Assembly: GCF_021290385.1 (NCBI RefSeq)
Contig: NZ_CP089928.1
Location: 1,100,501 to 1,164,500 of the forward strand
From: Microbulbifer sp. YPW16
GTDB taxonomy: Bacteria > Pseudomonadota > Gammaproteobacteria > Pseudomonadales > Cellvibrionaceae
Direction of reading: 5' to 3'
Length of the DNA: 64,000 bases
Numbering within the stretch: position 1 is the first letter of the stretch; the number at the start of each line of letters is the position of its first letter. The translations under genes and the position numbers were made by a program. Of this stretch, positions 1 through 64,000 are shown in pieces. The notes below the pieces were generated by a model. It saw nothing but the letters and a program-made list of their open reading frames with translations. It did not search any database and was not told the DNA's origin.

Positions 1-1
1 G

Positions 2-307
2 GACGCAGCCAGCATCCCGGAGGACGAGCCGGCCGCGACTTCCGCATCTCTCGCCGACAGCACTGCCGCGCGACCCGTGGCAGATGAAGCCCCGGCAGAC
101 CCCGCCGAACCTGGCCAGCACGGGCCGGGTCCCGATGGCACTGCCGAACACCCAACGGGGCGTGAAACTGGCGCCGAGCGCCTGGCGCGGGAGGAGCAAC
201 GCCAGCAGCTGGTCGAAAAACTCGTGGCCCGGCAATTACCCGAGCTGGAGCGCCAACTGCGCGCGCGCATCGAGATAATGGTGGACGAATTGATGCGCCG
301 GCGCTGA
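2..307 (+). CDS. Hypothetical acidic protein, C-terminal part (5' end outside window)
   Basis: The frame is open from the left edge of the window, so this is the tail of a longer gene; about 101 residues are visible. The visible part begins as a low-complexity Ala/Pro/Glu/Asp-rich stretch. It ends in a charged helical segment with ELERQLRARIEIMVDELM near the C-terminus, likely amphipathic or coiled coil. The GTG at 77 could start a shorter product, but nothing upstream interrupts the frame. In Pseudomonas a small hypothetical protein lies between holC (DNA polymerase III chi) and valS, and this gene sits in the same place. No enzymatic motif is visible and I assign no function. Confidence 0.6.
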   Translation, partial: DAASIPEDEPAATSASLADSTAARPVADEAPADPAEPGQHGPGPDGTAEHPTGRETGAERLAREEQRQQLVEKLVARQLPELERQLRARIEIMVDELMRRR

Positions 308-390
308 AGCCGCCTCACGAGTACCTGCTTTTGCCGCTGCTGTTCCAAGCAGCACTCCACCGGTTTTATACCATCGGCGGGCCTGCAACT

Positions 391-418
391 TTGCCGGCCC
401 GGGCCCCAGCGGTATAAT
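391..418 (+). promoter_or_regulatory. Putative sigma-70 promoter of valS
   Basis: TTGCCG at 391-396 and a perfect TATAAT at 413-418 are separated by 16 bp. The element lies about 110 bp upstream of the valS start codon in a non-coding gap. It is the best promoter match in this gap. The 5' leader would be about 105 nt. Confidence 0.55.
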
Positions 419-530
419 TCCCGCCTTTTTGGCGCCGCCCCCCTGTCTGCCACAATAACGGCCAGGGGCGGGACTATCCCGGCCCGGTACCGGCGCCCGC
501 CGTCAGTCAACAGAAGGTTCCCCCTCGCGC

Positions 531-3305
531 ATGGACAAGACATACCAGCCCAACGCCATCGAACAGCAGTGGTACCAGACCTGGGAGGAGAACGGCTACT
601 TCAAGCCTTCCGGCGACACCAGCGCCGATCCCTACTGCATCATGATCCCGCCGCCCAACGTCACCGGCAGCCTGCATATGGGCCACGGCTTCCAGGAATC
701 CATCATGGACGCGCTGATCCGCTATCACCGCATGCAGGGTGACAACACCCTGTGGCAGGTGGGCACCGACCATGCCGGTATTGCCACCCAGATGGTGGTC
801 GAGCGCCTGCTGGCCGCCGAGGGTAAGAGCCGCCACGAGCTGGGGCGGGAGAAGTTCATCGAGAAAGTCTGGGAGTGGAAGGAGCAGTCCGGTGGCAATA
901 TCACCCGCCAGCTGCGCCGCCTGGGCGCCAGCCCGGACTGGTCGCGCGAGCGCTTTACCATGGATGACGGTTTCTACAAGGCGGTACAGGAGGTATTTAT
1001 CCGCCTGTATGAGGACGACCTGATTTACCGCGGCAAACGCCTGGTGAACTGGGACCCGAAACTGCACACCGCCATCTCCGACCTGGAGGTCCTCAACGAG
1101 GAAGAACAGGGCCACCTGTGGCACTTCCGTTACCCGCTGGCAGACGGTTCCGGCCACCTGGTGGTGGCCACCACCCGCCCCGAGACCATGCTGGGCGATA
1201 CCGCCGTGGCGGTGCACCCGGAAGACGAGCGCTACAGGGACCTGATCGGCAAGAGTATCCGACTACCGCTGGCGGAACGCGAAATCCCGATCATCGCCGA
1301 TGACTATGTCGACCGGGAATTCGGCACCGGCTGTGTGAAGATCACCCCGGCCCACGACTTCAATGACTACGAGATGGGCCAGCGACACAATCTCGAGATG
1401 ATCAACATCCTCGATGCCGACGCCAACCTCAACGACAGCGTGCCGGAAAAGTACCGCGGCATGGAGCGTTTCGCCGCGCGCCAGCAGGTGGTGGACGACC
1501 TGGACGCGCTGGGCCTGCTGGAAAAAGTCGAACCCCATACCCTGAAAGTACCTCGCGGCGACCGCTCCGGCGTGGTGATCGAGCCCTGGCTGACCGACCA
1601 GTGGTATGTGCGCACCCAGCCGCTGGCCGATGAAGCCATCAAGGCGGTAGAGGACGGCAGCGTCAATTTTGTGCCGAAAAACTACGAGAACATGTACTTC
1701 TCCTGGATGCGCGATATCCAGGACTGGTGCATCTCCCGGCAGCTGTGGTGGGGGCACCGTATCCCGGCCTGGTATGACAACGACGGCAAGGTTTACGTTG
1801 GCCGCGATGAAGCCGAAGTACGCCAGAAACACGGACTGGGCAGTGACGTAACCCTGCGCCAGGACGACGATGTGCTCGACACCTGGTTCTCTTCCGGCCT
1901 GTGGACCTTTGGCACCCTGGGCTGGCCGGAAGATACCGAGGAGCTGAAGACATTCCACCCCACCTCGGTGCTGGTAACCGGCTTCGACATCATCTTCTTC
2001 TGGGTGGCCCGGATGATGATGCTGACCCTGTATTTCAAGAAAGAGGTGCCCTTCCATACGGTGTATGTACACGGCCTGGTGCGGGACAGCCACGGGCAGA
2101 AGATGTCCAAGTCCAAGGGCAATGTGCTCGATCCCATCGACCTGATCGATGGCATTGACCTCGAGAGCCTGGTGCAGAAGCGCACCACCGGCATGATGCA
2201 GCCGCACTTGCGTGACAAGATCGAGAAGCAGACCCGCAAGGAGTTCCCCGAGGGCATCGCCGCCTACGGCACCGATGCCCTGCGCTACACCTACTACTCG
2301 CTCGCCTCCACCGGCCGCGATATCAAGTTTGATGTGGGCCGTATCGAGGGCTTCCGCAACTTCTGTAACAAAATCTGGAACGCATCGCGCTACGTGCTGC
2401 AAAACTGCGAGGGTTACGATTGCGGCCAGGACAACAGCAGCGATTTCGAGCTGTCCCTGGCGGATCGCTGGATCATCTCGCAGCTGCAGCGTACCGAACA
2501 GGCAGTGCGCGAGGCCATGGATACCTATCGCCTCGACCTGGCCTCACAGGCGCTCTACGACTTTACCTGGGGTGAGTACTGCAGCTGGTACCTGGAGCTG
2601 TCCAAGCCGGTCCTCTGGGATGACAATGCCTCGGATGCGATCAAGAAAGGCACCCGCCGGACCCTGATCCGGGTGCTGGAGACGATCCTGCGCCTGGCCC
2701 ATCCGCTGATGCCGTTTATCACCGAGGAAATCTGGCAGCGGGTCAGGGACCTGGCCGGTAAAAGTGGTGAAACCATCATGCTGCAACCTTATCCCGAGGC
2801 GGAAGAAAACCGCATCGACGGTGAGGCGGAAGCAGCTATCGCGGCCCTCAAGCAGGTGATCGAGGGGGTACGCAACATTCGTGGCGAGATGAATATTTCC
2901 CCGGCCAAGAAGATCCCGCTGATCCTGCGCGGCGGCAGCAGCGATGACCGCGAACGCCTGGATTCCGCCCGCGCACTGCTGGCCAAGCTGGCCAGCCTGG
3001 AGTCCATCAGCTGGATCAACCCCGGCGAAACCGCACCGGCATCAGCCACTGCGCTGGCCGGCGATATTGAGCTGCTGGTGCCCATGGCCGGACTGATCGA
3101 TGTGCAGGCAGAAAGTGCACGCCTGCAGAAGGAGATCGACAAGCTGGCAAAAGAACTGCAGCGTGTCGAGGGCAAGCTGAACAATCCCAAATTCGTCGAC
3201 AAGGCACCGGCGGCCGTCGTCGAAAAGGAGCGCGGCAAGATGGAAGAGATGCAGGGCGCACGCCAGCGCCTGGAGCAGCAGCTGGAGGAAATCAGCAAGC
3301 TCTGA
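531..3305 (+). CDS. valS: Valine--tRNA ligase
   Basis: Class I aminoacyl-tRNA synthetase that charges tRNA-Val with valine in the cytoplasm and edits misactivated threonine. At 924 residues it is near the usual bacterial length. The HIGH-type motif reads HMGH at residues 49-52 and the KMSKS loop is at about 524-528, both intact. The CP1 editing domain and the anticodon-binding domain are contiguous. The last 70 or so residues form the charged coiled-coil arm typical of ValRS. The N-terminus MDKTYQP matches known gammaproteobacterial ValRS starts, which supports this ATG although its Shine-Dalgarno is weak. It has its own promoter upstream and an intrinsic terminator right after the stop, so it looks monocistronic. 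Confidence 0.98.
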
Positions 3306-3313
3306 CACGATTG

Positions 3314-3341
3314 AAAACGGCGCCAGCAGGCGCCGTTTTTT
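3314..3341 (+). terminator. Intrinsic terminator of valS
   Basis: A 7-bp GC-rich stem (CGGCGCC/GGCGCCG, 3318-3324 and 3329-3335) with the tetraloop AGCA is followed by six T. It starts 9 nt after the valS stop codon. The A-run on the left arm is short, so it probably works mainly on the plus strand. Confidence 0.9.
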
Positions 3342-3907
3342 CTACCTCACCAGGAAAGCAACCTGCCCACCCTTCTTCGCCAGCCGGCTCCAGCGAACTG
3401 CTGATATTGTTCCACTGTGGCCAGTGGAAGCTCTGTACAGGCCCGTGCGCCACAGCTTTTCAGGCGGACAGCGCAAGACGGTTGGCCTGCCCCGACGGCT
3501 CAGAATATCCTCTCGTTACAGCGAATCACATTCCTTTCTTCAAGCGTCAAACCACGGCCAATCGCCAGGCGGACAACCGCTGAGAACTGATTGTCACGTA
3601 AATATACAGAATCCAAATGTATAAAAAGCGAATCACTGATAATCAATCGTTCCAGCGTTTTACTGGCGCTAATCCTCTCCAGCATTTATATAACTGGCAG
3701 CGCTGAAAAAAAACAGCGACGAAAGGCGCCGTATCAGTCGGGATGCCCGTAAACAAACAATAATGGGCGCCCATACCTGGCAATGAACCGCCACTGGCAG
3801 CGCCATTTATTTCCACTTGTCTCCGAGGTTACGCAGTAGTCATCAGGTGGTCTCAGCGATGAACCGCGGGCCCAGTCGTGCCCGCCAGAGAAACGGGGAG
3901 AAATCAG
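3342..3907. other. Non-coding gap between valS and the nuo operon
   Basis: No convincing gene was found in about 565 bp. The first half contains a perfect inverted repeat TCCACTG-TGGC-CAGTGGA (3411-3428). The second half (about 3590-3720) is clearly more AT-rich than its surroundings and contains TATA-like words (around 3620 and 3689) and a small hairpin, CGCTG-A8-CAGCG (3701-3718). This AT-rich part is the most likely site of the nuo operon promoter, but I could not pick a -35/-10 pair with normal spacing. A 61-codon minus-strand frame at 3500-3685 has no recognisable features. Confidence 0.5.
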
Positions 3908-4339
3908 TTGAACCCTGCAAACCAGACCGACCCCCAAATCTGGACACTGTTCGTTTATGGCTTCGCGGTCGTCGCCCTGATCGGGGTCATGCTGGGCCTT
4001 TCCCATGTGCTCGGCCAGCGACGCCGGGACAATGCCACTGACGAGCCCTACGAATCCGGCATCGTCTCCCAGGGCAGTGCCCGCCTGCGCATCTCGGTTT
4101 CCTATTACCTGGTCGCGATCCTGTTTATCGTCTTCGACCTGGAGGCAATCTATCTTTTCAGCTGGGCCATCGCTTTCCGGGAGACCGGCCTGACCGGGTT
4201 TATCGAGGCGGCGGTATTCATCCTGATCCTGGCGGTGGGCCTGGTCTACCTGTGGCGGCTGGGCGCGCTGGACTGGGGCGGCAAGCAACTCAGCCTGCAG
4301 CAACGTGAACCCCGGGACGCCACAAAACCTATCGTTTGA
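3908..4339 (+). CDS. nuoA: NADH-quinone oxidoreductase subunit A
   Basis: Small membrane subunit of respiratory complex I, part of the proton-pumping arm next to the quinone site. It has three predicted transmembrane helices (about residues 9-31, 63-87 and 96-118 from the start used here). The conserved loop PYESGI follows the first helix and FDLEAIYLF lies in the second. I chose TTG at 3908 because GGGGAG lies 7 nt upstream and gives a 143-residue protein beginning MNPANQTD. An upstream in-frame start at 3878 would add ten residues that look like leader sequence. It is the first gene of a complete nuo operon; nuoB follows after 9 nt. Confidence 0.93.
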   Translation: MNPANQTDPQIWTLFVYGFAVVALIGVMLGLSHVLGQRRRDNATDEPYESGIVSQGSARLRISVSYYLVAILFIVFDLEAIYLFSWAIAFRETGLTGFIEAAVFILILAVGLVYLWRLGALDWGGKQLSLQQREPRDATKPIV

Positions 4340-4348
4340 GGACGGGCT

Positions 4349-5005
4349 ATGCGCTGGAAGCTGACCAAGGCACAACAGGATGGCGACCTGATCGCCGCCG
4401 ACAGCGGGCGTACTGAGGGCGAGTTGATTTCTGAGGAGGTGCGCAAGAATGTACTCCTAACCCGTCTCGAGGACCTGGTGGCCTGGGGCCGGGCCAATTC
4501 ACTCTGGCCATTCAATTTCGGGCTGTCCTGCTGCTATGTGGAAATGGCTACCGCCTTTACCAGCCGCCACGATATTTCACGCTTCGGCTCCGAGGTAATC
4601 CGCGCAACACCACGCCAGGCCGACCTGATCGTGATATCCGGCACGGTGTTTATCAAGATGGCACCAGTAATCCAACGTCTCTATGAGCAGATGATGGAAC
4701 CCCGCTGGGTGATTTCCATGGGCTCCTGTGCAAATTCCGGCGGCATGTACGACATTTACAGTGTGGTGCAGGGTGTCGATCGCTTCCTTCCCGTGGATGT
4801 CTATGTGCCCGGCTGCCCACCTCGACCAGAGGCATTGATGCAGGGTCTGACCCTGTTACAGGAATCCATCAAGACCCAACGGCGCCCAGTCAGCTGGGTG
4901 ATTGACGAACAGGGACCGCGTCCGGCCCCAAGGCCCAGCCAGCGGGACAAACACCGCGAGGAACGTATGCGGGCGGAAAAACTGAGGACACCGGATACCG
5001 TCTGA
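4349..5005 (+). CDS. nuoB: NADH-quinone oxidoreductase subunit B
   Basis: Peripheral-arm subunit of complex I that carries the terminal [4Fe-4S] cluster N2, the direct electron donor to ubiquinone. Cluster ligands are visible: the tandem cysteines in SCCYVE (C61, C62), the cysteine of GSCANSGG (C127) and that of PGCPPRPE (C156). At 218 residues it is close to the E. coli protein. A GAGGA Shine-Dalgarno precedes the ATG. The charged C-terminal tail after residue 180 is variable in the family. It lies 9 nt after nuoA and 92 nt before nuoCD. Confidence 0.97.
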
Positions 5006-5097
5006 ACCGCTATTGGCAGTAGCCGGGTTCAACTGGCTGGGGAGCAAGTGATCCTTGCCGCGAGGGCACGGAAAAACGATAACAACAGAGAGACCGT

Positions 5098-6903
5098 ATG
5101 GACGGCGTAATAGCAAAAAGTGTTCACCGGGCCAGTCCCTACCGGGAGGCGGCGGAGGCATTTGTCGCCGACCTGGAGCGCGAACACAGCCTGCACAGCT
5201 ACTGGTTGCAACCGGATTGCCCCGACCTGCCCACACTCTGGGTGGGTCAGGAAAACCTGCTGCCGTTCCTGCGCTTCCTGAAGCAGGAAATTTCCCGTCC
5301 TTTCGACATGCTCTACGATCTAAGCGCCATTGACGAACGCCTGCGGCGCCACAGGGGTGATGGCGGGAACAGGCAGCCGGAAAGTGATTTTACCGTTGTC
5401 TACCACCTGCTCTCTTTCTCCCGCGACCTGTTTATCCGGGTAAAGCTGGCACTGCCTGAATCGCGCCTGTGCGCACCCTCGGTGTCATCCATCTGGGCCA
5501 ATGCCAACTGGTATGAGCGGGAAGCCTGGGACCTGTTCGGGATCGAGTTTGCCGGCCACCCCAACCTGCGACGCATCATGATGCCACAGACGTGGGAGGG
5601 GCACCCATTGCGCAAGGACCATTACGCGCGTGCCACTGAGGTTGACCCCTTCACCCTGTCGGCGGAGAAGCAGCGACGCGAGCAGGATGCATTGCTGTTC
5701 AAGCCTGAAGAGTGGGGAATGGCCCGCGCCAGCGACAGTTCGGAGTTCATGTTCCTTAACCTCGGCCCCAACCACCCGAGTGTCCACGGTGTTTTCCGCG
5801 TCGCCCTGCAATTGGATGGGGAAAAGATCGTCGATGCGGTACCGGACATCGGTTACCACCACCGCGGTGCCGAGAAAATGGCCGAGCGCCAGGCGTGGCA
5901 TACCTACGTCCCCTACACCGACCGCGTCGACTACCTGGGCGGAGTGATGAACAACCTGCCCTATGTGCTGGCACTGGAGCAGCTGGCTGGTATCCAGGTC
6001 CCGCCACGGGCGCAGGTAATACGGGTCATGATGTGCGAGCTATTCCGTATTGCCAGTCACCTGGTTTTCTACGGCACTTTTGCCCAGGACGTGGGGCAGA
6101 TGTCTCCGGTCTTCTACATGTTTGTCGACCGGGAAAAGTTGTTTGGCATTGTTGAAGCGATTACCGGTGGACGCATGCACCCCGCCTGGTTCCGTATCGG
6201 CGGCGTGGCCCAGGACCTGCCCGAGGGCTGGGACAAAATGATCCGCGAATTCCTCGACTACATGCCGGCACGCCTGCGTGAATACGACGGCATGGTGATC
6301 GACAACAAACTGCTACAGAAACGCACCAGAGGCATCGGTGTGTATAACCGCGAAGAGGCCATAGAGTGGGGTATTACCGGGCCAGGGTTGCGGGCCACAG
6401 GATATGAGTGGGACCTGCGCAAACAGCGCCCTTACTGCGGCTATGACCAGTTTGAATTCGATATCCCCACCTTTGACGGCGGCGACTGCTTCGACCGCTG
6501 CCGCGTGCGGGTGGAGGAGATACGCCAGAGCCTGCGTATCATCCGGCAATGCCTCGACAATATGCCCGGCGGCCCCTACAAGTCTGACCACCGGCTCACC
6601 ACGCCGCCGGTCAAGGGACGCACCATGCAGGATATCGAGACCCTGATCCAGCACTTCGTCAATAACAGCTGGGGTCCGGTGATGCCGCCAGGGGAGACCT
6701 GCTTCCCGGTGGAGGCCACCAAGGGACTGAACAGTTACCAGATTATCAGCGACGGCGGCACCAACGCCTACCGTACGAGAATAAGAACGCCCTCGTTTCC
6801 GCACCTGCAGATGATCCCACTGATGTCGCGCGGACTGCTGGTGGCGGACCTGATTGCCATTATCGCCAGCATCGACTTTGTCATGGCGGATGTCGATCGT
6901 TAG
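5098..6903 (+). CDS. nuoCD: NADH-quinone oxidoreductase subunit C/D fusion
   Basis: Fused complex I subunits of the quinone-binding module. The NuoC (30 kDa-type) domain covers roughly residues 15-190 and carries the signature [13 protein letters not shown] followed by [11 protein letters not shown] and [11 protein letters not shown] (about 138-180). The NuoD (49 kDa-type, [NiFe]-hydrogenase-like) domain follows from about residue 215, beginning near [15 protein letters not shown] and including [12 protein letters not shown]. It keeps the conserved end [11 protein letters not shown]. The fused form is standard for E. coli and Pseudomonas type operons, so the 601-residue length is expected. 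NuoE starts 20 nt downstream. Confidence 0.97.
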
Positions 6904-6923
6904 AGACCGGTAGAGGAAACACA

Positions 6924-7490
6924 ATGTCGAGCACCATCGCAGCGGACACAATTGAAGTAATGGAGCAACAAGATACCGGCCCTCGCTCTGCAGGGCGCAG
7001 CCTTAACGCCGAGGAAAAACGGGATATCGATCGCGAATTCTCCCATTACGAGGACCGGGGCTCGGTGGCCCTGGAGGCACTGCGGGTGGTGCAGAAACAC
7101 CGTGGCTGGATCTCCGACGACACCCTGTACGCCATAGCCGATTACCTGGGTGTCTCCCCCACGCAACTGGAAAGTATTGCCACCTGTTACCAGTTGATAT
7201 TCCGCCAGCCTGTGGGTGAGGAAGTGATACTCCTGTGCAAAAGCTCCAGCTGCTGGATCATGGGATGCGAAAAGCTGCAGCGCCACCTGGAGCAGCAACT
7301 CGGCATACGCCCCGGCCAGACCACCCCCGACGGGCTCTTCACCCTGCTGGAAACACCCTGCCTGGGCGATTGCGACAAGGCCCCGGTGATGCTGGTGGGC
7401 GAGGAGATGCACCGCCACCTATCGGCAGACAAGCTGGACGAGTTCATTCAGGAAAAGAAAAAACATCATGCTGACCAATCCGCTGACTAA
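6924..7490 (+). CDS. nuoE: NADH-quinone oxidoreductase subunit E
   Basis: 24 kDa-type subunit of the NADH dehydrogenase module, which binds the [2Fe-2S] cluster N1a in a thioredoxin-like domain. The four ligands are visible as the pair in CKSSSC (about C104, C109) and the pair in CLGDC (about C146, C150). The N-terminal 35 residues are longer than in E. coli and poorly conserved. The ATG at 6924 has AGAGGAAA before it; a second in-frame ATG at 6960 is possible. The gene overlaps the start of nuoF by 23 nt, so the two are probably translationally coupled. Confidence 0.95.
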   Translation: MSSTIAADTIEVMEQQDTGPRSAGRSLNAEEKRDIDREFSHYEDRGSVALEALRVVQKHRGWISDDTLYAIADYLGVSPTQLESIATCYQLIFRQPVGEEVILLCKSSSCWIMGCEKLQRHLEQQLGIRPGQTTPDGLFTLLETPCLGDCDKAPVMLVGEEMHRHLSADKLDEFIQEKKKHHADQSAD

Positions 7491-8772
7491 GAATATCGGC
7501 GAACCGGGTATCGTCACCACGCTCGAGCACTATCTCGAAAACGGTGGGTACCGTGGCTGGCGCAAGGCACTACATATGGCGCCTGACGAGATCATCCAGA
7601 CGGTGCAGGATGCCGGCGTCCGGGGGCGCGGCGGTGCCGGCTTCAACACCGGGCTGAAATGGAGCTTCGTTCCCCGCGGGAAGGATGCCCCGCCAACCCG
7701 CTACCTGGTATGCAATGCCGATGAGATGGAACCGGGCACCTTCAAGGACCGGCTGTTGATGGAGCACGACCCCCACCTGCTGCTGGAGGGCATGGCCATT
7801 GCCGCATTTGCCATCGGTGCCCGCCGGGCTTACATATTTATCCGCGGAGAATATCACCTGGCGGCGGCGCGGCTGGAAACCGCGATAGAGGAAGCGCGCG
7901 GGGAAAACCTCATCGGCACACACATAACCGGCTCCGACTTCCAGCTCGATTTTCATGTGCACCGCAGCGCCGGCAACTATATCTGCGGCGAGGAGACCGC
8001 CCTGATCAATGCCCTGGAGGGCCAGCGCGCGATCCCCCGTGCCAAGCCGCCGTTTCCGCAGGTCAGTGGCCTGTGGGGGAAACCCACAGTGGTGAATAAT
8101 GTCGAGACCCTCTGCAATATTCCGCACCTGATTGAGCTGGGTGTGGACTGGTACAAAAAGCTCGGACGCGGCGAAGACGGCGGCACCAAGATCTTTGGCG
8201 CCAGTGGCCGGGTGAAAAATCCCGGGGCCTGGGAACTGCCAATGGGCACACCCATCCGCGAAATCCTTGAGCAACACGCCGGCGGTATGCAGGACGGACT
8301 CAAACTGCGCGCATACCTGCCAGGTGGGGGCTCGACAGATTTCCTCGGCCCGGACCAGCTGGACCTGCCCATGGACTACGACGCCGTGGGCAAGGCCGGC
8401 AGCCGCATGGGCACCGGCACCATCACCGTACTCGATGACCACACCTGCCCGGTGGGGCTGGTGCTCAACCTCACCCGTTTCTTTGCCCGCGAGTCCTGTG
8501 GCTGGTGCACACCGTGCCGGGACGGCCTGCCCTGGGCGGTAAAACTCCTCATGCGGATCGAGTGTGGTGAGGCGCAACCCGAAGACCTGGAACTGCTGCG
8601 GGAGCAGGCCCGGAGGATGGGCCCGGGCAATACCTTCTGTGCCCTGGCACCGGGTGCGGCAGCGCCGATCCTGAGCGCGCTGAAGCTCTTCGAGCAGGAC
8701 TTCAATGACCATATTACCCGCGGCTGCTGCCCTTACGACCAGGAGCGGCAGCACATTCCGCTGGCCGTCTAG
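7468..8772 (+). CDS. nuoF: NADH-quinone oxidoreductase subunit F
   Basis: 51 kDa-type subunit that oxidises NADH using FMN and passes electrons to [4Fe-4S] cluster N3. The glycine-rich nucleotide/FMN segment GRGGAGFNTGLKW is at about residues 51-63. CGEETALINALEG and KPPFPQVSGLWGKP follow. The Fe-S ligands are in ESCGWCTPCRDG plus a later Cys in TFCAL. Length 434 is normal. The ORF begins inside the end of nuoE, with a GGAAAAG ribosome site within nuoE coding sequence. NuoG follows after 24 nt. Confidence 0.97.
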   Translation: MLTNPLTKNIGEPGIVTTLEHYLENGGYRGWRKALHMAPDEIIQTVQDAGVRGRGGAGFNTGLKWSFVPRGKDAPPTRYLVCNADEMEPGTFKDRLLMEHDPHLLLEGMAIAAFAIGARRAYIFIRGEYHLAAARLETAIEEARGENLIGTHITGSDFQLDFHVHRSAGNYICGEETALINALEGQRAIPRAKPPFPQVSGLWGKPTVVNNVETLCNIPHLIELGVDWYKKLGRGEDGGTKIFGASGRVKNPGAWELPMGTPIREILEQHAGGMQDGLKLRAYLPGGGSTDFLGPDQLDLPMDYDAVGKAGSRMGTGTITVLDDHTCPVGLVLNLTRFFARESCGWCTPCRDGLPWAVKLLMRIECGEAQPEDLELLREQARRMGPGNTFCALAPGAAAPILSALKLFEQDFNDHITRGCCPYDQERQHIPLAV

Positions 8773-8796
8773 GCCCAAACCGGGGAATTGCGATCC

Positions 8797-11679
8797 ATGC
8801 CAACCATAACCATAGACGGCAGGCAGTATGAGGTGGAAGAGGGCCAGAACCTGCTGGCCAGCTGCCTGTCACAGGGGCTGAACCTGCCCTACTTCTGCTG
8901 GCATCCGGCCATGGGCTCGGTCGGTGCCTGCCGCCAGTGCGCCATCATCGAGTACAAGGACAGCGATGACGAGCAGGGCAAGCTGGTGATGGGCTGTATG
9001 ACACAGGTTCGCGACGGAGGAATCTACAGCCTGGCTGCCCAGCCGGCGCAGGAATTCCGCGGTGCAGTCATCGAGGACCTGATGACCAACCACCCCCATG
9101 ATTGCCCCGTCTGTGAGGAAGGTGGTGAGTGCCACCTGCAGGATATGACAGAGATGTCCGGGCATACCTATCGCCGCTTTCGCGGCCTCAAGCGTACCCA
9201 TCGCAACCAGTACCTGGGTCCATTCATCAACCACGAAATGAACCGCTGCATTGCCTGCTATCGCTGCGTGCGCTTCTATCGCGATTATGCCGGTGGCGAT
9301 GACCTGGAGGCTTTGGGACGCAACAACCAGGTCTATTTCGGGCGCCAGTGCGACGGCAAGCTGGAAAACGGCTTCAGTGGCAACCTGGTGGAGGTTTGCC
9401 CCACCGGCGTCTTTACCGACCAGACCTTCAGCCGTCACTTCGTGCGCAAGTGGGACCTGCAGACTGCACCGTCTGTGTGTGAGCACTGCGGTGTCGGCTG
9501 TAATACCGCGCCCGGAGCTCGCATGGATTTCAGCAGTCGCGACGAGAACCTGCGGCGGGTGGTCAACCTCTACAACCGCGATATTAATGGTTACTTTATC
9601 TGTGACCGCGGGCGCTTTGGCTACGAATATGCCAACAGCGACCTGCGCATCAAGAACGTGCTGATCGCCCGCCGCGAGCAGGTAATCGAGACCACCGGCA
9701 GGCGCAAAGACAAGCTGCACCGGGAAATAGAGCCGCCGGCGGCCCTGGAGCTGCTGGCCTCCGCCATCGTCGATGCCCAGCGGGGGCGTCGCCGCCTGGT
9801 CGGCGTCGGTTCCCCACGCACATCACTGGAAAACAATTTTGCCCTGCGCCAGCTGGTGGGCCCCGGCAACTTCTTCGCCGGCCTGGGTGCGCGTGACCTG
9901 GAACTGCTTCACACCCTGGACCGCATCCAGCGCGACCCGAGAATCTCTATCCCTACAATGCCGGACATCGAGGACGCCGACGCGATACTGGTACTCGATG
10001 AGGAGATCGGCCGTACTGCACCGCGGGTCGCACTCGCGGTGCGCCAGGCTGCCCGCAATCAGCAGCGCGATCATGCCCGGGAACTCAAGATCCCGCTGTG
10101 GCAGGATGCCTCGGTGCGACAGTTGCGCGGTGAAAACACCCCGATCTTTGTGCTCGGCTCAAGTGCATCCACATCGCTGGAGGATATCGCCAGAGAGCAA
10201 CGACTAGCATCGCCGGCCGCAATCGCCAGCTTTGCCGGGCGTCTCGCCGAGTTGATCACTGCCGCAAACGGGCCCACAACCGGCGATGAAGCAGGTAGTG
10301 GGCGAACACCGCTGCCGGAAGACCTGGAGAAACTGCTTCGGGGCGTGGCGGATACCCTGCTCTCCGCCAGGCGGCCACTGGTAATTTCGGGCTGCGGTAG
10401 TGGGGAACCGGATATCCTGGCCGCAGCAGGGAAGCTGGCGACCGCGCTCGCCGACAAACAAGGCTCCCCCTGTGCCACCTATCTCGCCTGCCCGGAGGCC
10501 AACAGCCTGGGGCTGGCACAGTTCTTCGAGCCCGGTGAGGGCACCCTCGAGCAATTACTGGAGGACCTGCGCGAGCGCGATTCGGTGGATCCACCGGTGA
10601 CCCTGCTGGTACTGGAAAACGATCTGTACCGGCGACTGCCCACCGCTGCGGTGGAAGCACTTTTTGACCGCGCCGCTGAAGTTGTACTGTTCGACTCACT
10701 GTTACAGCCCTGCAGCCGTCGCGCCGACCTGGTTTTTCCCGCTGCCGCCACGCCCGAATCCCAGGGAACGCTGGTCAACAGCGCGGGCATGCTGCAACGT
10801 CATTACATGGTCTACGAAGGCAGCGGCTATATCCAGGAAAGCTGGCGCTGGCTGGTGGACGCCGTCAATGACCCCGCCTGCCGCGAAGCTGGTATAGATA
10901 CTTCACCTGCCCTGCTGCGGCAATGGCAGCACTGCCACGAGGTAACAGCAGCGATCGCCGCTGCCCTGCCCTGTTTCCGGAACCTGACAGAGGCTGGCCC
11001 GGACGAGAATTTCCGCATCGAGGGCATGAAGCTGGCCCGGCAGAGCCACCGCGTCAGCGGCCGCACTGCCAACCGCGCCCACTTGCATGTCGCCGAGCAG
11101 GCGCCGCTGACAGATCCCGACTCGCCCTTCACTTTCACCATGGAGGGAGTGCAGTACGCTGGCGCCTCACCGCTGCAGGCCAATATCTGGTCGCCAGGCT
11201 GGAACTCCAACCAGGCAATCCACAAATTCCAGCAGGGTGTCGGCGGGCCGCGCAGGGGGCGCGAGCCGATCCCTCGCCTGCAGCGTGAGCCGGCACCCAT
11301 GCCGGCCTGGCTCGCGCGAGAAAAACTGGTCCAGGAGCCCGGTCAAATGTACCTGGCGCCCACCTGGCAATTGTTCGGCTCGGGAGAGTTAAGCAATTAC
11401 AGCGAAGCCATAGCCGGACTCACGGATGCCCCCTGTGCACAGCTCAGTGCCGCCGATGCCGGCGCCCTTGGCGTGGCGCCGGGCGCGCGGTTACAGCTAC
11501 GCCTGCCCGGTGGCGAAATCACCCTGCCCGCGTCAGTTTCGGACCATATCGCACCAGGGGTAATCGCTGTCCCGGTGGGTCTACGGGAAGCTCCGGACCT
11601 GGCTGCCCTGCTACCGGCAGCGGCGGAAATCGCGCGCATCGAAAATCCTGAGCCGGTCGAACCTGGAGAGAGTGTATGA
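8797..11679 (+). CDS. nuoG: NADH-quinone oxidoreductase subunit G
   Basis: Largest subunit of the peripheral arm, carrying a chain of Fe-S clusters. The N-terminal [2Fe-2S] ligands are C34, C45, C48 and C67. The His/Cys [4Fe-4S] site is in NHPHDCPVC and GGECHLQD (about 98-117). [10 protein letters not shown] binds another cluster. CEHCGVGCN plus a later Cys in YFICDRGRF is the extra N7 site found in E. coli-type NuoG. The remainder is a molybdopterin-oxidoreductase-like domain without known redox role. I used the ATG at 8797 (GGGGA 10 nt upstream) rather than the TTG at 8788, because [10 protein letters not shown] aligns with known starts. At 960 residues it is slightly longer than E. coli NuoG. 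It ends in an ATGA overlap with nuoH. Confidence 0.96.
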
Positions 11680-12632
11680 GCACCACGATCTGGATATCGC
11701 TGGCCAATATCTTCGGCGTGCTGGTCGCGGCAGTCTTGCTGGCCGCATTGCTGACCTGGGGCGAACGCCGCCTGCTGGGCTTCTGGCAGGACCGCCCGGG
11801 ACCCAACCGGGTGGGACCGTTCGGCCTGTTCCAGGTAGTGGCGGATATGATCAAGCTGTTCTTCAAGGAGGACTTCATCCCGCGCTTCGCGGACCGGCCG
11901 GTGTTCATCCTCGCCCCCACGATCGTTATGGCATCGATGTTACTGGGCTTTGCAGTGATTCCCGTGGCACCCATGGTGGGCGTGATCGACCTCAATGTGG
12001 GCCTGCTGTTTTTCCTCGCCATGTCGTCGATGGCGGTATACAGCGTCATCCTCGGCGCTTACGCCTCCAACAACAAGTATGCCTTGCTGGGCGGCCTGCG
12101 TGCGGCAGCGCAGACGGTTTCCTATGAAGTATTCATGGGCCTCTCCCTGATGGGCGTGGTGATGATGGCCGGTAGCTTTAACCTGCGGGAGATCGTGCTG
12201 GCCCAACAGGGTGGCTGGTTTATCTTGCCCCAGGCCATTGGCTTCCTGGTTTTCTTTATTGCCGGTATCGCCGAGAGCCATCGCCTGCCCTTCGACCTGC
12301 CGGAGGCCGAGCACGAGCTGACAGCGGGTTTCCATACCGAGTACTCCAGCATGAAGTTCGGTATGTTCTTCGTCGGGGAGTACCTCTCGGTGATCCTGAT
12401 TTCCGCCCTGATCACCACCCTGTTCCTGGGCGGGTGGCTCGGGCCGTGGCTGCCGCCAATGGTCTGGTTCTTCCTCAAGACCGGTTTCCTGGTGATGATT
12501 TTTGTCCTGCTGCGCGCAGCCATACCGCGGCCGCGCTATGACCAGCTGATGCAGTTTGGCTGGAAAATCATGCTGCCACTGTCACTGGCAAACCTCCTGG
12601 CTACCGGAGGCGTTTTGCTATGGCTCGGATAA
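11676..12632 (+). CDS. nuoH: NADH-quinone oxidoreductase subunit H
   Basis: Membrane subunit that joins the peripheral and membrane arms of complex I and helps form the quinone tunnel. It has about eight transmembrane segments over 318 residues. Family signatures are [19 protein letters not shown] near residue 30-48, and [16 protein letters not shown] followed by [10 protein letters not shown] around residues 203-226, the conserved acidic cytoplasmic loop. Its ATG overlaps the nuoG stop by 4 nt (ATGA), implying coupled translation. The next gene, nuoI, begins 37 nt downstream. Confidence 0.97.
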
Positions 12633-12669
12633 ATCACCAGGCACAGACCCCGACAAGGAGGCATGAGCG

Positions 12670-13188
12670 ATGATTGCAAGTCAACTGCGCAGCATGTGGC
12701 TGGTTTTCCGTCACCTGTTCAGCCGCAATGCCACAGTCCAGTACCCGGATGAAAAACCCTACCTGGCACCGCGCTATCGCGGGCGCATTGTCCTGACCCG
12801 GGACCCGGATGGTGAAGAACGCTGTGTCGCTTGCAACCTCTGCGCCGTCGCCTGTCCACCGGACTGCATATCGTTACAGAAAACCGAAGATGAAGACGGG
12901 CGCTGGCGACCGGAATATTTTCGCATCAATTTTTCCCGCTGCATTATGTGCGGCCTCTGTGAAGACGCCTGCCCCACCTACGCGATCCAGCTCACACCGG
13001 ATTTCGAGATGTGCGAGTACGACCGGCAAAGCATGGTCTACGAAAAAGAGGACCTGCTGATCAGCGGTCCGGGCAAGTACCACGATTACAGCTTTTACCG
13101 GGTCGCCGGCATGTCCATTTCCGGCAAGGACAAGGGCGAGGCGATCAATGAGGCGGAGCCCGTGGATGTGCGCAGCCTGAACCTTTGA
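12670..13188 (+). CDS. nuoI: NADH-quinone oxidoreductase subunit I
   Basis: Ferredoxin-like subunit carrying [4Fe-4S] clusters N6a and N6b that relay electrons to NuoB. Two complete CxxCxxCxxxCP motifs are present: C52, C55, C58, C62 in [13 protein letters not shown], and C91, C94, C97, C101 in [13 protein letters not shown]. Length is 172. AAGGAGG lies 8 nt before the ATG at 12670. An out-of-frame ATG at 12663 is not the start. The N-terminal helix anchors the protein on the membrane arm. Confidence 0.97.
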
Positions 13189-13257
13189 CAGTCACTGGCG
13201 GTGAACTTCCCGTTGGGAAGGCCGATAAAGATAACAACCCTAACCGAGGGAAAAGAC

Positions 13258-13797
13258 ATGTATCCAGTCTATTTTTACCTCACTGCCGCAGTTGCCATTA
13301 TTGCTACCGCAATGGTGATCTTCAGCCGCAATGCAGTGCACGCGCTGCTGCACCTGATTGTTTCCCTCCTCGCCGTCGCAGTGATTTTTTTCCAGCTGGG
13401 CGCGCCACTGGCGGCGGCACTGGAGGTAATTGTCTACGCGGGGGCAATCATGGTGCTGATGGTTTTCGTCATCATGATGCTCAACCAGGGTGACGCTGCC
13501 GTGGAACAGGAGAACACCTGGCTGCAGCCCGGGAGCTGGGTGGCACCCGGCATCCTGTCGGGCGTGCTACTGCTACAGCTGATACTGATGCTGGGCGGCC
13601 AGGGTGTAAGTACAGCTGGGGGCGGGGCCGCCGAAATCAGCTATGTGGGGGCCGGGGAGGTAGGTATTTCACTGTTCAGCCGCTACCTGCTGGCGGTGGA
13701 ACTGGCCTCCATGCTGCTGCTGGCAGGTCTTGTAGGCGCCTTCCACCTGGCGCGGCAAAAATCCACCGCAGACCTGGAGGCGGGCCATGATGAGTGA
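13258..13797 (+). CDS. nuoJ: NADH-quinone oxidoreductase subunit J
   Basis: Membrane subunit of complex I with five predicted helices. The conserved stretch [18 protein letters not shown] followed by [23 protein letters not shown] includes the third helix whose pi-bulge is implicated in coupling. I chose ATG 13258 (MYPVYFY, GAGGG 7 nt upstream) over the in-frame GTG at 13201, because the extra 19 residues are polar and absent from the family. This gives 179 residues. The end overlaps nuoK by 11 nt. Confidence 0.95.
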
Positions 13798-14110
13798 AAT
13801 GCTCTCCCAGGGCGGCATGTACCACGGCCTGGCACTGGCTGCCATCCTGTTCTGCCTGGGACTGGCCGGGATGCTGGTACGACGCAATATCCTGTTCATG
13901 CTGATGTGTATTGAAATCTGTACCAACGCTGCAGCGCTGGCATTTGTAGTCGCCGGTGCCCACTGGGGAACCGCGGACGGCCAGGTCATGTTTATCTTCG
14001 TGATCACCCTGGCGGCGGCCGAGGTCGCCATCGCCCTGTCCCTGGTGTTGCAGCTTTATCGTCGCCGGCACACGGTGGATATCGACCAGCTTAACTGGAT
14101 GCGGGGTTAA
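13787..14110 (+). CDS. nuoK: NADH-quinone oxidoreductase subunit K
   Basis: Small Mrp-type membrane subunit of complex I with three transmembrane helices. Conserved intramembrane glutamates lie in [11 protein letters not shown] (helix 2) and [11 protein letters not shown] (helix 3); these are proton-path residues in the family. Length is 107, about normal. Two adjacent ATG codons begin the gene (13787 and 13790) and either could be used. It starts within nuoJ and ends 2 nt before nuoL. Confidence 0.95.
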
Positions 14111-14112
14111 CC

Positions 14113-15948
14113 ATGACTGAGACCGTCGGCCTGATCCCGCTGTTTCCCCTGCTGGGCTTCCTGGTTCTGGTACTGGCTCCGCTGGTCGTGCGCCAGGAAA
14201 TGCCCGCGGGGCTCGTTGCCAGTATTGGCGTTGGCAGTGTGGGAATCGCCGCGCTGCTATCCCTGGCCCTGCTGTTTACTGTGTTTATCGGCAATCCCGC
14301 CGCAAGCATACAGGTAACCGGCTGGACCTGGATGGCCACCGGGGGACTCTCACTGGGGTTTAACTTCCATGTGGACTGGCTAACGCAGGTCATGTTGCTG
14401 GTGATTACCGGTGTCGGTTTCCTGATTCATCTTTATTCCGCCGGCTATATGCGAGGTGACGCCGGCTATCGACGCTATTTCGCCTACCTGAACCTGTTTG
14501 TCTGCGCCATGTTGCTGCTGGTGTTGGCGGACAACCTGGTGTTGCTCTACCTCGGCTGGGAGGGGGTGGGCCTGTGCAGCTACCTGTTGATTGGCTTCTG
14601 GTATCGCAACCCGGAAAATGGTGCGGCAGCGCGCAAGGCATTTGTCGTTACCCGCGTGGGTGATACCGCAATGGCCCTGGGGCTTTTCCTCTTGTTCCGG
14701 GAATTCGCCACCCTGGATATCGCGAGCCTGAATACCTCTGCCGGAAGTGCGGGTGATAGCTATCTACTGACTCTGGCAGCCCTGCTGCTGCTCGGCGGCG
14801 CCGTGGGGAAATCGGCGCAGGTACCGCTGCAGACCTGGTTGCCCGATGCCATGGCGGGCCCCACCCCGGTGAGTGCGTTGATCCATGCCGCCACCATGGT
14901 CACCGCCGGGGTTTACCTGGTCGCGCGCATGCATCCCCTGTTCGCGGTCTCTGACACCGCTATGCTGGCGGTGGGCTGGGTCGGCGCGCTGACATTGCTG
15001 ATAGCCGGTTTCAGTGCACTGGTACAGACCGACATCAAGCGGGTCCTGGCCTACTCCACCATCAGCCAGATCGGCTACATGTTCCTGGCCCTGGGCGTGG
15101 GGGCCTGGTCCGGGGCCATCTTCCACCTGATGACCCACGCTTTCTTCAAGGCGCTGCTGTTCCTCGCTGCCGGCTCGGTGATTCTCAGCCTGCATCACGA
15201 ACAGGATATTTCCGCAATGGGCGGGCTGCGCCGGAAAATTCCGCTGACATTTGCCTGCTTCGCCGTCGGCAGCGCTTGCCTCGCTGCACTGCCATTTACT
15301 TCCGGCTTCTACAGCAAGGACCAGATTCTCCTGCAGGCGTGGGAGGTCTCCGACGGTTTCAACCTGCTGTGGCTGGCGGGAATTATTGGGGCACTGGTGA
15401 CCGGCATTTACAGTTTCCGCCTGTTGTTCCTGGTATTTTTCGGCGACGAAGGCCGGGCCTCTGCCCATTGTGGCGATGCCAATTCCCGCGTCATGAGCAT
15501 ACCACTGGTCGCGCTGGCGCTGCTGGCACTCGGTGGCGGCCTGCTGGCACCGCCACTGCAGGATGTTTTCCCGACAGCAGAGGGTGGACACCCGTCGATG
15601 CTTATTGAAGCGGTCGCCATTGCCATGCCGCTGCTGGGTATCCTGGTGGCCTGGACCATGTTCTCCCGTGGCCAGCGTGCGGAAGCGCCCATTACCCCGG
15701 TGGAGCGCTTCCTGTTCAGCGGTTGGGGGTTCGACTGGCTTTACGACCGGTTGCTGGTAAAACCGCTGGTAACGCTGGCAAACATCAACCGCAATGACAT
15801 CGTCGATGCCGCCTACCGCGGCTCGGCGTCGCTCAGCCGCCAATTACACCTGCTCGCAAGCCAGACACAGAATGGCCAGGTGCGCTGGTATATGGCTTCC
15901 CTGGTGGGCGGATCCATCCTGTTCCTCGCAATCCTGGTGGCGCTATGA
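14113..15948 (+). CDS. nuoL: NADH-quinone oxidoreductase subunit L
   Basis: Distal antiporter-like proton-pumping subunit of complex I. About 14-16 transmembrane helices are spread over 611 residues, followed by the C-terminal segment that forms the long lateral helix. Family signatures are LYLGWEGVGLCSYLLIGFW (about 143-161), GKSAQVPLQTWLPDAMAGPTPVSALIHAATMV split over helices 7-8, and the lysine of DIKRVLAYSTISQIGYM. Length agrees with E. coli NuoL (613). It overlaps nuoM by 4 nt (ATGA). Confidence 0.97.
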   Translation: MTETVGLIPLFPLLGFLVLVLAPLVVRQEMPAGLVASIGVGSVGIAALLSLALLFTVFIGNPAASIQVTGWTWMATGGLSLGFNFHVDWLTQVMLLVITGVGFLIHLYSAGYMRGDAGYRRYFAYLNLFVCAMLLLVLADNLVLLYLGWEGVGLCSYLLIGFWYRNPENGAAARKAFVVTRVGDTAMALGLFLLFREFATLDIASLNTSAGSAGDSYLLTLAALLLLGGAVGKSAQVPLQTWLPDAMAGPTPVSALIHAATMVTAGVYLVARMHPLFAVSDTAMLAVGWVGALTLLIAGFSALVQTDIKRVLAYSTISQIGYMFLALGVGAWSGAIFHLMTHAFFKALLFLAAGSVILSLHHEQDISAMGGLRRKIPLTFACFAVGSACLAALPFTSGFYSKDQILLQAWEVSDGFNLLWLAGIIGALVTGIYSFRLLFLVFFGDEGRASAHCGDANSRVMSIPLVALALLALGGGLLAPPLQDVFPTAEGGHPSMLIEAVAIAMPLLGILVAWTMFSRGQRAEAPITPVERFLFSGWGFDWLYDRLLVKPLVTLANINRNDIVDAAYRGSASLSRQLHLLASQTQNGQVRWYMASLVGGSILFLAILVAL

Positions 15949-17519
15949 CTCTCGCAGCAATCATCGCGGTACTTTTTCTCGGTGGGGTGGCGGCCTGGCT
16001 GGTAGAGCGATACCGGCCGGGAGCCAGCCGCTGGGCGACACTGGCGAGCCTGGTTGTCAGCCTGGTACTACTGGCACAGTTGTGGGCCAGCGCCACGCCG
16101 GGTTCCGCACACCATTGGTGGCAGAGCCTGGAAGTCGCCTGGATCCCCAGGTTTGGTATCAGCTTCTTCCTGGCGGTGGACGGGCTGGGGTTCCTGATGC
16201 TGGCGCTGACCCTCTTCATGGGACTGTTCGGGCTGGTGATGACATGGAGCGATATCCGCTTTCGCCGCGGCTTCTTCTATTTCAATTACCTGTGGACCCT
16301 GGCCGGCGTGGTCGGAGTCTTCACCGCACTGGACCTGTTCCTGTTTTTCTTTTTCTGGGAAGTGATGTTGATTCCCATGCTGATGCTGATCGCAGTGTGG
16401 GGTCACGAGGAACGCACCTTCGCTGCAATCAAGTTCTTTATTTTTACCCAGGCAAGCAGTCTGCTGATGCTGATTGCCATCGTCGCACTGGTGTATATCC
16501 ACTTTAATGCCAGTGGCCAGGTGACTTTCAATTACCTGGAGCTGCTCGATGCGCAGCTGTCACCGGTCAGTGCCTGGTGGCTGATGCTCGGGTTCTTTGT
16601 CGCTTTCGCGGTCAAACTGCCCGCGGTTCCGCTGCACACCTGGCTGCCCGATGCCCACACCCAGGCGCCCACTGCCGGTAGTATCCTGCTGGCCGCCATC
16701 CTGTTGAAAACCGGGGCTTACGGGTTGCTCCGTTTCACCCTGCCCCTGTTCCCAGACGCCTCGATCCAGTTTGCTCCGGTCGCCATGGCCATCGGTGCCA
16801 TCAGTGTTGTTTACGGTGCGATACTGGCTTTCGCCCAACGGGATATGAAACGCCTGGTAGCCTATTCCAGTGTGAGCCATATGGGATTTGTGCTGTTGGG
16901 CCTGTACGCGCTGAATACCGTCGCCATCCAGGGTGCGGTCATGCAGATGGTTGCCCACGGACTCAGCACAGCCGCCCTGTTCGCGATTGTCGGTGCACTG
17001 CAACATCGGTTGCACACGCGCAATATGGAGCAAATGGGAGGCCTCTGGACCGAACTGCCCCGGCTGTCCGCCATTGCCCTGTTCTTTGCCGTGGCATCGC
17101 TGGGGCTACCCGGGCTGGGCAATTTCGTTGCCGAGTTCCTGGTGCTGCTCGGCAGCTTCGGCGTGGATCACTGGATCACTGCGTTCGCGGCCCTGGGCAT
17201 GGTCGGCGCCGCGCTCTATGCGCTGGCAATGATGCAGCGGGCCTTTTTTGGCGAATCGCGCCGTACCACCACGGCAGCGGACCAGAAGGGCCTGGTTGAC
17301 CTGGACCTGCGCGAAACACTGGCAATGCTGGTTTTGGCCGCTTTCCTGGTTTTCCTGGGGCTGCGGCCACAGCCGGTCTTCGATACTGCAGCACCGGCCA
17401 TCGCCCGCTCGCTGGCCCCGGTCACCGCGGTGGAAGCTGCCGTCACAAGCAACAGTACCGACCGCCCCACTACCGCCGCCAACTGGCCTGCCGCCACGCA
17501 CAGAGGTGAGACGCCATGA
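15945..17519 (+). CDS. nuoM: NADH-quinone oxidoreductase subunit M
   Basis: Antiporter-like proton-pumping subunit of complex I with about 14 helices in 524 residues. Typical segments are FFFWEVMLIPMLMLIAVWG with the conserved helix-5 Glu, then KLPAVPLHTWLPDAHTQAPT and RDMKRLVAYSSVSHMGF. The last 40 or so residues form an Ala/Thr/Pro-rich tail with no match to E. coli NuoM and may be a lineage-specific extension. Both ends overlap neighbouring genes by 4 nt. Confidence 0.97.
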   Translation: MTLAAIIAVLFLGGVAAWLVERYRPGASRWATLASLVVSLVLLAQLWASATPGSAHHWWQSLEVAWIPRFGISFFLAVDGLGFLMLALTLFMGLFGLVMTWSDIRFRRGFFYFNYLWTLAGVVGVFTALDLFLFFFFWEVMLIPMLMLIAVWGHEERTFAAIKFFIFTQASSLLMLIAIVALVYIHFNASGQVTFNYLELLDAQLSPVSAWWLMLGFFVAFAVKLPAVPLHTWLPDAHTQAPTAGSILLAAILLKTGAYGLLRFTLPLFPDASIQFAPVAMAIGAISVVYGAILAFAQRDMKRLVAYSSVSHMGFVLLGLYALNTVAIQGAVMQMVAHGLSTAALFAIVGALQHRLHTRNMEQMGGLWTELPRLSAIALFFAVASLGLPGLGNFVAEFLVLLGSFGVDHWITAFAALGMVGAALYALAMMQRAFFGESRRTTTAADQKGLVDLDLRETLAMLVLAAFLVFLGLRPQPVFDTAAPAIARSLAPVTAVEAAVTSNSTDRPTTAANWPAATHRGETP

Positions 17520-19045
17520 CCAGAGAGGAACTCTTCGCCATCCTGCCACTGCTGGTGCTGACCGCCGGTATCGTCCTGCTGATGCTGCAGGTTTCTTTTC
17601 ACCGCGGGCACCGCGCCGCGCTGGTGACGACGCTGGCAATACTGGCGGCAACACTCTGGGCCTGCTTCTCGGTTGGCGCAGCCCTGCCAACCAGCGGCAC
17701 AGTGGCCGCAACCGGGCTGTTCAGTGTCGACCACACAGCGCTGTTCTTCTGTGTGCTGATGGTAATGGCCGCCCTGGCGGTGGCAATCCTGGCATTTCAC
17801 CACCTGGAGTCGCGCGGTGCCAGCCGGGCTGTGGGCAGTTATCCGGAAGAGTTTTACATCCTGCTGTTACTGGTAATACTGGGCGCCTGCTGCCTGGTCA
17901 CTGCCAGTCATTTCGCCAGCCTGTTCCTGTCCCTGGAATTGATGGGGCTGGCACTGTATCCGCTGCTGGGATTTACGGTCGTGGGCGACCAGTCGCCGCA
18001 GCGCGACCAGCTATTGTCACTGGAATCGGCAATGAAATACCTGTTGCTGTCGGCCCTCTCCACAGCCCTCAGCCTGTTTGGCATTGCACTGGTATTTGCC
18101 GCCAGTGGAGCGCTGGACTTCAGTGCCGCGGCAGCGGCTCTGCGGTCAACCGGTCCCAGCGCAGGAATACTGACTGCCGGGCTGACCCTGCTGCTGATCG
18201 GGGTGGCGTTCAAGCTGTCCCTTGTCCCCTTCCATATCTGGACCCCGGACGTTTACCAGGGTGCGCCCACGCCGGTAACAACACTGATCGCGACGGTCAG
18301 CAAGGGCGCCGTCGTGGCACTGACCCTGAGGTTTTTCACCCAGGTCGACCTGTTTTCACTACCGGTCCTGTCCACCATGCTGGCGGTGATGGCTGCAGCC
18401 AGTATGCTGGTGGGCAACCTGCTTGCTTTGCAGCAGGGTAACGTAAAACGGCTGCTTGCCTACTCGTCCATCGCCCACATCGGCTACCTGATAGTGGCCT
18501 TCCTGATCGGTGCCAGTGCCTTCGGCCAGGAGGCCGTTATTTACTACCTGGTTGCATATGTACTCACAACTACCGGGGCCTTTGCTGTGGTCAGCCTGGT
18601 GGCCGACGCCGCACAGCCTTCGATCCCGGGTGGGCCCCAGCCAATCGGTAACGCAGGTGAAGACCCGTTCCAGGTCGAATTTTATCGCGGCCTGTTCTGG
18701 CGCTCTCCCGGGCTTGCCTGCTGCTTTGGCCTGATGCTGTTATCACTGGCCGGAATTCCCCTGACCATCGGCTTTATTGGGAAATTTTACGTGTTTGCCG
18801 CCGGTGTACAGGGACAGATGTGGCTACTGCTGGCAGCGGTGGTCATTGGTAGTGCGCTCGGTCTCTACTATTACCTGCGCCTGTTGCTGACCATGTTGCA
18901 ACGCGACAGCGAATCCCGGGACCTGGAGCCCGGGGCAATCCAGGTGGCTGTGTCAGGACAAGTGCTGGTGGGGACCCTGACCGCGATACTGCTTCTGTTC
19001 GGCATTTTTCCCCAGCTCTTGATCAACTGGATAAATGCACTATAA
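17516..19045 (+). CDS. nuoN: NADH-quinone oxidoreductase subunit N
   Basis: Third antiporter-like proton-pumping subunit of complex I, about 14 helices in 509 residues. Conserved segments are LELMGLALYPLLGF, KLSLVPFHIWTPDVYQGAPTPVT and GNVKRLLAYSSIAHIGYLIVAF. It is the last of the 13 nuo genes. No terminator follows directly: 106 nt later a ferritin-like protein gene begins on the same strand, and the first terminator is after that gene. The two may therefore share transcripts. Confidence 0.97.
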   Translation: MTREELFAILPLLVLTAGIVLLMLQVSFHRGHRAALVTTLAILAATLWACFSVGAALPTSGTVAATGLFSVDHTALFFCVLMVMAALAVAILAFHHLESRGASRAVGSYPEEFYILLLLVILGACCLVTASHFASLFLSLELMGLALYPLLGFTVVGDQSPQRDQLLSLESAMKYLLLSALSTALSLFGIALVFAASGALDFSAAAAALRSTGPSAGILTAGLTLLLIGVAFKLSLVPFHIWTPDVYQGAPTPVTTLIATVSKGAVVALTLRFFTQVDLFSLPVLSTMLAVMAAASMLVGNLLALQQGNVKRLLAYSSIAHIGYLIVAFLIGASAFGQEAVIYYLVAYVLTTTGAFAVVSLVADAAQPSIPGGPQPIGNAGEDPFQVEFYRGLFWRSPGLACCFGLMLLSLAGIPLTIGFIGKFYVFAAGVQGQMWLLLAAVVIGSALGLYYYLRLLLTMLQRDSESRDLEPGAIQVAVSGQVLVGTLTAILLLFGIFPQLLINWINAL

Positions 19046-19151
19046 AGGTACATGAGGAGAAAGGTTCAGGGACGGGCAGGCCAGGAGGGTCAGCTGCAAC
19101 CTGATGTTGCCGTAAACCGATAACAATACCAAGATTGACGAAGGCGAGCCT

Positions 19152-19610
19152 ATGAAAACATTCAAACAGGCGTACGAAGTACTCAAGGACGCCGAGAAGT
19201 TCCACCTGGAGATGGCCGACCTCTATCGCAGTATGCTGGAGAAAGCCGAAGATAACCGCACCCAGCTGCTGCTGAAGCACATGCTCGAGCACGAGCAGCG
19301 CATGGCAAAGAACCTGGCCAATTACGGCGAAGTTGCCAAGCACAAAGTGATGAAGACCTGGCTGCAATACACGCATGAGGAAACTGCCCGGGATTTTGTC
19401 AGGAGCCTGAACCTGAGCGACCCGCCGGATATCCGTGAGATCAACAACCTGGGGCGCGAAGTGGACCGCTACTTTTCCGAGCTATACCAGGCGGTTTACG
19501 GTGCTATCGAGTCTGCAGAGGTCAAGGAAGTATTTGAAGACCTGAAGCAGATCCAGGACAAGGAACGTATCACACTCTCCATGGCAACCAATTCACTCTG
19601 GGATATGTAA
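19152..19610 (+). CDS. Uncharacterised ferritin/rubrerythrin-like helical protein
   Basis: A soluble 152-residue protein that looks all-helical. The first half (AEKFHLEMADLYRSMLEKAED, split across helix A, then HMLEHEQRMAKNL) resembles the opening of a rubrerythrin/ferritin-like four-helix bundle. The ExxH metal motifs are not intact: the helix B candidate reads EHEQRM and the last helix reads KERITLS, with no His at the expected spacing. Metal binding is therefore doubtful. It lies 106 nt after nuoN with no terminator between, and is followed by a strong terminator. Its link to complex I or iron handling is only positional. Fold assignment is by eye and moderate; function is unknown. Confidence 0.75.
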   Translation: MKTFKQAYEVLKDAEKFHLEMADLYRSMLEKAEDNRTQLLLKHMLEHEQRMAKNLANYGEVAKHKVMKTWLQYTHEETARDFVRSLNLSDPPDIREINNLGREVDRYFSELYQAVYGAIESAEVKEVFEDLKQIQDKERITLSMATNSLWDM

Positions 19611-19632
19611 TTAACCCCGGTACCGCTGAACC

Positions 19633-19662
19633 AAAAAACCCGCTGCAAGCAGCGGGTTTTTT
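19633..19662. terminator. Bidirectional intrinsic terminator
   Basis: The stem CCCGCTG/CAGCGGG (19639-19645 and 19650-19656) with loop CAAG is flanked by six A on the left and six T on the right. It can therefore stop transcripts from both sides. It separates the plus-strand nuo/ferritin-like unit from the convergent minus-strand TonB receptor gene ending at 19685. Confidence 0.92.
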
Positions 19663-19684
19663 ATATGCGGGCTAATAATGGCTA

Positions 19685-22162
19685 TCAGAACTCATAGCGT
19701 GTCCGCAGGTAGTAGAAACCACCCTCAAACCCGAACGGTGAGAACTGGCTGTACTGGTTGCCAACGCCACCTGCTGCACCGGGGTTCTCCTCCGGGTACT
19801 GGTCAAGCAGGTTCTGGGCACCAAGTATGACGGAAGCCTGGTCGGTAAAGGCGTAGGATACCTCGGCATCCATCAGCACCTCGCCACTGTAAACCTGTCC
19901 GTCCTCGGAATCGAACCAGTCGTCATACGAACTCACCCGCGCAAGGAAGCCCCAGCTACCCACAGCGGTATTGCTAGACAGTGTCCAGCGGCTTTCCGGC
20001 AGGCCCTCCTCAAGTTCACGGATGCGTGTTGCATCAATGGTTTCAGGAGAGAACTGGTCCACCTCGGTCTGGGTCTGGTTGTAGGCCAGGCTGATATCGG
20101 TATTGTCACCAACCATGTCAGTGCTGTAGGTCGCGACAATGTCCACACCAGTGGTGGTGGTATCGAAATCATTGGTGAAGAAACGGAAGTTCTGCAGGTT
20201 GGCTGCACTGGTCACACCGGATGCCACCAGGCTATCCACTTCTGCCTCAGTCAGGGAGTACAACTGGGACGGGGCAATGCGGTCCTCAACCTCAATGTTG
20301 AAGTAATCCACCGTGATATCGATGGCCCCGACCGTAAAGACGGCGCCCAGTGTCCAGTTGGTGGACTTCTCCGGATCCAGCGCCTCACCACCACGCAGCA
20401 GTGCCACCGGGTTGGTGGAGGGGATGGTGCCGTTGTTCACCAGGTCATTCAGGGCCAGGTCGAACTCTGTGGAAACATTGAACGCGTTTGACTGCCCCGG
20501 CGTGGGCGCCCGGAAACCTGTGCTCCAGGAACCGCGCAGGGCAAAGCTGTCGGTGATATCAAGGTTGGTCGCCAGCTTGCCGTTGGTAGTGGTGCCGAAG
20601 TCCTCGAAGTCCTCGACCCGTAGCGCCAGGCCCACCAGCCAGCCCTCGGTAACATCTGCTTCCAGGTCAACATAAGTAGCGTAGTTGGAGCGGCTCCACT
20701 GCCCGCCGGCCAGCGGACCAAAGCCGGGGAAGCCGTTGGATGCAGCACTGAAGCCCTGTGATGCCAGCGGACCGATTTCATAAGAAGGCTGGTCACCGGT
20801 GGTAATTTCAAAGGTCTCATCGCGCCATTCGAGGCCGGTGGCCACACTCAGCTCGGAGGCGAAGCCCACGTCATACCCCTTGACGAAGTCCAAGTTAAAG
20901 TTCTTTTCCAGCTGGGTATAGGCACCCGGATTGAAAGCCGTCGGTGTCTGCGGACCCAGGGAAGCATTTACCGTGTTGTAGATAAAGAAGTCCACATCGT
21001 TATAACCGAGGCCGGCGCTGACATCGTACGCCCAGCCATTGGCCAGTTCACCGCGCACGCCGGTAACCCCGGACAGGTCAGTCACTTCACCGCCAAAACG
21101 CGGGGTGAAGCCGCCCGGGAAAATCTCCTGGAAGGAGAAGCACTCGGCGCTGGAGAGCGCATCCGCATGACTGAAGCCCGCACAGCTGTCCAGGCCGTTA
21201 CTGGGATCCAGGTCACCGATCAACGGGTCAGCACCATTGGCGAAGACCGCGCTACGGGTCTCGGGGTTCCGGAAATAGAAGCCGCCGTCAACTGTCTTGG
21301 TGCCATAATTACCGAACGCATAGAATTCCTTGCCACCGCCCAGCTCGACACCCATGTTGACTACGGTTTTCAGGTCATCGCTGATTTCCGGGCGACCCCA
21401 AACCTGTGCCGGGTCTGCCACCTCCGTATTACCTGCGGCGATCAAGGCCGCGGCGTCATCGCGCTGGACACTGCGATCGGTATCCTCCTGGGCACCGAAC
21501 TCGAAACTCACATTGGCAAAACCCTGGGATGTAAACGGCATACCGTAATTGCCGGAGACCGTATACTGGCGGCCATCGCCCTCATAGAACTGGCCCGCCT
21601 TGACCTCGACGCTGCCCCCATCGGGCGAATCCTTGAGCTCGAAGTTGATCACACCGGCAATGGCATCCGAGCCGTACTGGGCGGCTGCGCCGTCACGCAG
21701 TACTTCTACCTGCTGCAGGGCAATGGCGGGAATCTGGGAGATATCCGGGCCCTGGGCACCATCGGAAACACCGTTGCCCAGCCAGGCGATCACGGCTGCA
21801 CGGTGACGGCGTTTGCCGTTTACCAGGACCAGGGTGTGGTCGGGAGCCAGTCCACGCAGGTTGGCCGGGCGTACCAGGCTGGCGGCGTCACTGATGGGCT
21901 GGGTATTGACGTTGTATGAGGGAACCACGTTGCGGAGTAGCGAATTCAGGTCTGAATCACCCTGCTTCATAAAGTCATCGCCACTGATGATATCGATGGG
22001 TACCGCCGAGTCGGTCGCGGTGCGCCCCTCTACACGGGTACCGATGGTAATCACCTCTTCCATCACCCGCGTGTCCGATTGCTGGGCGAAAACGGGACTG
22101 CTCGCGGCGGCAATGGCGGCTGCCAGCAGGGTAGGGGTACTCAGGTTTGTGGTCTTGTTCAT
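19685..22162 (-). CDS. TonB-dependent outer-membrane receptor
   Basis: An 825-residue outer-membrane beta-barrel transporter powered by TonB. The signal peptide ends near SSPVFAQQ (about residue 26). A TonB-box-like EEVITIG follows at about 35-41. The plug domain contains NLRGLAPDHTLVLVNGKRRH, VEVLRDGAAAQYGSDAIAGVINF (split here) and the usual barrel repeats. It ends in RTRYEF with the terminal aromatic residue needed for barrel assembly. The substrate cannot be read from sequence. Next to a secreted chitinase, an oligosaccharide is a reasonable guess, and this subtype is common in marine polysaccharide degraders. It is transcribed away from the chitinase across a 629-bp gap. Confidence 0.93.
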   Translation of the reverse strand: MNKTTNLSTPTLLAAAIAAASSPVFAQQSDTRVMEEVITIGTRVEGRTATDSAVPIDIISGDDFMKQGDSDLNSLLRNVVPSYNVNTQPISDAASLVRPANLRGLAPDHTLVLVNGKRRHRAAVIAWLGNGVSDGAQGPDISQIPAIALQQVEVLRDGAAAQYGSDAIAGVINFELKDSPDGGSVEVKAGQFYEGDGRQYTVSGNYGMPFTSQGFANVSFEFGAQEDTDRSVQRDDAAALIAAGNTEVADPAQVWGRPEISDDLKTVVNMGVELGGGKEFYAFGNYGTKTVDGGFYFRNPETRSAVFANGADPLIGDLDPSNGLDSCAGFSHADALSSAECFSFQEIFPGGFTPRFGGEVTDLSGVTGVRGELANGWAYDVSAGLGYNDVDFFIYNTVNASLGPQTPTAFNPGAYTQLEKNFNLDFVKGYDVGFASELSVATGLEWRDETFEITTGDQPSYEIGPLASQGFSAASNGFPGFGPLAGGQWSRSNYATYVDLEADVTEGWLVGLALRVEDFEDFGTTTNGKLATNLDITDSFALRGSWSTGFRAPTPGQSNAFNVSTEFDLALNDLVNNGTIPSTNPVALLRGGEALDPEKSTNWTLGAVFTVGAIDITVDYFNIEVEDRIAPSQLYSLTEAEVDSLVASGVTSAANLQNFRFFTNDFDTTTTGVDIVATYSTDMVGDNTDISLAYNQTQTEVDQFSPETIDATRIRELEEGLPESRWTLSSNTAVGSWGFLARVSSYDDWFDSEDGQVYSGEVLMDAEVSYAFTDQASVILGAQNLLDQYPEENPGAAGGVGNQYSQFSPFGFEGGFYYLRTRYEF

Positions 22163-22791
22163 AGGAGCTTCCGTAAGTTTTTATTGTGGACAATGCGCCC
22201 CGGCGCATCGCGTGAGAGTCCGCCAATGGCAAATGCAAAAAGCATGACAATTCATCACAGTTGCGCACATCCGATATGCCTCTGGAAAGCGCCCCCTGCT
22301 CTCTGTTGCCATCGGTTTTATCCCGGTTCAACTCTTTCAGTTCCGTCACCGATCCCTTTCCTTGGGGACCCGATGGATACCCATCCGATAGTGCCTGTTT
22401 CTTGTGTACCTCCCGGTTCAACTAATGGAGTTTCCGAGGCTGGCCGGCAACTGTTGCCTGCACCCGGCTTCGCTAGAGTCCAGGCCTCTGTACCGAACAC
22501 CCGCCACGCTCCAGGTCAGGGCGCCCGGCCAATTACCCAGGCCAGCTTGCACATCAATGGATCATTGTATTGACCAACGCGCCTAATCTGGTCCGCCCGG
22601 GTGTGACCCAACTCTCATTAAGCTCCATAAGGCGGCAGAATCCGCGACTATTGCAGTTATCTGACAATTCATCGTTGCCACTCGCGGTTGCGATTGTTAT
22701 TTTGACAGCGGTGTCATTCGGCGGCAGCAGCATCGACCAGCCAGTGATTCATTGGAAGAAGTAATAAAAATAAGATCTCAAGGTGAAAATC
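22163..22791. other. Divergent control region between TonB receptor and chitinase
   Basis: About 630 bp without a supported gene. It contains a hairpin ATGCGCC-CC-GGCGCAT (22193-22208) in the expected leader of the receptor mRNA. It also has a 13-bp perfect direct repeat TCCCGGTTCAACT at 22321-22333 and 22411-22423, and a palindrome GGCAAC-T-GTTGCC (22446-22458). A TTGACA word occurs at 22702-22707 but has no good -10 partner. The short frames here (for example 22570-22764) start on TTG and lack ribosome sites or family features. I read the region as the shared regulatory area of two divergent genes. Confidence 0.5.
22321..22423. repeat. 13-bp direct repeat pair, 90-bp period
   Basis: TCCCGGTTCAACT occurs identically at 22321-22333 and 22411-22423, in the non-coding gap between two divergent genes. 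Two exact 13-mers this close are unlikely by chance, but the role (operator half-sites or a duplication remnant) is unknown. Confidence 0.5.
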
Positions 22792-25700
22792 ATGCACAAG
22801 CCAATCGCGCTCGGCGCCCTCGCCGCAGCCATGCTCGGGGCGGGACACGCCCATGCCGTGGACTGTTCCAGCCTCCCCGACTGGGATGCCGCCACTGCCT
22901 ACGTGGGTGGCGACCAGGTCCAGCACAACAGCAATGCCTACGAGGCCAACTGGTGGACCCGGAACCAGGATCCCGAACTCTTCTCTGACGCCTACCAGGA
23001 ATGGTCGCTGCTCGGGGCCTGTGACGGCACCATCGATCCCCTGCCGGTGGGTTCGATAACCTCGCCGACGACCGGTTCTGTCTTCAGCGAAAATGACAGC
23101 GTTATCATTTCCGTGGATGCCAGCGATGACCAACAGGTGGTCGTGGTGGAGTTCTATGTGGATGGCAGCCTGGTGGCATCGGATACCAGCGCCCCCTACT
23201 CCACCACCTGGTCCGCGGTGGCAGGCTCGCCGGTACTCAGCGCCCGCATCGAGGACAATGCCGGGCAGGACATTCTCACCGACGATGTCGTCATCACAGT
23301 CGAGAGCGGCGGCCCGCAACCGCCCTCAGTCAGCCTGAGTGAGCCGCTGGATGGCAGCAGCTTTACCACCGGCGACAGCGTCACCATTGCCGCCTCGGCC
23401 TCAGACAGCGATGGTTCCGTCAGTGCCGTGGAGTTCTTCGTCGATGGCAACAGCATCGGCAGCGACACCAGCGCCCCATTCTCCGCCAGCTGGACCGCCA
23501 CTGCCGGCAGCCACACCATTACGGCTACCGCCACCGATAATGATGGCCAGTCCAGCGACTCGGCGCCGGTCACCATCAGCGCAACCGACGCAGACTACAA
23601 GCCCACCGTCACGCTGGACTCGCCCGCCGCGGGCAGTACGTTTAATGAAGGGGTGACAGTTAGCCTGGCCGCTACCGCCAGTGACGCCGAGGGCGATGTT
23701 GCGCGGGTGGAGTTCTTTGTCACCGGCCAGGAAGTGGGCGAGGACAGCAGCGCTCCCTTCGCCGTGGAATGGACCGCAGTTGCCGGCACCGCGTCGGTCT
23801 ATGCCCGGGCATACGACAGCGCCGGCCAGTGGACCGATTCCGCCCCGGTCTCCATTACCGTCAACGGCGAGCCGGTGGTTACTGACCATCCCTGCCGACC
23901 CGATGGGCTCTTCACCACTCCCGGCACCGCACCGGACTACTGCGATGTTTACACCGCAACCGGCCACGAAGCCATGGGTACCGATCACCCGCGCCGGATC
24001 ATCGGCTACTTCACCAGCTGGCGAAACGGCGCCAATGGCCAGCCCAGCTACCTGGTGGACGATATCCCATGGGACAAGATCACCCATATCAACTATGCGT
24101 TCGCCCACATCGATGACAATAACCAGGTATCCGTGGGCAACACAGCCAACCCGGACAATCCCGCGACCGGCATGACCTGGCCGGGTGTCGAGGGCGCTGA
24201 GATGGATCCGGAGTTTGCCTACCAGGGCCATTTCAACCTGCTGAGCAAGTTCAAGAAGCAGCACCCGCAGGTGAAAACCCTGATCTCCGTCGGTGGCTGG
24301 GCCGAGACCGGTGGCTATTTCAATGAGTTCGGCGACCGGGTCGACAACGGTGGATTCTATACCATGACCACCAATGCGGACGGGACCATCAACCACGCCG
24401 GTATTGAGACCTTTGCCAACTCGGCGGTGGAGTTTATCCGCGAGTATGGCTTCGACGGCGTGGATATCGATTACGAGTATCCCACATCCATGAACGACGC
24501 CGGCAACCCGCTGGATTTCGGCGTGGCCAACCCCCTGCGCGGCTCACTGATGGAATCCTATGTGGAGCTGATGCGTGTACTCAGGCAGAAGCTGGATATC
24601 GCCGGAGAACAGGATGACACCCACTACCTGCTGACTATCGCCTCACCCTCGTCCGGCTACCTGCTGCGCGGTATGGAAACCATGCCGATCACCCAGTACC
24701 TGGATTACGTCAATATCATGACCTATGACCTGCACGGGGCCTGGAACGAGTACGTGGGCCACAATTCTGCGCTGTTCGATAACGGCAATGACCCGGAACT
24801 GGCCGCTGCCAGTGTATACAGTACCTCGCAGTATGGCGGGATCGGCTACCTGAATATCGACTGGGCGGTGAAATACTTCCGCGGCTCCATGTCGCCGGGA
24901 CGGATCAATATCGGTATCCCCTACTACACCCGTGGCTGGCAGGGTGTCACCGGTGGCAACAATGGCCTGGGCGGCACAGCGGCACTGCCCGACCAGACGC
25001 AATGTCCCGAGGGAACCGGTGGTGCGGCCGATTGCGGTTACGGTGCACTGGGTATCGATAACCTCTGGCATGACCTGGACGAGAACGGCAACGAGATGGG
25101 CGCCGGCTCCAACCCCATGTGGCATGCCAGGAACCTGGAAAACGGTATCCAGGGCAGTTACCTCGACGACTACGGCCTGGATCCCGCCAACAATCCGGCA
25201 GACGCGCTGGTGGGCACCTACGTGCGCAATTATGACAGTGTGTCCGAGGCACCCTGGCTGTGGAACGACACCAAGGATGTATTCCTCTCCACCGAGGACG
25301 AGGAATCCATGGAAGCCAAGGTGCTGTATGTGATCGACCAGGGTGTCGGCGGCATAATGTTCTGGGAGCTGGCTGGTGACTATGACTGGGATGCGGCCAC
25401 TGGCGAGTACTTTATGGGCGACACCCTCACCACCCTCGCCTACGACCGCTTTGCCAACGCGGCTCCCTACCGGGAACTGCGCAGCGATCGCCCGCTGCCT
25501 GCGGAAGCACTGGATATCAGTATGGAAGTCACCGGCTTCAAGCTGGGTGACCAGAACTACCCGCTGAACCCACAGCTGGTGATCACCAACAACACGGGCG
25601 GAACCCTCCCAGGTGGCACCGTATTCGAGTTCGATATGCCCACGGCAACCTCCAACATCATCACCGACCAGAGTGGTGCCGGCCTGGAGGTTATCGAGGA

Positions 25701-26151
25701 CGGCGCGAACCCCGGTGGCGGTAATGTGGGCGGGCTGGAAAACGAGTTCCATCGCGTGCGTTTTTCACTACCCAGCTGGCAGAGCCTGGCCGATGGTGAG
25801 AGCTGGGAGCTCACCCTGAATTATTACCTGCCGGTATCCGGGCCCCAGGCGTACACCGCGACGTTTAACGGCACTACCTACGCACTGGCCTTCGAGTACC
25901 CGGACCTGCCGCTGGGCACTGTCAGTAGCGGTGGCAGTAGTGACGATGGTGGCAGTGGCGGTGACAGCTGCGCCGATGCCGGTGTGGCCACCAGCGGGCT
26001 GGTGACCTACCCGGATTGGCCGGACAGTGACCATGCCAATGGCGGTGACCGGATCATTCATAACGACAGTGTTTACGAGGCAAACTGGTGGACTAATTCC
26101 GAACCCGGCACGGCGGACGGAAGCTGGACTTACCTCTGTAACCTGAACTGA
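22792..26151 (+). CDS. Secreted multidomain chitinase (GH18 with two chitin-binding modules)
   Basis: Endo-type chitinase predicted to be exported and to hydrolyse beta-1,4-linked N-acetylglucosamine polymers outside the cell. The signal peptide ends after AHA at about residue 21. An N-terminal CBM5/12 (DWDAATAYVGGDQV, AYEANWWT) spans about 23-75. Three Ig-like repeats of about 90 residues each, with the recurring phrase VEFFVDG or similar, cover about 82-362. GH18 starts near RIIGYFTSW (about 401) and has the catalytic motif FDGVDIDYEYP, with the acid Glu at about 562; MTYDLHGAW follows. A C-terminal beta-sandwich (about 895-1042), a Ser/Gly/Asp linker and a second CBM5-type module (DRIIHNDSVYEANWWT) complete it. 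ATG 22792 has AAGG 8 nt upstream; the in-frame GTG at 22783 overlaps that site. Length 1119. Confidence 0.95.
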   Translation: MHKPIALGALAAAMLGAGHAHAVDCSSLPDWDAATAYVGGDQVQHNSNAYEANWWTRNQDPELFSDAYQEWSLLGACDGTIDPLPVGSITSPTTGSVFSENDSVIISVDASDDQQVVVVEFYVDGSLVASDTSAPYSTTWSAVAGSPVLSARIEDNAGQDILTDDVVITVESGGPQPPSVSLSEPLDGSSFTTGDSVTIAASASDSDGSVSAVEFFVDGNSIGSDTSAPFSASWTATAGSHTITATATDNDGQSSDSAPVTISATDADYKPTVTLDSPAAGSTFNEGVTVSLAATASDAEGDVARVEFFVTGQEVGEDSSAPFAVEWTAVAGTASVYARAYDSAGQWTDSAPVSITVNGEPVVTDHPCRPDGLFTTPGTAPDYCDVYTATGHEAMGTDHPRRIIGYFTSWRNGANGQPSYLVDDIPWDKITHINYAFAHIDDNNQVSVGNTANPDNPATGMTWPGVEGAEMDPEFAYQGHFNLLSKFKKQHPQVKTLISVGGWAETGGYFNEFGDRVDNGGFYTMTTNADGTINHAGIETFANSAVEFIREYGFDGVDIDYEYPTSMNDAGNPLDFGVANPLRGSLMESYVELMRVLRQKLDIAGEQDDTHYLLTIASPSSGYLLRGMETMPITQYLDYVNIMTYDLHGAWNEYVGHNSALFDNGNDPELAAASVYSTSQYGGIGYLNIDWAVKYFRGSMSPGRINIGIPYYTRGWQGVTGGNNGLGGTAALPDQTQCPEGTGGAADCGYGALGIDNLWHDLDENGNEMGAGSNPMWHARNLENGIQGSYLDDYGLDPANNPADALVGTYVRNYDSVSEAPWLWNDTKDVFLSTEDEESMEAKVLYVIDQGVGGIMFWELAGDYDWDAATGEYFMGDTLTTLAYDRFANAAPYRELRSDRPLPAEALDISMEVTGFKLGDQNYPLNPQLVITNNTGGTLPGGTVFEFDMPTATSNIITDQSGAGLEVIEDGANPGGGNVGGLENEFHRVRFSLPSWQSLADGESWELTLNYYLPVSGPQAYTATFNGTTYALAFEYPDLPLGTVSSGGSSDDGGSGGDSCADAGVATSGLVTYPDWPDSDHANGGDRIIHNDSVYEANWWTNSEPGTADGSWTYLCNLN

Positions 26152-26309
26152 TTGGCAGGGGGCGACTCACCGCCCCAATAAAGGGCCGTGTGGGAAGTTC
26201 GGTCACAGGGAAGCCCGGCGTATTGCGGACGCGAACTGTGACATAACTTCCCCAATGGCCGACTGATATTCTCTCTGTGGTTGTTGTATAGGACTCATCT
26301 CCTATCTTT

Positions 26310-26333
26310 GCCCCGGCCAGCCGGGGCTTTTTT
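26310..26333 (+). terminator. Intrinsic terminator downstream of the chitinase
   Basis: The stem GCCCCGG/CCGGGGC (26310-26316, 26321-26327) with loop CCAG is followed by six T. It lies 158 nt after the chitinase stop. A second small inverted repeat, ATAGGA-N6-TCCTAT (26288-26305), sits just upstream, so the end of the transcript carries two stacked hairpins. Confidence 0.88.
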
Positions 26334-26426
26334 CATTGCGCTGATCGATGCTCGTTCCTGGAGCGCGGGACGCGCGGTAGAAAGCTGGATAAAACGATAA
26401 ACAGAATGGAAGGAAAGAAAATAAAG

Positions 26427-27329
26427 ATGAAGCTGCGTTATCTTCCACTACTAGCCCTGCTGACTGCGTGTACACCGGAACCTCCCCGGGAACCCGGGAT
26501 TCTTTTCGACGACTTTAGTTACGATACTGTAGACAGCCTGCTCGAAAACGGATGGCGTTTCCGCACCCAGCGCGGTCACCCGGGTGTGAACGGCGCACGC
26601 TGGTCCGGCGACGGAATCTCATTCTTTGCCGATCCCGACAACGCCGACAACACATTACTGCGCATGACTTCCTTTACCGATGGCACCGGCGAGAATACCC
26701 GGCACACCCAGTTCTGCCACCAGCGCAAATACCGCGAGGGTACTTACGCTGCCAGGGTTTTCTTCCGTGATGAGCCAACCAGCGGGCCGGATGGAGACCA
26801 GATTATCGAGACTTTCTACACCATCAGCCCCCTCGAAGCCCCCATGGACCCCGACTACAGTGAAATGGACTTCGAGTACCTGGCCAACGGTGGCTGGGGG
26901 GAGGAGGACCACGGCCTGTTCGCCACCAGCTGGGAGACCTTCAAGCTGGATCCCTTCGTCAAGGACAATGAGTACACGGTAAAACAGGGCAGCTTTGCCG
27001 GCTGGCATACCCTGGTGTTGCAGGTAGCAGATGAGCGCGTACGCTATTTTGTCGACGGCAGGCAATTCGCAGAGCACAGCGAGCACGTGTACCCGGAAGA
27101 ACCCATGTCGGTCAATTTCAATCTCTGGTTCACCCAGGAAGGCCTGATCGATTCCAGCGAATGGCGGGTTTACCAGCAGGACGTGGACTGGGTCTACCAT
27201 ATCGCCGACCGGGTCCTGAGCCCGGCAGAAGTGGAACAGGCAGTGGGCGAGATGCGCTCACAGCAGGTCGCCTACCGGGATACCGTACCGCCATGGACAC
27301 CGGAGCTGGATTCCCCCTGCGGACTGTAA
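26427..27329 (+). CDS. GH16-like glycanase lipoprotein
   Basis: A 300-residue predicted lipoprotein: MKLRYLPLLALLTAC has a lipobox ending at Cys15. The body resembles the concanavalin-like beta-sandwich of glycoside hydrolase family 16. The candidate catalytic motif is SEMDFEYL, with E146, D148 and E150 in the ExDxE arrangement. Later GWHTLVLQVADERVRYFVDG matches the usual GH16 strand pair, and FNLWFTQEG follows. Overall identity to known beta-glucanases or agarases looks low by eye, so the substrate is open. ATG 26427 has AAGGAAAG 9 nt upstream and is preferred over ATG 26406. It lies between a chitinase terminator and a NagX-like gene on the same strand. Confidence 0.72.
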   Translation: MKLRYLPLLALLTACTPEPPREPGILFDDFSYDTVDSLLENGWRFRTQRGHPGVNGARWSGDGISFFADPDNADNTLLRMTSFTDGTGENTRHTQFCHQRKYREGTYAARVFFRDEPTSGPDGDQIIETFYTISPLEAPMDPDYSEMDFEYLANGGWGEEDHGLFATSWETFKLDPFVKDNEYTVKQGSFAGWHTLVLQVADERVRYFVDGRQFAEHSEHVYPEEPMSVNFNLWFTQEGLIDSSEWRVYQQDVDWVYHIADRVLSPAEVEQAVGEMRSQQVAYRDTVPPWTPELDSPCGL

Positions 27330-27395
27330 AAATTTCTATCACACCCTGTAGGGTCAGTGCATCGCGGCGAGATTCGACCTGGTATTTTCCGGTAT

Positions 27396-27422
27396 ATTCG
27401 CGGCCATGGGCCGCTCCTACAG
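27396..27422. repeat. REP-like palindromic element
   Basis: Read on the minus strand, this is CTGTAGGAGCGG followed by the perfect palindrome GCGGCC-CAT-GGCCGC and then GAAT. The GTAGGAGCGGCC...GGCCGCGAA layout is that of the REP sequences widespread in Pseudomonas and relatives. It lies between the GH16-like gene and the NagX-like gene, 30 nt before the latter start. I found no second clear copy in this window. Confidence 0.7.
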
Positions 27423-27452
27423 AAAAATGAAGTAACTTTCGAAGCAGTACCC

Positions 27453-28550
27453 ATGACAACCAAAAAACAACGCCTCGCCTCGGTGGATGCCCTGCGCGGA
27501 TTTGACATGTTCTGGATTATCGGTGGCGAGGCCCTGTTCCTGCCACTGCTGGCCATCACCGGCTGGTCGCTGTTCGCTTTTGGTGATGCCCAGATGAAGC
27601 ACTCCCAGTGGCACGGCTTTACCTTTTATGACCTGATCTTTCCCCTGTTTATCTTCCTGTCCGGCGTTACGCTGGGCCTGGCCGGGAAGTCCCTGCGAGG
27701 GCTTCCACTGCATGAGCGCCGCCCGCTGTACCGCAAGGCGCTAAAGCGCCTGCTAGTGCTGGTAATACTGGGCGTTATCTACAACCACGGCTGGGGCACT
27801 GGCATTCCCGCCGATCCGGGAGAAATCCGCTATGCCAGCGTGCTGGCCCGGATCGGTTTTGCCTGGTTTTTTGCCGCCATTATCGCCTGGCACTGTATAC
27901 CACGGACCCAGTACGTTGTGGCTGCGGCCATATTACTGGGTTACTGGCTGCTCCAGGCCACCTCTGGTTCCATGACCCCGGAAGGTTCCATCAATGCATG
28001 GATTGACCAGTGCTGCCTGCCCGGCATTACCTACCAGAATCGCGCTTATGACCCGGAGGGCCTGCTGTCCACGATTCCCGCAGTGGTCAATGCCCTCGCC
28101 GGTGTTTTCGCCGGGCGCTGGCTGAAAAAGCATGCCGGTAATCACCGCCAGATCCTGAAAGGGCTGGTCATCGGAGGTGTTGCCCTGCTGCTGGCAGGCT
28201 ATCTCTGGCACTGGATATACCCGGTAAACAAGGAACTCTGGACCGGCTCCTTCGTGTTCATCACCGTCGGCTGCAGCCTGCTACTGCTGGCAATCTTTTA
28301 CCTGCTGGTGGATGTTTTACGGTGGCACGCATTTACGGTCTTTTTTTCCGTAATCGGTATGAATGCAATCCTGGTTTACCTGGGCACCAGCCTGGTGAAC
28401 TGGGGGTATACCAGCGAGGGTCTGCTTGGTGGTATTGCCAGAGTGCTGCCAGAGGCATGGGGCACTCTGGTCATCGCCTCTGGTGTGATCCTGCTGCAGT
28501 GGCTGGTCCTGCGATGGCTCTACAAACGGGCCATCTTTATCAGCCCGTAA
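27453..28550 (+). CDS. nagX: NagX-like polytopic membrane protein (DUF5009/HGSNAT-like family)
   Basis: A 365-residue inner-membrane protein with about ten hydrophobic segments. The start RLASVDALRGFDMFWIIGG is the hallmark of the DUF5009/HGSNAT-related acyltransferase family. PLFIFLSGVTLGLAGKSL follows in the second helix. In amino-sugar utilisation clusters of Shewanella and Xanthomonas a member of this family is called NagX and is linked to N-acetylglucosamine use, but its chemistry is not firmly known. The position after a chitinase and a GH16-like lipoprotein fits that role. The family places the start at MTTKKQRL (27453); upstream in-frame codons run through a REP-like element and are unlikely to be translated. 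The ribosome site is weak. Confidence 0.82.
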   Translation: MTTKKQRLASVDALRGFDMFWIIGGEALFLPLLAITGWSLFAFGDAQMKHSQWHGFTFYDLIFPLFIFLSGVTLGLAGKSLRGLPLHERRPLYRKALKRLLVLVILGVIYNHGWGTGIPADPGEIRYASVLARIGFAWFFAAIIAWHCIPRTQYVVAAAILLGYWLLQATSGSMTPEGSINAWIDQCCLPGITYQNRAYDPEGLLSTIPAVVNALAGVFAGRWLKKHAGNHRQILKGLVIGGVALLLAGYLWHWIYPVNKELWTGSFVFITVGCSLLLLAIFYLLVDVLRWHAFTVFFSVIGMNAILVYLGTSLVNWGYTSEGLLGGIARVLPEAWGTLVIASGVILLQWLVLRWLYKRAIFISP

Positions 28551-28584
28551 TAAGAGAGACCCGGCACAGGTGGTGGTACAGCAG

Positions 28585-28848
28585 TTATGGTGCCAGTCTT
28601 TCGCGGCGTTGCCGTTGTCCCTCCAGGTAGGCCTGGCGCGCTTCCGGATCACAGTGCTTTGCCCTCCCCTGCCGCTGGTTCGCACCCACCGATGCTGATG
28701 AGTAGTGCTCGGCACACCAGGCTGAACTTTCCTTCTGGGGATACTGTTCTGTCGAAGCGTACAGGTTGCTGGGCTTCACCGTGCCGGTGCAGCCCAGCAG
28801 CAATACAGATGTAACGGCAACTGGAAACATTGATACCAGTATTTTCAT
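28585..28848 (-). CDS. Small predicted lipoprotein, function unknown
   Basis: An 87-residue protein starting MKILVSMFPVAVTSVLLLGC, a lipoprotein signal with the lipobox Cys at residue 20. The mature part is short, polar and rich in Gln, Arg, Glu and Ala, with three more cysteines (one in AWCAEHY, one in KHCDPEAR). GAGAGG lies before the ATG, which supports translation. The C-terminal YLEGQRQRRERL looks helical and basic. I do not recognise a family. It lies downstream of the MBL-fold gene on the same strand (107-nt gap) and converges with nagX. Confidence 0.72.
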   Translation of the reverse strand: MKILVSMFPVAVTSVLLLGCTGTVKPSNLYASTEQYPQKESSAWCAEHYSSASVGANQRQGRAKHCDPEARQAYLEGQRQRRERLAP

Positions 28849-28955
28849 CGTCCTCTCCCTGACTTTTGCTTGTGAGTACAGGCCAAGATGAACACAGAGG
28901 ACACAGGCATTTCAACCATTGAACGGGAGCTCGCTCACACTTCCGGACCTGCCAG

Positions 28956-29771
28956 TCAATGGTAAAGGTCCAGGTCAACCTCGAGCGCAGAGGCAACCAG
29001 GTTGCGCTTGCTGAAATTGTAGCGGCTGATGATACCCACCAGGCTTTCCTCGCCCAGCAACTCACTGGTAATGGCATCCAGCGCCAAACCTTTTGCCTGT
29101 AAACGCTGCGCGTCCGCGGCCAGGTCAAGCAGGTACTGGTATTTTTCCCGCAATCGCTGCCTGCCGTTTTCCACCACGCCGCGATGCGGGCAGAGAATGA
29201 CATCGAACTGCTGCGCCAGGACATGGTGAATACTGGCCAGCAAAGTAGGGATATGCTCGTCGCTGCGCAAGAATTTCAGGTAATTCGCAATATAGAGGTC
29301 GGCACTGAAGAGCCAGCCACGCTCGGGTAACAGGTAACAGACCATGTCCCGGGCGTGACCCGGCGTGTACAACGTTTCTACCGTCTCACCGTTGATGGAG
29401 AGATTGTCCGGCAGCTGGCGAGCCTGTACCCGACCCGCCGAGCCCCAGAATAGTTTCTGGATTGGCGGGATACGGAAACCACGCTGCAGGATTTCCACCG
29501 TTGCTGCCGGGGCCAGCGGCTGCACGCCGGTGAGTTGCTGGATCGCACCGGCATTGCCGCTGTGATCCTCATGGTGGTGGGTAAGCAGTAGCTGCTCCAG
29601 CGGCCGCTGGCGGATAAAGGGCCGTACATGGCGCCACTGGTTACTGGGGCCGGTATCGATCACCGTGCCGCCCAGCCGGTACACCACAAAGGTGGTATTC
29701 ACCCCCAGGTTGAAACGCCCCACGCGAATGGCATCGAGATCGCAATAGCGGAAACTTTCTCTGACGGACAC
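28956..29771 (-). CDS. MBL-fold metallo-hydrolase
   Basis: A 271-residue metallo-beta-lactamase-fold protein, probably a soluble hydrolase binding two metal ions. The metal motif is HxHxDH, seen as H65, H67, D69 and H70 in THHHEDHSG. A further ligand His lies in YTPGHARDM, an Asp in FSADLYI, and a terminal His in CPHRGV. The start is GTG at 29771, preceded by AGGAAAGGG. The substrate is not identifiable; related subgroups include glyoxalase II-like and lactonase-like enzymes. The C-terminal 60 residues form a helical region that may shape specificity. Confidence 0.88.
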   Translation of the reverse strand: MSVRESFRYCDLDAIRVGRFNLGVNTTFVVYRLGGTVIDTGPSNQWRHVRPFIRQRPLEQLLLTHHHEDHSGNAGAIQQLTGVQPLAPAATVEILQRGFRIPPIQKLFWGSAGRVQARQLPDNLSINGETVETLYTPGHARDMVCYLLPERGWLFSADLYIANYLKFLRSDEHIPTLLASIHHVLAQQFDVILCPHRGVVENGRQRLREKYQYLLDLAADAQRLQAKGLALDAITSELLGEESLVGIISRYNFSKRNLVASALEVDLDLYH

Positions 29772-29976
29772 CGGGCACCCTTTCCTGCTTCTGTGTCTTT
29801 TTGCCGGCCGGCACCAGATGGCCCCAACAGGGCCAATGAATCAGGGGCCAGGCCAGCACAACGACCTCCATTCTGGACGCCAATACACATGCCCGGAAGT
29901 GCCGATCCCGCTAACCGCATTGACATTTCCTGGTGCGAGACGCGAAACGTTACATGACGTTCACAAGGTCCATTGC

Positions 29977-30498
29977 CTAGTCAGTCATCGCCAGGCGCCA
30001 CTGCAAGCCCCATTTGGTGGTAGTGCCGGATGTCACCCAGGCCACCTCGCCGCGGCTGTCGACAATCACGATGGTGGGTGTGACGCGCACCCCCCACGCT
30101 GCGCTGATTGTGCCAGAGGGGTCATTGATGGTTGGAAACTGCAGGTCATTCTCCCGCAGGTAGTGAGAGACCGTTTCCGCGGAGCCGGACTGCAATGCCA
30201 CAGTGATTACCCGGTGTTCACCGGCCAGGTCGGCAATGGCCGGCGACACTACACGGCAATAGCCGCACCAGGTGGCCCAGAAATACACCAGCACCGGGCC
30301 ATCGGAAGCCATTTGCTGCAGGTCCAGTACCTGCCCGCCAATGGATTGCCCCGCCAGTGGCGGCGCCTGCTCCCGGGGAATATCGCGCTGCTGGTACAGG
30401 CCGACTGCAGACACCGCAAGTATCGCCAGCAGTGCAAACCCCGCCAGGCCGCGAAAGGCTGTAACAATCCGGGTGAAAGCGCCCTTCACAAGCTGCAC
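29977..30498 (-). CDS. Membrane-anchored thioredoxin-like protein disulfide oxidoreductase (ScsD/TlpA-like)
   Basis: A 173-residue protein with one N-terminal hydrophobic anchor (about residues 17-36) and a periplasmic thioredoxin fold. The active site is ATWCGYC (Cys at about 77 and 80). The cis-Pro loop is visible as VTPTIVIVD. This layout matches ScsD and other TlpA-like periplasmic reductases that receive electrons from DsbD/ScsB. It is the last gene of a run with dsbD and a redoxin on the same strand, 25 nt after the redoxin gene, which supports a shared redox pathway. The GTG start at 30498 has a weak ribosome site; the GTG three codons downstream is an alternative. Confidence 0.85.
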   Translation of the reverse strand: MQLVKGAFTRIVTAFRGLAGFALLAILAVSAVGLYQQRDIPREQAPPLAGQSIGGQVLDLQQMASDGPVLVYFWATWCGYCRVVSPAIADLAGEHRVITVALQSGSAETVSHYLRENDLQFPTINDPSGTISAAWGVRVTPTIVIVDSRGEVAWVTSGTTTKWGLQWRLAMTD

Positions 30499-30523
30499 GC
30501 CAAAATTATCAAAGGCCAGCCCT

Positions 30524-31150
30524 TCAGTACTTCACCGAGCAGCCGTAGGCGCGGGAGGAAGCAACCTCGACCCCCTCTCCCTTCATCGATGCATCGAGTG
30601 CTGCAGCCACAAAATTCTTCGATTGCGGGATCACGGCCGGGTTTGCGGAATCGTTGTCGTCAATGGCCCCGGCGTAAACCACTTCGCCCTCGGGATTGAT
30701 GATAAACATATGCGGCGTGGTCTTGGCACCGTAGGCACGGCCCATGCTGCCGTCACTGTCCAGCAGGAAGGGGGCGGAGGCATTGAGGTTGTGGCTCTCC
30801 GCTACCTCCAGTGCCGCCGCGGGCTCCAGGTAACCCTGCTTGCCCCTTGCCGACGAGATTACCGTAAGCCACTTGATTTCCTCACCGGTATATTTTTTCT
30901 GCAGGGCCTGCATGTTGCCACTGCCATAGTGCTTGCGGACATAAGGGCAGTCCTTGTTGAACCACTCGATCACCAGCCATTCACCCTTGTAATCCGCCAG
31001 TGAATGCTTCGTGCCACTGGCATCCATTTCGGAAAAATCCGGTGCTTTCTCGCCCGGTACGGCTACTGCCAGGGCCAGTGCCGGGGCCGCCAGGAACATC
31101 GACAACAGTGCCTTGCCAAACGTCTTACCGCCAATGCGCTTACCGTTCAT
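30524..31150 (-). CDS. Periplasmic redoxin (AhpC/TSA-thioredoxin family)
   Basis: A 208-residue protein with a probable signal peptide (residues 1 to about 30, ending near ALALAVAV). The thioredoxin-like domain has a single active-site-like Cys in FNKDCPYVRKHY (about residue 68), rather than a CxxC pair. TTPHMFIINPEGEVVYAGAIDD is typical of this redoxin subgroup. A Cys near the C-terminus (YGCSVKY) could act as a resolving residue. It starts inside the end of dsbD (4-nt overlap) with GAGGACG as ribosome site, so it is co-translated with its likely electron donor. A thiol peroxidase or disulfide-handling role is an inference. Confidence 0.82.
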   Translation of the reverse strand: MNGKRIGGKTFGKALLSMFLAAPALALAVAVPGEKAPDFSEMDASGTKHSLADYKGEWLVIEWFNKDCPYVRKHYGSGNMQALQKKYTGEEIKWLTVISSARGKQGYLEPAAALEVAESHNLNASAPFLLDSDGSMGRAYGAKTTPHMFIINPEGEVVYAGAIDDNDSANPAVIPQSKNFVAAALDASMKGEGVEVASSRAYGCSVKY

Positions 31151-33255
31151 GGTGTGTCGTCCTCTTTGGTTTGGGTCAGTGATTCACCATTATTGAAGAG
31201 CGCCGTGATCATGCGCTCCTGCAGAATCTGTGGTAACAGCTCCGGCTCGCTTGCGCCGGGGGTATACCAGGCGTAGACCGGCACCGAATTGCGGCCCAGT
31301 TCACCCAGTGCCGCGGTGATTTCCGGATCGTGGTTGGTCCAGTCGGCGCGCACCAGCATCACACCATTGGTGCGGAACAGCTCCATGACTCTTTCCGACT
31401 CCAGTACCAGCTTCTTGTTCACCTGGCAGGTAATACACCAGGCGGCGGTATAGTCGATAAACACCGGGCGGTTGTCGGCACGCGCTTCCTCGATGGCTGC
31501 GCGATCATAGGGCTGCCATTCACTCCCGGCGAGTTCCGGTGTGGCGTGCTGCGGGGCCCGCAGGGCCGCGAAGGCGATGATTGTAGCCACGGCAAATATT
31601 GCATAGCCGGCGAACCGTCCGGTGCCCGGGCCGAACAGTGTAAAACGCCGCCCCAGCCACAGGGCGAAAACCACCGCCACCAGCAGCAGCGAGCCGATCA
31701 GCCAGCCGCTGTCTCCCAGCAGCCGCCCCAGGACCCAGAGCAGCCAGATCACCGTGAGGTAGAGCGGAAAAGCCAGGAACTGTCGCAACGTGTCCATCCA
31801 CGGGCCGGGTCCCGGCAGGCACCTCAACAGCGCAGGACTGGCACAGAGCAGCAGGAACGGTGCCGCCAGCCCGGCGCCCAGGCCGAGGAAGATTGCCATG
31901 GCGGACACGGCTGGCAGCACCGAGGCGGCGCCCAGCGCCGCTCCCATAAAGGGCCCGGTGCAGGGCGCAGCGACGAATACCGCCAGCACGCCGGTGGCAA
32001 AGGAGCCGCCGCGGGTACTCCCGGCCAGGTCCATCAGCCGGTGGCCAAATTCAAGCACGCCGCTGAATGACAGCGCCATGAGCCAGAACAGCAGGATCAG
32101 GCCCAGTACCACCGACGGGGACTGCAGCTGGAAGCCCCAGCCAATTGCCGCGCCTCCGGCGCGCAGTGCCAGCAGCAGGGCCCCCAGGGCGGCGAATGTC
32201 ACCATCACGCCGGCACTGTACAGCAGTCCCTCGCGCAGCCGGTGGGGCGCACCGGCGCCGGCATTCACCAGCCCAAACAGCTTGATCGACAGCACCGGGA
32301 AAACACACGGCATCAGGTTCAGGACTACCCCGCCGGCAAATGCCGCCAGCACCAACAGCCACAGGGCCTGTGGCGGGGCCGCGGGCACCGCGGCCCCCAG
32401 CGGCACACGGTTAAACTGCCAGGCGCGCTTACCGTCCGCGACCACGAATCCGGTCGCCTCCGGCAGCGGGGCACCGGGAACCCGGGCAAAGCGGTAGTGC
32501 ACCCGGTTGCCATCGGCCTCCACCTGAGGCGCCCGGGCGGTCAACAAACCACCGTCCAGGGGGAACACAGCCGGTGGCGGCGCCTCCCCGCCACGGGTAT
32601 CGCGCAGTGTCAGCTGAAGCCCACCCGCGGGTAACTCGGCCAGTCGTTCTGCGCGCCAGGGGCTAAGGGCGGCGTTGGCGGGCACCCGGTCCAGGAACTG
32701 GTCGCGCAGGGCCAGGTCCCGCTCGTCCCATTGCGCGTATTCGGCCACCGGCCGGTCCAGGGTCATGGAACCGAAACCGGGTATGCAATCGATTTTGCAC
32801 ACCAGCCATTCGAGGTCCGCACGGAGATCCACACGCCCAGCGTCCGCGACGGGCGTCACTTCAAAGAGATAGGCTACATCACCCGCATAGCCGAGGTTGG
32901 TGAGGTGTTCAATGGGGAGCCGGACCGGGAAGGGCCACTGGATCGGGCCGAGAGTCGCACGCTCGGAGCGGGTATCGAAGCGCGGTGCGGCGCCGGAGTC
33001 CCCGGCATTGCGCCAGTAGACATGCCACTCGGGGTCCACTTCAAAGTAGAAACCGATGGTAGTGGTCTCACCGGCGGCGAAGGTATCGGGCGCCAGCCAG
33101 CGCACGCGTACGTGATCGCCACTGGCGGTATCCTGGGCGAACGCGGGGGAAGCGATTGCTGACAGGGCAACCGATACAAGAATTATTGCGATACTGCGCA
33201 GGAATCGCACGGGCGACGCTCTCCCGATCGACGGACCGCTTAACGCGGATTTCAT
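31147..33255 (-). CDS. dsbD: Thiol:disulfide interchange protein DsbD/ScsB family
   Basis: A 702-residue inner-membrane electron carrier that moves reducing power from cytoplasmic thioredoxin to periplasmic thiol proteins. A signal peptide (to about residue 41, ASPAFAQD) precedes an enlarged N-terminal periplasmic domain with a Cys pair in WLVCKIDCIPGF. The CcdA-like membrane domain has about eight helices, with its two redox cysteines in NLMPCVFPVLSIK and VAAPCTGPFMG. The C-terminal thioredoxin domain has AAWCITCQVNK (Cys at about 605 and 608). The long N-terminal domain resembles ScsB more than E. coli DsbD. The partners downstream are the redoxin and the ScsD-like protein. trmO ends 52 nt upstream on the same strand. 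Confidence 0.92.
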   Translation of the reverse strand: MKSALSGPSIGRASPVRFLRSIAIILVSVALSAIASPAFAQDTASGDHVRVRWLAPDTFAAGETTTIGFYFEVDPEWHVYWRNAGDSGAAPRFDTRSERATLGPIQWPFPVRLPIEHLTNLGYAGDVAYLFEVTPVADAGRVDLRADLEWLVCKIDCIPGFGSMTLDRPVAEYAQWDERDLALRDQFLDRVPANAALSPWRAERLAELPAGGLQLTLRDTRGGEAPPPAVFPLDGGLLTARAPQVEADGNRVHYRFARVPGAPLPEATGFVVADGKRAWQFNRVPLGAAVPAAPPQALWLLVLAAFAGGVVLNLMPCVFPVLSIKLFGLVNAGAGAPHRLREGLLYSAGVMVTFAALGALLLALRAGGAAIGWGFQLQSPSVVLGLILLFWLMALSFSGVLEFGHRLMDLAGSTRGGSFATGVLAVFVAAPCTGPFMGAALGAASVLPAVSAMAIFLGLGAGLAAPFLLLCASPALLRCLPGPGPWMDTLRQFLAFPLYLTVIWLLWVLGRLLGDSGWLIGSLLLVAVVFALWLGRRFTLFGPGTGRFAGYAIFAVATIIAFAALRAPQHATPELAGSEWQPYDRAAIEEARADNRPVFIDYTAAWCITCQVNKKLVLESERVMELFRTNGVMLVRADWTNHDPEITAALGELGRNSVPVYAWYTPGASEPELLPQILQERMITALFNNGESLTQTKEDDTP

Positions 33256-33307
33256 GGGTTTTACCTACGGCAACCCCATTGAAATGGATTGGCCCAAGAG
33301 CTGCAAG

Positions 33308-34021
33308 TCAGCTGTCGCCACCGGGCTCCAGGGCAAGCACTTCAATCTTCCCTTCCCCCGAGTAGCGCCAGCGCAGGTCAAAGCCACACAATTTCATTCC
33401 GTAGATGCGATCCGGTTCCGGTTTCTGGTAAGCCGGTTTGGGATCCTGCGCCAGCACCTGCCGAATCAGCAGTGGCAGGTCGGTACCCCAGCAATCCCGG
33501 TAATCACTGGCTACCTGGAGAACCTCCCGGGGAATATCCACCGTCACCGGAGCGGGGGCATCACCGGCAAAGGCGCTCTGCGCCTCTACCAGTACATCGG
33601 CATAGGGAATGTAGGGTTTGATATCCAGTATCGGGGTACCGTCCACCAGGTCGGCACCGCCGACGATCAACTCCACTTTCGGCGAGGTACGCACTTCCAG
33701 CAGCCGCACCACCGACAGGCCGATATTATTCGGGCGAAACGGCGAGCGAGTGGCGAGTACACCGAGTTTTTTGTTGCCCCCCAGGCGCGGCGGGCGCACC
33801 TTGGTCGACCATTGCCCGGCGGCCTGGTGGAACTGGAATACCACCCAGATATGGGTATTATCCTCCAGCCCTGCCACGGCATCGGGAGTGTTTAAGGGCG
33901 GCAACAGCTCGATGGCCGCACGGCTGGCATCAGCGAGCAGGGGCTGGCGTGGCACACCGAATTTCTCGCCGAAACAGGAGTGGACAGTGGCGATGGGATT
34001 GAGCTGGATGGACGCGTCGAT
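33308..34021 (-). CDS. trmO: tRNA (N6-threonylcarbamoyladenosine(37)-N6)-methyltransferase TrmO, non-canonical start
   Basis: Methylates t6A37 of some tRNAs using S-adenosylmethionine. The family motif VRPPRLGGNKKLGVLATRS runs into FRPNNIGLSVV; DLVDGTPILDIKPY and the C-terminal ALEPG are also present. The conserved N-terminal segment IATVHS...GEKFGVPRQP is encoded upstream of the first GTG (33955), so that GTG is too late. No ATG, GTG or TTG occurs in frame between the upstream stop and this segment. ATC at 34019-34021 has AAGGGA 8 nt upstream, aligns with Met1 of E. coli TrmO and gives 237 residues against 235. A CTG at 34037-34039 is the alternative. The gene body is certain; the start is inferred. 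Confidence 0.85.
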   Translation of the reverse strand: MDASIQLNPIATVHSCFGEKFGVPRQPLLADASRAAIELLPPLNTPDAVAGLEDNTHIWVVFQFHQAAGQWSTKVRPPRLGGNKKLGVLATRSPFRPNNIGLSVVRLLEVRTSPKVELIVGGADLVDGTPILDIKPYIPYADVLVEAQSAFAGDAPAPVTVDIPREVLQVASDYRDCWGTDLPLLIRQVLAQDPKPAYQKPEPDRIYGMKLCGFDLRWRYSGEGKIEVLALEPGGDS

Positions 34022-34119
34022 TGCGGTATTCCCTTGCAGTCGGCTACCGTCGGCTCCCCTGCCCCATCCGCACGGATTGAATCCACCCGCGGAACAGGGA
34101 CAGGGGAATGCCTGGATGA

Positions 34120-35583
34120 TTACTGGTCAATGCCGCCCATGCACAGGTACTTGATCTCGATATAGTCATCAATACCGTACTTGGAGCCCTCGCGGCCCAT
34201 GCCGGACTCCTTGACGCCACCGAAGGGGGCCATCTCGTTGGAGATAATCCCCTCATTGATGCCTACCATGCCGTATTCAAGCCCTTCACTGACACGCCAG
34301 ATGCGGCCGATGTCGCGGGAGTAGAAGTAGGAGGCGAGGCCGAACTCGGTGTCATTGGCAAGCTTGATGGCCTCCTCCTCGGTGGAGAACTTGAACAGTG
34401 GTGCCACCGGGCCGAAGATCTCCTCCTTGAAAAGCTTCATCTCGTCATTGGCGCCCGTAAGCACGGTGGGCGCATAGAAGCAGGCACCCATTTCGCTGGG
34501 CCCGCCCTCGACGACCGCCTGGGCGCCCTTGGCAGTGGCATCCTCCACCAGCGCCTGGACATCCTTGACTGCCTTGGGATTGATCATCGGGCCGACATCA
34601 ACGCCCTCTTCCGCTCCATCCCCCATTTTCAGGGCCTGCACGGCGGCGGCAAATTTTTCCGCAAAGGCATCATAAACGCCTTCCTGCACGAAAATACGGT
34701 TGGCACAGACGCAGGTCTGGCCGGCATTGCGGTACTTGCAGATGATCGCACCCTTGACCGCGGCATCCAGGTCGGCGTCGTCAAAAACGATAAACGGCGC
34801 GTTGCCGCCCAGCTCCATGGATGTCTTCTTGATGGTCTCGGCGCACTGCGCCTGCAATTTCTTGCCTACTGCCGTGGAGCCGGTGAAGGTGAACTTGCGC
34901 ACCAGCGGGTTGGACGTCATCTCCGCGCCGATTTCCCGCGAGCTCTTGCCCACTACCACGTTGAATACACCCGCGGGTACCCCGGCCTCTTCCGCCAGCA
35001 CCGCCAGCGCGAGGGCAGAGAGGGGGGTCTCCGAAGCGGGCTTGGCCACGAACGGGCAGCCCGCGGCCAGCGCCGGGGCCATCTTGCGGGCGATCATGGC
35101 GCTGGGGAAGTTCCATGGGGTGACCGAAGCAGTGACACCGACTGATTGCTTGATCACCACGATTCGCTTGTCGTTGGCAGGTGGCGCGATTACGTCGCCA
35201 TAGATCCGCTTGGCCTCCTCGGAGAACCACTCCAGGTAGTTGGCTCCATAAATGACTTCGGTACGGGCCTCAGCCAGGGGCTTGCCCTGTTCGGTGGTGA
35301 GGATCTTTGCCAGGTCGTCCGCGTTATCCACAATCAGGTCGTACCAGCGGCGCAGGACCTTTGCCCGCTCCTTGACCGTGGTATCGCGCCATGAGGGCCA
35401 GGCATCACTGGCAGCCTCGATGGCCCGGCGGGTTTCTGCGGCGCCGCAATCGGCGATGCTGGCGACAACCTCGCCGTTGGCCGGGTTGGTGACGTCGAGG
35501 GTCGAGCCGGAATCCGCATCGATCCACTCGCCGCCCACAAAGGACTTCTTGCGCAACAGTGCGGGGTTCTTCAGGTCCAGCAT
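34120..35583 (-). CDS. gabD: NAD(P)-dependent succinate-semialdehyde dehydrogenase
   Basis: Aldehyde dehydrogenase superfamily enzyme of 487 residues that oxidises succinate semialdehyde to succinate. The catalytic Cys is in NAGQTCVCANR (about residue 288) and the general-base Glu in SMELGGNAPF. The cofactor segment TPWNFPSAMIARKMAPALAAG (split) and FTFTGSTAVGK are intact. The C-terminal FGGVKESGMGREGSKYGIDDY matches the GabD group, including the length of E. coli GabD. AAGGAGA lies before the ATG. No gabT transaminase gene is adjacent, so the source of the semialdehyde is not shown here. It is followed by trmO on the same strand. Confidence 0.93.
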   Translation of the reverse strand: MLDLKNPALLRKKSFVGGEWIDADSGSTLDVTNPANGEVVASIADCGAAETRRAIEAASDAWPSWRDTTVKERAKVLRRWYDLIVDNADDLAKILTTEQGKPLAEARTEVIYGANYLEWFSEEAKRIYGDVIAPPANDKRIVVIKQSVGVTASVTPWNFPSAMIARKMAPALAAGCPFVAKPASETPLSALALAVLAEEAGVPAGVFNVVVGKSSREIGAEMTSNPLVRKFTFTGSTAVGKKLQAQCAETIKKTSMELGGNAPFIVFDDADLDAAVKGAIICKYRNAGQTCVCANRIFVQEGVYDAFAEKFAAAVQALKMGDGAEEGVDVGPMINPKAVKDVQALVEDATAKGAQAVVEGGPSEMGACFYAPTVLTGANDEMKLFKEEIFGPVAPLFKFSTEEEAIKLANDTEFGLASYFYSRDIGRIWRVSEGLEYGMVGINEGIISNEMAPFGGVKESGMGREGSKYGIDDYIEIKYLCMGGIDQ

Positions 35584-35672
35584 GGTGTTCTCCTTATCGA
35601 TTGCCCTATCCGTATCTAAACCTGCGGCCGGCGGGCGTTATTTCAACTGCATTGCGGCCACCCTGCGATGGC

Positions 35673-37067
35673 CTATTTCTTCTTTTTCACAAACTTCATC
35701 AGGCGGCGCTTCTTGGCTTTCTGGCGATCGGTCAGCTTGTTCTTCTTGCCGGCGTAGGGATTATCGCCGGTGCGGAACTCGATCTTGACCGGAGTACCGT
35801 GCAGGTCCAGTGCCTTGCGGAAAGTCTTCTCAAGGTAGCGCACATAGTGTGACGGTACATGCTCGGTCTGGTTGCCGTGAATCACGATCACTGGTGGGTT
35901 CTGCCCGCCTGCGTGGGCATAGCGTAACTTGATGCGATGGCCGTGCACCAGCGGGGGTTGGTGCTCACTAACAGCCCACTGCAGGATTCGTGTCAGGTGA
36001 TTGGTGGACAGCTTGTCCGTGGCGGACTGGTAGGCGGCCTCGATGGACTCGTAGAGGTGACCCACACCAGTGCCGTGCAGTGCAGAAATAAAATGGATGT
36101 CGGCAAAGTCCACAAAACGCAGGCGCCGCTCCAGTTCCGTCTTGATAAAGTCGCGATGCTCCGGTTCCAGCCCGTCCCACTTGTTCAGTGCCACAACCAA
36201 GGCCCGCCCGGCCTGGATCACGCTGCCCATCAGGTGCAGGTCCTGGTCCACCAGTCCCTCGCGGGCATCCACCACCAGTACCACTACGTTGGCATCTTCC
36301 ACTGCCTGCAGGGTCTTGACGATCGAGAACTTCTCCACCGATTCGCGGATATTCTTGCGCCGGCGGATACCGGCGGTGTCGATCAGGGTGTAGGGCCGGT
36401 CGTCACGCTCGTAATTGATATAAACACTGTCGCGGGTGGTGCCGGGCTGGTCGTAGACCACCACCCGGTCCTCACCCAGCAGGCGATTGACCAGGGTCGA
36501 CTTGCCCACGTTCGGGCGGCCCACAATGGCAATCTTGATCCCCTTCGCCTCGTCTTCCTCCTCCGGCGCTTCCTGCTCGGGCAGCCCCTCGACCACGCGC
36601 TCCATCAGGCTGCGCACACCGCGGCCATGGGTGGCGGTGGTAGGGAAGAGCTCACCGATCCCCAGCTCGTAGAACGGCGCCAGGGCGATATCCGGATTGA
36701 CGCCATCGACCTTGTTGGCCACCAGCAGGGTGGGCTTGGATCGCGTACGCAGCTGTTCCGCAATCATTTCGTCCGCGGGTGTCAGCCCGGCCCGGCAGTC
36801 CACCAGGAACAGCACGAAGTCCGCTTCCTCGATGGCCTGCATGGACTGCTCTGCCATTGCCGCATCGATGCCCTCCTCATCACCGCTGATACCGCCGGTG
36901 TCGACCAGGATCATCTTGTGGCCATCGAACTCCGCCTCACCGTACTTGCGATCGCGCGTCAGGCCGGCGTAGTTCGCCACCAGGGCATCGCGGCTCTTGG
37001 TGAGCCGATTGAAAAGGGTGGATTTGCCCACATTGGGGCGCCCGACCAGGGCAATTACTGGCAGCAT
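35673..37067 (-). CDS. der: GTPase Der (EngA), ribosome assembly factor
   Basis: Essential double-GTPase that acts in 50S subunit assembly. Two complete G domains are present: the first with [11 protein letters not shown] near the N-terminus, DTGGI and NKVD; the second with [11 protein letters not shown] at about residue 185, DTAGIRR and NKWD. A KH-like C-terminal domain ([30 protein letters not shown]) and a Lys-rich tail follow. Length 464 is normal. It lies downstream of bamB on the same strand, the usual gammaproteobacterial order, with a possible weak terminator between them. Confidence 0.97.
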
Positions 37068-37094
37068 ACTGATTCCGGCTTCAGCCTGATATGA

Positions 37095-37122
37095 AAATGC
37101 AAACGCCCGCGGGACGCGGGCG
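37095..37122 (-). terminator. Possible weak terminator/attenuator between bamB and der
   Basis: A perfect 8-bp stem CGCCCGCG/CGCGGGCG with loop GGA (37104-37122) is followed on the minus strand by TTTGCATTTT. The interrupted T tract suggests partial termination of bamB-side transcripts before der. Confidence 0.5.
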
Positions 37123-37202
37123 AGGATCGGTTCGCCCGCATGCAGGCGTGTTCAAAACCCGGGGCAGAGACCGGGCGGACCCGGCCAGAACTCCCCCGGC
37201 GA

Positions 37203-38366
37203 TTAGCGGCGCTCGAGACGCAGGGCCACCAGCTCGCCGCCATCGGAGAGGGCGAAAAGGAGGTCACCATCCACCAGCAACGGGATGCGCACGGCGTCAC
37301 CGTCAATTTCTTCGCGCCCGATCAGCTCACCGCTGGTGGGTTCCAGCACATGGAGGTAGCCCTCCAGGTCACCGACCACCACCGTGTCGCCGAAATACGC
37401 TGGTCCACTCAGCTCGCGTCGCAGCAGCTTGTCATTGCCCCAGGCAATCTGCCCATTGCCCACATTGTAGGCGTAGACACTGCCGGAGGCATCGCTCAAG
37501 TATACATTGCCCGCCCCGACGTCGACGCTGTGGTGGGTGGAGGCATCGCGCGCCCAGAGACCGCGGCCGTCCTGGCGCGACAGGGCCACAACCCGCCCCT
37601 GGTAACTGGCGGCGAATACCAGGTCGCCGCGAACCAGCGGCGAACCATCGATGTCCACTACCCGGTCCAGTTCCGCGGAGCCCTGCGGGATCGCTACCCG
37701 CTGCTCCCAGCGGGGAATACCGTCACGGGCATCCAGGGCGATCATCTTGCCGTTGTCCAGGCCGGCATAGACCAGGCCGCCGGAGATGACCGGGGCTGCG
37801 GTGCCACGCAACGTCAGCACCGGCAGGGAGGTACTGTGCTGCCAGATCTCATCACCACTGCCAGCATCGAGGCCATACAGTTTGCCATCCACAGTCTGCA
37901 GCACCACCGCACCGGAGCCAACCGCTGGCGCGGCCACTACTTCCCCGGAAAGCTGGCGCTCCCAGAGGGCCGAGCCGTCATTGAGGTTCAGGGCCACAAC
38001 GCGGCCGCGGTAGTCGGAGACCACCGCCAGGCCCAGGCCCACACCCACGCCGCCGCTCAGCGGGACATCGAGGTCGGCCTCCCACAGGCGGTCGCCCGTC
38101 TCGCGGGTGAACGCGCTCACTTCACCGTCACTGCTGGCTGCAACGATGCGGCCGTCGCCGATGGCGGGCTTCAGCATTGCATAGCGCTTGACGTCGATAT
38201 CGCCAATATTGCGGGACCAGACCTCGCGCAGCTCCACCGTTTCATTGATCTCGGTGAGTTCCAGCGGATCGGTGTCCTCTTTCTCTTCATTGGAGGCGCA
38301 GGCGGCCAGGGTAGCGGCCAGCGCCACCGCTGCTGCGCGGTTCAGTGCGCGGGAAAGGTGTCTCAT
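37203..38366 (-). CDS. bamB: Outer membrane protein assembly factor BamB
   Basis: Lipoprotein subunit of the BAM complex, which folds beta-barrel proteins into the outer membrane from the periplasmic face. The signal ends in LAATLAAC with the lipidated Cys at residue 23. The mature protein is an eight-bladed PQQ-type beta-propeller: repeated phrases such as GRVVALNLNDGSALWE, GKLYGLDAGSGDEIW and GKMIALDARDGIPRWE mark the blades. Length 387 is typical. It overlaps the end of yfgM by 4 nt and precedes der, the conserved order. Confidence 0.96.
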   Translation of the reverse strand: MRHLSRALNRAAAVALAATLAACASNEEKEDTDPLELTEINETVELREVWSRNIGDIDVKRYAMLKPAIGDGRIVAASSDGEVSAFTRETGDRLWEADLDVPLSGGVGVGLGLAVVSDYRGRVVALNLNDGSALWERQLSGEVVAAPAVGSGAVVLQTVDGKLYGLDAGSGDEIWQHSTSLPVLTLRGTAAPVISGGLVYAGLDNGKMIALDARDGIPRWEQRVAIPQGSAELDRVVDIDGSPLVRGDLVFAASYQGRVVALSRQDGRGLWARDASTHHSVDVGAGNVYLSDASGSVYAYNVGNGQIAWGNDKLLRRELSGPAYFGDTVVVGDLEGYLHVLEPTSGELIGREEIDGDAVRIPLLVDGDLLFALSDGGELVALRLERR

Positions 38367-39100
38367 TGCTCGTCACTCTCCTGTGCCGGCTGGGTGTCAG
38401 TCGCTTCCGGTGCAGCTGCGTCATCTTCCGCGGTCTCCGCGGGGGCCGCGGCGCCAATGCTGTCGGCCTTGAGGCGTAGCAACTGGGCGCTGCTCGCCTG
38501 CTCCGGCAACAGCTGGGCCAGGGCCGACTCATAGGCGGCTTTGGCACCCGCTTCGTCGCCCTGCTGGAGCAGGATGTCACCGCGGGTCTCGGCATAGAGT
38601 GCAGCGAAAGCCTCGGGCACCTTGCCCTCCAGCAGCTTCATGGCCTCATCCGGTGTGCCACGGGCAGCCTTGACCGCTGCCAGGCGGCGCTTGGCGACCA
38701 GTTCCAGCGAAGTGTCCGGGGTGTTGTCGAGGACCCACTGCAGCTGCTTTTCCGCCGCTTCCAGGTCATTGCCCTGGGCCGCGATGGCAGCCAGGTGCAG
38801 TGCCGCCTGGGAGGCATAGATACGGTTGCCGAATTCGTCCTGCAGCTGGCGACCCAGGCTCCTGGCCGTGGTCAGCTGCTTGTTGTCCGGGTTGCCGTCA
38901 TTGGCTGTGGCAGCCTGCAGGAAGCTCTGGTAGAGGTTGGAAGCTTCCTCGGCAGTGGTGCGCTCATTGCTCTGCCAGAACTGGTAACCGAAGTAACCCG
39001 CCAGGGCCAGCACCACGCCGGTGACAATGCCCTTGCCGTTCTCTGCCCACCAGCGTTTCAGCGATTCTATTTGTTCTTCTTCGGTAATATGGTCAGCCAT
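38363..39100 (-). CDS. yfgM: YfgM-family tetratricopeptide protein (SecYEG-associated)
   Basis: A 245-residue inner-membrane protein with a short cytoplasmic N-terminus (TEEEQIESLKRWWAENGK), one transmembrane helix at about residues 24-42 and a periplasmic TPR-like domain. E. coli YfgM associates with the Sec translocon and periplasmic chaperones, and this protein shares its N-terminal signature and its place beside bamB. The last 35 residues are Ala/Glu/Asp-rich and probably disordered. The stop overlaps the bamB start by 4 nt, so the two are coupled. Confidence 0.93.
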   Translation of the reverse strand: MADHITEEEQIESLKRWWAENGKGIVTGVVLALAGYFGYQFWQSNERTTAEEASNLYQSFLQAATANDGNPDNKQLTTARSLGRQLQDEFGNRIYASQAALHLAAIAAQGNDLEAAEKQLQWVLDNTPDTSLELVAKRRLAAVKAARGTPDEAMKLLEGKVPEAFAALYAETRGDILLQQGDEAGAKAAYESALAQLLPEQASSAQLLRLKADSIGAAAPAETAEDDAAAPEATDTQPAQESDEQ

Positions 39101-39140
39101 CGGGTAACTCGTCTTTCCTGTGATTGTTAGGGTCTTCCTG

Positions 39141-39165
39141 CAGGAGTGGCCCCGGGGCCTTCCTG
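39141..39165. repeat. Palindromic hairpin between yfgM and hisS
   Basis: CAGGA-GT-GGCCCCGGGGCC-T-TCCTG is an almost continuous inverted repeat in the 89-bp gap between hisS and yfgM. It may be a degenerate REP-like element or an mRNA-stabilising hairpin; there is no T tract on either side. Confidence 0.4.
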
Positions 39166-39189
39166 CTAAATTCTGCCTGGTTCGTTCAC

Positions 39190-40452
39190 TCAGCCCTGCA
39201 GCACGGACGCCAGTTCAGCAACCGGTACCGTCTGCTGTGGCTCCTCCGCGCGCAGGAACTTCACCGTCACCTGCCCTGCCGCGGCCTCGTCCTCACCGAT
39301 GATCAGGGCAAAATCCGCATTGCTGCGATCCGCCTTTTTCATCTGGCTCTTGAAGCTGCCACCGCCGCAGTGGGTCTGCAGGCGCAACCACGGGAGGCTG
39401 TCACGCACCTGCTCTGCCGCCGCCAGGGCGGCCGATTGTACATCACCCACCGCAACCAGGTACGCATCCACCTGTTGCGCCAGGGCATCGGGCAGGGCCT
39501 CCAGCGTCTGCAGCAACAGCACCAGGCGCTCGACGCCCAGGCCAAAGCCAATCGCCGGGGTGGGCTTGCCACCCATCTGCTCCACGAGCCCATCGTAACG
39601 GCCGCCGGCACAGACGGTGCCCTGGGCCCCGAGGCTGTCGGTCACCCACTCGAACACGGTCTTGCCGTAGTAGTCCAGCCCCCGCACCAGCTTCGGGTTG
39701 ACCTCATAGGTCACGCCGGCAGCATCGAGCATGGCCCGCAGGCTGTCAAAATGCGCCGCGGATTCCTCGTCAAGGAAGTCCAGTAGACACGGCGCGCCTG
39801 CCAGCAGTTCCTGCGTCTGGGCGTTCTTGCTGTCCAGGATACGCAGGGGATTGCGCTCCAGGCGGCGCAGGCTGTCTTCATCGAGCTGGTCGCGGTGGCG
39901 GCCCAGGTAGGCCACCAGGGCCTCGCGATAGGCGGCACGGCTATCGCTGTTACCCAGCGAATTCAGCTGCAGCGTCACCTGGTCGGCGACTCCCAGCTGG
40001 CGCCACAGGCGCGCTGTCATGATCAGGATCTCGGCATCGATATCCGGTCCCTCGATGCCAAACACCTCCACGCCAAACTGGTGGAACTGCCGCAGGCGGC
40101 CCTTCTGCGGACGCTCATAGCGGAACATGGGGCCGAAATACCACAGGCGCTGGGGCGTGGTCAGCAGGTTGTTCTGGATTGCCGCGCGAACGGTGCCGGC
40201 GGTGCCCTCCGGGCGCAGGGTTACGCTGTCCCCGCTCTTGTCGTCAAAGGTGTACATTTCCTTCTCGACAATGTCGGTGGCCTCACCCACCGCGCGGCTG
40301 AACAGCTGGGTCACTTCCAGCAATGGCGTGCGGATTTCGCTGTAGCCGTAACGGCCGAACAGCTCACTCAGGGTTGATTCCACGTACTGCCAGGTGGGCG
40401 AATCCACCGGCAAAAGGTCGTTCATGCCGCGAATTGCGCGAAGCTGTTTCAA
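39190..40452 (-). CDS. hisS: Histidine--tRNA ligase
   Basis: Class II aminoacyl-tRNA synthetase that charges tRNA-His. The N-terminus [11 protein letters not shown] is diagnostic. Motif 2 is seen as [20 protein letters not shown] and motif 3 as GFGLGVERL. The His-binding segment [15 protein letters not shown] is also present. Length 420 matches E. coli (424). It lies between ispG and yfgM in the conserved order ispG-hisS-yfgM-bamB-der on one strand. No obvious promoter lies in the 90-bp gap before it, so it is probably co-transcribed with ispG. Confidence 0.97.
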
Positions 40453-40542
40453 CGGTATTCCTTAACTGGTTATCTCGGGTTTGTCTTTCCTGGCGGCAGG
40501 AGCGCACCGTGCCCGTTCCCGCGGGCCAATTGCCGGCCCCTG

Positions 40543-41655
40543 TCAGGACTTGGCGATGATGTCCGCCTCGCGCGCTTCCTTGGCCGCGGCTTTTTCCCGG
40601 ATCAGGCGCTCCAGGTCATCCACCAGGTTGTCATTCTTGAACTTGCGGTCCGGCTGGCCGTCCACGTAGATGGCATGGCTCGGGGTGCCGCCGGTGAGGC
40701 CGATATCCGCCTCCTTGGCCTCGCCCGGCCCGTTGACGATACAGCCGATCACCGCCACGTCCAGCGGTGTGGTGATATCCTCCAGGCGCGTCTCCAGCTC
40801 ATTCATGGTCTTCACCACGTCGAAATTCTGGCGGGAGCAGCTGGGACAGGCGATAAAGTTGATCCCCTTGGTGCGCAGGCGCAGGCTCTTCAGCAGGTCC
40901 CAGCCCACCTTGACCTCTTCCACCGGGTCCGCCGCAAGCGAAACCCGCAGGGTATCGCCGATACCGTCCAGCAGCAGCGCCCCCAGGCCGATTGCCGACT
41001 TGACCGTGCCGGAGCGCAAGCCACCGGCCTCGGTAATGCCCAGATGCAGGGGCTGCTCAATCTGCTGCGCCAGCTTGCGGTAGGCGGCAGTGGCCATAAA
41101 GATATCGGAGGCCTTGACGCTCACCTTGAAATCCTGGAAATCCAGACTGTCGAGGATGTCTACATGGCGCAGCGCGGACTCCACCAGCGCATCGGGGGTC
41201 GGCTCGCCGTATTTCTTCTGCAGGTCCTTTTCCAGTGAACCGGCGTTCACACCGATCCGGATCGGGATGTTGAGGTCACGAGCCTTGTCCACCACCGCGC
41301 GGATCCGCTTCTCGCGGCCGATATTGCCCGGGTTGATACGCAGGCAGTCCACGCCCAGGTCCGCCACCCGCAGGGCAATGCGGTAGTCGAAGTGGATATC
41401 CGCCACCAGCGGCACGCCCACCTGCTTCTTGATCTCACCAAAAGCCTCCGCGGCGTCCATGCTGGGCACGGAGACCCGCACGATATCCGCCCCGGCCTGC
41501 TCCAGCCGTTGCACCTGCGCCACTGTGGCATCAACATCACAGGTATCGGTATTGGTCATGCTCTGTACGGATATTGGCGCTCCGCCCCCGACGGGCACAT
41601 TGCCGACCATGATCTGGCGTGACACGCGGCGGACAATGGATGACTCGAATTGCAT
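40543..41655 (-). CDS. ispG: 4-hydroxy-3-methylbut-2-en-1-yl diphosphate synthase IspG (GcpE)
   Basis: Sixth enzyme of the MEP isoprenoid pathway, which reductively converts MEcPP to HMBPP using a [4Fe-4S] cluster. The cluster ligands are seen in ACPSCSRQ and in [10 protein letters not shown]. The TIM-barrel start [20 protein letters not shown] is well conserved. At 370 residues it is the short, bacterial form without the plant-type insert. As a cluster enzyme it depends on the isc operon about 5-10 kb away in this window. It is followed by hisS on the same strand. Confidence 0.97.
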
Positions 41656-41699
41656 AGGGCTGACCTGCCAGTTTCGCAGAGTAAAAAACAGAGGGGGGA

Positions 41700-41705
41700 A
41701 TTATA
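41700..41705 (-). promoter_or_regulatory. Possible -10 box of ispG
   Basis: A perfect TATAAT on the minus strand lies about 45 nt upstream of the ispG start, in the 196-bp gap after rodZ. No convincing -35 hexamer is at normal spacing, so this is only a candidate. Confidence 0.3.
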
Positions 41706-41851
41706 GGGCCTGTTCACGCGAAATTCGATGGCAGCGTCGGGGCGCTCATGTGACCGCAACGCAGTGACCTGGAACAGCGTAGACTCGCCCGGCGTGGACT
41801 CACACCGCAAGGCGCAAGCCTGGCGGCTGCGCGTATACGGTGCGTTTGAAC

Positions 41852-43033
41852 TTACTCGCCGACGGTGATCCGGCGGGTGCGGCGGTTGCCCAGCGGATCG
41901 CTGTTGACCAGCTCCCCCTGGAAACGGACTTCCGTGGCTGCGGCATTGCCCAGCATCAGTCGGAATGGCGGCTCGCCCCGCAGGTCCACATCAGCCCCGG
42001 CAGGCTGCAATTTAGCCATCAGCACGCTGCCGCTGCCATCCTTCACTTCAATCCAGGCTTCCTCGGCAAACTTGAGCTGCAGGCGCGCTTGCGCGGCCGC
42101 CGCTTCGACAGCTGCCGTCTCGGCGGCCCGGGCAGCAGGAGTCGGGGCAGTTTCTGCCGCTGGGCCCTCGACTGACGCCGCAGCGGGCGTCGCATCGGCC
42201 ACTTCTTCCCGCACGGGCTCTGCGGTCGGCTCGGGCATTCCCCCTGCCTGTGACTCTGCAGTCCGGGGATCGGGCCCTGCGGCCAGTCCCGATGGCCCCG
42301 CATCACCTTCCACCACTGCCGGCGCAGCCTCATCGACCGCACCGCCCATTGCTTCACCAGCCTCAAGGACCGGCTCATCGACCGCTGTCATATCGGCAGC
42401 CGCTTCCGCGCCCGTACCGGCCTTCCCGGCACTCTCCTCTCCGCCAACGGCCGCCCCGGCCGTCGACTGCACATCGGCCACCGGGTCCATGTCGGCGATT
42501 TCGGCCGCAGTGTCATCCGCCGGTGCGACCACCGCGGCGGTCTCGGCTGCGGAACTGGACATGCCACCTGACATCATGGCCGGTGGAGTAAAGTCCCGGC
42601 CGTTCATCCACCAGAAGACCCCGGCAACAGCGATCAGCGGCAACACTGCCAGGCCTGGCAACCTGCTGCGACCACCGCCCTCCGAAAGGGAATCACGCTG
42701 CACATGATCCAGGATCGCCCGGCTCTCCTCTTCCTCACCGTAGTAACCGGCATAGGCCTTCAGGATCGGAGCCTCATCGATCTTCAGCTCTTTGGCGATA
42801 TTGCGGATATAGCCCTTGACGTAAAGTGCCGCCGGCAGGCGATCGTAATCATCGTTTTCGAGCAGGGAAAGCTTGTCGCCGATAAAGCACATGCGCTCGG
42901 AGAGCTCATCGCGCGTGAGACCCGCCTCCTCGCGGGCGCGGCGAATCAGGGTGCCCGGTGTATCACCGGACACCTGCTGGGCGCCACCGGATACCTCGGT
43001 GGTGTTATCAGTTTCGGGCTGGTTAACCGTCAT
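41852..43033 (-). CDS. rodZ: Cytoskeletal/shape protein RodZ
   Basis: Bitopic membrane protein that links MreB filaments to the cell-wall elongation machinery. The cytoplasmic N-terminal helix-turn-helix domain spans about residues 24-95 (TLIRRAREEAGLTRDELSE, split from YVKGYIRNIAKELKID). One transmembrane helix, GLAVLPLIAVAGVFWWM, is at about 125-142. A long Ala/Glu/Pro-rich periplasmic linker of about 160 residues leads to the conserved C-terminal beta domain (LKFAEEAWIEVKDGSG onward). The linker is highly repetitive in composition. It overlaps the end of pilW by 11 nt and precedes ispG, the usual order. Confidence 0.93.
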   Translation of the reverse strand: MTVNQPETDNTTEVSGGAQQVSGDTPGTLIRRAREEAGLTRDELSERMCFIGDKLSLLENDDYDRLPAALYVKGYIRNIAKELKIDEAPILKAYAGYYGEEEESRAILDHVQRDSLSEGGGRSRLPGLAVLPLIAVAGVFWWMNGRDFTPPAMMSGGMSSSAAETAAVVAPADDTAAEIADMDPVADVQSTAGAAVGGEESAGKAGTGAEAAADMTAVDEPVLEAGEAMGGAVDEAAPAVVEGDAGPSGLAAGPDPRTAESQAGGMPEPTAEPVREEVADATPAAASVEGPAAETAPTPAARAAETAAVEAAAAQARLQLKFAEEAWIEVKDGSGSVLMAKLQPAGADVDLRGEPPFRLMLGNAAATEVRFQGELVNSDPLGNRRTRRITVGE

Positions 43034-43802
43034 TGGCCTTCATCTTCTGGTATTTGAGCGTTTCCGCCGAATAAGGATAGAGGTTCTTCAGGGCAAGGGC
43101 GTAACTGCGTTCCTTGTCGCGGTTGCCAAATATCTTTTCCAGGCGGATACCGAGCCACAGGGACTGGGGTATCTGCCGGTTATCCGCACTGTAACGATCC
43201 AGGTAGTGCTTTGCCTCTGTATAGGCACCAGCGTCAAACCTGAGTTCCGCCATCTCCAGCAGCGCCTGGGGCAGGTCGTCATTCAGTGCCAGCGCGCGGG
43301 TGTAGGCCTTCTCCGCCTCTTCCTCGTGGCCGAGCTTGCGGGCACAGAGGCCCAGGTTTGCCAGGGCGTAGGAGCGACGGCGGTAGGTGAGGTCCTCAGA
43401 GGCGATGCGGAATTGCTCCAGGGCCTCCTCATAGCGCTCCTGCTGGTAGAGGAATACACCGTAATTGGTGTGGGCCATGGAGAAGCTGTCGCCGTATCTC
43501 AGCGCCTTGCGGAAATGGTCCTCCGCCACCTCCAGTTCCTGATCGGCCTGGTAGAGCAGTGCCAGGCCGTGATGGGCGCGGGGATCGCGGCGCCCCAGTT
43601 CCAGGGCCTTGTTGAAGTGATAGCGGGCCAGGTCCCGGTTTTCCCCGGTCTTCAGGTAGCGCAGCCCCAGCTGCACGTGCGTTTCCAGCGCCTTGTCCAG
43701 GTTTACCTCACTGCGGTCAGGCAGGCCGGTAGTAACGCAGCCGCTGAGCCAGACACTGAGGATCATCCCCGCCAAAGGCAGGGCAAAGGATTTAGACAAC
43801 AC
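43023..43802 (-). CDS. pilW: Type IV pilus biogenesis/stability lipoprotein PilW (PilF)
   Basis: A 259-residue outer-membrane lipoprotein (pilotin) that helps PilQ secretin assembly. The signal MLSKSFALPLAGMILSVWLS ends in a lipobox with Cys22. The mature part is a row of about six TPR motifs, for example ARYHFNKALELGRRDPRAHH and AEDHFRKALRYGDSFSMAHT. The place between rlmN and rodZ is conserved in Pseudomonas and relatives, which supports the assignment. It is named pilF in Pseudomonas. It overlaps the rodZ start by 11 nt. Confidence 0.92.
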   Translation of the reverse strand: MLSKSFALPLAGMILSVWLSGCVTTGLPDRSEVNLDKALETHVQLGLRYLKTGENRDLARYHFNKALELGRRDPRAHHGLALLYQADQELEVAEDHFRKALRYGDSFSMAHTNYGVFLYQQERYEEALEQFRIASEDLTYRRRSYALANLGLCARKLGHEEEAEKAYTRALALNDDLPQALLEMAELRFDAGAYTEAKHYLDRYSADNRQIPQSLWLGIRLEKIFGNRDKERSYALALKNLYPYSAETLKYQKMKANDG

Positions 43803-43877
43803 AACATCACCTGTAGTTTTTATAGTGTTCGCGCCGGGATCCGCCGGTTAGCCGGGCGCAGGAGCCGACAGCTCCCA

Positions 43878-45005
43878 TCAACCCACGATGCGTACGGCCT
43901 GCGCAGCGTTGCGATAGCGTTCGGCGCGACGGGTACGGTCGTTTACCGTGCCGGCCAGCTGGCCGCAGGCTGCCGCAATATCGTCGCCACGGGTCGTGCG
44001 CACGGTAACGGTAAAGCCTTTGTCGAGCAAAATCTGCTGAAAGCGTCGCAAAGCGTTGTTGCTCACGCGCTGGTAGTCAGACAGCTCAAACGGGTTAAAG
44101 GGTATCAGATTTATCTTGACCGGCACATCGCGCAGCAGCTCCGCCAGCTGTTCGGCGTGCTCGGGGCGGTCATTGACCTCCCGCATCAGGGTGTACTCGA
44201 TGGTCATTTTCCGGTGGGTATCCGGCATCCGCTCGATATAGCGCTTGGCGCTGTCGAGCAGCATGGCGATGGGGTATTTCCTGTTGATGGGGACCAGCTC
44301 GTTGCGGAGCTCATCGTTGGGCGCATGGAGGGAAATCGCCAGGCTCACGTCAGTCACGTCTGCCAGCTTATCCAGTGCAGGCACCACGCCGGAGGTACTC
44401 AGGGTGACGCGACGCTTGGAGATGCCATAGGCATTGTCCTCCATCATCAGGTTCATTGCGTCCACCACGTTATCGAAGTTGAGCAGCGGTTCACCCATGC
44501 CCATCATCACGACGTTGGTCACCTTGCGCGGCCCCCTGGGCTCCAACTGGCCGAAAGACTTACAGGCGATCCAGACCTGGGCGATGATCTCCGCCGCAGT
44601 CAGGTCCCGATTGAAGCCCTGCTTGCCCGTGGCGCAGAAGCTGCAGTCCAGTGAGCAACCCACCTGGCTGGACACACACAGGGTGCCACGCTCGCCGTCG
44701 GGGATATAAACCGTCTCGATGGCGCTGCCACCATCCACCTTGATCAGCCACTTGCGCGTGCCGTCCGACGAGTCCCACTGCCCCAGCACCTCCGGTGCGC
44801 GAATCTCGGCCACCTCGGCCAGTTTCTCGCGCAGGGCCTTGCTGACATTGGTCATCTGGGAAAAGTCATCCACGCCACTCTGGTGAATCCACTTCAGCAC
44901 CTGCACGGCGCGAAAGCGCTTTTCACCCAGCGACTCGAAGAACGCGGTCAGCTTTTCGACCGATAGGCCGAGCAGATTCACTTTTTCGGTTTGTGCCTGG
45001 GTCAT
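43878..45005 (-). CDS. rlmN: Dual-specificity RNA methyltransferase RlmN
   Basis: Radical SAM enzyme that makes 2-methyladenosine at A2503 of 23S rRNA and A37 of some tRNAs. The CxxxCxxC cluster motif is C117, C121, C124 in [16 protein letters not shown]. The mechanistic Cys in [15 protein letters not shown] near the C-terminus is present. Other markers are [10 protein letters not shown] and [20 protein letters not shown]. Length 375 is close to E. coli (384). It lies between ndk and pilW, and needs an Fe-S cluster supplied by the nearby isc genes. Confidence 0.97.
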
Positions 45006-45028
45006 GGGTTCACCTCGGGGAGTGGATT

Positions 45029-45052
45029 GCGCCGGCCCGGACGGGCCGGCGC
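45029..45052. repeat. Perfect GC hairpin between ndk and rlmN
   Basis: A 10-bp perfect stem GCGCCGGCCC/GGGCCGGCGC with a 4-nt loop lies in the 57-bp gap. There is no T tract, so it is unlikely to be a full terminator. It may stabilise or process the ndk mRNA, or cause partial attenuation. Confidence 0.55.
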
Positions 45053-45062
45053 GAGTGCGGCC

Positions 45063-45491
45063 TTAGGCGCGCGGGCAGATTTCGTCGTCGGCGAAAAAGT
45101 AGCTTACTTCGCGGGCGGCGGACTCGGTGGAGTCGGAGCCGTGCACGGCGTTGGCGTCGATGCTGTTGGCAAAATCCGCACGGATGGTGCCGGCTTCGGC
45201 TTCCTTCGGGTTGGTGGCACCCATCAGGTCGCGGTTGGCCAGTACGGCGTTCTCACCTTCCAGTACCTGAACGACAACCGGACCGGAAGTCATGAAGTCC
45301 ACCAGATCCTTGAAGAAGGGACGCTCCTTGTGCTCGGCGTAGAAGCCCTCGGCCTTTTCGCGGCTCAGGTGCAGCATTTTCATCGCGACAATGCGCAGGC
45401 CGGCCTTCTCGAAACGGCTTTCGATTTCGCCGATAACATTCTTTGCTACCGCGTCCGGCTTGATGATGGAAAGAGTGCGCTCCAGGGCCAT
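45063..45491 (-). CDS. ndk: Nucleoside diphosphate kinase
   Basis: Transfers the gamma-phosphate of ATP to nucleoside diphosphates through a phospho-histidine. The catalytic His is H117 in NAVHGSDS, and the N-terminus [10 protein letters not shown] is typical. Length 142 agrees with E. coli Ndk (143). It lies directly downstream of the isc operon terminator and upstream of rlmN on the same strand, the conserved order. The terminator hairpin sits in its upstream leader, so ndk probably has its own promoter or relies on read-through. Confidence 0.97.
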
Positions 45492-45515
45492 GTTGTTCTC
45501 CAGTTAACAGTGTTT

Positions 45516-45548
45516 AAAAAGCAAAAAGAGCAACCGCAGCTGCTCTTC
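45516..45548 (-). terminator. Intrinsic terminator after iscX
   Basis: On the minus strand a stem AGAGCA/TGCTCT with an 8-nt loop is followed by TTTTTGCTTTTT. It closes the iscRSUA-hscBA-fdx-iscX unit, about 170 nt beyond the iscX stop and 25-55 nt before ndk. Confidence 0.82.
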
Positions 45549-45719
45549 CCTGAATTCCTTACAGTCGCGACCGGGCCAGTGGCCGGCCGCCGACGCCGCG
45601 AACCGGGGCCCGGCAATGCCGACCCCACCTATCGCGGCGGGCGGATTATACGCGTAACTGCATGAAGTTTGTACTATTTCTATGTGCCAGCGGGGCCGAA
45701 ACCCGGCCAGGTAGACTGC

Positions 45720-45914
45720 TCAGTCGGCTTCCTCGATCCAGGCGGCCTGGATGGCCTCGAGGATCTTCTCACCGCAGCGCGCCGGATCGTCATCGAAACC
45801 CGGCAGCTCGATTACCCAGTTGCGCAGGTCGACAAAGTTCACCCGCAGGGGGTCCGCTTCCGGGTGGGCCTCGACCAGCTCGATGGCGATGTCATTGATA
45901 TCCGTCCACTTCAT
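45720..45914 (-). CDS. iscX: Fe-S assembly accessory protein IscX (YfhJ)
   Basis: A 64-residue acidic protein that binds IscS and modulates its activity and iron delivery. The sequence begins MKWTDINDIAIELVEAHP and includes FVDLRNWVIELPGFDDDP, the IscX signature with its run of acidic residues used in iron and IscS binding. Length is typical. It is the last gene of the isc cluster, 41 nt after fdx, and is followed by an intrinsic terminator. Confidence 0.95.
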   Translation of the reverse strand: MKWTDINDIAIELVEAHPEADPLRVNFVDLRNWVIELPGFDDDPARCGEKILEAIQAAWIEEAD

Positions 45915-45955
45915 GTGCGCGTCTCCGCTCCTGTATTCAAAGACCGACCTCGGGG

Positions 45956-46294
45956 TCAGTGCTTCTCAGATACCTGGTTGATAGTGTACTTGGGAATCTC
46001 GACCACGAGATCCTCGTCGTCGACGATGGCCTGGCAGGACAGGCGCGACTCGGGCTCCAGGCCCCAGGCCTTGTCCAGCAGGTCCTCTTCCAGCTCGTCC
46101 GGCTCACCCAGGGAGTCGAAGCCCTCACGGACAATGACGTGGCAGGTAGTGCAGGCACAGGATTTTTCGCAGGCGTGCTCGATTTCCACACCGTTGGCCA
46201 GCGCCGCATCGCAGACACTGACACCACTTTCCACTTCCACCACCTTGCCCTCCGGACAGATCTCCTCGTGGGGCAAAAATACGATTTTCGGCAT
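45956..46294 (-). CDS. fdx: [2Fe-2S] ferredoxin of the Isc system
   Basis: Adrenodoxin-type ferredoxin that supplies electrons for cluster assembly on IscU. The four ligands C42, C48, C51 and C87 (ACEKSCACTTC and RLSCQAI) are at the same positions as in E. coli Fdx. The start MPKIVFLPHEEICPEG is the family consensus, so ATG 46294 is used rather than upstream in-frame codons, giving 112 residues. It lies 93 nt after hscA and 41 nt before iscX. Confidence 0.96.
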   Translation of the reverse strand: MPKIVFLPHEEICPEGKVVEVESGVSVCDAALANGVEIEHACEKSCACTTCHVIVREGFDSLGEPDELEEDLLDKAWGLEPESRLSCQAIVDDEDLVVEIPKYTINQVSEKH

Positions 46295-46387
46295 AGTTGG
46301 ATAACTCGCTATGGTCTCAATTCCGGGCGGTCTCGCCCGCCCCGCCCGATCGCCGGCTCCTCTTACTGAGAACCGGGTCAAAGGCTG

Positions 46388-48265
46388 TTATTGATCGAAT
46401 TCGTCCAGGGTATGGCCCTGCATGGCGCGCCGGATGGAAGCATCCATCCGCCGGGCCGCAAACGGTCCGGAAACCTCGTTGAGGGTCTCGATCCTCCGGC
46501 GTATCTCGTCGGCGTCACCACCGTTATGGGCCAGCCGCAGGGCCTCCATGGCCTTCTCCAGTTCGTTCAGCTCACCCTCGTCCAGGAGTTCGGCGCCATT
46601 TTCCTGCAGCGCCACCAGCAGCGCCTCCAGGCTGCGCTCTGCCTCGACCCGCGCCTCGCGCACTGCGCGCGCGGCAACATCCTCTTCGGCGTGCTCGTAG
46701 GAGTCCTGCAGCATACGGGTGATATCAGCGTCCTCGAGGCCGTATGACGGCTTGACGGTGATATCGGCACTCACGCCACTACTCTTTTCCATCGCCGTAA
46801 CCGACAGCAGCCCATCCGCATCCACCTGGAAGGTCACCCGGATATGGGCCGCGCCGGCGGTCATGGGAGGGATTCCCCGCAGCTCGAAGCGGGCCAGCGA
46901 GCGGCAGTCCTGCACCAGCTCCCGCTCGCCCTGTACCACATGAATCGCCATCGCGGTCTGGCCATCCCGGAAGGTGGTGAACTCCTGCGCCTTGGCCACC
47001 GGTATGGTGGTGTTACGGGCAATCAGCTTCTCCGTTAGACCGCCCATGGTCTCGATGCCCAGCGACAACGGAATCACATCCAGCAACAACAGGTCGTCGC
47101 CGGACTTGTTGCCCACCAGCACGTCCGCCTGCAGGGCGGCACCGATCGCAACCACCTGGTCCGGGTCGATGTCCGCGTGGGGAGCGCGACCAAAAAATGA
47201 CTCGACCCGCTCGCGGACCCGCAGGGTACGGGTGGAACCGCCCACCAGCACCACTTCCTGCACGTCCTCGGCTGTCACACCGGCGTCACGCAGGGCGCGC
47301 TTGCAAGCGCGCAGGGTCTTGTCGATCATCGGGTCCAGCAGTGCCGCCATTCCCTCGCGATCGAGGGTGCCACGCCAGTCGCCGTACTCCACCTCGACCG
47401 CATCCTGTGCGGACAGCGCCTCCTTGGCGGCACAGGCGCGATCGAGCAGTGCCCGCTGGGTCGCCACATCGTGATTGGTCCCCAGTCCGGCCTGCTCTGC
47501 AATCCAGCCGGCAATGGCCCGGTCGAAATCGTCGCCGCCCAGGGCGGAGTCGCCGCCGGTGGACAGCACTTCAAACACGCCACGGGACAGGCGCAGGATG
47601 GATATATCAAAGGTACCGCCACCCAGGTCGTAGACGGCGATGACGCCCTCCTCTCCCTGGTCCAGGCCGTAGGCAACGGCCGCCGCAGTAGGCTCGTTGA
47701 GCAGCCGCAGCACGTGCAGGCCCGCCAGTTGCGCGGCATCCTTGGTGGCCTGTCGCTGGGCGTCGTCAAAATAGGCAGGCACGGTGATCACCGCGCCATC
47801 GAGTTCGCCGCCCAGCGCCCCGCTGCCCCGGGATGCCAGCACTTTCAGGATTTCGGCGGAAACCTGTACCGGGTTGACCGGACCGGCAACTGTCTCGATC
47901 GATACCATACCGCCCTTGTCCGCCTCATCACTGGACTGGACAAAATGATATGGCAGCTGCTCACCGAAGCTCTTCACGTCCCCGATGCCACGGCCCATAA
48001 AGCGTTTGATGGACAGCATGGTGTTGTAGGGGTCGGCACCCGCGCATTGCCGCGCCGCAGAGCCCACCGTAACTGCACCGCCCTCACTGTAGTGGACCGC
48101 CGACGGCAGGATGACACTGCCATCCTCACCCTCTATCGCCGCAGCACTGCCACTGCGGACAGTCGCAACCAGCGAGTTGGTGGTACCCAGGTCGATACCC
48201 ACCGCACGCTTGCGCTGGTGGGGCTCGGGAGTCTGTCCGGGCTCGGATATCTGCAGTAATGCCAT
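46388..48265 (-). CDS. hscA: Fe-S protein assembly chaperone HscA (Hsp70 class)
   Basis: Specialised Hsp70 ATPase that, with HscB, promotes cluster transfer from IscU to acceptor proteins. The nucleotide-binding domain shows [30 protein letters not shown] and [13 protein letters not shown], the standard ATPase signatures. The substrate-binding domain follows from about residue 395 ([14 protein letters not shown]). Length 625 is slightly over E. coli (616). It recognises the LPPVK motif of IscU, which is present in the IscU of this window. It lies 144 nt after hscB, downstream of the iscA-hscB terminator. Confidence 0.97.
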
Positions 48266-48409
48266 CAGCTAACTCGTTCTCGCTATCGGTCACTTCATCT
48301 GGTGTGGGCGCCAACCCGGCTTCCAGCCCGGGGAAAAGCATTCCTGCCGGGACAGCCGGCCGAATTGCAGCCGCTCACCAGTCTTCGAATTCTCAGCAAT
48401 CCGCCGGGA

Positions 48410-48940
48410 TCAGAAATCGCCCAGCAGATCCTCTTCCAGTTCCTCAACCTGATGCTGCAATTTGCGCAGGAACTGCAGCTTGAGCAGGGAGTCTTTCGCC
48501 GGTTCCAGCTCGCCATCGGCAAATCGCCGGGCAAAACGCTCCTGCTCCGAGGAGAACAACCGGGAAACCTCGTCTTCCAGCGCATCCAGTGCGGCGGCCG
48601 GGTCCGCCTCACTGCGCACCTCCTCGAGGCGCTCGCGCAGCATCATCTGCTGCATCAGGAATTCCGCATCTGCCGTGGTCTGCTCGGGGCTGATCTCTAC
48701 TCCGGCCAACTCCAGCAGGTAGCCGGCACGGGCAACCGGTTCGCGCAGGGTGTTGTGCGCCTCGTTGATCTGCGCCGCGTACTGCATGGCCAGCATCTGC
48801 TCGCGGTCAGAGCGGGCAGCGTACTTGTCCGGGTGGAATTCCCGCTGCAGCTCGCGGTAGCGCTGCGCCAGCGCCTCGCGGTCCACGCTGAACCCCGGTT
48901 TCAGGCCAAAAATCTCGAAATAATTGTGTTGCTCACTCAT
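48410..48940 (-). CDS. hscB: J-type co-chaperone HscB
   Basis: Co-chaperone that delivers IscU to HscA and stimulates its ATPase. The N-terminal J domain has the essential HPD at residues 36-38 (REFHPDKYAARSD). The C-terminal helical bundle (about 90-176) binds IscU. I used ATG 48940 (MSEQHNYFEIFG) rather than the GTG 18 nt upstream, because the family begins there; 176 residues result. A strong intrinsic terminator lies 30 nt upstream, between iscA and this gene. Confidence 0.95.
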   Translation of the reverse strand: MSEQHNYFEIFGLKPGFSVDREALAQRYRELQREFHPDKYAARSDREQMLAMQYAAQINEAHNTLREPVARAGYLLELAGVEISPEQTTADAEFLMQQMMLRERLEEVRSEADPAAALDALEDEVSRLFSSEQERFARRFADGELEPAKDSLLKLQFLRKLQHQVEELEEDLLGDF

Positions 48941-48969
48941 CGAATTTCCGGTTCCCACCCTGTCCTTAC

Positions 48970-49002
48970 AAAAAAGGCCGGCGTGCAGTGACGCACCCGG
49001 CC
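48970..49002 (-). terminator. Internal terminator between iscA and hscB
   Basis: On the minus strand, GGCCGG-GTGC-GTCACT-GCAC-G-CCGGCC forms a 10-bp stem with one bulged base and a 6-nt loop, followed directly by six T. It starts 23 nt after the iscA stop. It should reduce transcription of hscB-hscA-fdx-iscX relative to iscR-S-U-A. Confidence 0.88.
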
Positions 49003-49024
49003 TCCCAACCCGGCCATGCCAGGC

Positions 49025-49348
49025 TCACACGTGAAAACTTTCGCCGCAACCGCACTCGTTCTTCACATTCGGGTTGGAAAAGGCAAAGCCCTCATTCAAC
49101 CCTTCCTTGACGAAGTCCAGCTCGGTGCCGTCGAGGTACACCAGGCTTTTGGGATCCACGACCAGCTTTACCCCACCGTGGTCAAAAACCTCATCCTCGG
49201 CACTGGCCTCATCCACGAACTCGAGTACGTACTGCATACCCGAGCAGCCGGCAGTCCTGACACCCACGCGGATGCCGATGCCCTTGCCGCGGCTGGCGAG
49301 CTGGCGCTCGATGTGCGCCCGGGCCGCCTCTGTCATGGTAATTGCCAT
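49025..49348 (-). CDS. iscA: Fe-S cluster assembly A-type carrier IscA
   Basis: A-type carrier that accepts iron or clusters and passes [4Fe-4S] units to targets. The three conserved cysteines are C35 (TAGCSGMQY), C99 and C101 ([10 protein letters not shown]). Length 107 equals E. coli IscA. It follows iscU by 16 nt on the same strand and is itself followed by a strong terminator before hscB. Confidence 0.97.
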
Positions 49349-49364
49349 AAAATCGCCTTACTGC

Positions 49365-49772
49365 TTAGCTGGCCGCGCTCTCATTCACCTTGCTGGTACG
49401 CTTTTCACGGATATCGCGCACCGCGGCCTTGATTGCGTCTTCGGCCAGTACGGAACAGTGAATTTTTACCGGCGGCAGGGCCAGCTCTTCAGCGATGGCA
49501 GTGTTTTTGATCTGCTCCGCCTCATCGATGCTCTTGCCTTTCACCCACTCGGTCAGCAGGGAGCTGGAGGCAATGGCTGAACCACAGCCGTAGGTCTTGA
49601 ACTTGGCATCCTCGATAATGCCGTCGTCATTCACCTGGATCTGCAGGCGCATCACGTCGCCACAGGCGGGCGCACCGACCATGCCGGTACCGACATTGTC
49701 AGACTTGTCGTCCATACGGCCGACGTTACGCGGATGCTCATAGTGATCGATTACTTTGTCGCTATAGGCCAT
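49365..49772 (-). CDS. iscU: Fe-S cluster scaffold protein IscU
   Basis: Scaffold on which [2Fe-2S] and [4Fe-4S] clusters are built from sulfur supplied by IscS. The ligands C37, C63 and C106 and D39 (PACGDV, YGCGSA, KIHCSV) are all present, and the HscA recognition motif LPPVK sits just before the last Cys. Length 135 is a little longer than E. coli (128), due to a polar tail. It lies 28 nt after iscS and 16 nt before iscA. Confidence 0.98.
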   Translation of the reverse strand: MAYSDKVIDHYEHPRNVGRMDDKSDNVGTGMVGAPACGDVMRLQIQVNDDGIIEDAKFKTYGCGSAIASSSLLTEWVKGKSIDEAEQIKNTAIAEELALPPVKIHCSVLAEDAIKAAVRDIREKRTSKVNESAAS

Positions 49773-49800
49773 GACTATTCTCCTGGATCATTCACGTGCG

Positions 49801-51015
49801 TTAATGGGCGGCCCATTCAATAGAATTGAGGTCGATACCGTCTTTATACATATCCCACAGCGGTGACAGCTCACGCAGTTTCTCCACCGCCTTGCGGACC
49901 TCGGCCGCGGCGTTGTCCACGTCCTGCTCGCTGGTAAAACGTCCAAAACTGAACCGCAGGGAGCTGTGGGCCAGCTCGTCGTTCACGCCCAGGGCACGCA
50001 GCACGTAACTGGGCTCCAGGCTCGCGGAGGTACAGGCAGAGCCGGAGGAAATTGCCAGGTCTTTCAGTGACATGATCAGGCTCTCACCCTCGACAAAGGC
50101 AAAACTGACATTCAGGTTGCCCGGAATCCGCTGCTCGAAAGATCCGTTGACGTGGACTTCCTCCATGTCCTTGATGGCGTCCCAGAACCGGTTGCGCAAC
50201 ATCAGCAGGCGCTCGTTCTCTGCCGCCATCTCTTCTTTGGCGATGCGGAACGCCTCACCCATGCCCACGATCTGGTGGGTCGGCAGGGTACCGGAACGCA
50301 TGCCGCGCTCGTGACCGCCACCGTGGATCTGAGCCTCAATCCGCACACGCGGCTTGCGGCGCACAAAGAGGGCACCGATACCCTTGGGTCCGTATATCTT
50401 GTGGCCGGAGAAGGACATCAGGTCCACTTTCATCTCGCCCAGGTCAATCGGCAGCTTGCCGGCGCTCTGGGCCGCATCCACATGGAAAATCACCTTACGC
50501 GCCCGGCATATTTCACCGATTGCGGCGATGTCATTGATCACGCCAATCTCGTTGTTGACATGCATCAGGCTCACCAGGATGGTGTCCTCACGCAGTGCCT
50601 CCTCGACCTGCTCCGGGTAGACAATGCCGTCTGCACGGGGATTCAGGTAGGTCACTTCAAAACCCTCGCGCTCCAGCTGGCGGCAGGCATCCAGCACCGC
50701 TTTGTGCTCGATCTTGGAGGTGATGATGTGTTTACCGCGCCCCTGGTAGAAGTGCGCAGCGCCCTTGATGGCCAGGTTGTCTGACTCGGTGGCGCCGCTG
50801 GTCCAAACAATTTCACGGGGGTCTGCATTCACCAGTTCGGCGACATGGCGACGTGCGTCTTCCACCGCCTCTTCCGCTTTCCAGCCGAACAGGTGCGAGC
50901 GGGAGGCCGGGTTACCGAAGTTACCCTCCATCGTCAGCTGCTCCGCCATCTTGGCGGCGACCCGCGGGTCCACCGGGCAGGTAGCGGCATAATCCAGGTA
51001 AATGGGAAGCTTCAT
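49801..51015 (-). CDS. iscS: Cysteine desulfurase IscS
   Basis: PLP enzyme that converts cysteine to alanine and passes the sulfur to IscU, tRNA-thiolation and cofactor pathways. The start [19 protein letters not shown] is the family consensus; GGAGAG lies 8 nt upstream, so ATG 51015 is used instead of a TTG two codons earlier. The PLP lysine is in [12 protein letters not shown] and the sulfur-carrying Cys in [13 protein letters not shown]. Length 404 equals E. coli IscS. It follows iscR by 78 nt. Confidence 0.98.
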
Positions 51016-51093
51016 ATTCAATTCTCTCCGCGCACTGGTCTGTCTATTCGCGTGTGCTCTCGGGTTTAAATCCGGGGGCCTGGCAGGCTGCTG

Positions 51094-51576
51094 TCACTGC
51101 AGGCTGCCAATAACCGCCACTTTCTCTTCCGGCGCCGCCTCCCGCATATCCTGGCGGCGCGCCACTTCCTGAACTTCGGCCCGCGCCACCAGGTGCGCCA
51201 GGCTGATACCGCTCAGGAAGCCGTGAATCTGTTCGCTCAGGTCACACCACAGATAGTGGGTGAGACACTGTTCGCCACCGGCACAATCACTGTTGCCACC
51301 ACAACTGGTGGCATCCACCGACTCGTTGACCGCGTCGACGATCTGGGCGACATAAATGTCGTCACCGGTGCGCGCAAGGCGATAGCCGCCGCCCGGGCCG
51401 CGCACGCTGGAAACCAGCCCCGACTGGCGCAGCCGGGAGAAGAGCTGTTCAAGGTATGACAGGGAAATCCCCTGGCGCTTGGATATGTCTGCCAGGCTGA
51501 TCGGGCCACGATCGGCGTGTAACGCCAGATCCAGCATCGCTGTGACCGCGTAGCGGCCTTTGGTTGTCAAACGCAT
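51094..51576 (-). CDS. iscR: Fe-S cluster-sensing Rrf2-family regulator IscR
   Basis: Transcription factor that binds a [2Fe-2S] cluster and represses the isc operon when clusters are plentiful. The winged helix-turn-helix spans about residues 1-80, starting [11 protein letters not shown]. The cluster ligands C92, C98, C104 and H107 match E. coli positions exactly. The start at 51576 is supported by AGGAG 6 nt upstream; in-frame codons further upstream (to 51633) run into the promoter. Length 160. It is first in iscR-S-U-A-hscB-hscA-fdx-iscX, under a near-consensus IscR site. Confidence 0.97.
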
Positions 51577-51617
51577 GTCAGCTCCTGACTGGTCCATCGC
51601 CCTATCGACGGGGCGCG

Positions 51618-51646
51618 AGTATGGAATAACCAACTATCTCAGTCAA
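51618..51646 (-). promoter_or_regulatory. isc operon promoter
   Basis: On the minus strand, TTGACT (51641-51646) and CATACT (51618-51623) are separated by 17 bp, a good sigma-70 promoter about 40 nt upstream of the iscR ATG. Its -35 box lies inside the IscR operator. Confidence 0.75.
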
Positions 51647-51650
51647 GTAT
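51626..51650 (-). promoter_or_regulatory. Type-1 IscR operator overlapping the isc promoter
   Basis: The 25-bp minus-strand sequence starts ATACTTGACTGAG and ends ATAGTTGGTTAT (the two quotes share one boundary base region). It fits the E. coli type-1 IscR consensus (ATASYYGACT...AGTCRRSTAT) at all but about three positions. It covers the -35 box, so bound holo-IscR would block the promoter, giving autoregulation. Confidence 0.8.
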
Positions 51651-51705
51651 ATAACCCCGCATGCCAGTCGGGTATTCAGCGACAGCCCGCCCGCGGGCTC
51701 CGGCC

Positions 51706-52527
51706 CTATTTTTCCGTCGATTCGCTGTCGGACTGGCTGTCCGGGCGCCCTTTGCCACCGGTGCGGTAAATATAGTTCTGGATTGCCGTCAGCATGCCCC
51801 GCAATATGCCCAGCTCCATATCATCCGGACGGACCCGACTGAACAGTCGACGCAACCGGGTCATGGTCTGGCGGGGATTGTCGGGGTCGATAAAGCCAAG
51901 CTCTCCCAGGGACTGCTGCAGGTGCTCGAAATAAAGCTCCATATCGCTCGCCTTGGCCGGCGGCCGGTCCCAGTCGGCATAGCTGAGGGGCTCCCCTTTC
52001 TCCGCCTCCAGTGCTGCCACACGTACCTCGTAAGCGAGCACCTGCACCGCGGTGGCCAGGTTGAGGGAGCTGTATTCCGGGTTGGCAGGGATATGCACAT
52101 GGAAGTTACAGGCCTGCAGTTCCTCGTTGGTGAGGCCACGGTCCTCGCGCCCGAATACCAGCGCCACCGGGTGGGTGGCCGCTTCCGCCACCGTCCGCTC
52201 ACCACACTGCCGCGGGGTCAGCAGGGGCCAGGGAATCCGGCGTTCACGGGCGCTGGTAGCCACCACCAGGCCACAGTCCGCCACTGCCTCCTCGAGGGTA
52301 TCCACCACCACCGCGGTTTCCAGCAGGTCGGCGGCGCCGGCGGCGCGCCAGATGGCATTGGCGGCGGGAAACTCGCGCGGCGCCACCAGGTACAACTGCT
52401 TCAGCCCCATGTTCTTGAGGGCACGCGCGGCACCGCCAATATTGCCCGGGTGGGCGCTATTCACCAGCACCACGCGCACGTTGTCGAGCGCACTGGGCGG
52501 AGCGGTATCGATAGGAGACTTGGCCAT
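51706..52527 (-). CDS. trmJ: tRNA (cytidine/uridine-2'-O-)-methyltransferase TrmJ
   Basis: SPOUT-family methyltransferase that 2'-O-methylates position 32 of several tRNAs. Markers are VRVVLVNSAHPGNIGGAARALK near the N-terminus (split here), VFGREDRGLTNEEL, and the knot segment IPANPEYSSLNLATAVQVLAYE. I used ATG 52527 (MAKSPID) rather than the TTG 45 nt upstream, which gives 273 residues; E. coli TrmJ has 246. A C-terminal Ser/Asp-rich tail is variable. It is divergent from suhB. In Pseudomonas cysE separates trmJ from iscR; no such gene is present here. Confidence 0.93.
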   Translation of the reverse strand: MAKSPIDTAPPSALDNVRVVLVNSAHPGNIGGAARALKNMGLKQLYLVAPREFPAANAIWRAAGAADLLETAVVVDTLEEAVADCGLVVATSARERRIPWPLLTPRQCGERTVAEAATHPVALVFGREDRGLTNEELQACNFHVHIPANPEYSSLNLATAVQVLAYEVRVAALEAEKGEPLSYADWDRPPAKASDMELYFEHLQQSLGELGFIDPDNPRQTMTRLRRLFSRVRPDDMELGILRGMLTAIQNYIYRTGGKGRPDSQSDSESTEK

Positions 52528-52691
52528 ACTGTAGAAATAGTCCGGGCGATTGCGGGCGCGCGAGTGTAGCAAATCTGGCCAAGAATCCCTACAATCGCCG
52601 CGGCCGGCCAGCCCGGCCCCGGAGATCCTGGGACTTCCCAGTCATGCATCTCCCGCTTTTTAACCTCTCAACCACTTAGTGCGGACAAGTT

Positions 52692-53492
52692 ATGGAACCC
52701 ATGCTGAATATCGCCCTGCGCGCGGCGCGCAAGGCCGGTGAACTGATCGAGCGCGCCTGGGAGCGCGACGTGACCAGGTTCGAGGAAAAGGGGCGCAACG
52801 ATTTCGTCACTGAAGTGGACCGCGCCAGCGAGCAGGAAATCATCTATCACCTGCGCAAGGCTTACCCCAAGCACAGCATCCGCGCTGAAGAGAGCGGCTT
52901 TCACGAGGGCGCCGAACCCGAGTACGAGTGGATCATCGACCCGCTCGACGGCACCACCAATTTCATTCACGGTATCCCTCAGTTTGCGGTCTCCATTGCC
53001 TGCCGTTACCGCGGGCGCATCGAGCACGCAGTGGTCCTGGACCCGATCAAGCGCGAGGAATTCACTGCCAGCCGTGGTCGCGGCGCAGCGCTGAATGGAC
53101 GCCGTATCCGCGTCACCAACCGCCAGAACCTGCGCGGCGCACTGATCGGCACCGGTATCCCCTTTAACGGTCCGGCACTCGACAATATCGACCCCTACCT
53201 TGCCGCCCTGAAGGAAATTGCCGGCCAGACTTCCGGTATTCGCCGCCCCGGCGCTGCCGCACTCGACCTGGCCTATGTGGCCGCGGGCCGGTTTGACGGC
53301 TTCTGGGAAATGTACCTGAACACCTGGGATATCGCCGCAGGCTCACTGCTGGTCAAGGAAGCCGGCGGACTGATCAGCGATTTCCGCGGTGGTGATGATT
53401 ACCTGGACAGCGGTCACCTGGTGTGCGCCAGCCCCAAGGTGTTCAAGCCCCTGCTGCAGATCGTGGGGCGTCACCTGGGCGGGGTTCGCTGA
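52692..53492 (+). CDS. suhB: Inositol-1-monophosphatase SuhB
   Basis: Mg-dependent inositol monophosphatase; in E. coli SuhB also acts in the rRNA antitermination complex. Metal-binding residues are visible: E66/E67 in AEES, D83 and D86 in DPLDGTTNF, and the distal WDIAAGSLLVKEAGG. Length 266 agrees with E. coli (267). It is divergent from trmJ across a 164-bp gap, with a possible TACAAT -10 at 52590-52595 but no clear -35. The convergent signalling gene ends 44 bp downstream. Confidence 0.96.
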   Translation: MEPMLNIALRAARKAGELIERAWERDVTRFEEKGRNDFVTEVDRASEQEIIYHLRKAYPKHSIRAEESGFHEGAEPEYEWIIDPLDGTTNFIHGIPQFAVSIACRYRGRIEHAVVLDPIKREEFTASRGRGAALNGRRIRVTNRQNLRGALIGTGIPFNGPALDNIDPYLAALKEIAGQTSGIRRPGAAALDLAYVAAGRFDGFWEMYLNTWDIAAGSLLVKEAGGLISDFRGGDDYLDSGHLVCASPKVFKPLLQIVGRHLGGVR

Positions 53493-53536
53493 TCACTTCC
53501 CCGGGGGCCCGGTAGTCCCACACCAGCCCCCGAAAC

Positions 53537-56500
53537 TCAGGCTGTTTCTGTCGTGTACCCTTCCCTGCCGGGAAGGCGATCGCGCAGGAACTCCTCGAGC
53601 GGCCGGGGGTGGCCGACATGGTAGCCCTGCACCAGGTTCACACCCAGCGATGCCATGCGCCGCAGTGTCGCCTCATCCTCCACATACTCCGCCACCGTCC
53701 GCGCGCCGAGACGCTGGGCAATCTGGTGAATGGACTCGACGATAATCAGGTCGACAAAGTTCTCCTCCACCTGGCGGACAAAGCTGCCATCGATCTTGAT
53801 GTAATCAATCGTGAAAGATTTCAGGTAGCCGAACGAACTCAATCCGTTACCGAAGTCATCCAGGGCGATGCGGCAACCGAGCCTACGCAACTCGGTTACA
53901 AAGCGGCTGGCGCTGTCCATATGGCTGATAATCGCCGTCTCTGTAATTTCGAAACTGATCCTGCCGCGCGGCACCGGCGTTCGCTCCAGCACCCCGAGCA
54001 GGTAGAACTGGAAGCCCTCATCGCCGAGGGCATCAGCCGAGATATTTAACGCAAAACTGAAGCCCGCAGCGGCTATTGCCCCGCCGTTCTTTACCAGTGT
54101 CTCATCCACCACCCAGCGATCAATTGCCAGCATCAGTCCATAACGCTCGGCCGCCGGCACGAATGAATCGGGCATCAACAACTGCCCCGAGTCGTCATAC
54201 ATCCTCAATAAGAACTCGTAATGACTGACGCGACCGGTATTTGCGGCCTCGGCAATCGGTTGCATGTGGAGGGAGAACCGCCCACTGTCGATGGCATCCC
54301 GGATTACCGAAGCCATCATGATTTCCCGGTGCTGGTCGGCGGCAGCGCTCTTGCCCAGGTCATAGGTCATGACAGAACCGCGCCTGGCTCGCTTGGCGGA
54401 GAAGCAAGCCACGTCAGCCTGGCTTAGCAGGTCCCCGGGGTGGTGGTTGCGGCTGTTGATTTCGGTAATACCGGCACTCGCGCCGACATCGTACACCCGG
54501 TTGTTCCACGGGAACCGCAGGGCGGCAATCTGGCCCAGCAGGGCCTGGCAACGCTCCCGCGCCCGCTCTCGATCACAGTAACGCAGTAACAGGCCGAATT
54601 CGTCGCCACCGAGACGGGCGACACTGTCCGCCTTCTGCAAGTGTCCACGGAGGCATTTGCTGACCTGGCGCAACAGGTCGTCTCCGGCGATATGGCCGGC
54701 GCTGTCATTGACCAGCTTGAAGCGATCCAGGTCGAGGTAGACGAGCGAGTGGCAGGCATTATCTTCCAACGCCTCGCGGGTAGCCTCCTGCAGCGCCCGC
54801 TTGAATGCATCGCGATTGGGCAGGCCGGTGAGGTCGTCGTGAGACGCCTTGTAACTCAACTGGCGAATCAGCTCACGCTGCTGGCTGACATCCTGGATGA
54901 CCAGCACCGTCCCCAGCAGGTCACCTTCATGTCTCCGCAAGGGGGATACCGACCAGGTAATGTCATAGCGGTGCCCGCTGAGGCTCGTCAGGCTGGCATC
55001 GCCACTACCGAAAATAACCCGCGACTGCCCCAGGCAACTGGCAACGGCAGTGCTGAGGTCGGGACCGTCCTCATCACCTTCCACATGGCAGACTGCATCC
55101 AACGGCCTGCCTTCGGCGTCCCGGCCCAGCCAGCCGGTAAGGTTCTCGGCCATCGGGTTCATGTAGTTGACACGCATCTGCGCATCGGTGGAAATCACCG
55201 CATCGGTAATCGACGCCAGCGTCACCTGCAGGCGCTCCTTCGCTTCCAACAGTCCCTGTTCACTGCGCTTGCGCCAGTCTATATCTTCGACCTGGGCCAG
55301 AATATAAAGGGCTTCCCCGCGGATATTGCGGGCTACCGATGCCCGCAGCTCGCCCCACACCGGATGGCCTTCGCGATGGGAATAACGCTTTTCCAGGCAG
55401 AGTGACTGGCCACTGTTCGCGGAAAATTTTTCCAGCAGGTCACGACTGCGCTCCATATCCTCCGGGTGGGTGAAGTCAAGCACGCTCCGGCCAAGAATCT
55501 CCCCTTCCGGGTATCCGAGGAAGTCGCAGAAACTCCGATTTACCTGCCGGACTCGCCCCTCCAGTGAAACCACCAGGACACCGATGCGCGAACTTTCCAC
55601 AGCGTCGCGAAAACTGCTTTCCATCTCCACGGCACGGGCACTGCGCCGGCGCTCAATATTGGTGAAAACCGCAACCAGGTAGGCCGGCATTACCGCAGCA
55701 AATGTGGCCAGCACGAGGCCAAACTGGGGTATTTCGACACCCGGGCCGGCAGGCTTCGGCCAACCGGAAATACCAGTGAGATGGCCCGCCATGGCAATGG
55801 TCACCACACAGATCACCACCAGGCTGGCAAGCAGGTTCAACACCGTTGCCGCCCAGACCAGTGCCAGGGAAATAAAAACGAATGGATAGGACTTGTATTC
55901 CAGCAGGACGAGGGTCAGCGCGGTGACGGCGATGGTAACCAGGGTGCAGTGTCCCCATCCGGCCCAGTTACCGCGAAAGCCATTCGCATCCTCATACAAC
56001 AACAGAACTGGCAACAGGATCAGGATGCCCATGGCATCGGCGGCATACCAGAGCGGGAAGACCTCCGTGAACGCCGCGCCGGTATTCAGGACGACAAAGT
56101 AAGAGCCGATACTGGCACTGGAGAGCGGCGGCACAATGGCCGAGACCACGACGAATCGCAGCCAATGCCGTATACCGGAGAAATAATCATGCCGCGGGCA
56201 GAATTTTCTCAGCAGGACAGCCGCAACCGCGATTTCCGCAAGGCTGGCGAGGGTATATTCAACAGCTGACAACCACTCGAGCCCCAGCCACAGCACGGCG
56301 AAAAATGACGCGGTAAAGAAAGAGGCAAACAACACTGGCCAGTGCCGCACCGGGTGCCGATAGAGATAGGCGATAGCCACAGCATCAGCCAGCCACAGGA
56401 AAGCCGCACCATCGTCTGCGCTCAGCGCTTTTTTGCAGAAGACAATCAGAGCCGCACTGAGCATCGCGAGCGCCAGAGCACTTTCCCAGAGCGCGGAAGA

Positions 56501-56548
56501 ATGCGCTCTGCGGCTTAACCGGTCATCTTGCCGAATTGAAGAAAACAA
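53537..56548 (-). CDS. Membrane MASE1-PAS-PAS-GGDEF-EAL cyclic-di-GMP signalling protein
   Basis: A 1003-residue sensor that can in principle both make and break cyclic-di-GMP. The N-terminal 300 residues hold about eight hydrophobic helices of MASE1 type. Two PAS domains follow (about 310-430 and 435-560; for example RIGVLVVSLEGRVRQVNRS and DAVISTDAQMRVNYMN). The GGDEF domain has an intact active site RLGGDEF (about 647-651). The usual inhibitory RxxD site reads QKAD, so product inhibition is probably absent. The EAL domain (about 760-1000) has EFLLR in place of EALLR but keeps the metal and catalytic positions: the Asn of LNIS, EITET, DDFGNG, IKIDGSF, AEYVED and VQGYHVG. It lies 85 nt downstream of the kinase gene on the same strand. 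Confidence 0.92.
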   Translation of the reverse strand: MFSSIRQDDRLSRRAHSSALWESALALAMLSAALIVFCKKALSADDGAAFLWLADAVAIAYLYRHPVRHWPVLFASFFTASFFAVLWLGLEWLSAVEYTLASLAEIAVAAVLLRKFCPRHDYFSGIRHWLRFVVVSAIVPPLSSASIGSYFVVLNTGAAFTEVFPLWYAADAMGILILLPVLLLYEDANGFRGNWAGWGHCTLVTIAVTALTLVLLEYKSYPFVFISLALVWAATVLNLLASLVVICVVTIAMAGHLTGISGWPKPAGPGVEIPQFGLVLATFAAVMPAYLVAVFTNIERRRSARAVEMESSFRDAVESSRIGVLVVSLEGRVRQVNRSFCDFLGYPEGEILGRSVLDFTHPEDMERSRDLLEKFSANSGQSLCLEKRYSHREGHPVWGELRASVARNIRGEALYILAQVEDIDWRKRSEQGLLEAKERLQVTLASITDAVISTDAQMRVNYMNPMAENLTGWLGRDAEGRPLDAVCHVEGDEDGPDLSTAVASCLGQSRVIFGSGDASLTSLSGHRYDITWSVSPLRRHEGDLLGTVLVIQDVSQQRELIRQLSYKASHDDLTGLPNRDAFKRALQEATREALEDNACHSLVYLDLDRFKLVNDSAGHIAGDDLLRQVSKCLRGHLQKADSVARLGGDEFGLLLRYCDRERARERCQALLGQIAALRFPWNNRVYDVGASAGITEINSRNHHPGDLLSQADVACFSAKRARRGSVMTYDLGKSAAADQHREIMMASVIRDAIDSGRFSLHMQPIAEAANTGRVSHYEFLLRMYDDSGQLLMPDSFVPAAERYGLMLAIDRWVVDETLVKNGGAIAAAGFSFALNISADALGDEGFQFYLLGVLERTPVPRGRISFEITETAIISHMDSASRFVTELRRLGCRIALDDFGNGLSSFGYLKSFTIDYIKIDGSFVRQVEENFVDLIIVESIHQIAQRLGARTVAEYVEDEATLRRMASLGVNLVQGYHVGHPRPLEEFLRDRLPGREGYTTETA

Positions 56549-56633
56549 TGGTTTCCCGCCCTATTATCCTGGTAGCCGCCAATAACGGCTGAATCCTGAC
56601 TGATAGCCTTTCCCCGCGCCACACACCGTCATT

Positions 56634-58610
56634 TCAGGCCTGCAGCAGGCGCTTGAGTTGTCGTGCCAGCTGCACCAGGTCAAAAGCTGCAGGCAGGTGA
56701 TCGGGGCCGCCGCCCTCTCCCGGCTCCCCTACCCGGATAAACGCAACACTACCGGTCAGCGGGTCTTCCCGCAGGATACGTCGCATATCGTCGGCGGACA
56801 TGCCTGGCATACCGGACTCAAACAACACTGCATCCACTTTACGGGTCCGCGCCATAAAAATCGCCTCAACCGCATCGGTCGCGGCAACCAGTTGCACCTG
56901 CTCGGAATCTCCCAGGAGCACTCGCAACCGCTCGAGTTCGGAGGGACGGTTATCCACCAGCATCAGCTGGCACGGGGGCAGCTGCACGGGCGTACCGGCA
57001 TGGGCTGGCATCTGGATCACTTCCGGCGCTGCGTCGATCAACGGAAAGTCGATCCAGAATATTGACCCCTGGTCCTCGTGACTGTCGAAGTCAATTCGCC
57101 CGCCCATCGCCTCTGTCAGGCGCTTGGCAATCGCCAGGCCCACGCCCGTCCCCTCTATTTGACCACGTTCCGCACCGAGGCGATTGAACGGCTCGAACAC
57201 CTCGGCACGCCGACTCTCCGCAATTCCCTTACCGGTATCCAGGATGCTCAGGCGCAACCAGCCCTCCGCTTGCGGGGAAAAGTTGATCACTACCCGGCCG
57301 TTTTCCCGGTTGTACTTGACCGCGTTACCGGCAAGATTCAGGACGACCTGCTTGAAGCGCACCGGGTCAGCACAAATATACGCAGACTCCCACCCCAGCG
57401 GCTCGAAGATCACACTCACTTTACGGGTCTCGGCCAGGGGTTCCAGCAACCGCTTACAGTCCTCAACCAGCGCCGCGGGCTTGATCGGCTCCATGGAGGG
57501 CGCCAGGCGCTGGCTGTCAATACGGGCCAGCTCGAGCACATCCCCTACCAGGTGCAACAGGTGCTGGCCGGCACGGCGAATTTCACCGAGGCGCTGGCGC
57601 TGGTCCGGGTTGAGGCTCATTTCCAGTTCGACCATCTGGCTGTAACCCAGGATCGAATTCAGGGGAGTGCGGAGTTCGTGGCTCAGGCTGAGCAGCAATT
57701 CCGCCCGCACGGTACTCTCCTTGCGCTCGCTATCCAGCTCGCGCTCCAGGCGCTGCTGGGCCTCCCGGTACCCGGTGACGTCCTGGGCCAGTCCGAGCAC
57801 GCGAACCGGCCTGCCTTCGCTGTTCTTCTGCAATTGCCCCCGGCAACGCACCCAGATGATTCCCCCATCGCGATGCCAGAGCCGGAATTCCACGTCCAGG
57901 GGCAACTGTTCCGAGATATGGTCGTGAAAAGCGCGTTCAGCGCGGGGCAGGTCTTCTGGCAGGATGCGCGACTTCCAGAGTTTCAGGGCACTGCGGGCAT
58001 CCCGGTCTATGTGGTCGCTGTCGTAACCCAGCATGGACCAGCATGCCAGGTCCATCACCACCTCGTCCGCGAGCAGGTCCCACTCCCACAGGCCATCGCC
58101 CACCGCGCCCAGGGTCCAGAGGGCCCGCTCGCCCTGCAGCCCCGACTGGTCGCGCATGGCCAGCGGGTCAGTGAAGTCGGCGCAGCCACCAATAATCACC
58201 ACATTGCCATTTTCGTCACCTGGCACACTCCGTCCCCACCAACGCAACCAGAGTTGCCGGCCGTCACGGGCAAAAGCGCGCACAGTGATATCAAAGGCCC
58301 CGCCCCCTGCGCTGACCCTGCGCCGGGCAACAAGCAGTTTCTCACGATCTTCACTGTGGACCGGGGTGAGTTCCTCCCCCGCCCAGAGGTTTTGCACCGC
58401 CGTGGCACCATCCTCGCCGAACAACGCCCAGATATCGCCGAAAGCGCTACACTGGCCACTATTCGGGTGCCATTCCCACAGGCCACAGTCCACATCGCGT
58501 AGCAGCTGGCGCATATGCAGGATTTGTCGCCGCACCAGCCATGGCGGTGCAGTCCTATCAGCCCCGGGCGGGGACAGCTGCAGGGGGAAATCGGTCACTT
58601 CGACAGGCAT
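56634..58610 (-). CDS. PAS-domain hybrid histidine kinase with degenerate receiver
   Basis: A 658-residue cytoplasmic sensor kinase (no transmembrane segment seen). Two PAS domains (about 35-155 and 160-285, with GLWEWHPNSGQ and GLWEWDLLADE) precede a HisKA domain with phospho-acceptor His in SLSHELRTPLNS (H311). The ATPase domain has NLAGNAVKYN, DTGKGI and GTGVGLAIAKRL. The C-terminal domain (about 547-655) has receiver shape, but the phospho-acceptor Asp is replaced by Glu (E597 in AVLFESGMPGM) and the conserved Lys region reads AFIRVGEP. It therefore probably cannot be phosphorylated and may mimic the activated state. The gene precedes the GGDEF-EAL gene on the same strand. Confidence 0.9.
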   Translation of the reverse strand: MPVEVTDFPLQLSPPGADRTAPPWLVRRQILHMRQLLRDVDCGLWEWHPNSGQCSAFGDIWALFGEDGATAVQNLWAGEELTPVHSEDREKLLVARRRVSAGGGAFDITVRAFARDGRQLWLRWWGRSVPGDENGNVVIIGGCADFTDPLAMRDQSGLQGERALWTLGAVGDGLWEWDLLADEVVMDLACWSMLGYDSDHIDRDARSALKLWKSRILPEDLPRAERAFHDHISEQLPLDVEFRLWHRDGGIIWVRCRGQLQKNSEGRPVRVLGLAQDVTGYREAQQRLERELDSERKESTVRAELLLSLSHELRTPLNSILGYSQMVELEMSLNPDQRQRLGEIRRAGQHLLHLVGDVLELARIDSQRLAPSMEPIKPAALVEDCKRLLEPLAETRKVSVIFEPLGWESAYICADPVRFKQVVLNLAGNAVKYNRENGRVVINFSPQAEGWLRLSILDTGKGIAESRRAEVFEPFNRLGAERGQIEGTGVGLAIAKRLTEAMGGRIDFDSHEDQGSIFWIDFPLIDAAPEVIQMPAHAGTPVQLPPCQLMLVDNRPSELERLRVLLGDSEQVQLVAATDAVEAIFMARTRKVDAVLFESGMPGMSADDMRRILREDPLTGSVAFIRVGEPGEGGGPDHLPAAFDLVQLARQLKRLLQA

Positions 58611-58745
58611 GGCTGGGTCACAGCATTGGTTGTTATTGGGGCTTTACCGGAAGTGAATCACTTATCCGCCTCCAAGAAAAGCCTGATCGATGGCAAGTAC
58701 CGCGACCCGCAGGCAGGCAGGAGTGCCACCACCTGTCGCCTGGGC

Positions 58746-58772
58746 AAAAAAAAGGCCCCGCAATGCGGGGCC
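58746..58772 (-). terminator. Intrinsic terminator of the small-RNA candidate
   Basis: On the minus strand, the perfect stem GGCCCCGC/GCGGGGCC with a 3-nt loop is followed by eight T. No protein gene ends just upstream on that strand, so the terminator must serve a non-coding transcript. Confidence 0.9.
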
Positions 58773-58873
58773 TGAATCAGCGATGATGAGAGAAAACGGG
58801 AAGTCACGCAGTAAAAGCTTTGCCATAAACCCCGTGATGGGTTCCCGTAGCGAGGACCTTTCGGCCGCTCGCA
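58746..58873 (-). ncRNA. Candidate sigma-54-dependent small RNA (about 128 nt), undescribed
   Basis: The predicted start (about 58873) lies 12 nt from the -12 element of a sigma-54 promoter and the RNA ends at an intrinsic terminator. Reading 5' to 3', stem 1 (58872-58850) pairs GCGAG with CTCGC and contains GGCC-GAAA-GGTC with a GNRA loop. Stem 2 pairs 58848-58842 with 58802-58796 (ACGGGAA/TTCCCGT) and continues through a 3-nt bulge into ATCACG/CGTGAC. A single-stranded U/C-rich stretch of about 23 nt (58795-58773, TTTCTCTCATCATCGCTG within it) follows. Stem 3 is the terminator. This is the plan of an Hfq-type regulatory RNA. It matches no small RNA I know (not Qrr, CrcZ, GlmY/Z or RsmY/Z by eye). 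Open frames across it have no ribosome site. Confidence 0.6.
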
Positions 58874-58883
58874 ATCTAGATAA

Positions 58884-58900
58884 TGCAACCGGTATGCCAA
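58884..58900 (-). promoter_or_regulatory. Sigma-54 (-24/-12) promoter
   Basis: The minus-strand TTGGCATACCGGTTGCA fits TGGCACG-N4-TTGCW at ten of twelve positions, with the GG and GC dinucleotides at the required 12-bp offset. It is located so that transcription would begin at about 58873, at the foot of the first RNA stem. Confidence 0.75.
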
Positions 58901-59263
58901 CTTTGGTTTTTTTACGGATTTCCATCCACGGACGGCATGGCGCGGGGTTGGAACAGAGGGCAAAGCCCGCTGCGAAGCCGGATGGCGTGATCAGTACGCT
59001 CAATTTTCACCTCCCCCACGCTATCCTGAACCAATTCAGCCCGGAAACTGGTGCTAACGCACCAAAATCACGCACGCACGACCCCATAGCTGCCACATTT
59101 CGCAAACAGGCCGTGTCGGGCGTGCCTTGGCCCCCGGGATCGGGTAGGATCAAACCAGCAGCGACATCCTCGCACCGACTGGCAATTAGCCACTACCGGG
59201 TGCCCCCAACTACCGGTTCAATCAGGGTGTCGCTGGATGTAGCGCACAATTTAAGGTTGTTCT
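58901..59263. other. Intergenic region upstream of the sigma-54 promoter and of the desaturase gene
   Basis: No supported gene. A 6-4-6 inverted repeat TGGTGC-TAAC-GCACCA (59049-59064) lies about 185 bp upstream of the predicted small-RNA start, in the normal range for a sigma-54 enhancer-binding-protein site. The last 200 bp should also hold the desaturase promoter, but no clear -35/-10 pair was found. AAGG at about 59252-59255 is a possible ribosome site for the desaturase ATG. Confidence 0.45.
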
Positions 59264-60406
59264 ATGAATGCAGTATCCGAGGCCCCGCGTGTCTGGGTCA
59301 CCACAATTCTTTTTGCCAGCACCGCGCTGGCGGCCCTCATCCTGGTGCCGCTGTACGGCCTGATGGTCGGTTACCACTGGTACCAGTGGCTGGCCTTTGC
59401 TGTTTACGGCGCCCTGTGCGGCCTGTCCATCACCGCCGGCTACCACCGCCTGTGGTCCCACCGCACCTACGAGGCCCACTGGTCCCTGCGCCTGCTGTTT
59501 GCGCTGTTCGGTGCCGCCGCGCTGCAGAACAGCGTGCTGGTATGGGGCTCCAGTCACCGCAGGCACCACCGCCATGTGGATGACAACGACCAGGACCCCT
59601 ACTCCGCCCGCCGCGGTTTCTGGTTTTCCCATATCGGCTGGATGTTGCGCGATTACCCCAGTGGTCGCGAGAATTTCGAGAATGCCAAGGACCTGCAGCG
59701 CGACAAGATCGTGATGTGGCAACACAACCACTATATTGCCATCACCCTGGCCATGAACGTGGGCCTGACCTTCCTGCTTGGCTGGGTCACTGGCGACATC
59801 ATCGGCATGATGCTGCTGGCGGGTATCCTGCGGATCGTGGTCAATCACCACACCACGTTCTTCATCAATTCACTCGCCCATATCTGGGGCCGCCGCCCCT
59901 ACACGGACGAGAACACCGCCCGCGATAATGACCTGCTGGCGTTCTTTACCTTTGGCGAGGGGTACCACAACTACCACCATATCTTCCAGACGGACTACCG
60001 CAACGGCATTCGCTGGTATCACTGGGATCCCACCAAGTGGCTGATCCGCACCGCCAGCTGGTTCGGCCTGGCGAGCAACCTGAAGAAAGTGCCGGATATG
60101 CGTATCCACCGCGCCATGCTCACCATGCAATTCAAGCGCGCCGAGCAGAAACTGCAGGAATCCACGCACAAGGAGAGCTGGCGCGAGCTGCTGGAAAAGG
60201 AAGCCCAGGAATTTTCCGCAGCCCTTGGGGAGTGGAAAGAACTGCAGTCACGCCGCTATGAGAATGCCCGCGAACGCCTGCTGGCCAAGTGGGAAAGCGC
60301 GGCCATCCGCACCCGCGTCAAGGAGCTGGAATACAGCATGAAGATGCAGCGCAAGCGCCTGCAGATCATGATGGAACAATTCCATCTCTGTCCCGCCACT
60401 GCCTGA
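59264..60406 (+). CDS. Membrane fatty acyl-CoA (delta-9 type) desaturase
   Basis: Membrane di-iron desaturase that introduces a double bond into acyl chains, altering membrane fluidity. The three histidine boxes are intact: HRLWSH (61-66), HRRHH (98-102) and HNYHH (235, 238-239). Four hydrophobic helices surround them. Downstream of the catalytic domain (from about residue 275) is a 100-residue charged, helical and probably coiled-coil tail (KRAEQKLQEST, SWRELLEKEAQEF, KELEYSMKMQRKRLQ). The enzyme resembles the DesB/DesC acyl-CoA desaturases of Pseudomonas, but no DesT-type regulator gene is adjacent. A strong terminator follows. Confidence 0.93.
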   Translation: MNAVSEAPRVWVTTILFASTALAALILVPLYGLMVGYHWYQWLAFAVYGALCGLSITAGYHRLWSHRTYEAHWSLRLLFALFGAAALQNSVLVWGSSHRRHHRHVDDNDQDPYSARRGFWFSHIGWMLRDYPSGRENFENAKDLQRDKIVMWQHNHYIAITLAMNVGLTFLLGWVTGDIIGMMLLAGILRIVVNHHTTFFINSLAHIWGRRPYTDENTARDNDLLAFFTFGEGYHNYHHIFQTDYRNGIRWYHWDPTKWLIRTASWFGLASNLKKVPDMRIHRAMLTMQFKRAEQKLQESTHKESWRELLEKEAQEFSAALGEWKELQSRRYENARERLLAKWESAAIRTRVKELEYSMKMQRKRLQIMMEQFHLCPATA

Positions 60407-60425
60407 CCGGGCAACCGGCGCAGAC

Positions 60426-60458
60426 AAAAAAGGGCGATCCTCGGATCGCCCTTTTTTT
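60426..60458. terminator. Bidirectional intrinsic terminator after the desaturase gene
   Basis: A 9-bp stem GGGCGATCC/GGATCGCCC is flanked by six A on the left and seven T on the right. It serves the plus-strand desaturase gene and the convergent minus-strand operon ending at 60509. Confidence 0.93.
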
Positions 60459-60508
60459 ATTACTGTACCCTGCGCCAGTCCGGCGGGCGTATCACGGTCG
60501 CGCCCGGC

Positions 60509-61513
60509 TTAATCTGCCCTGGACGCCGCGAACTGTTGCACCGAGTATGCAACGCGCTCTTCCACATTGCGCTCCAGCTCTTCCAGGTCCATGTTTTCAA
60601 TCAGTCGCAGGCGGTTACGCAGCCCCACTCCATTGGCAATCTGGATTGCCAGCCCCGGCCTCGCATTCGCCTCGAGCAGCAACGGGCCGCGCTTGCGGTC
60701 AAGCACGATGTCACACCCCAGGTAGCCGAGCCCGGTCATTTCGTAGCAACTGGATGCCAGGCGCAGCAGGTCACGCCATCCCGGCACCTGTAGTTTGTCG
60801 AAGGGCATCTCCGTATCCGGGTGCTGGTTGATGCGCAGTCCATTCTGCACCGCATGGGAACTGCGACCAGTGGCCAGGTCGATACCCACCCCGACGGCGC
60901 CCTGGTGCAGGTTGGCCTTGCCGTCAGAAGAATGGGTGGAGCAGCGCAGCATCGCCATTACCGGGAAGCCGCGAAATACAATAACGCGGATATCCGGCAC
61001 GCCCTCGAAGGAGTAGTTGTCGAAGACCGGGTCGAAATCCACCAGCGCCTCGATCATCACGCGGTCGGGCTTGCCACCCAGGCTGTACAGGCCACTGTGG
61101 ATGTTGCTGACGTGGCGCAGGATATCCAGTGCTGTAACCCTGGCGCCGGAAGGCTTGATGTACTCATCCCCCTCGCGCCCCACGATCACCAGGATGCCCT
61201 TGCCCCCGGAGCCGCGCGCCGGCTTGATCACAAACTTCCACAGGGGCTCGATGACTTCCATCACACGGGCACGACTGGGCTGGGTCTCGAAGGCTGCAAT
61301 CAGCTCCGGCACCGCGATACCCGCGCGCCGGGCGGCACGCTTGGTATTGAGTTTGTCATCGACAACGGGATAGAGATTACGATCGTTATAGCGTGCAATG
61401 TAGTTCACGTTGCGCGCATTCATCCCCAGCACTCCCATCCGCCGCAGTGCAGAGGGAGAAACCAGGCCACCGCGCAACTTGGCGCCGATCCGGGCAAGGG
61501 AAAAAGTGTTCAT
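60509..61513 (-). CDS. ATP-grasp alpha-L-glutamate ligase-like protein (RimK-related)
   Basis: A 334-residue soluble protein of the RimK-like ATP-grasp group. The ATP-binding features are KFVIKPARGSGGKGILVI (about residue 93 on), the acidic EALVDFDPVFDNYSFEG region, and the metal-binding DIVLDRKRGPLLLEANARPG. It likely joins an amino acid, perhaps glutamate, to an unknown acceptor. It is the last of three tightly packed minus-strand genes: its start directly abuts the stop of the transglutaminase-like gene (0-nt gap). The same trio occurs in other gammaproteobacteria; I recall the names rloA, rloB, rloC from osmotic-tolerance work, but not with certainty. Confidence 0.85.
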   Translation of the reverse strand: MNTFSLARIGAKLRGGLVSPSALRRMGVLGMNARNVNYIARYNDRNLYPVVDDKLNTKRAARRAGIAVPELIAAFETQPSRARVMEVIEPLWKFVIKPARGSGGKGILVIVGREGDEYIKPSGARVTALDILRHVSNIHSGLYSLGGKPDRVMIEALVDFDPVFDNYSFEGVPDIRVIVFRGFPVMAMLRCSTHSSDGKANLHQGAVGVGIDLATGRSSHAVQNGLRINQHPDTEMPFDKLQVPGWRDLLRLASSCYEMTGLGYLGCDIVLDRKRGPLLLEANARPGLAIQIANGVGLRNRLRLIENMDLEELERNVEERVAYSVQQFAASRAD

Positions 61514-63046
61514 TTATCGCACCAGCTGCCGGAAGCGCATCAGCTCACCGAGGCGGAAACCGGTGTAATTGCCGACGATCAGGATCAGGCTCAGCAGTAC
61601 CAGCAGCAGCTCCGGGAAGTTGAACGTCCAGTGCTCGATATAGCGGTTGGTCATCACCCAGAAAGCCAGCACCGCCACCAGCAGGCTGCCGCCCGCCTGG
61701 ACCACCACCTCGTAGGGGCCATCCTCCTCCCAGACGATCGACATCCGCTCGATTGTCCAGGCGAGGATAATCATCGGGAAGAAGGTTACCGTCAGCGCCT
61801 GCTCGATACCCAACTTGTAGCTCACCACGCTGATCGCAGCCATCAAGATCACCACCGTGACCACCACGGCAGCGATCCTCGCCACAAGTAACAGGTTAAG
61901 CCTGCTCAGGTAGAAGCGGACCCAGAGTCCCAGCACCAGGATCAGCACAAAAATTGCCAGCCCCGTCATCAGGCGCGTTTCGATAAAGGCAATGGCCAGC
62001 AGCACCGGCATAAAAGTGCCCGAGGTCCGCAGGCCCACAAACACCCGCAGCAAAACCACTACCAATGCCCCCACCGGAACCAGCAGGATCAGCTTGAAGA
62101 TACTCTGCTGCTCGATGGGCAGGCTGTAAATGGAGAAGTCCACCAGCGCCTCTTTTTCCATGCTGGTACTCAGCATCGCCACATCGCGGGCGGGGACATC
62201 GTTGGAGATGACCGAGAAAGTAACGCGTGAATCACTGCCGCCCTCAACGTCCAGCAGGCTCTTGCCGCCCCGCTGCCAGATAAAGAAGTTCCTGGGCACG
62301 CCCGGGGAACCGCTGCGGGGTTCGAACACCACCCAGCGCTTGCCATCGAAAACCTCCAGCAGGTCCTCGGGGTCCAGCCTGCGGCGATCGTCCTCAAGGT
62401 AGAGCCCGCGAATCCGGTGGGCCGGGATCTCCGCTGCCGAAAGCATCAGCAGTGCCACATCTACCAGCGAGCGGTCCTTGTAATAGCCGAAAATCAGGTT
62501 GCGGTCCTGGTTGCGGGTATCCCCCAGGGAGGTCAGCAGCTGAGTGGTGAAGGTCTCGGTGTCGGAGGAGCGCTCACGGGCGCTGTCCACCATGGAGTAA
62601 ATGGCCTGGCGGACCGCCTCCTGCTCCCGCGCCCCCAGGAACGGCTTGTCCACCTCGGTACTCAGGTCCAGCGGTTGCTCCAGCGCCGCGCCCGGCGTCT
62701 GGTGCACATCCAGCTGGTAGAACAGGGACTGGCTACCGCTGGCGTCACGCCGTGACCAGACCGCGCGATACTCATCGTTGTCACGGATGACGTTGAAACC
62801 GAACCCGGATGAACTGAAGGTTTCTCCCAGAACTTCCATATTGCGCTGTTCGCGCGGCAGGGTGAGCGAAGCCTTCACCGGGCCGCCATCAGCATTGAAG
62901 CGTACCTTCGCCTCGATGGTCCAGACGGTCCGATACTCCCCCGGCAGCAACGGGAAGCCCAGTTCACGGTTCTTGTAGATGGTAAGGGCCGCGCCCATCA
63001 GCGCGAATAAAGCAGCGAGAATATATACCTGAGCGCGTGGCGACAT
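61514..63046 (-). CDS. Inactive transglutaminase/7TM membrane protein
   Basis: A 510-residue inner-membrane protein. An N-terminal helix (AQVYILAALFALMGAALTIY) anchors a periplasmic part. It contains a transglutaminase-like domain at about residues 150-270 (DRSLVDVALLMLSAAEIPAHRIRGL, split from WVVFEPRSG) in which the catalytic Cys position reads Val/Asp, so it is expected to be inactive. The last 200 residues hold seven transmembrane helices. This architecture is the Transglut_i_TM plus 7TM_transglut family. It is the middle gene of the operon with the retropepsin-like lipoprotein (71 nt upstream) and the ATP-grasp ligase. It may sense or pass a signal; the biochemistry is unknown. Confidence 0.87.
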   Translation of the reverse strand: MSPRAQVYILAALFALMGAALTIYKNRELGFPLLPGEYRTVWTIEAKVRFNADGGPVKASLTLPREQRNMEVLGETFSSSGFGFNVIRDNDEYRAVWSRRDASGSQSLFYQLDVHQTPGAALEQPLDLSTEVDKPFLGAREQEAVRQAIYSMVDSARERSSDTETFTTQLLTSLGDTRNQDRNLIFGYYKDRSLVDVALLMLSAAEIPAHRIRGLYLEDDRRRLDPEDLLEVFDGKRWVVFEPRSGSPGVPRNFFIWQRGGKSLLDVEGGSDSRVTFSVISNDVPARDVAMLSTSMEKEALVDFSIYSLPIEQQSIFKLILLVPVGALVVVLLRVFVGLRTSGTFMPVLLAIAFIETRLMTGLAIFVLILVLGLWVRFYLSRLNLLLVARIAAVVVTVVILMAAISVVSYKLGIEQALTVTFFPMIILAWTIERMSIVWEEDGPYEVVVQAGGSLLVAVLAFWVMTNRYIEHWTFNFPELLLVLLSLILIVGNYTGFRLGELMRFRQLVR

Positions 63047-63117
63047 TCGCCAATCCCCATATTCATGATTGGACGGCGCCGGTTCGTGCGCGGCAGCCGC
63101 CAGATTGATAGCCAGTG

Positions 63118-63816
63118 TTATTTTGCGACGGGAAGCCGGGGCTCACCCTGGACCTCGCGGCGGCTGACATCAACGACAGCGGCATCCTTGAGGAAGTTAC
63201 GGCCCACCAACAGTGGGTGGTCCATCCCGCTGCGCTCGGTCAGGTTGACCTCGACCATGTGGGTCACATCGCCGACGGTAAGGCTCATATTGACAATCGG
63301 CCGCCGCTGGCTGCCAAAGCCGGGCCTTTCCACCCGCACCTGGCGCTTGATCGGCAACTCCACGGTAACCGGCTCGTCATCCCCGGGCGTAGACACCAGG
63401 AAGCGAACCCAGTCCTTGCCATCACGCTCGAACGGCTTGAGTTCCTTGACGCTGAGGGAGGAGGTCGGTGCCCCCGTATCAATCAGGGCCTTGAGGGTTA
63501 CGCCACCGGGCTCCAGTGCCACGATTTCCACTTCCCCCAACACCAGCTTGTCCTTGGCGACGGGCACTTCGACTACTTTCTCGTAGGTCCGTTCGATCAC
63601 CCGCTCGACAACCTTCACTTCCGGCTCGGCGCACACCACTTCCTGCGGCTCCGGGCACTGGGCAGCCGCCCCTGCCGGCGGGACGGTCCCCTCCGGGGGC
63701 TGCTCCGGCATCACCGCCCCGGGCTCTTCCGACCAGGGCCCGCGCAGTGTGAAGGACTCGCATCCCACGATTAATTGTGAGGCCAGCAACAGACATAAAA
63801 TGGGAAAAAACCGCAT
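63118..63816 (-). CDS. Retropepsin-like aspartic peptidase lipoprotein (RimK-associated Zn_protease family)
   Basis: A 232-residue predicted lipoprotein: MRFFPILCLLLASQLIVGC gives a lipobox with Cys19. A Pro/Glu-rich linker (about 25-60) and a charged strand (KVVERVIERTYEKVVEVP) lead to a retropepsin-like domain. Its catalytic-type motif is LIDTGAPTSSLS, with D113 as the likely active Asp of a homodimer. The C-terminal MDHPLLVGRNFLKDAAVVDVSR fits the family, in which a late GRNFL strand is typical. It is the first gene of the operon with the inactive transglutaminase/7TM and ATP-grasp genes. The target peptide or protein is not known. Confidence 0.87.
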   Translation of the reverse strand: MRFFPILCLLLASQLIVGCESFTLRGPWSEEPGAVMPEQPPEGTVPPAGAAAQCPEPQEVVCAEPEVKVVERVIERTYEKVVEVPVAKDKLVLGEVEIVALEPGGVTLKALIDTGAPTSSLSVKELKPFERDGKDWVRFLVSTPGDDEPVTVELPIKRQVRVERPGFGSQRRPIVNMSLTVGDVTHMVEVNLTERSGMDHPLLVGRNFLKDAAVVDVSRREVQGEPRLPVAK

Positions 63817-64000
63817 TTTTGCTTACTACCTTAGGGCCTTTCGGCCAACCTGTGCGACGATCGCAATTTCCTGTCCCTGTTTCTTATTTGGCCGGAGAAT
63901 CCATGCCCGGCTTGGTATAAACGAAACATACTACCGCATCCGCCCCTGAGCTGAACAGATTCGCGCCTCTGTTCTCATGCTCTAGGTGGAAAACCATTAC

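Follow-up and report, generated by a model that had tools for sequence, protein, structure and literature searches.

A conserved candidate sigma-54-dependent small RNA of Microbulbifer, with probable NtrC control and tentative targets in acetate use

What, if anything, is encoded between the desaturase and kinase genes of Microbulbifer sp. YPW16? The question arises from a 64,000-nucleotide stretch of contig NZ_CP089928.1 (the window, to which coordinates refer), for which a preliminary description had proposed a sigma-54-dependent small RNA (sRNA) on the minus strand. Comparative sequence analysis supports that reading and adds to it a likely activator (NtrC), an invariant core at 58800 to 58779, restriction to one genus, and candidate targets. 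The predicted sRNA of ∼128 nt occupies 58746 to 58873 on the minus strand (C1:1159245-1159372 on the contig scale), its start being placed from the promoter and its end from the T-run. In order along that strand come the sigma-54 promoter, two hairpins and, after an open stretch rich in U and C, an intrinsic terminator. A −24/−12 element, TTGGCATACCGGTTGCA, was found where one had been described, at 58884 to 58900. The expected 5′ hairpin with a GAAA tetraloop folds at 58872 to 58850, where folding and covariation agree, and the long bulged hairpin folds at 58848 to 58796; the U/C-rich stretch that had been placed between the hairpins and the terminator is likewise open in the predicted fold. 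It includes most of the invariant core CCCGTTTTCTCTCATCATCGCT (58779 to 58800), which is mostly unpaired and is the proposed base-pairing seed. The terminator had been assigned to 58746 to 58772. It is present, recovered by terminator scan and by covariation, and only its edge needed correction: the stem of nine pairs begins one base farther out, running from 58773 to 58753 and followed by a T-run to 58746.

Within a single genome, these signals differ in strength. The RNA folded from 58873 down (131 nt) has an energy of −56.6 kcal/mol, compared with a shuffled mean of −39.5 (z −4.76), and 0 of 200 shuffles reached it. The terminator scan of the region returned 1 terminator where shuffled sequence gives 1.0, which is chance level. 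TTGGCATACCGGTTGCA is the sole match to TTGGCAYR-N4-TTGCW in the 64 kb, and 5 of 100 shuffled sequences also give one match, so the promoter is weak evidence from one genome alone. It is conservation that raises the locus above chance, and by comparison among genomes the sRNA gene is well supported.

Of 37 Microbulbifer genomes, 36 yielded the locus to a blastn search with a 176-base query, the sole miss (G007) being a genome of 80% completeness; among 21 genomes from other families of the order, none did. Exact copies of the 22-nt core in the GTDB collection fell on 25 contigs, all of them from Microbulbifer, with records closest to the window's own possibly excluded from the count. A covariance model built from 36 copies (R1) was run over 390 genomes drawn from the order; the 10 that belong to the genus scored 88 to 151 bits, and no genome outside it exceeded 36.7 bits. 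The 22-nt core, CCCGUUUUCUCUCAUCAUCGCU, does not vary among 35 of the 36 genomes and is diverged in the other, G006. Promoter and upstream sites were counted in 36 copies from 35 genomes, without G006; L025 and L037 are one locus, and L025 was left out. GG-N10-GC is kept in 36/36 copies and TTGC in 35/36; G006, outside this count, also has GG-N10-GC. One genome (G004) contributes two copies. The second (L031:1461-1588), ∼1.8 kb away from the intact copy, carries a single substitution in the core, and its terminator is broken. This second copy is a decaying duplicate; it was excluded from the alignment (A1) and included in the promoter and upstream-site counts.

The preliminary description had staked its proposal in part on conservation of stems and promoter in close relatives, and the stems, like the promoter, proved to be maintained. 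Over 35 distinct sequences, a 24-pair structure has 96.5% of its cells paired, compared with a shuffled mean of 92.5%. Changes on both sides of a pair affect 7 pairs and 31 cells (shuffled means, 4.1 and 8.8), 20 of the 31 double-change cells falling in the 5′ hairpin. In the terminator hairpin, pairing over the aligned copies reaches 98.9%. Slid along the alignment, the structure is at most 47.7% paired, a comparison that is biased in favor of the tested structure, which was derived from the same alignment.

A protein-coding explanation was considered and rejected. Mechanically called open reading frames cross the region (101 and 113 amino acids on the same strand and 297 amino acids on the opposite strand). 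An AUG frame within the RNA is open to its end in 14 of 36 copies, closed in 20, and unread in 2; with the frame open in just 14 copies, there is no conserved small protein at the locus, where the preliminary description likewise saw no protein gene. A known RNA family was rejected as well: an Rfam scan of the whole 64-kb window found no family at its gathering cut-off. Qrr, CrcZ, and GlmY, which the preliminary description judged by eye to be unlike this RNA, have sigma-54 promoters, a feature that the Microbulbifer RNA appears to share, and families of these names are absent among the 33 Rfam matches up to an E value of 10. In the open-license literature, we found no paper that mentions Microbulbifer together with both small RNA and sRNA, and a broader query had no Microbulbifer paper among the matches listed.

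Which activator might drive the promoter? Two putative sites lie upstream on the minus strand. Site 1, TGCGTGATTTTGGTGCG (59058 to 59074, 174 bases upstream of the promoter), is NtrC-like, and its right half matches the glnA site CGTGCCATTTTGGTGCG exactly. Site 2, TTGGTTCA (59027 to 59034), follows downstream at a distance of 33 bases from the TTTTGGTGC of site 1. Across the 250 upstream bases, 24/36 copies have an exact TTTTGGTGC in one orientation or the other (0.75% in resampled sequence), and 35/36 have one with at most one mismatch (13.5% in resampled sequence); in 28 of the 36, a second site, TGGTTCA or TGGGTCA, accompanies it. The full NtrC palindrome is weaker, with a mean of 10.4 of 14 compared with a shuffled 8.4; p is <0.05 in 16/36 copies and 0.11 in the window's own. 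Helical phasing of the site-to-promoter distances (P 0.056) is suggestive only, and we did not use it as evidence.

Other promoters of this genome carry the same motif. TGGCAY-N5-TTGCW occurs at 14 places, compared with 5 for the reversed control, and TTTTGGTGC/GCACCAAAA is found exactly upstream of the sRNA, of glnA, and of a gene pair encoding an ANTAR response regulator and then an NMT1-type protein, which we take to be nasT/nasS. Promoters of glnA and of the nasT/nasS type are classic NtrC targets. With one mismatch, the motif is also found at a formate/nitrite transporter promoter and at the promoter of a protein that by eye resembles a TonB-type receptor; given the latter, nitrogen genes are not alone in carrying the motif. 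NtrC itself is encoded (757 bits; cut-off, 558.6) at C1:2312980-2314356, ∼4 kb from the glnA promoter and ∼1.15 Mb from the sRNA. Because the upstream motif is common to the glnA and nasT/nasS-type promoters and NtrC is encoded, we conclude that the sRNA is likely under NtrC control.

The genome encodes six sizeable matches to NtrC-like ATPases, the five besides NtrC matching the NtrC model at 157 to 413 bits, all under its cut-off, and this makes it possible that a sigma-54 sRNA here answers to another activator and another signal. Site 2 (TTGGTTCA/TTGGGTCA), which contains no clean NtrC half-site, would fit such an arrangement. Site 1, however, is common to the glnA and nasT/nasS-type promoters of this same genome, and on balance we consider a different activator unlikely.

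NtrC control would give the sRNA relatives in function. The nearest functional precedent is NrsZ of Pseudomonas, described in a review as a nitrogen-controlled sigma-54 sRNA that depends on NtrB/C and RpoN (PMC8395346). The Microbulbifer RNA would resemble NrsZ in being a sigma-54 sRNA with nitrogen control, which here is predicted from sequence. By description the two are set apart, since NrsZ is ∼226 nt, processed, and encoded beside ntrC, whereas the Microbulbifer RNA is ∼128 nt and sits between desaturase and kinase genes. An enterobacterial sRNA from the glnA 3′ untranslated region, presumably GlnZ, is released from the glnA mRNA, unlike the Microbulbifer sRNA, which appears to have its own promoter. 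Published work links that enterobacterial RNA to nitrogen limitation and to an action on sucA and carbon metabolism (PMC9731577), and it is in acting on carbon metabolism when nitrogen is limiting that the RNA proposed here would be similar.

The neighbors named in the preliminary description, cyclic-di-GMP/kinase signaling genes and a desaturase gene, are present and conserved across the examined loci. In 37 of 38 loci the kinase gene follows downstream on the same strand, the remaining locus ending at a contig edge, and a divergent desaturase gene lies upstream in 37/38, having not been found in G006. This constant position of the kinase gene would be expected if the RNA were a sigma-54-dependent 5′ leader with an attenuator, controlling the downstream hybrid histidine kinase in cis. 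Against this, the RNA ends in a strong terminator with a T-run, and by eye there is no conserved alternative pairing; the part of it under strongest conservation is unpaired and shows complementarity to the starts of other genes; and a palindrome of the AGTGATTCACT type, with at most one mismatch and no more than 330 nt downstream of the terminator in 26/36 copies, suggests that the kinase is controlled separately. A cis-acting leader is, in our judgment, unlikely. The palindrome is probably an operator of the kinase gene; in the window it reads AGTGAATCACT (58652 to 58662) and sits past the sRNA terminator, ahead of the start of the kinase gene. No tie was found between sRNA function and the kinase or desaturase neighbors.

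It is probable that the locus encodes a stand-alone sRNA, driven by NtrC and sigma-54 and acting in trans by base pairing under nitrogen limitation, a claim that does not include the acetate targets discussed below. At low nitrogen, phosphorylated NtrC on the upstream sites would activate sigma-54 RNA polymerase at the −24/−12 element, and an RNA of ∼128 nt would be transcribed up to the intrinsic terminator, its two hairpins leaving the invariant CU-rich core exposed. The core would then pair with the ribosome-binding sites of its targets, probably with Hfq, and block their translation; the involvement of Hfq and the mode of action are inferred. With acs, the erdR/crbR-like response regulator gene, and the DcaP porin gene as the best-supported targets, the effect would be to slow the use of acetate carbon under nitrogen shortage.

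That the RNA acts by pairing in trans we consider probable. It could instead act by binding a protein, Hfq/Crc or an RsmA-type regulator, for which the nearly invariant GG-UUAUGGCAAA of the hairpin 2 loop might provide a site. We found no AANAANAA, the CrcZ-type Hfq/Crc decoy motif, on the sRNA strand of L001, which distinguishes this RNA from CrcZ-type decoys, and complementarity to ribosome-binding sites is greater for the core than for shuffled versions of it; protein binding in place of pairing is improbable. The loop motif, at 58816 to 58830, lies outside any modeled helix and is possibly a second functional element of the sRNA. In L024, L030, and L037, the same loop has an insert of ∼25 nt that could fold into an extra hairpin.

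Candidate targets emerged from complementarity between the core and ribosome-binding sites in an acetate-use cluster, namely, those of acs, an erdR-like regulator gene, and a DcaP porin gene. In genome G000, a segment of the core, reverse-complemented, matched 11 non-self places, 3 just upstream of a start and 2 (L177 and L179) overlapping the start codon. The start of the erdR-like gene ranks first of 346 by duplex energy (−29.2), with 10 contiguous Watson-Crick pairs, or 14 when G-U pairs are admitted. Its product is a response regulator that scores 254.8 bits to NCBIfam ErdR, under the cut-off of 390. The gene adjoins acs (977 bits to AcsA), the DcaP porin gene, a gene for a symporter of the VC_2705 type that also matches acetate symporters, though more weakly (referred to here as actP), and a gene for a large sensor kinase, for which NahK/ErcS is the best-matching family. 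We read this as a CrbS/R-type acetate cluster. Published work states that CrbS/R (MxtR/ErdR) controls acetyl-CoA synthetase in some Gram-negative bacteria (PMC5436829) and that MxtR/ErdR (CrbS/CrbR) control acetate use in Vibrio and Pseudomonas (PMC8402216, PMC9927547, PMC5436829).

The erdR-like regulator is present in 29 of 48 genomes of the genus and absent from 19. In one clade, GAYGAG or a close form is found at the regulator start in 14/14 genomes, with energies of −22 to −29; for four of the 29 cluster genomes (G493, G490, G486, and G488), the seed used for energies was assumed by clade. A site at acs is found in 5 of those 14 genomes and in 8 of the 14 readable genomes of the other clade, and a porin site of 8 pairs is found in 4 genomes. 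The target site thus appears to move among genes of the cluster between clades. Exact 9-base complements to the 19-nt core are present at acs in 13 of 28 genomes, a count equaled by 0 of 3,000 composition-shuffled cores, and acs, porin, and actP jointly also give 13, equaled by 1 of 3,000; the corresponding P values are optimistic, because gene starts favor the real core over shuffled ones and related genomes are not independent. The porin gene alone gives 0/28 at 9 bases and 4/28 at 8 bases (P 0.03), and actP starts give no 9-base complement in 26 genomes. At 9 bases, any of the four cluster genes matches the core in 21/29 genomes. In these counts, G025 lacks the acs, porin, and actP regions (contig end), and two genomes have no actP. 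These three genes were examined as neighbors of erdR and not for matching; the erdR-like gene was selected through its matching start in G000, and its own shuffle P is not counted.

Background starts were taken from a simple open reading frame caller over about a tenth of each genome, with the erdR region deliberately included. The real core matches 5 of 346 of these starts in G000 and 4 of 267 in G020, targets included, which is more than shuffled cores would match. When intramolecular folding is included, the porin gene ranks first and the regulator eighth of 346 in G000, but in G020 acs ranks only 24th of 267. By duplex energy the G020 regulator is unremarkable too, 32 starts being at least as strong, and in one clade the energies as a whole do not stand out. 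In the 19 genomes without the regulator, the nearest acs is 62 to 63% identical, with no run of paired bases longer than 8, and at least 13 of these 19 genomes keep the sRNA. The sRNA must have targets beyond the acetate cluster. Support for the acetate-use genes is statistical, and we propose them as targets tentatively.

Should these proposals hold, an sRNA that responds to nitrogen is present throughout Microbulbifer and connects nitrogen status to the acetate switch in a way that can be tested. A nitrogen-controlled RNA acting on both the regulator and acs would place a further level of control between the sensing of nitrogen and the use of carbon. It would also be a clean example of an sRNA whose seed is frozen while the target site shifts from gene to gene within one pathway.

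Two other pattern matches in G000, at the starts of genes for a CocE-type hydrolase and an FAD oxidoreductase, were discarded when they did not recur in three other genomes (30 of 49 places examined). Further strong predicted pairings at G000 starts (L260, L254, L249, and L252) concern proteins that by eye resemble an isovaleryl-CoA dehydrogenase, a universal stress protein, a class II fumarase, and an iron-sulfur (NarH-like) subunit.

Finally, could the RNA be a highly diverged PrrF? PrrF (RF00444) is the top Rfam family by bits, at 28.5 for the window's RNA and at most 37.6 in the genus (L071), compared with a gathering cut-off of 90, and the locus is the genome's best PrrF match in 31 of 37 genomes of the genus. 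The L071 alignment spans both hairpins, a UCUC/UCAUC stretch, and the terminator, and the RNA shares with PrrF the order of 5′ hairpin, second hairpin, CU-rich open stretch, and terminator; such common parts (hairpin layout, anti-ribosome-site stretch, and terminator) can converge. The PrrF search also responds below its cut-off in 3 of 14 control genomes, and at a permissive Rfam threshold a betaproteobacterial toxic sRNA family matches the 3′ half with a better E value than PrrF. Upstream of the sRNA, the best Fur-box match averages 10.25 of 19, compared with 10.37 in shuffled sequence; the single copy L008 reaches 14 of 19, and eight PrrF-like relatives reach 12 to 17. The PrrF core (AGGCTAATCACGGTT/AGGCUAAUCACGG) has no exact match in the 25 genus genomes searched and one-mismatch matches in 3 of them, none at the sRNA locus. 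PrrF-like RNAs from other genera of the same family score up to 78.8 bits (0 of 81 genomes above the cut-off), with Fur-box-like sites and mostly, on a loose reading, the GGCUAAUCACGG core. Because the Microbulbifer RNA falls below the cut-off and has neither Fur box nor PrrF core, membership in that family was rejected, and even a highly diverged member is improbable. We give as little weight to a history in which a PrrF-type RNA escaped Fur in the Microbulbifer ancestor and was re-used under NtrC and sigma-54, the scaffold of hairpin, seed, and terminator passing from an iron to a nitrogen signal and the seed being refitted to the acetate switch (acs, the ErdR/CrbR-like regulator, and the porin), with the site carried by different genes of the cluster from clade to clade.

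Weak order-wide matches to the covariance model R1 (25 to 37 bits) were read by eye for the loci returned. Four of them (L048, L049, L053, and L060) are a different conserved hairpin-and-terminator RNA, in genomes of another family (f26).
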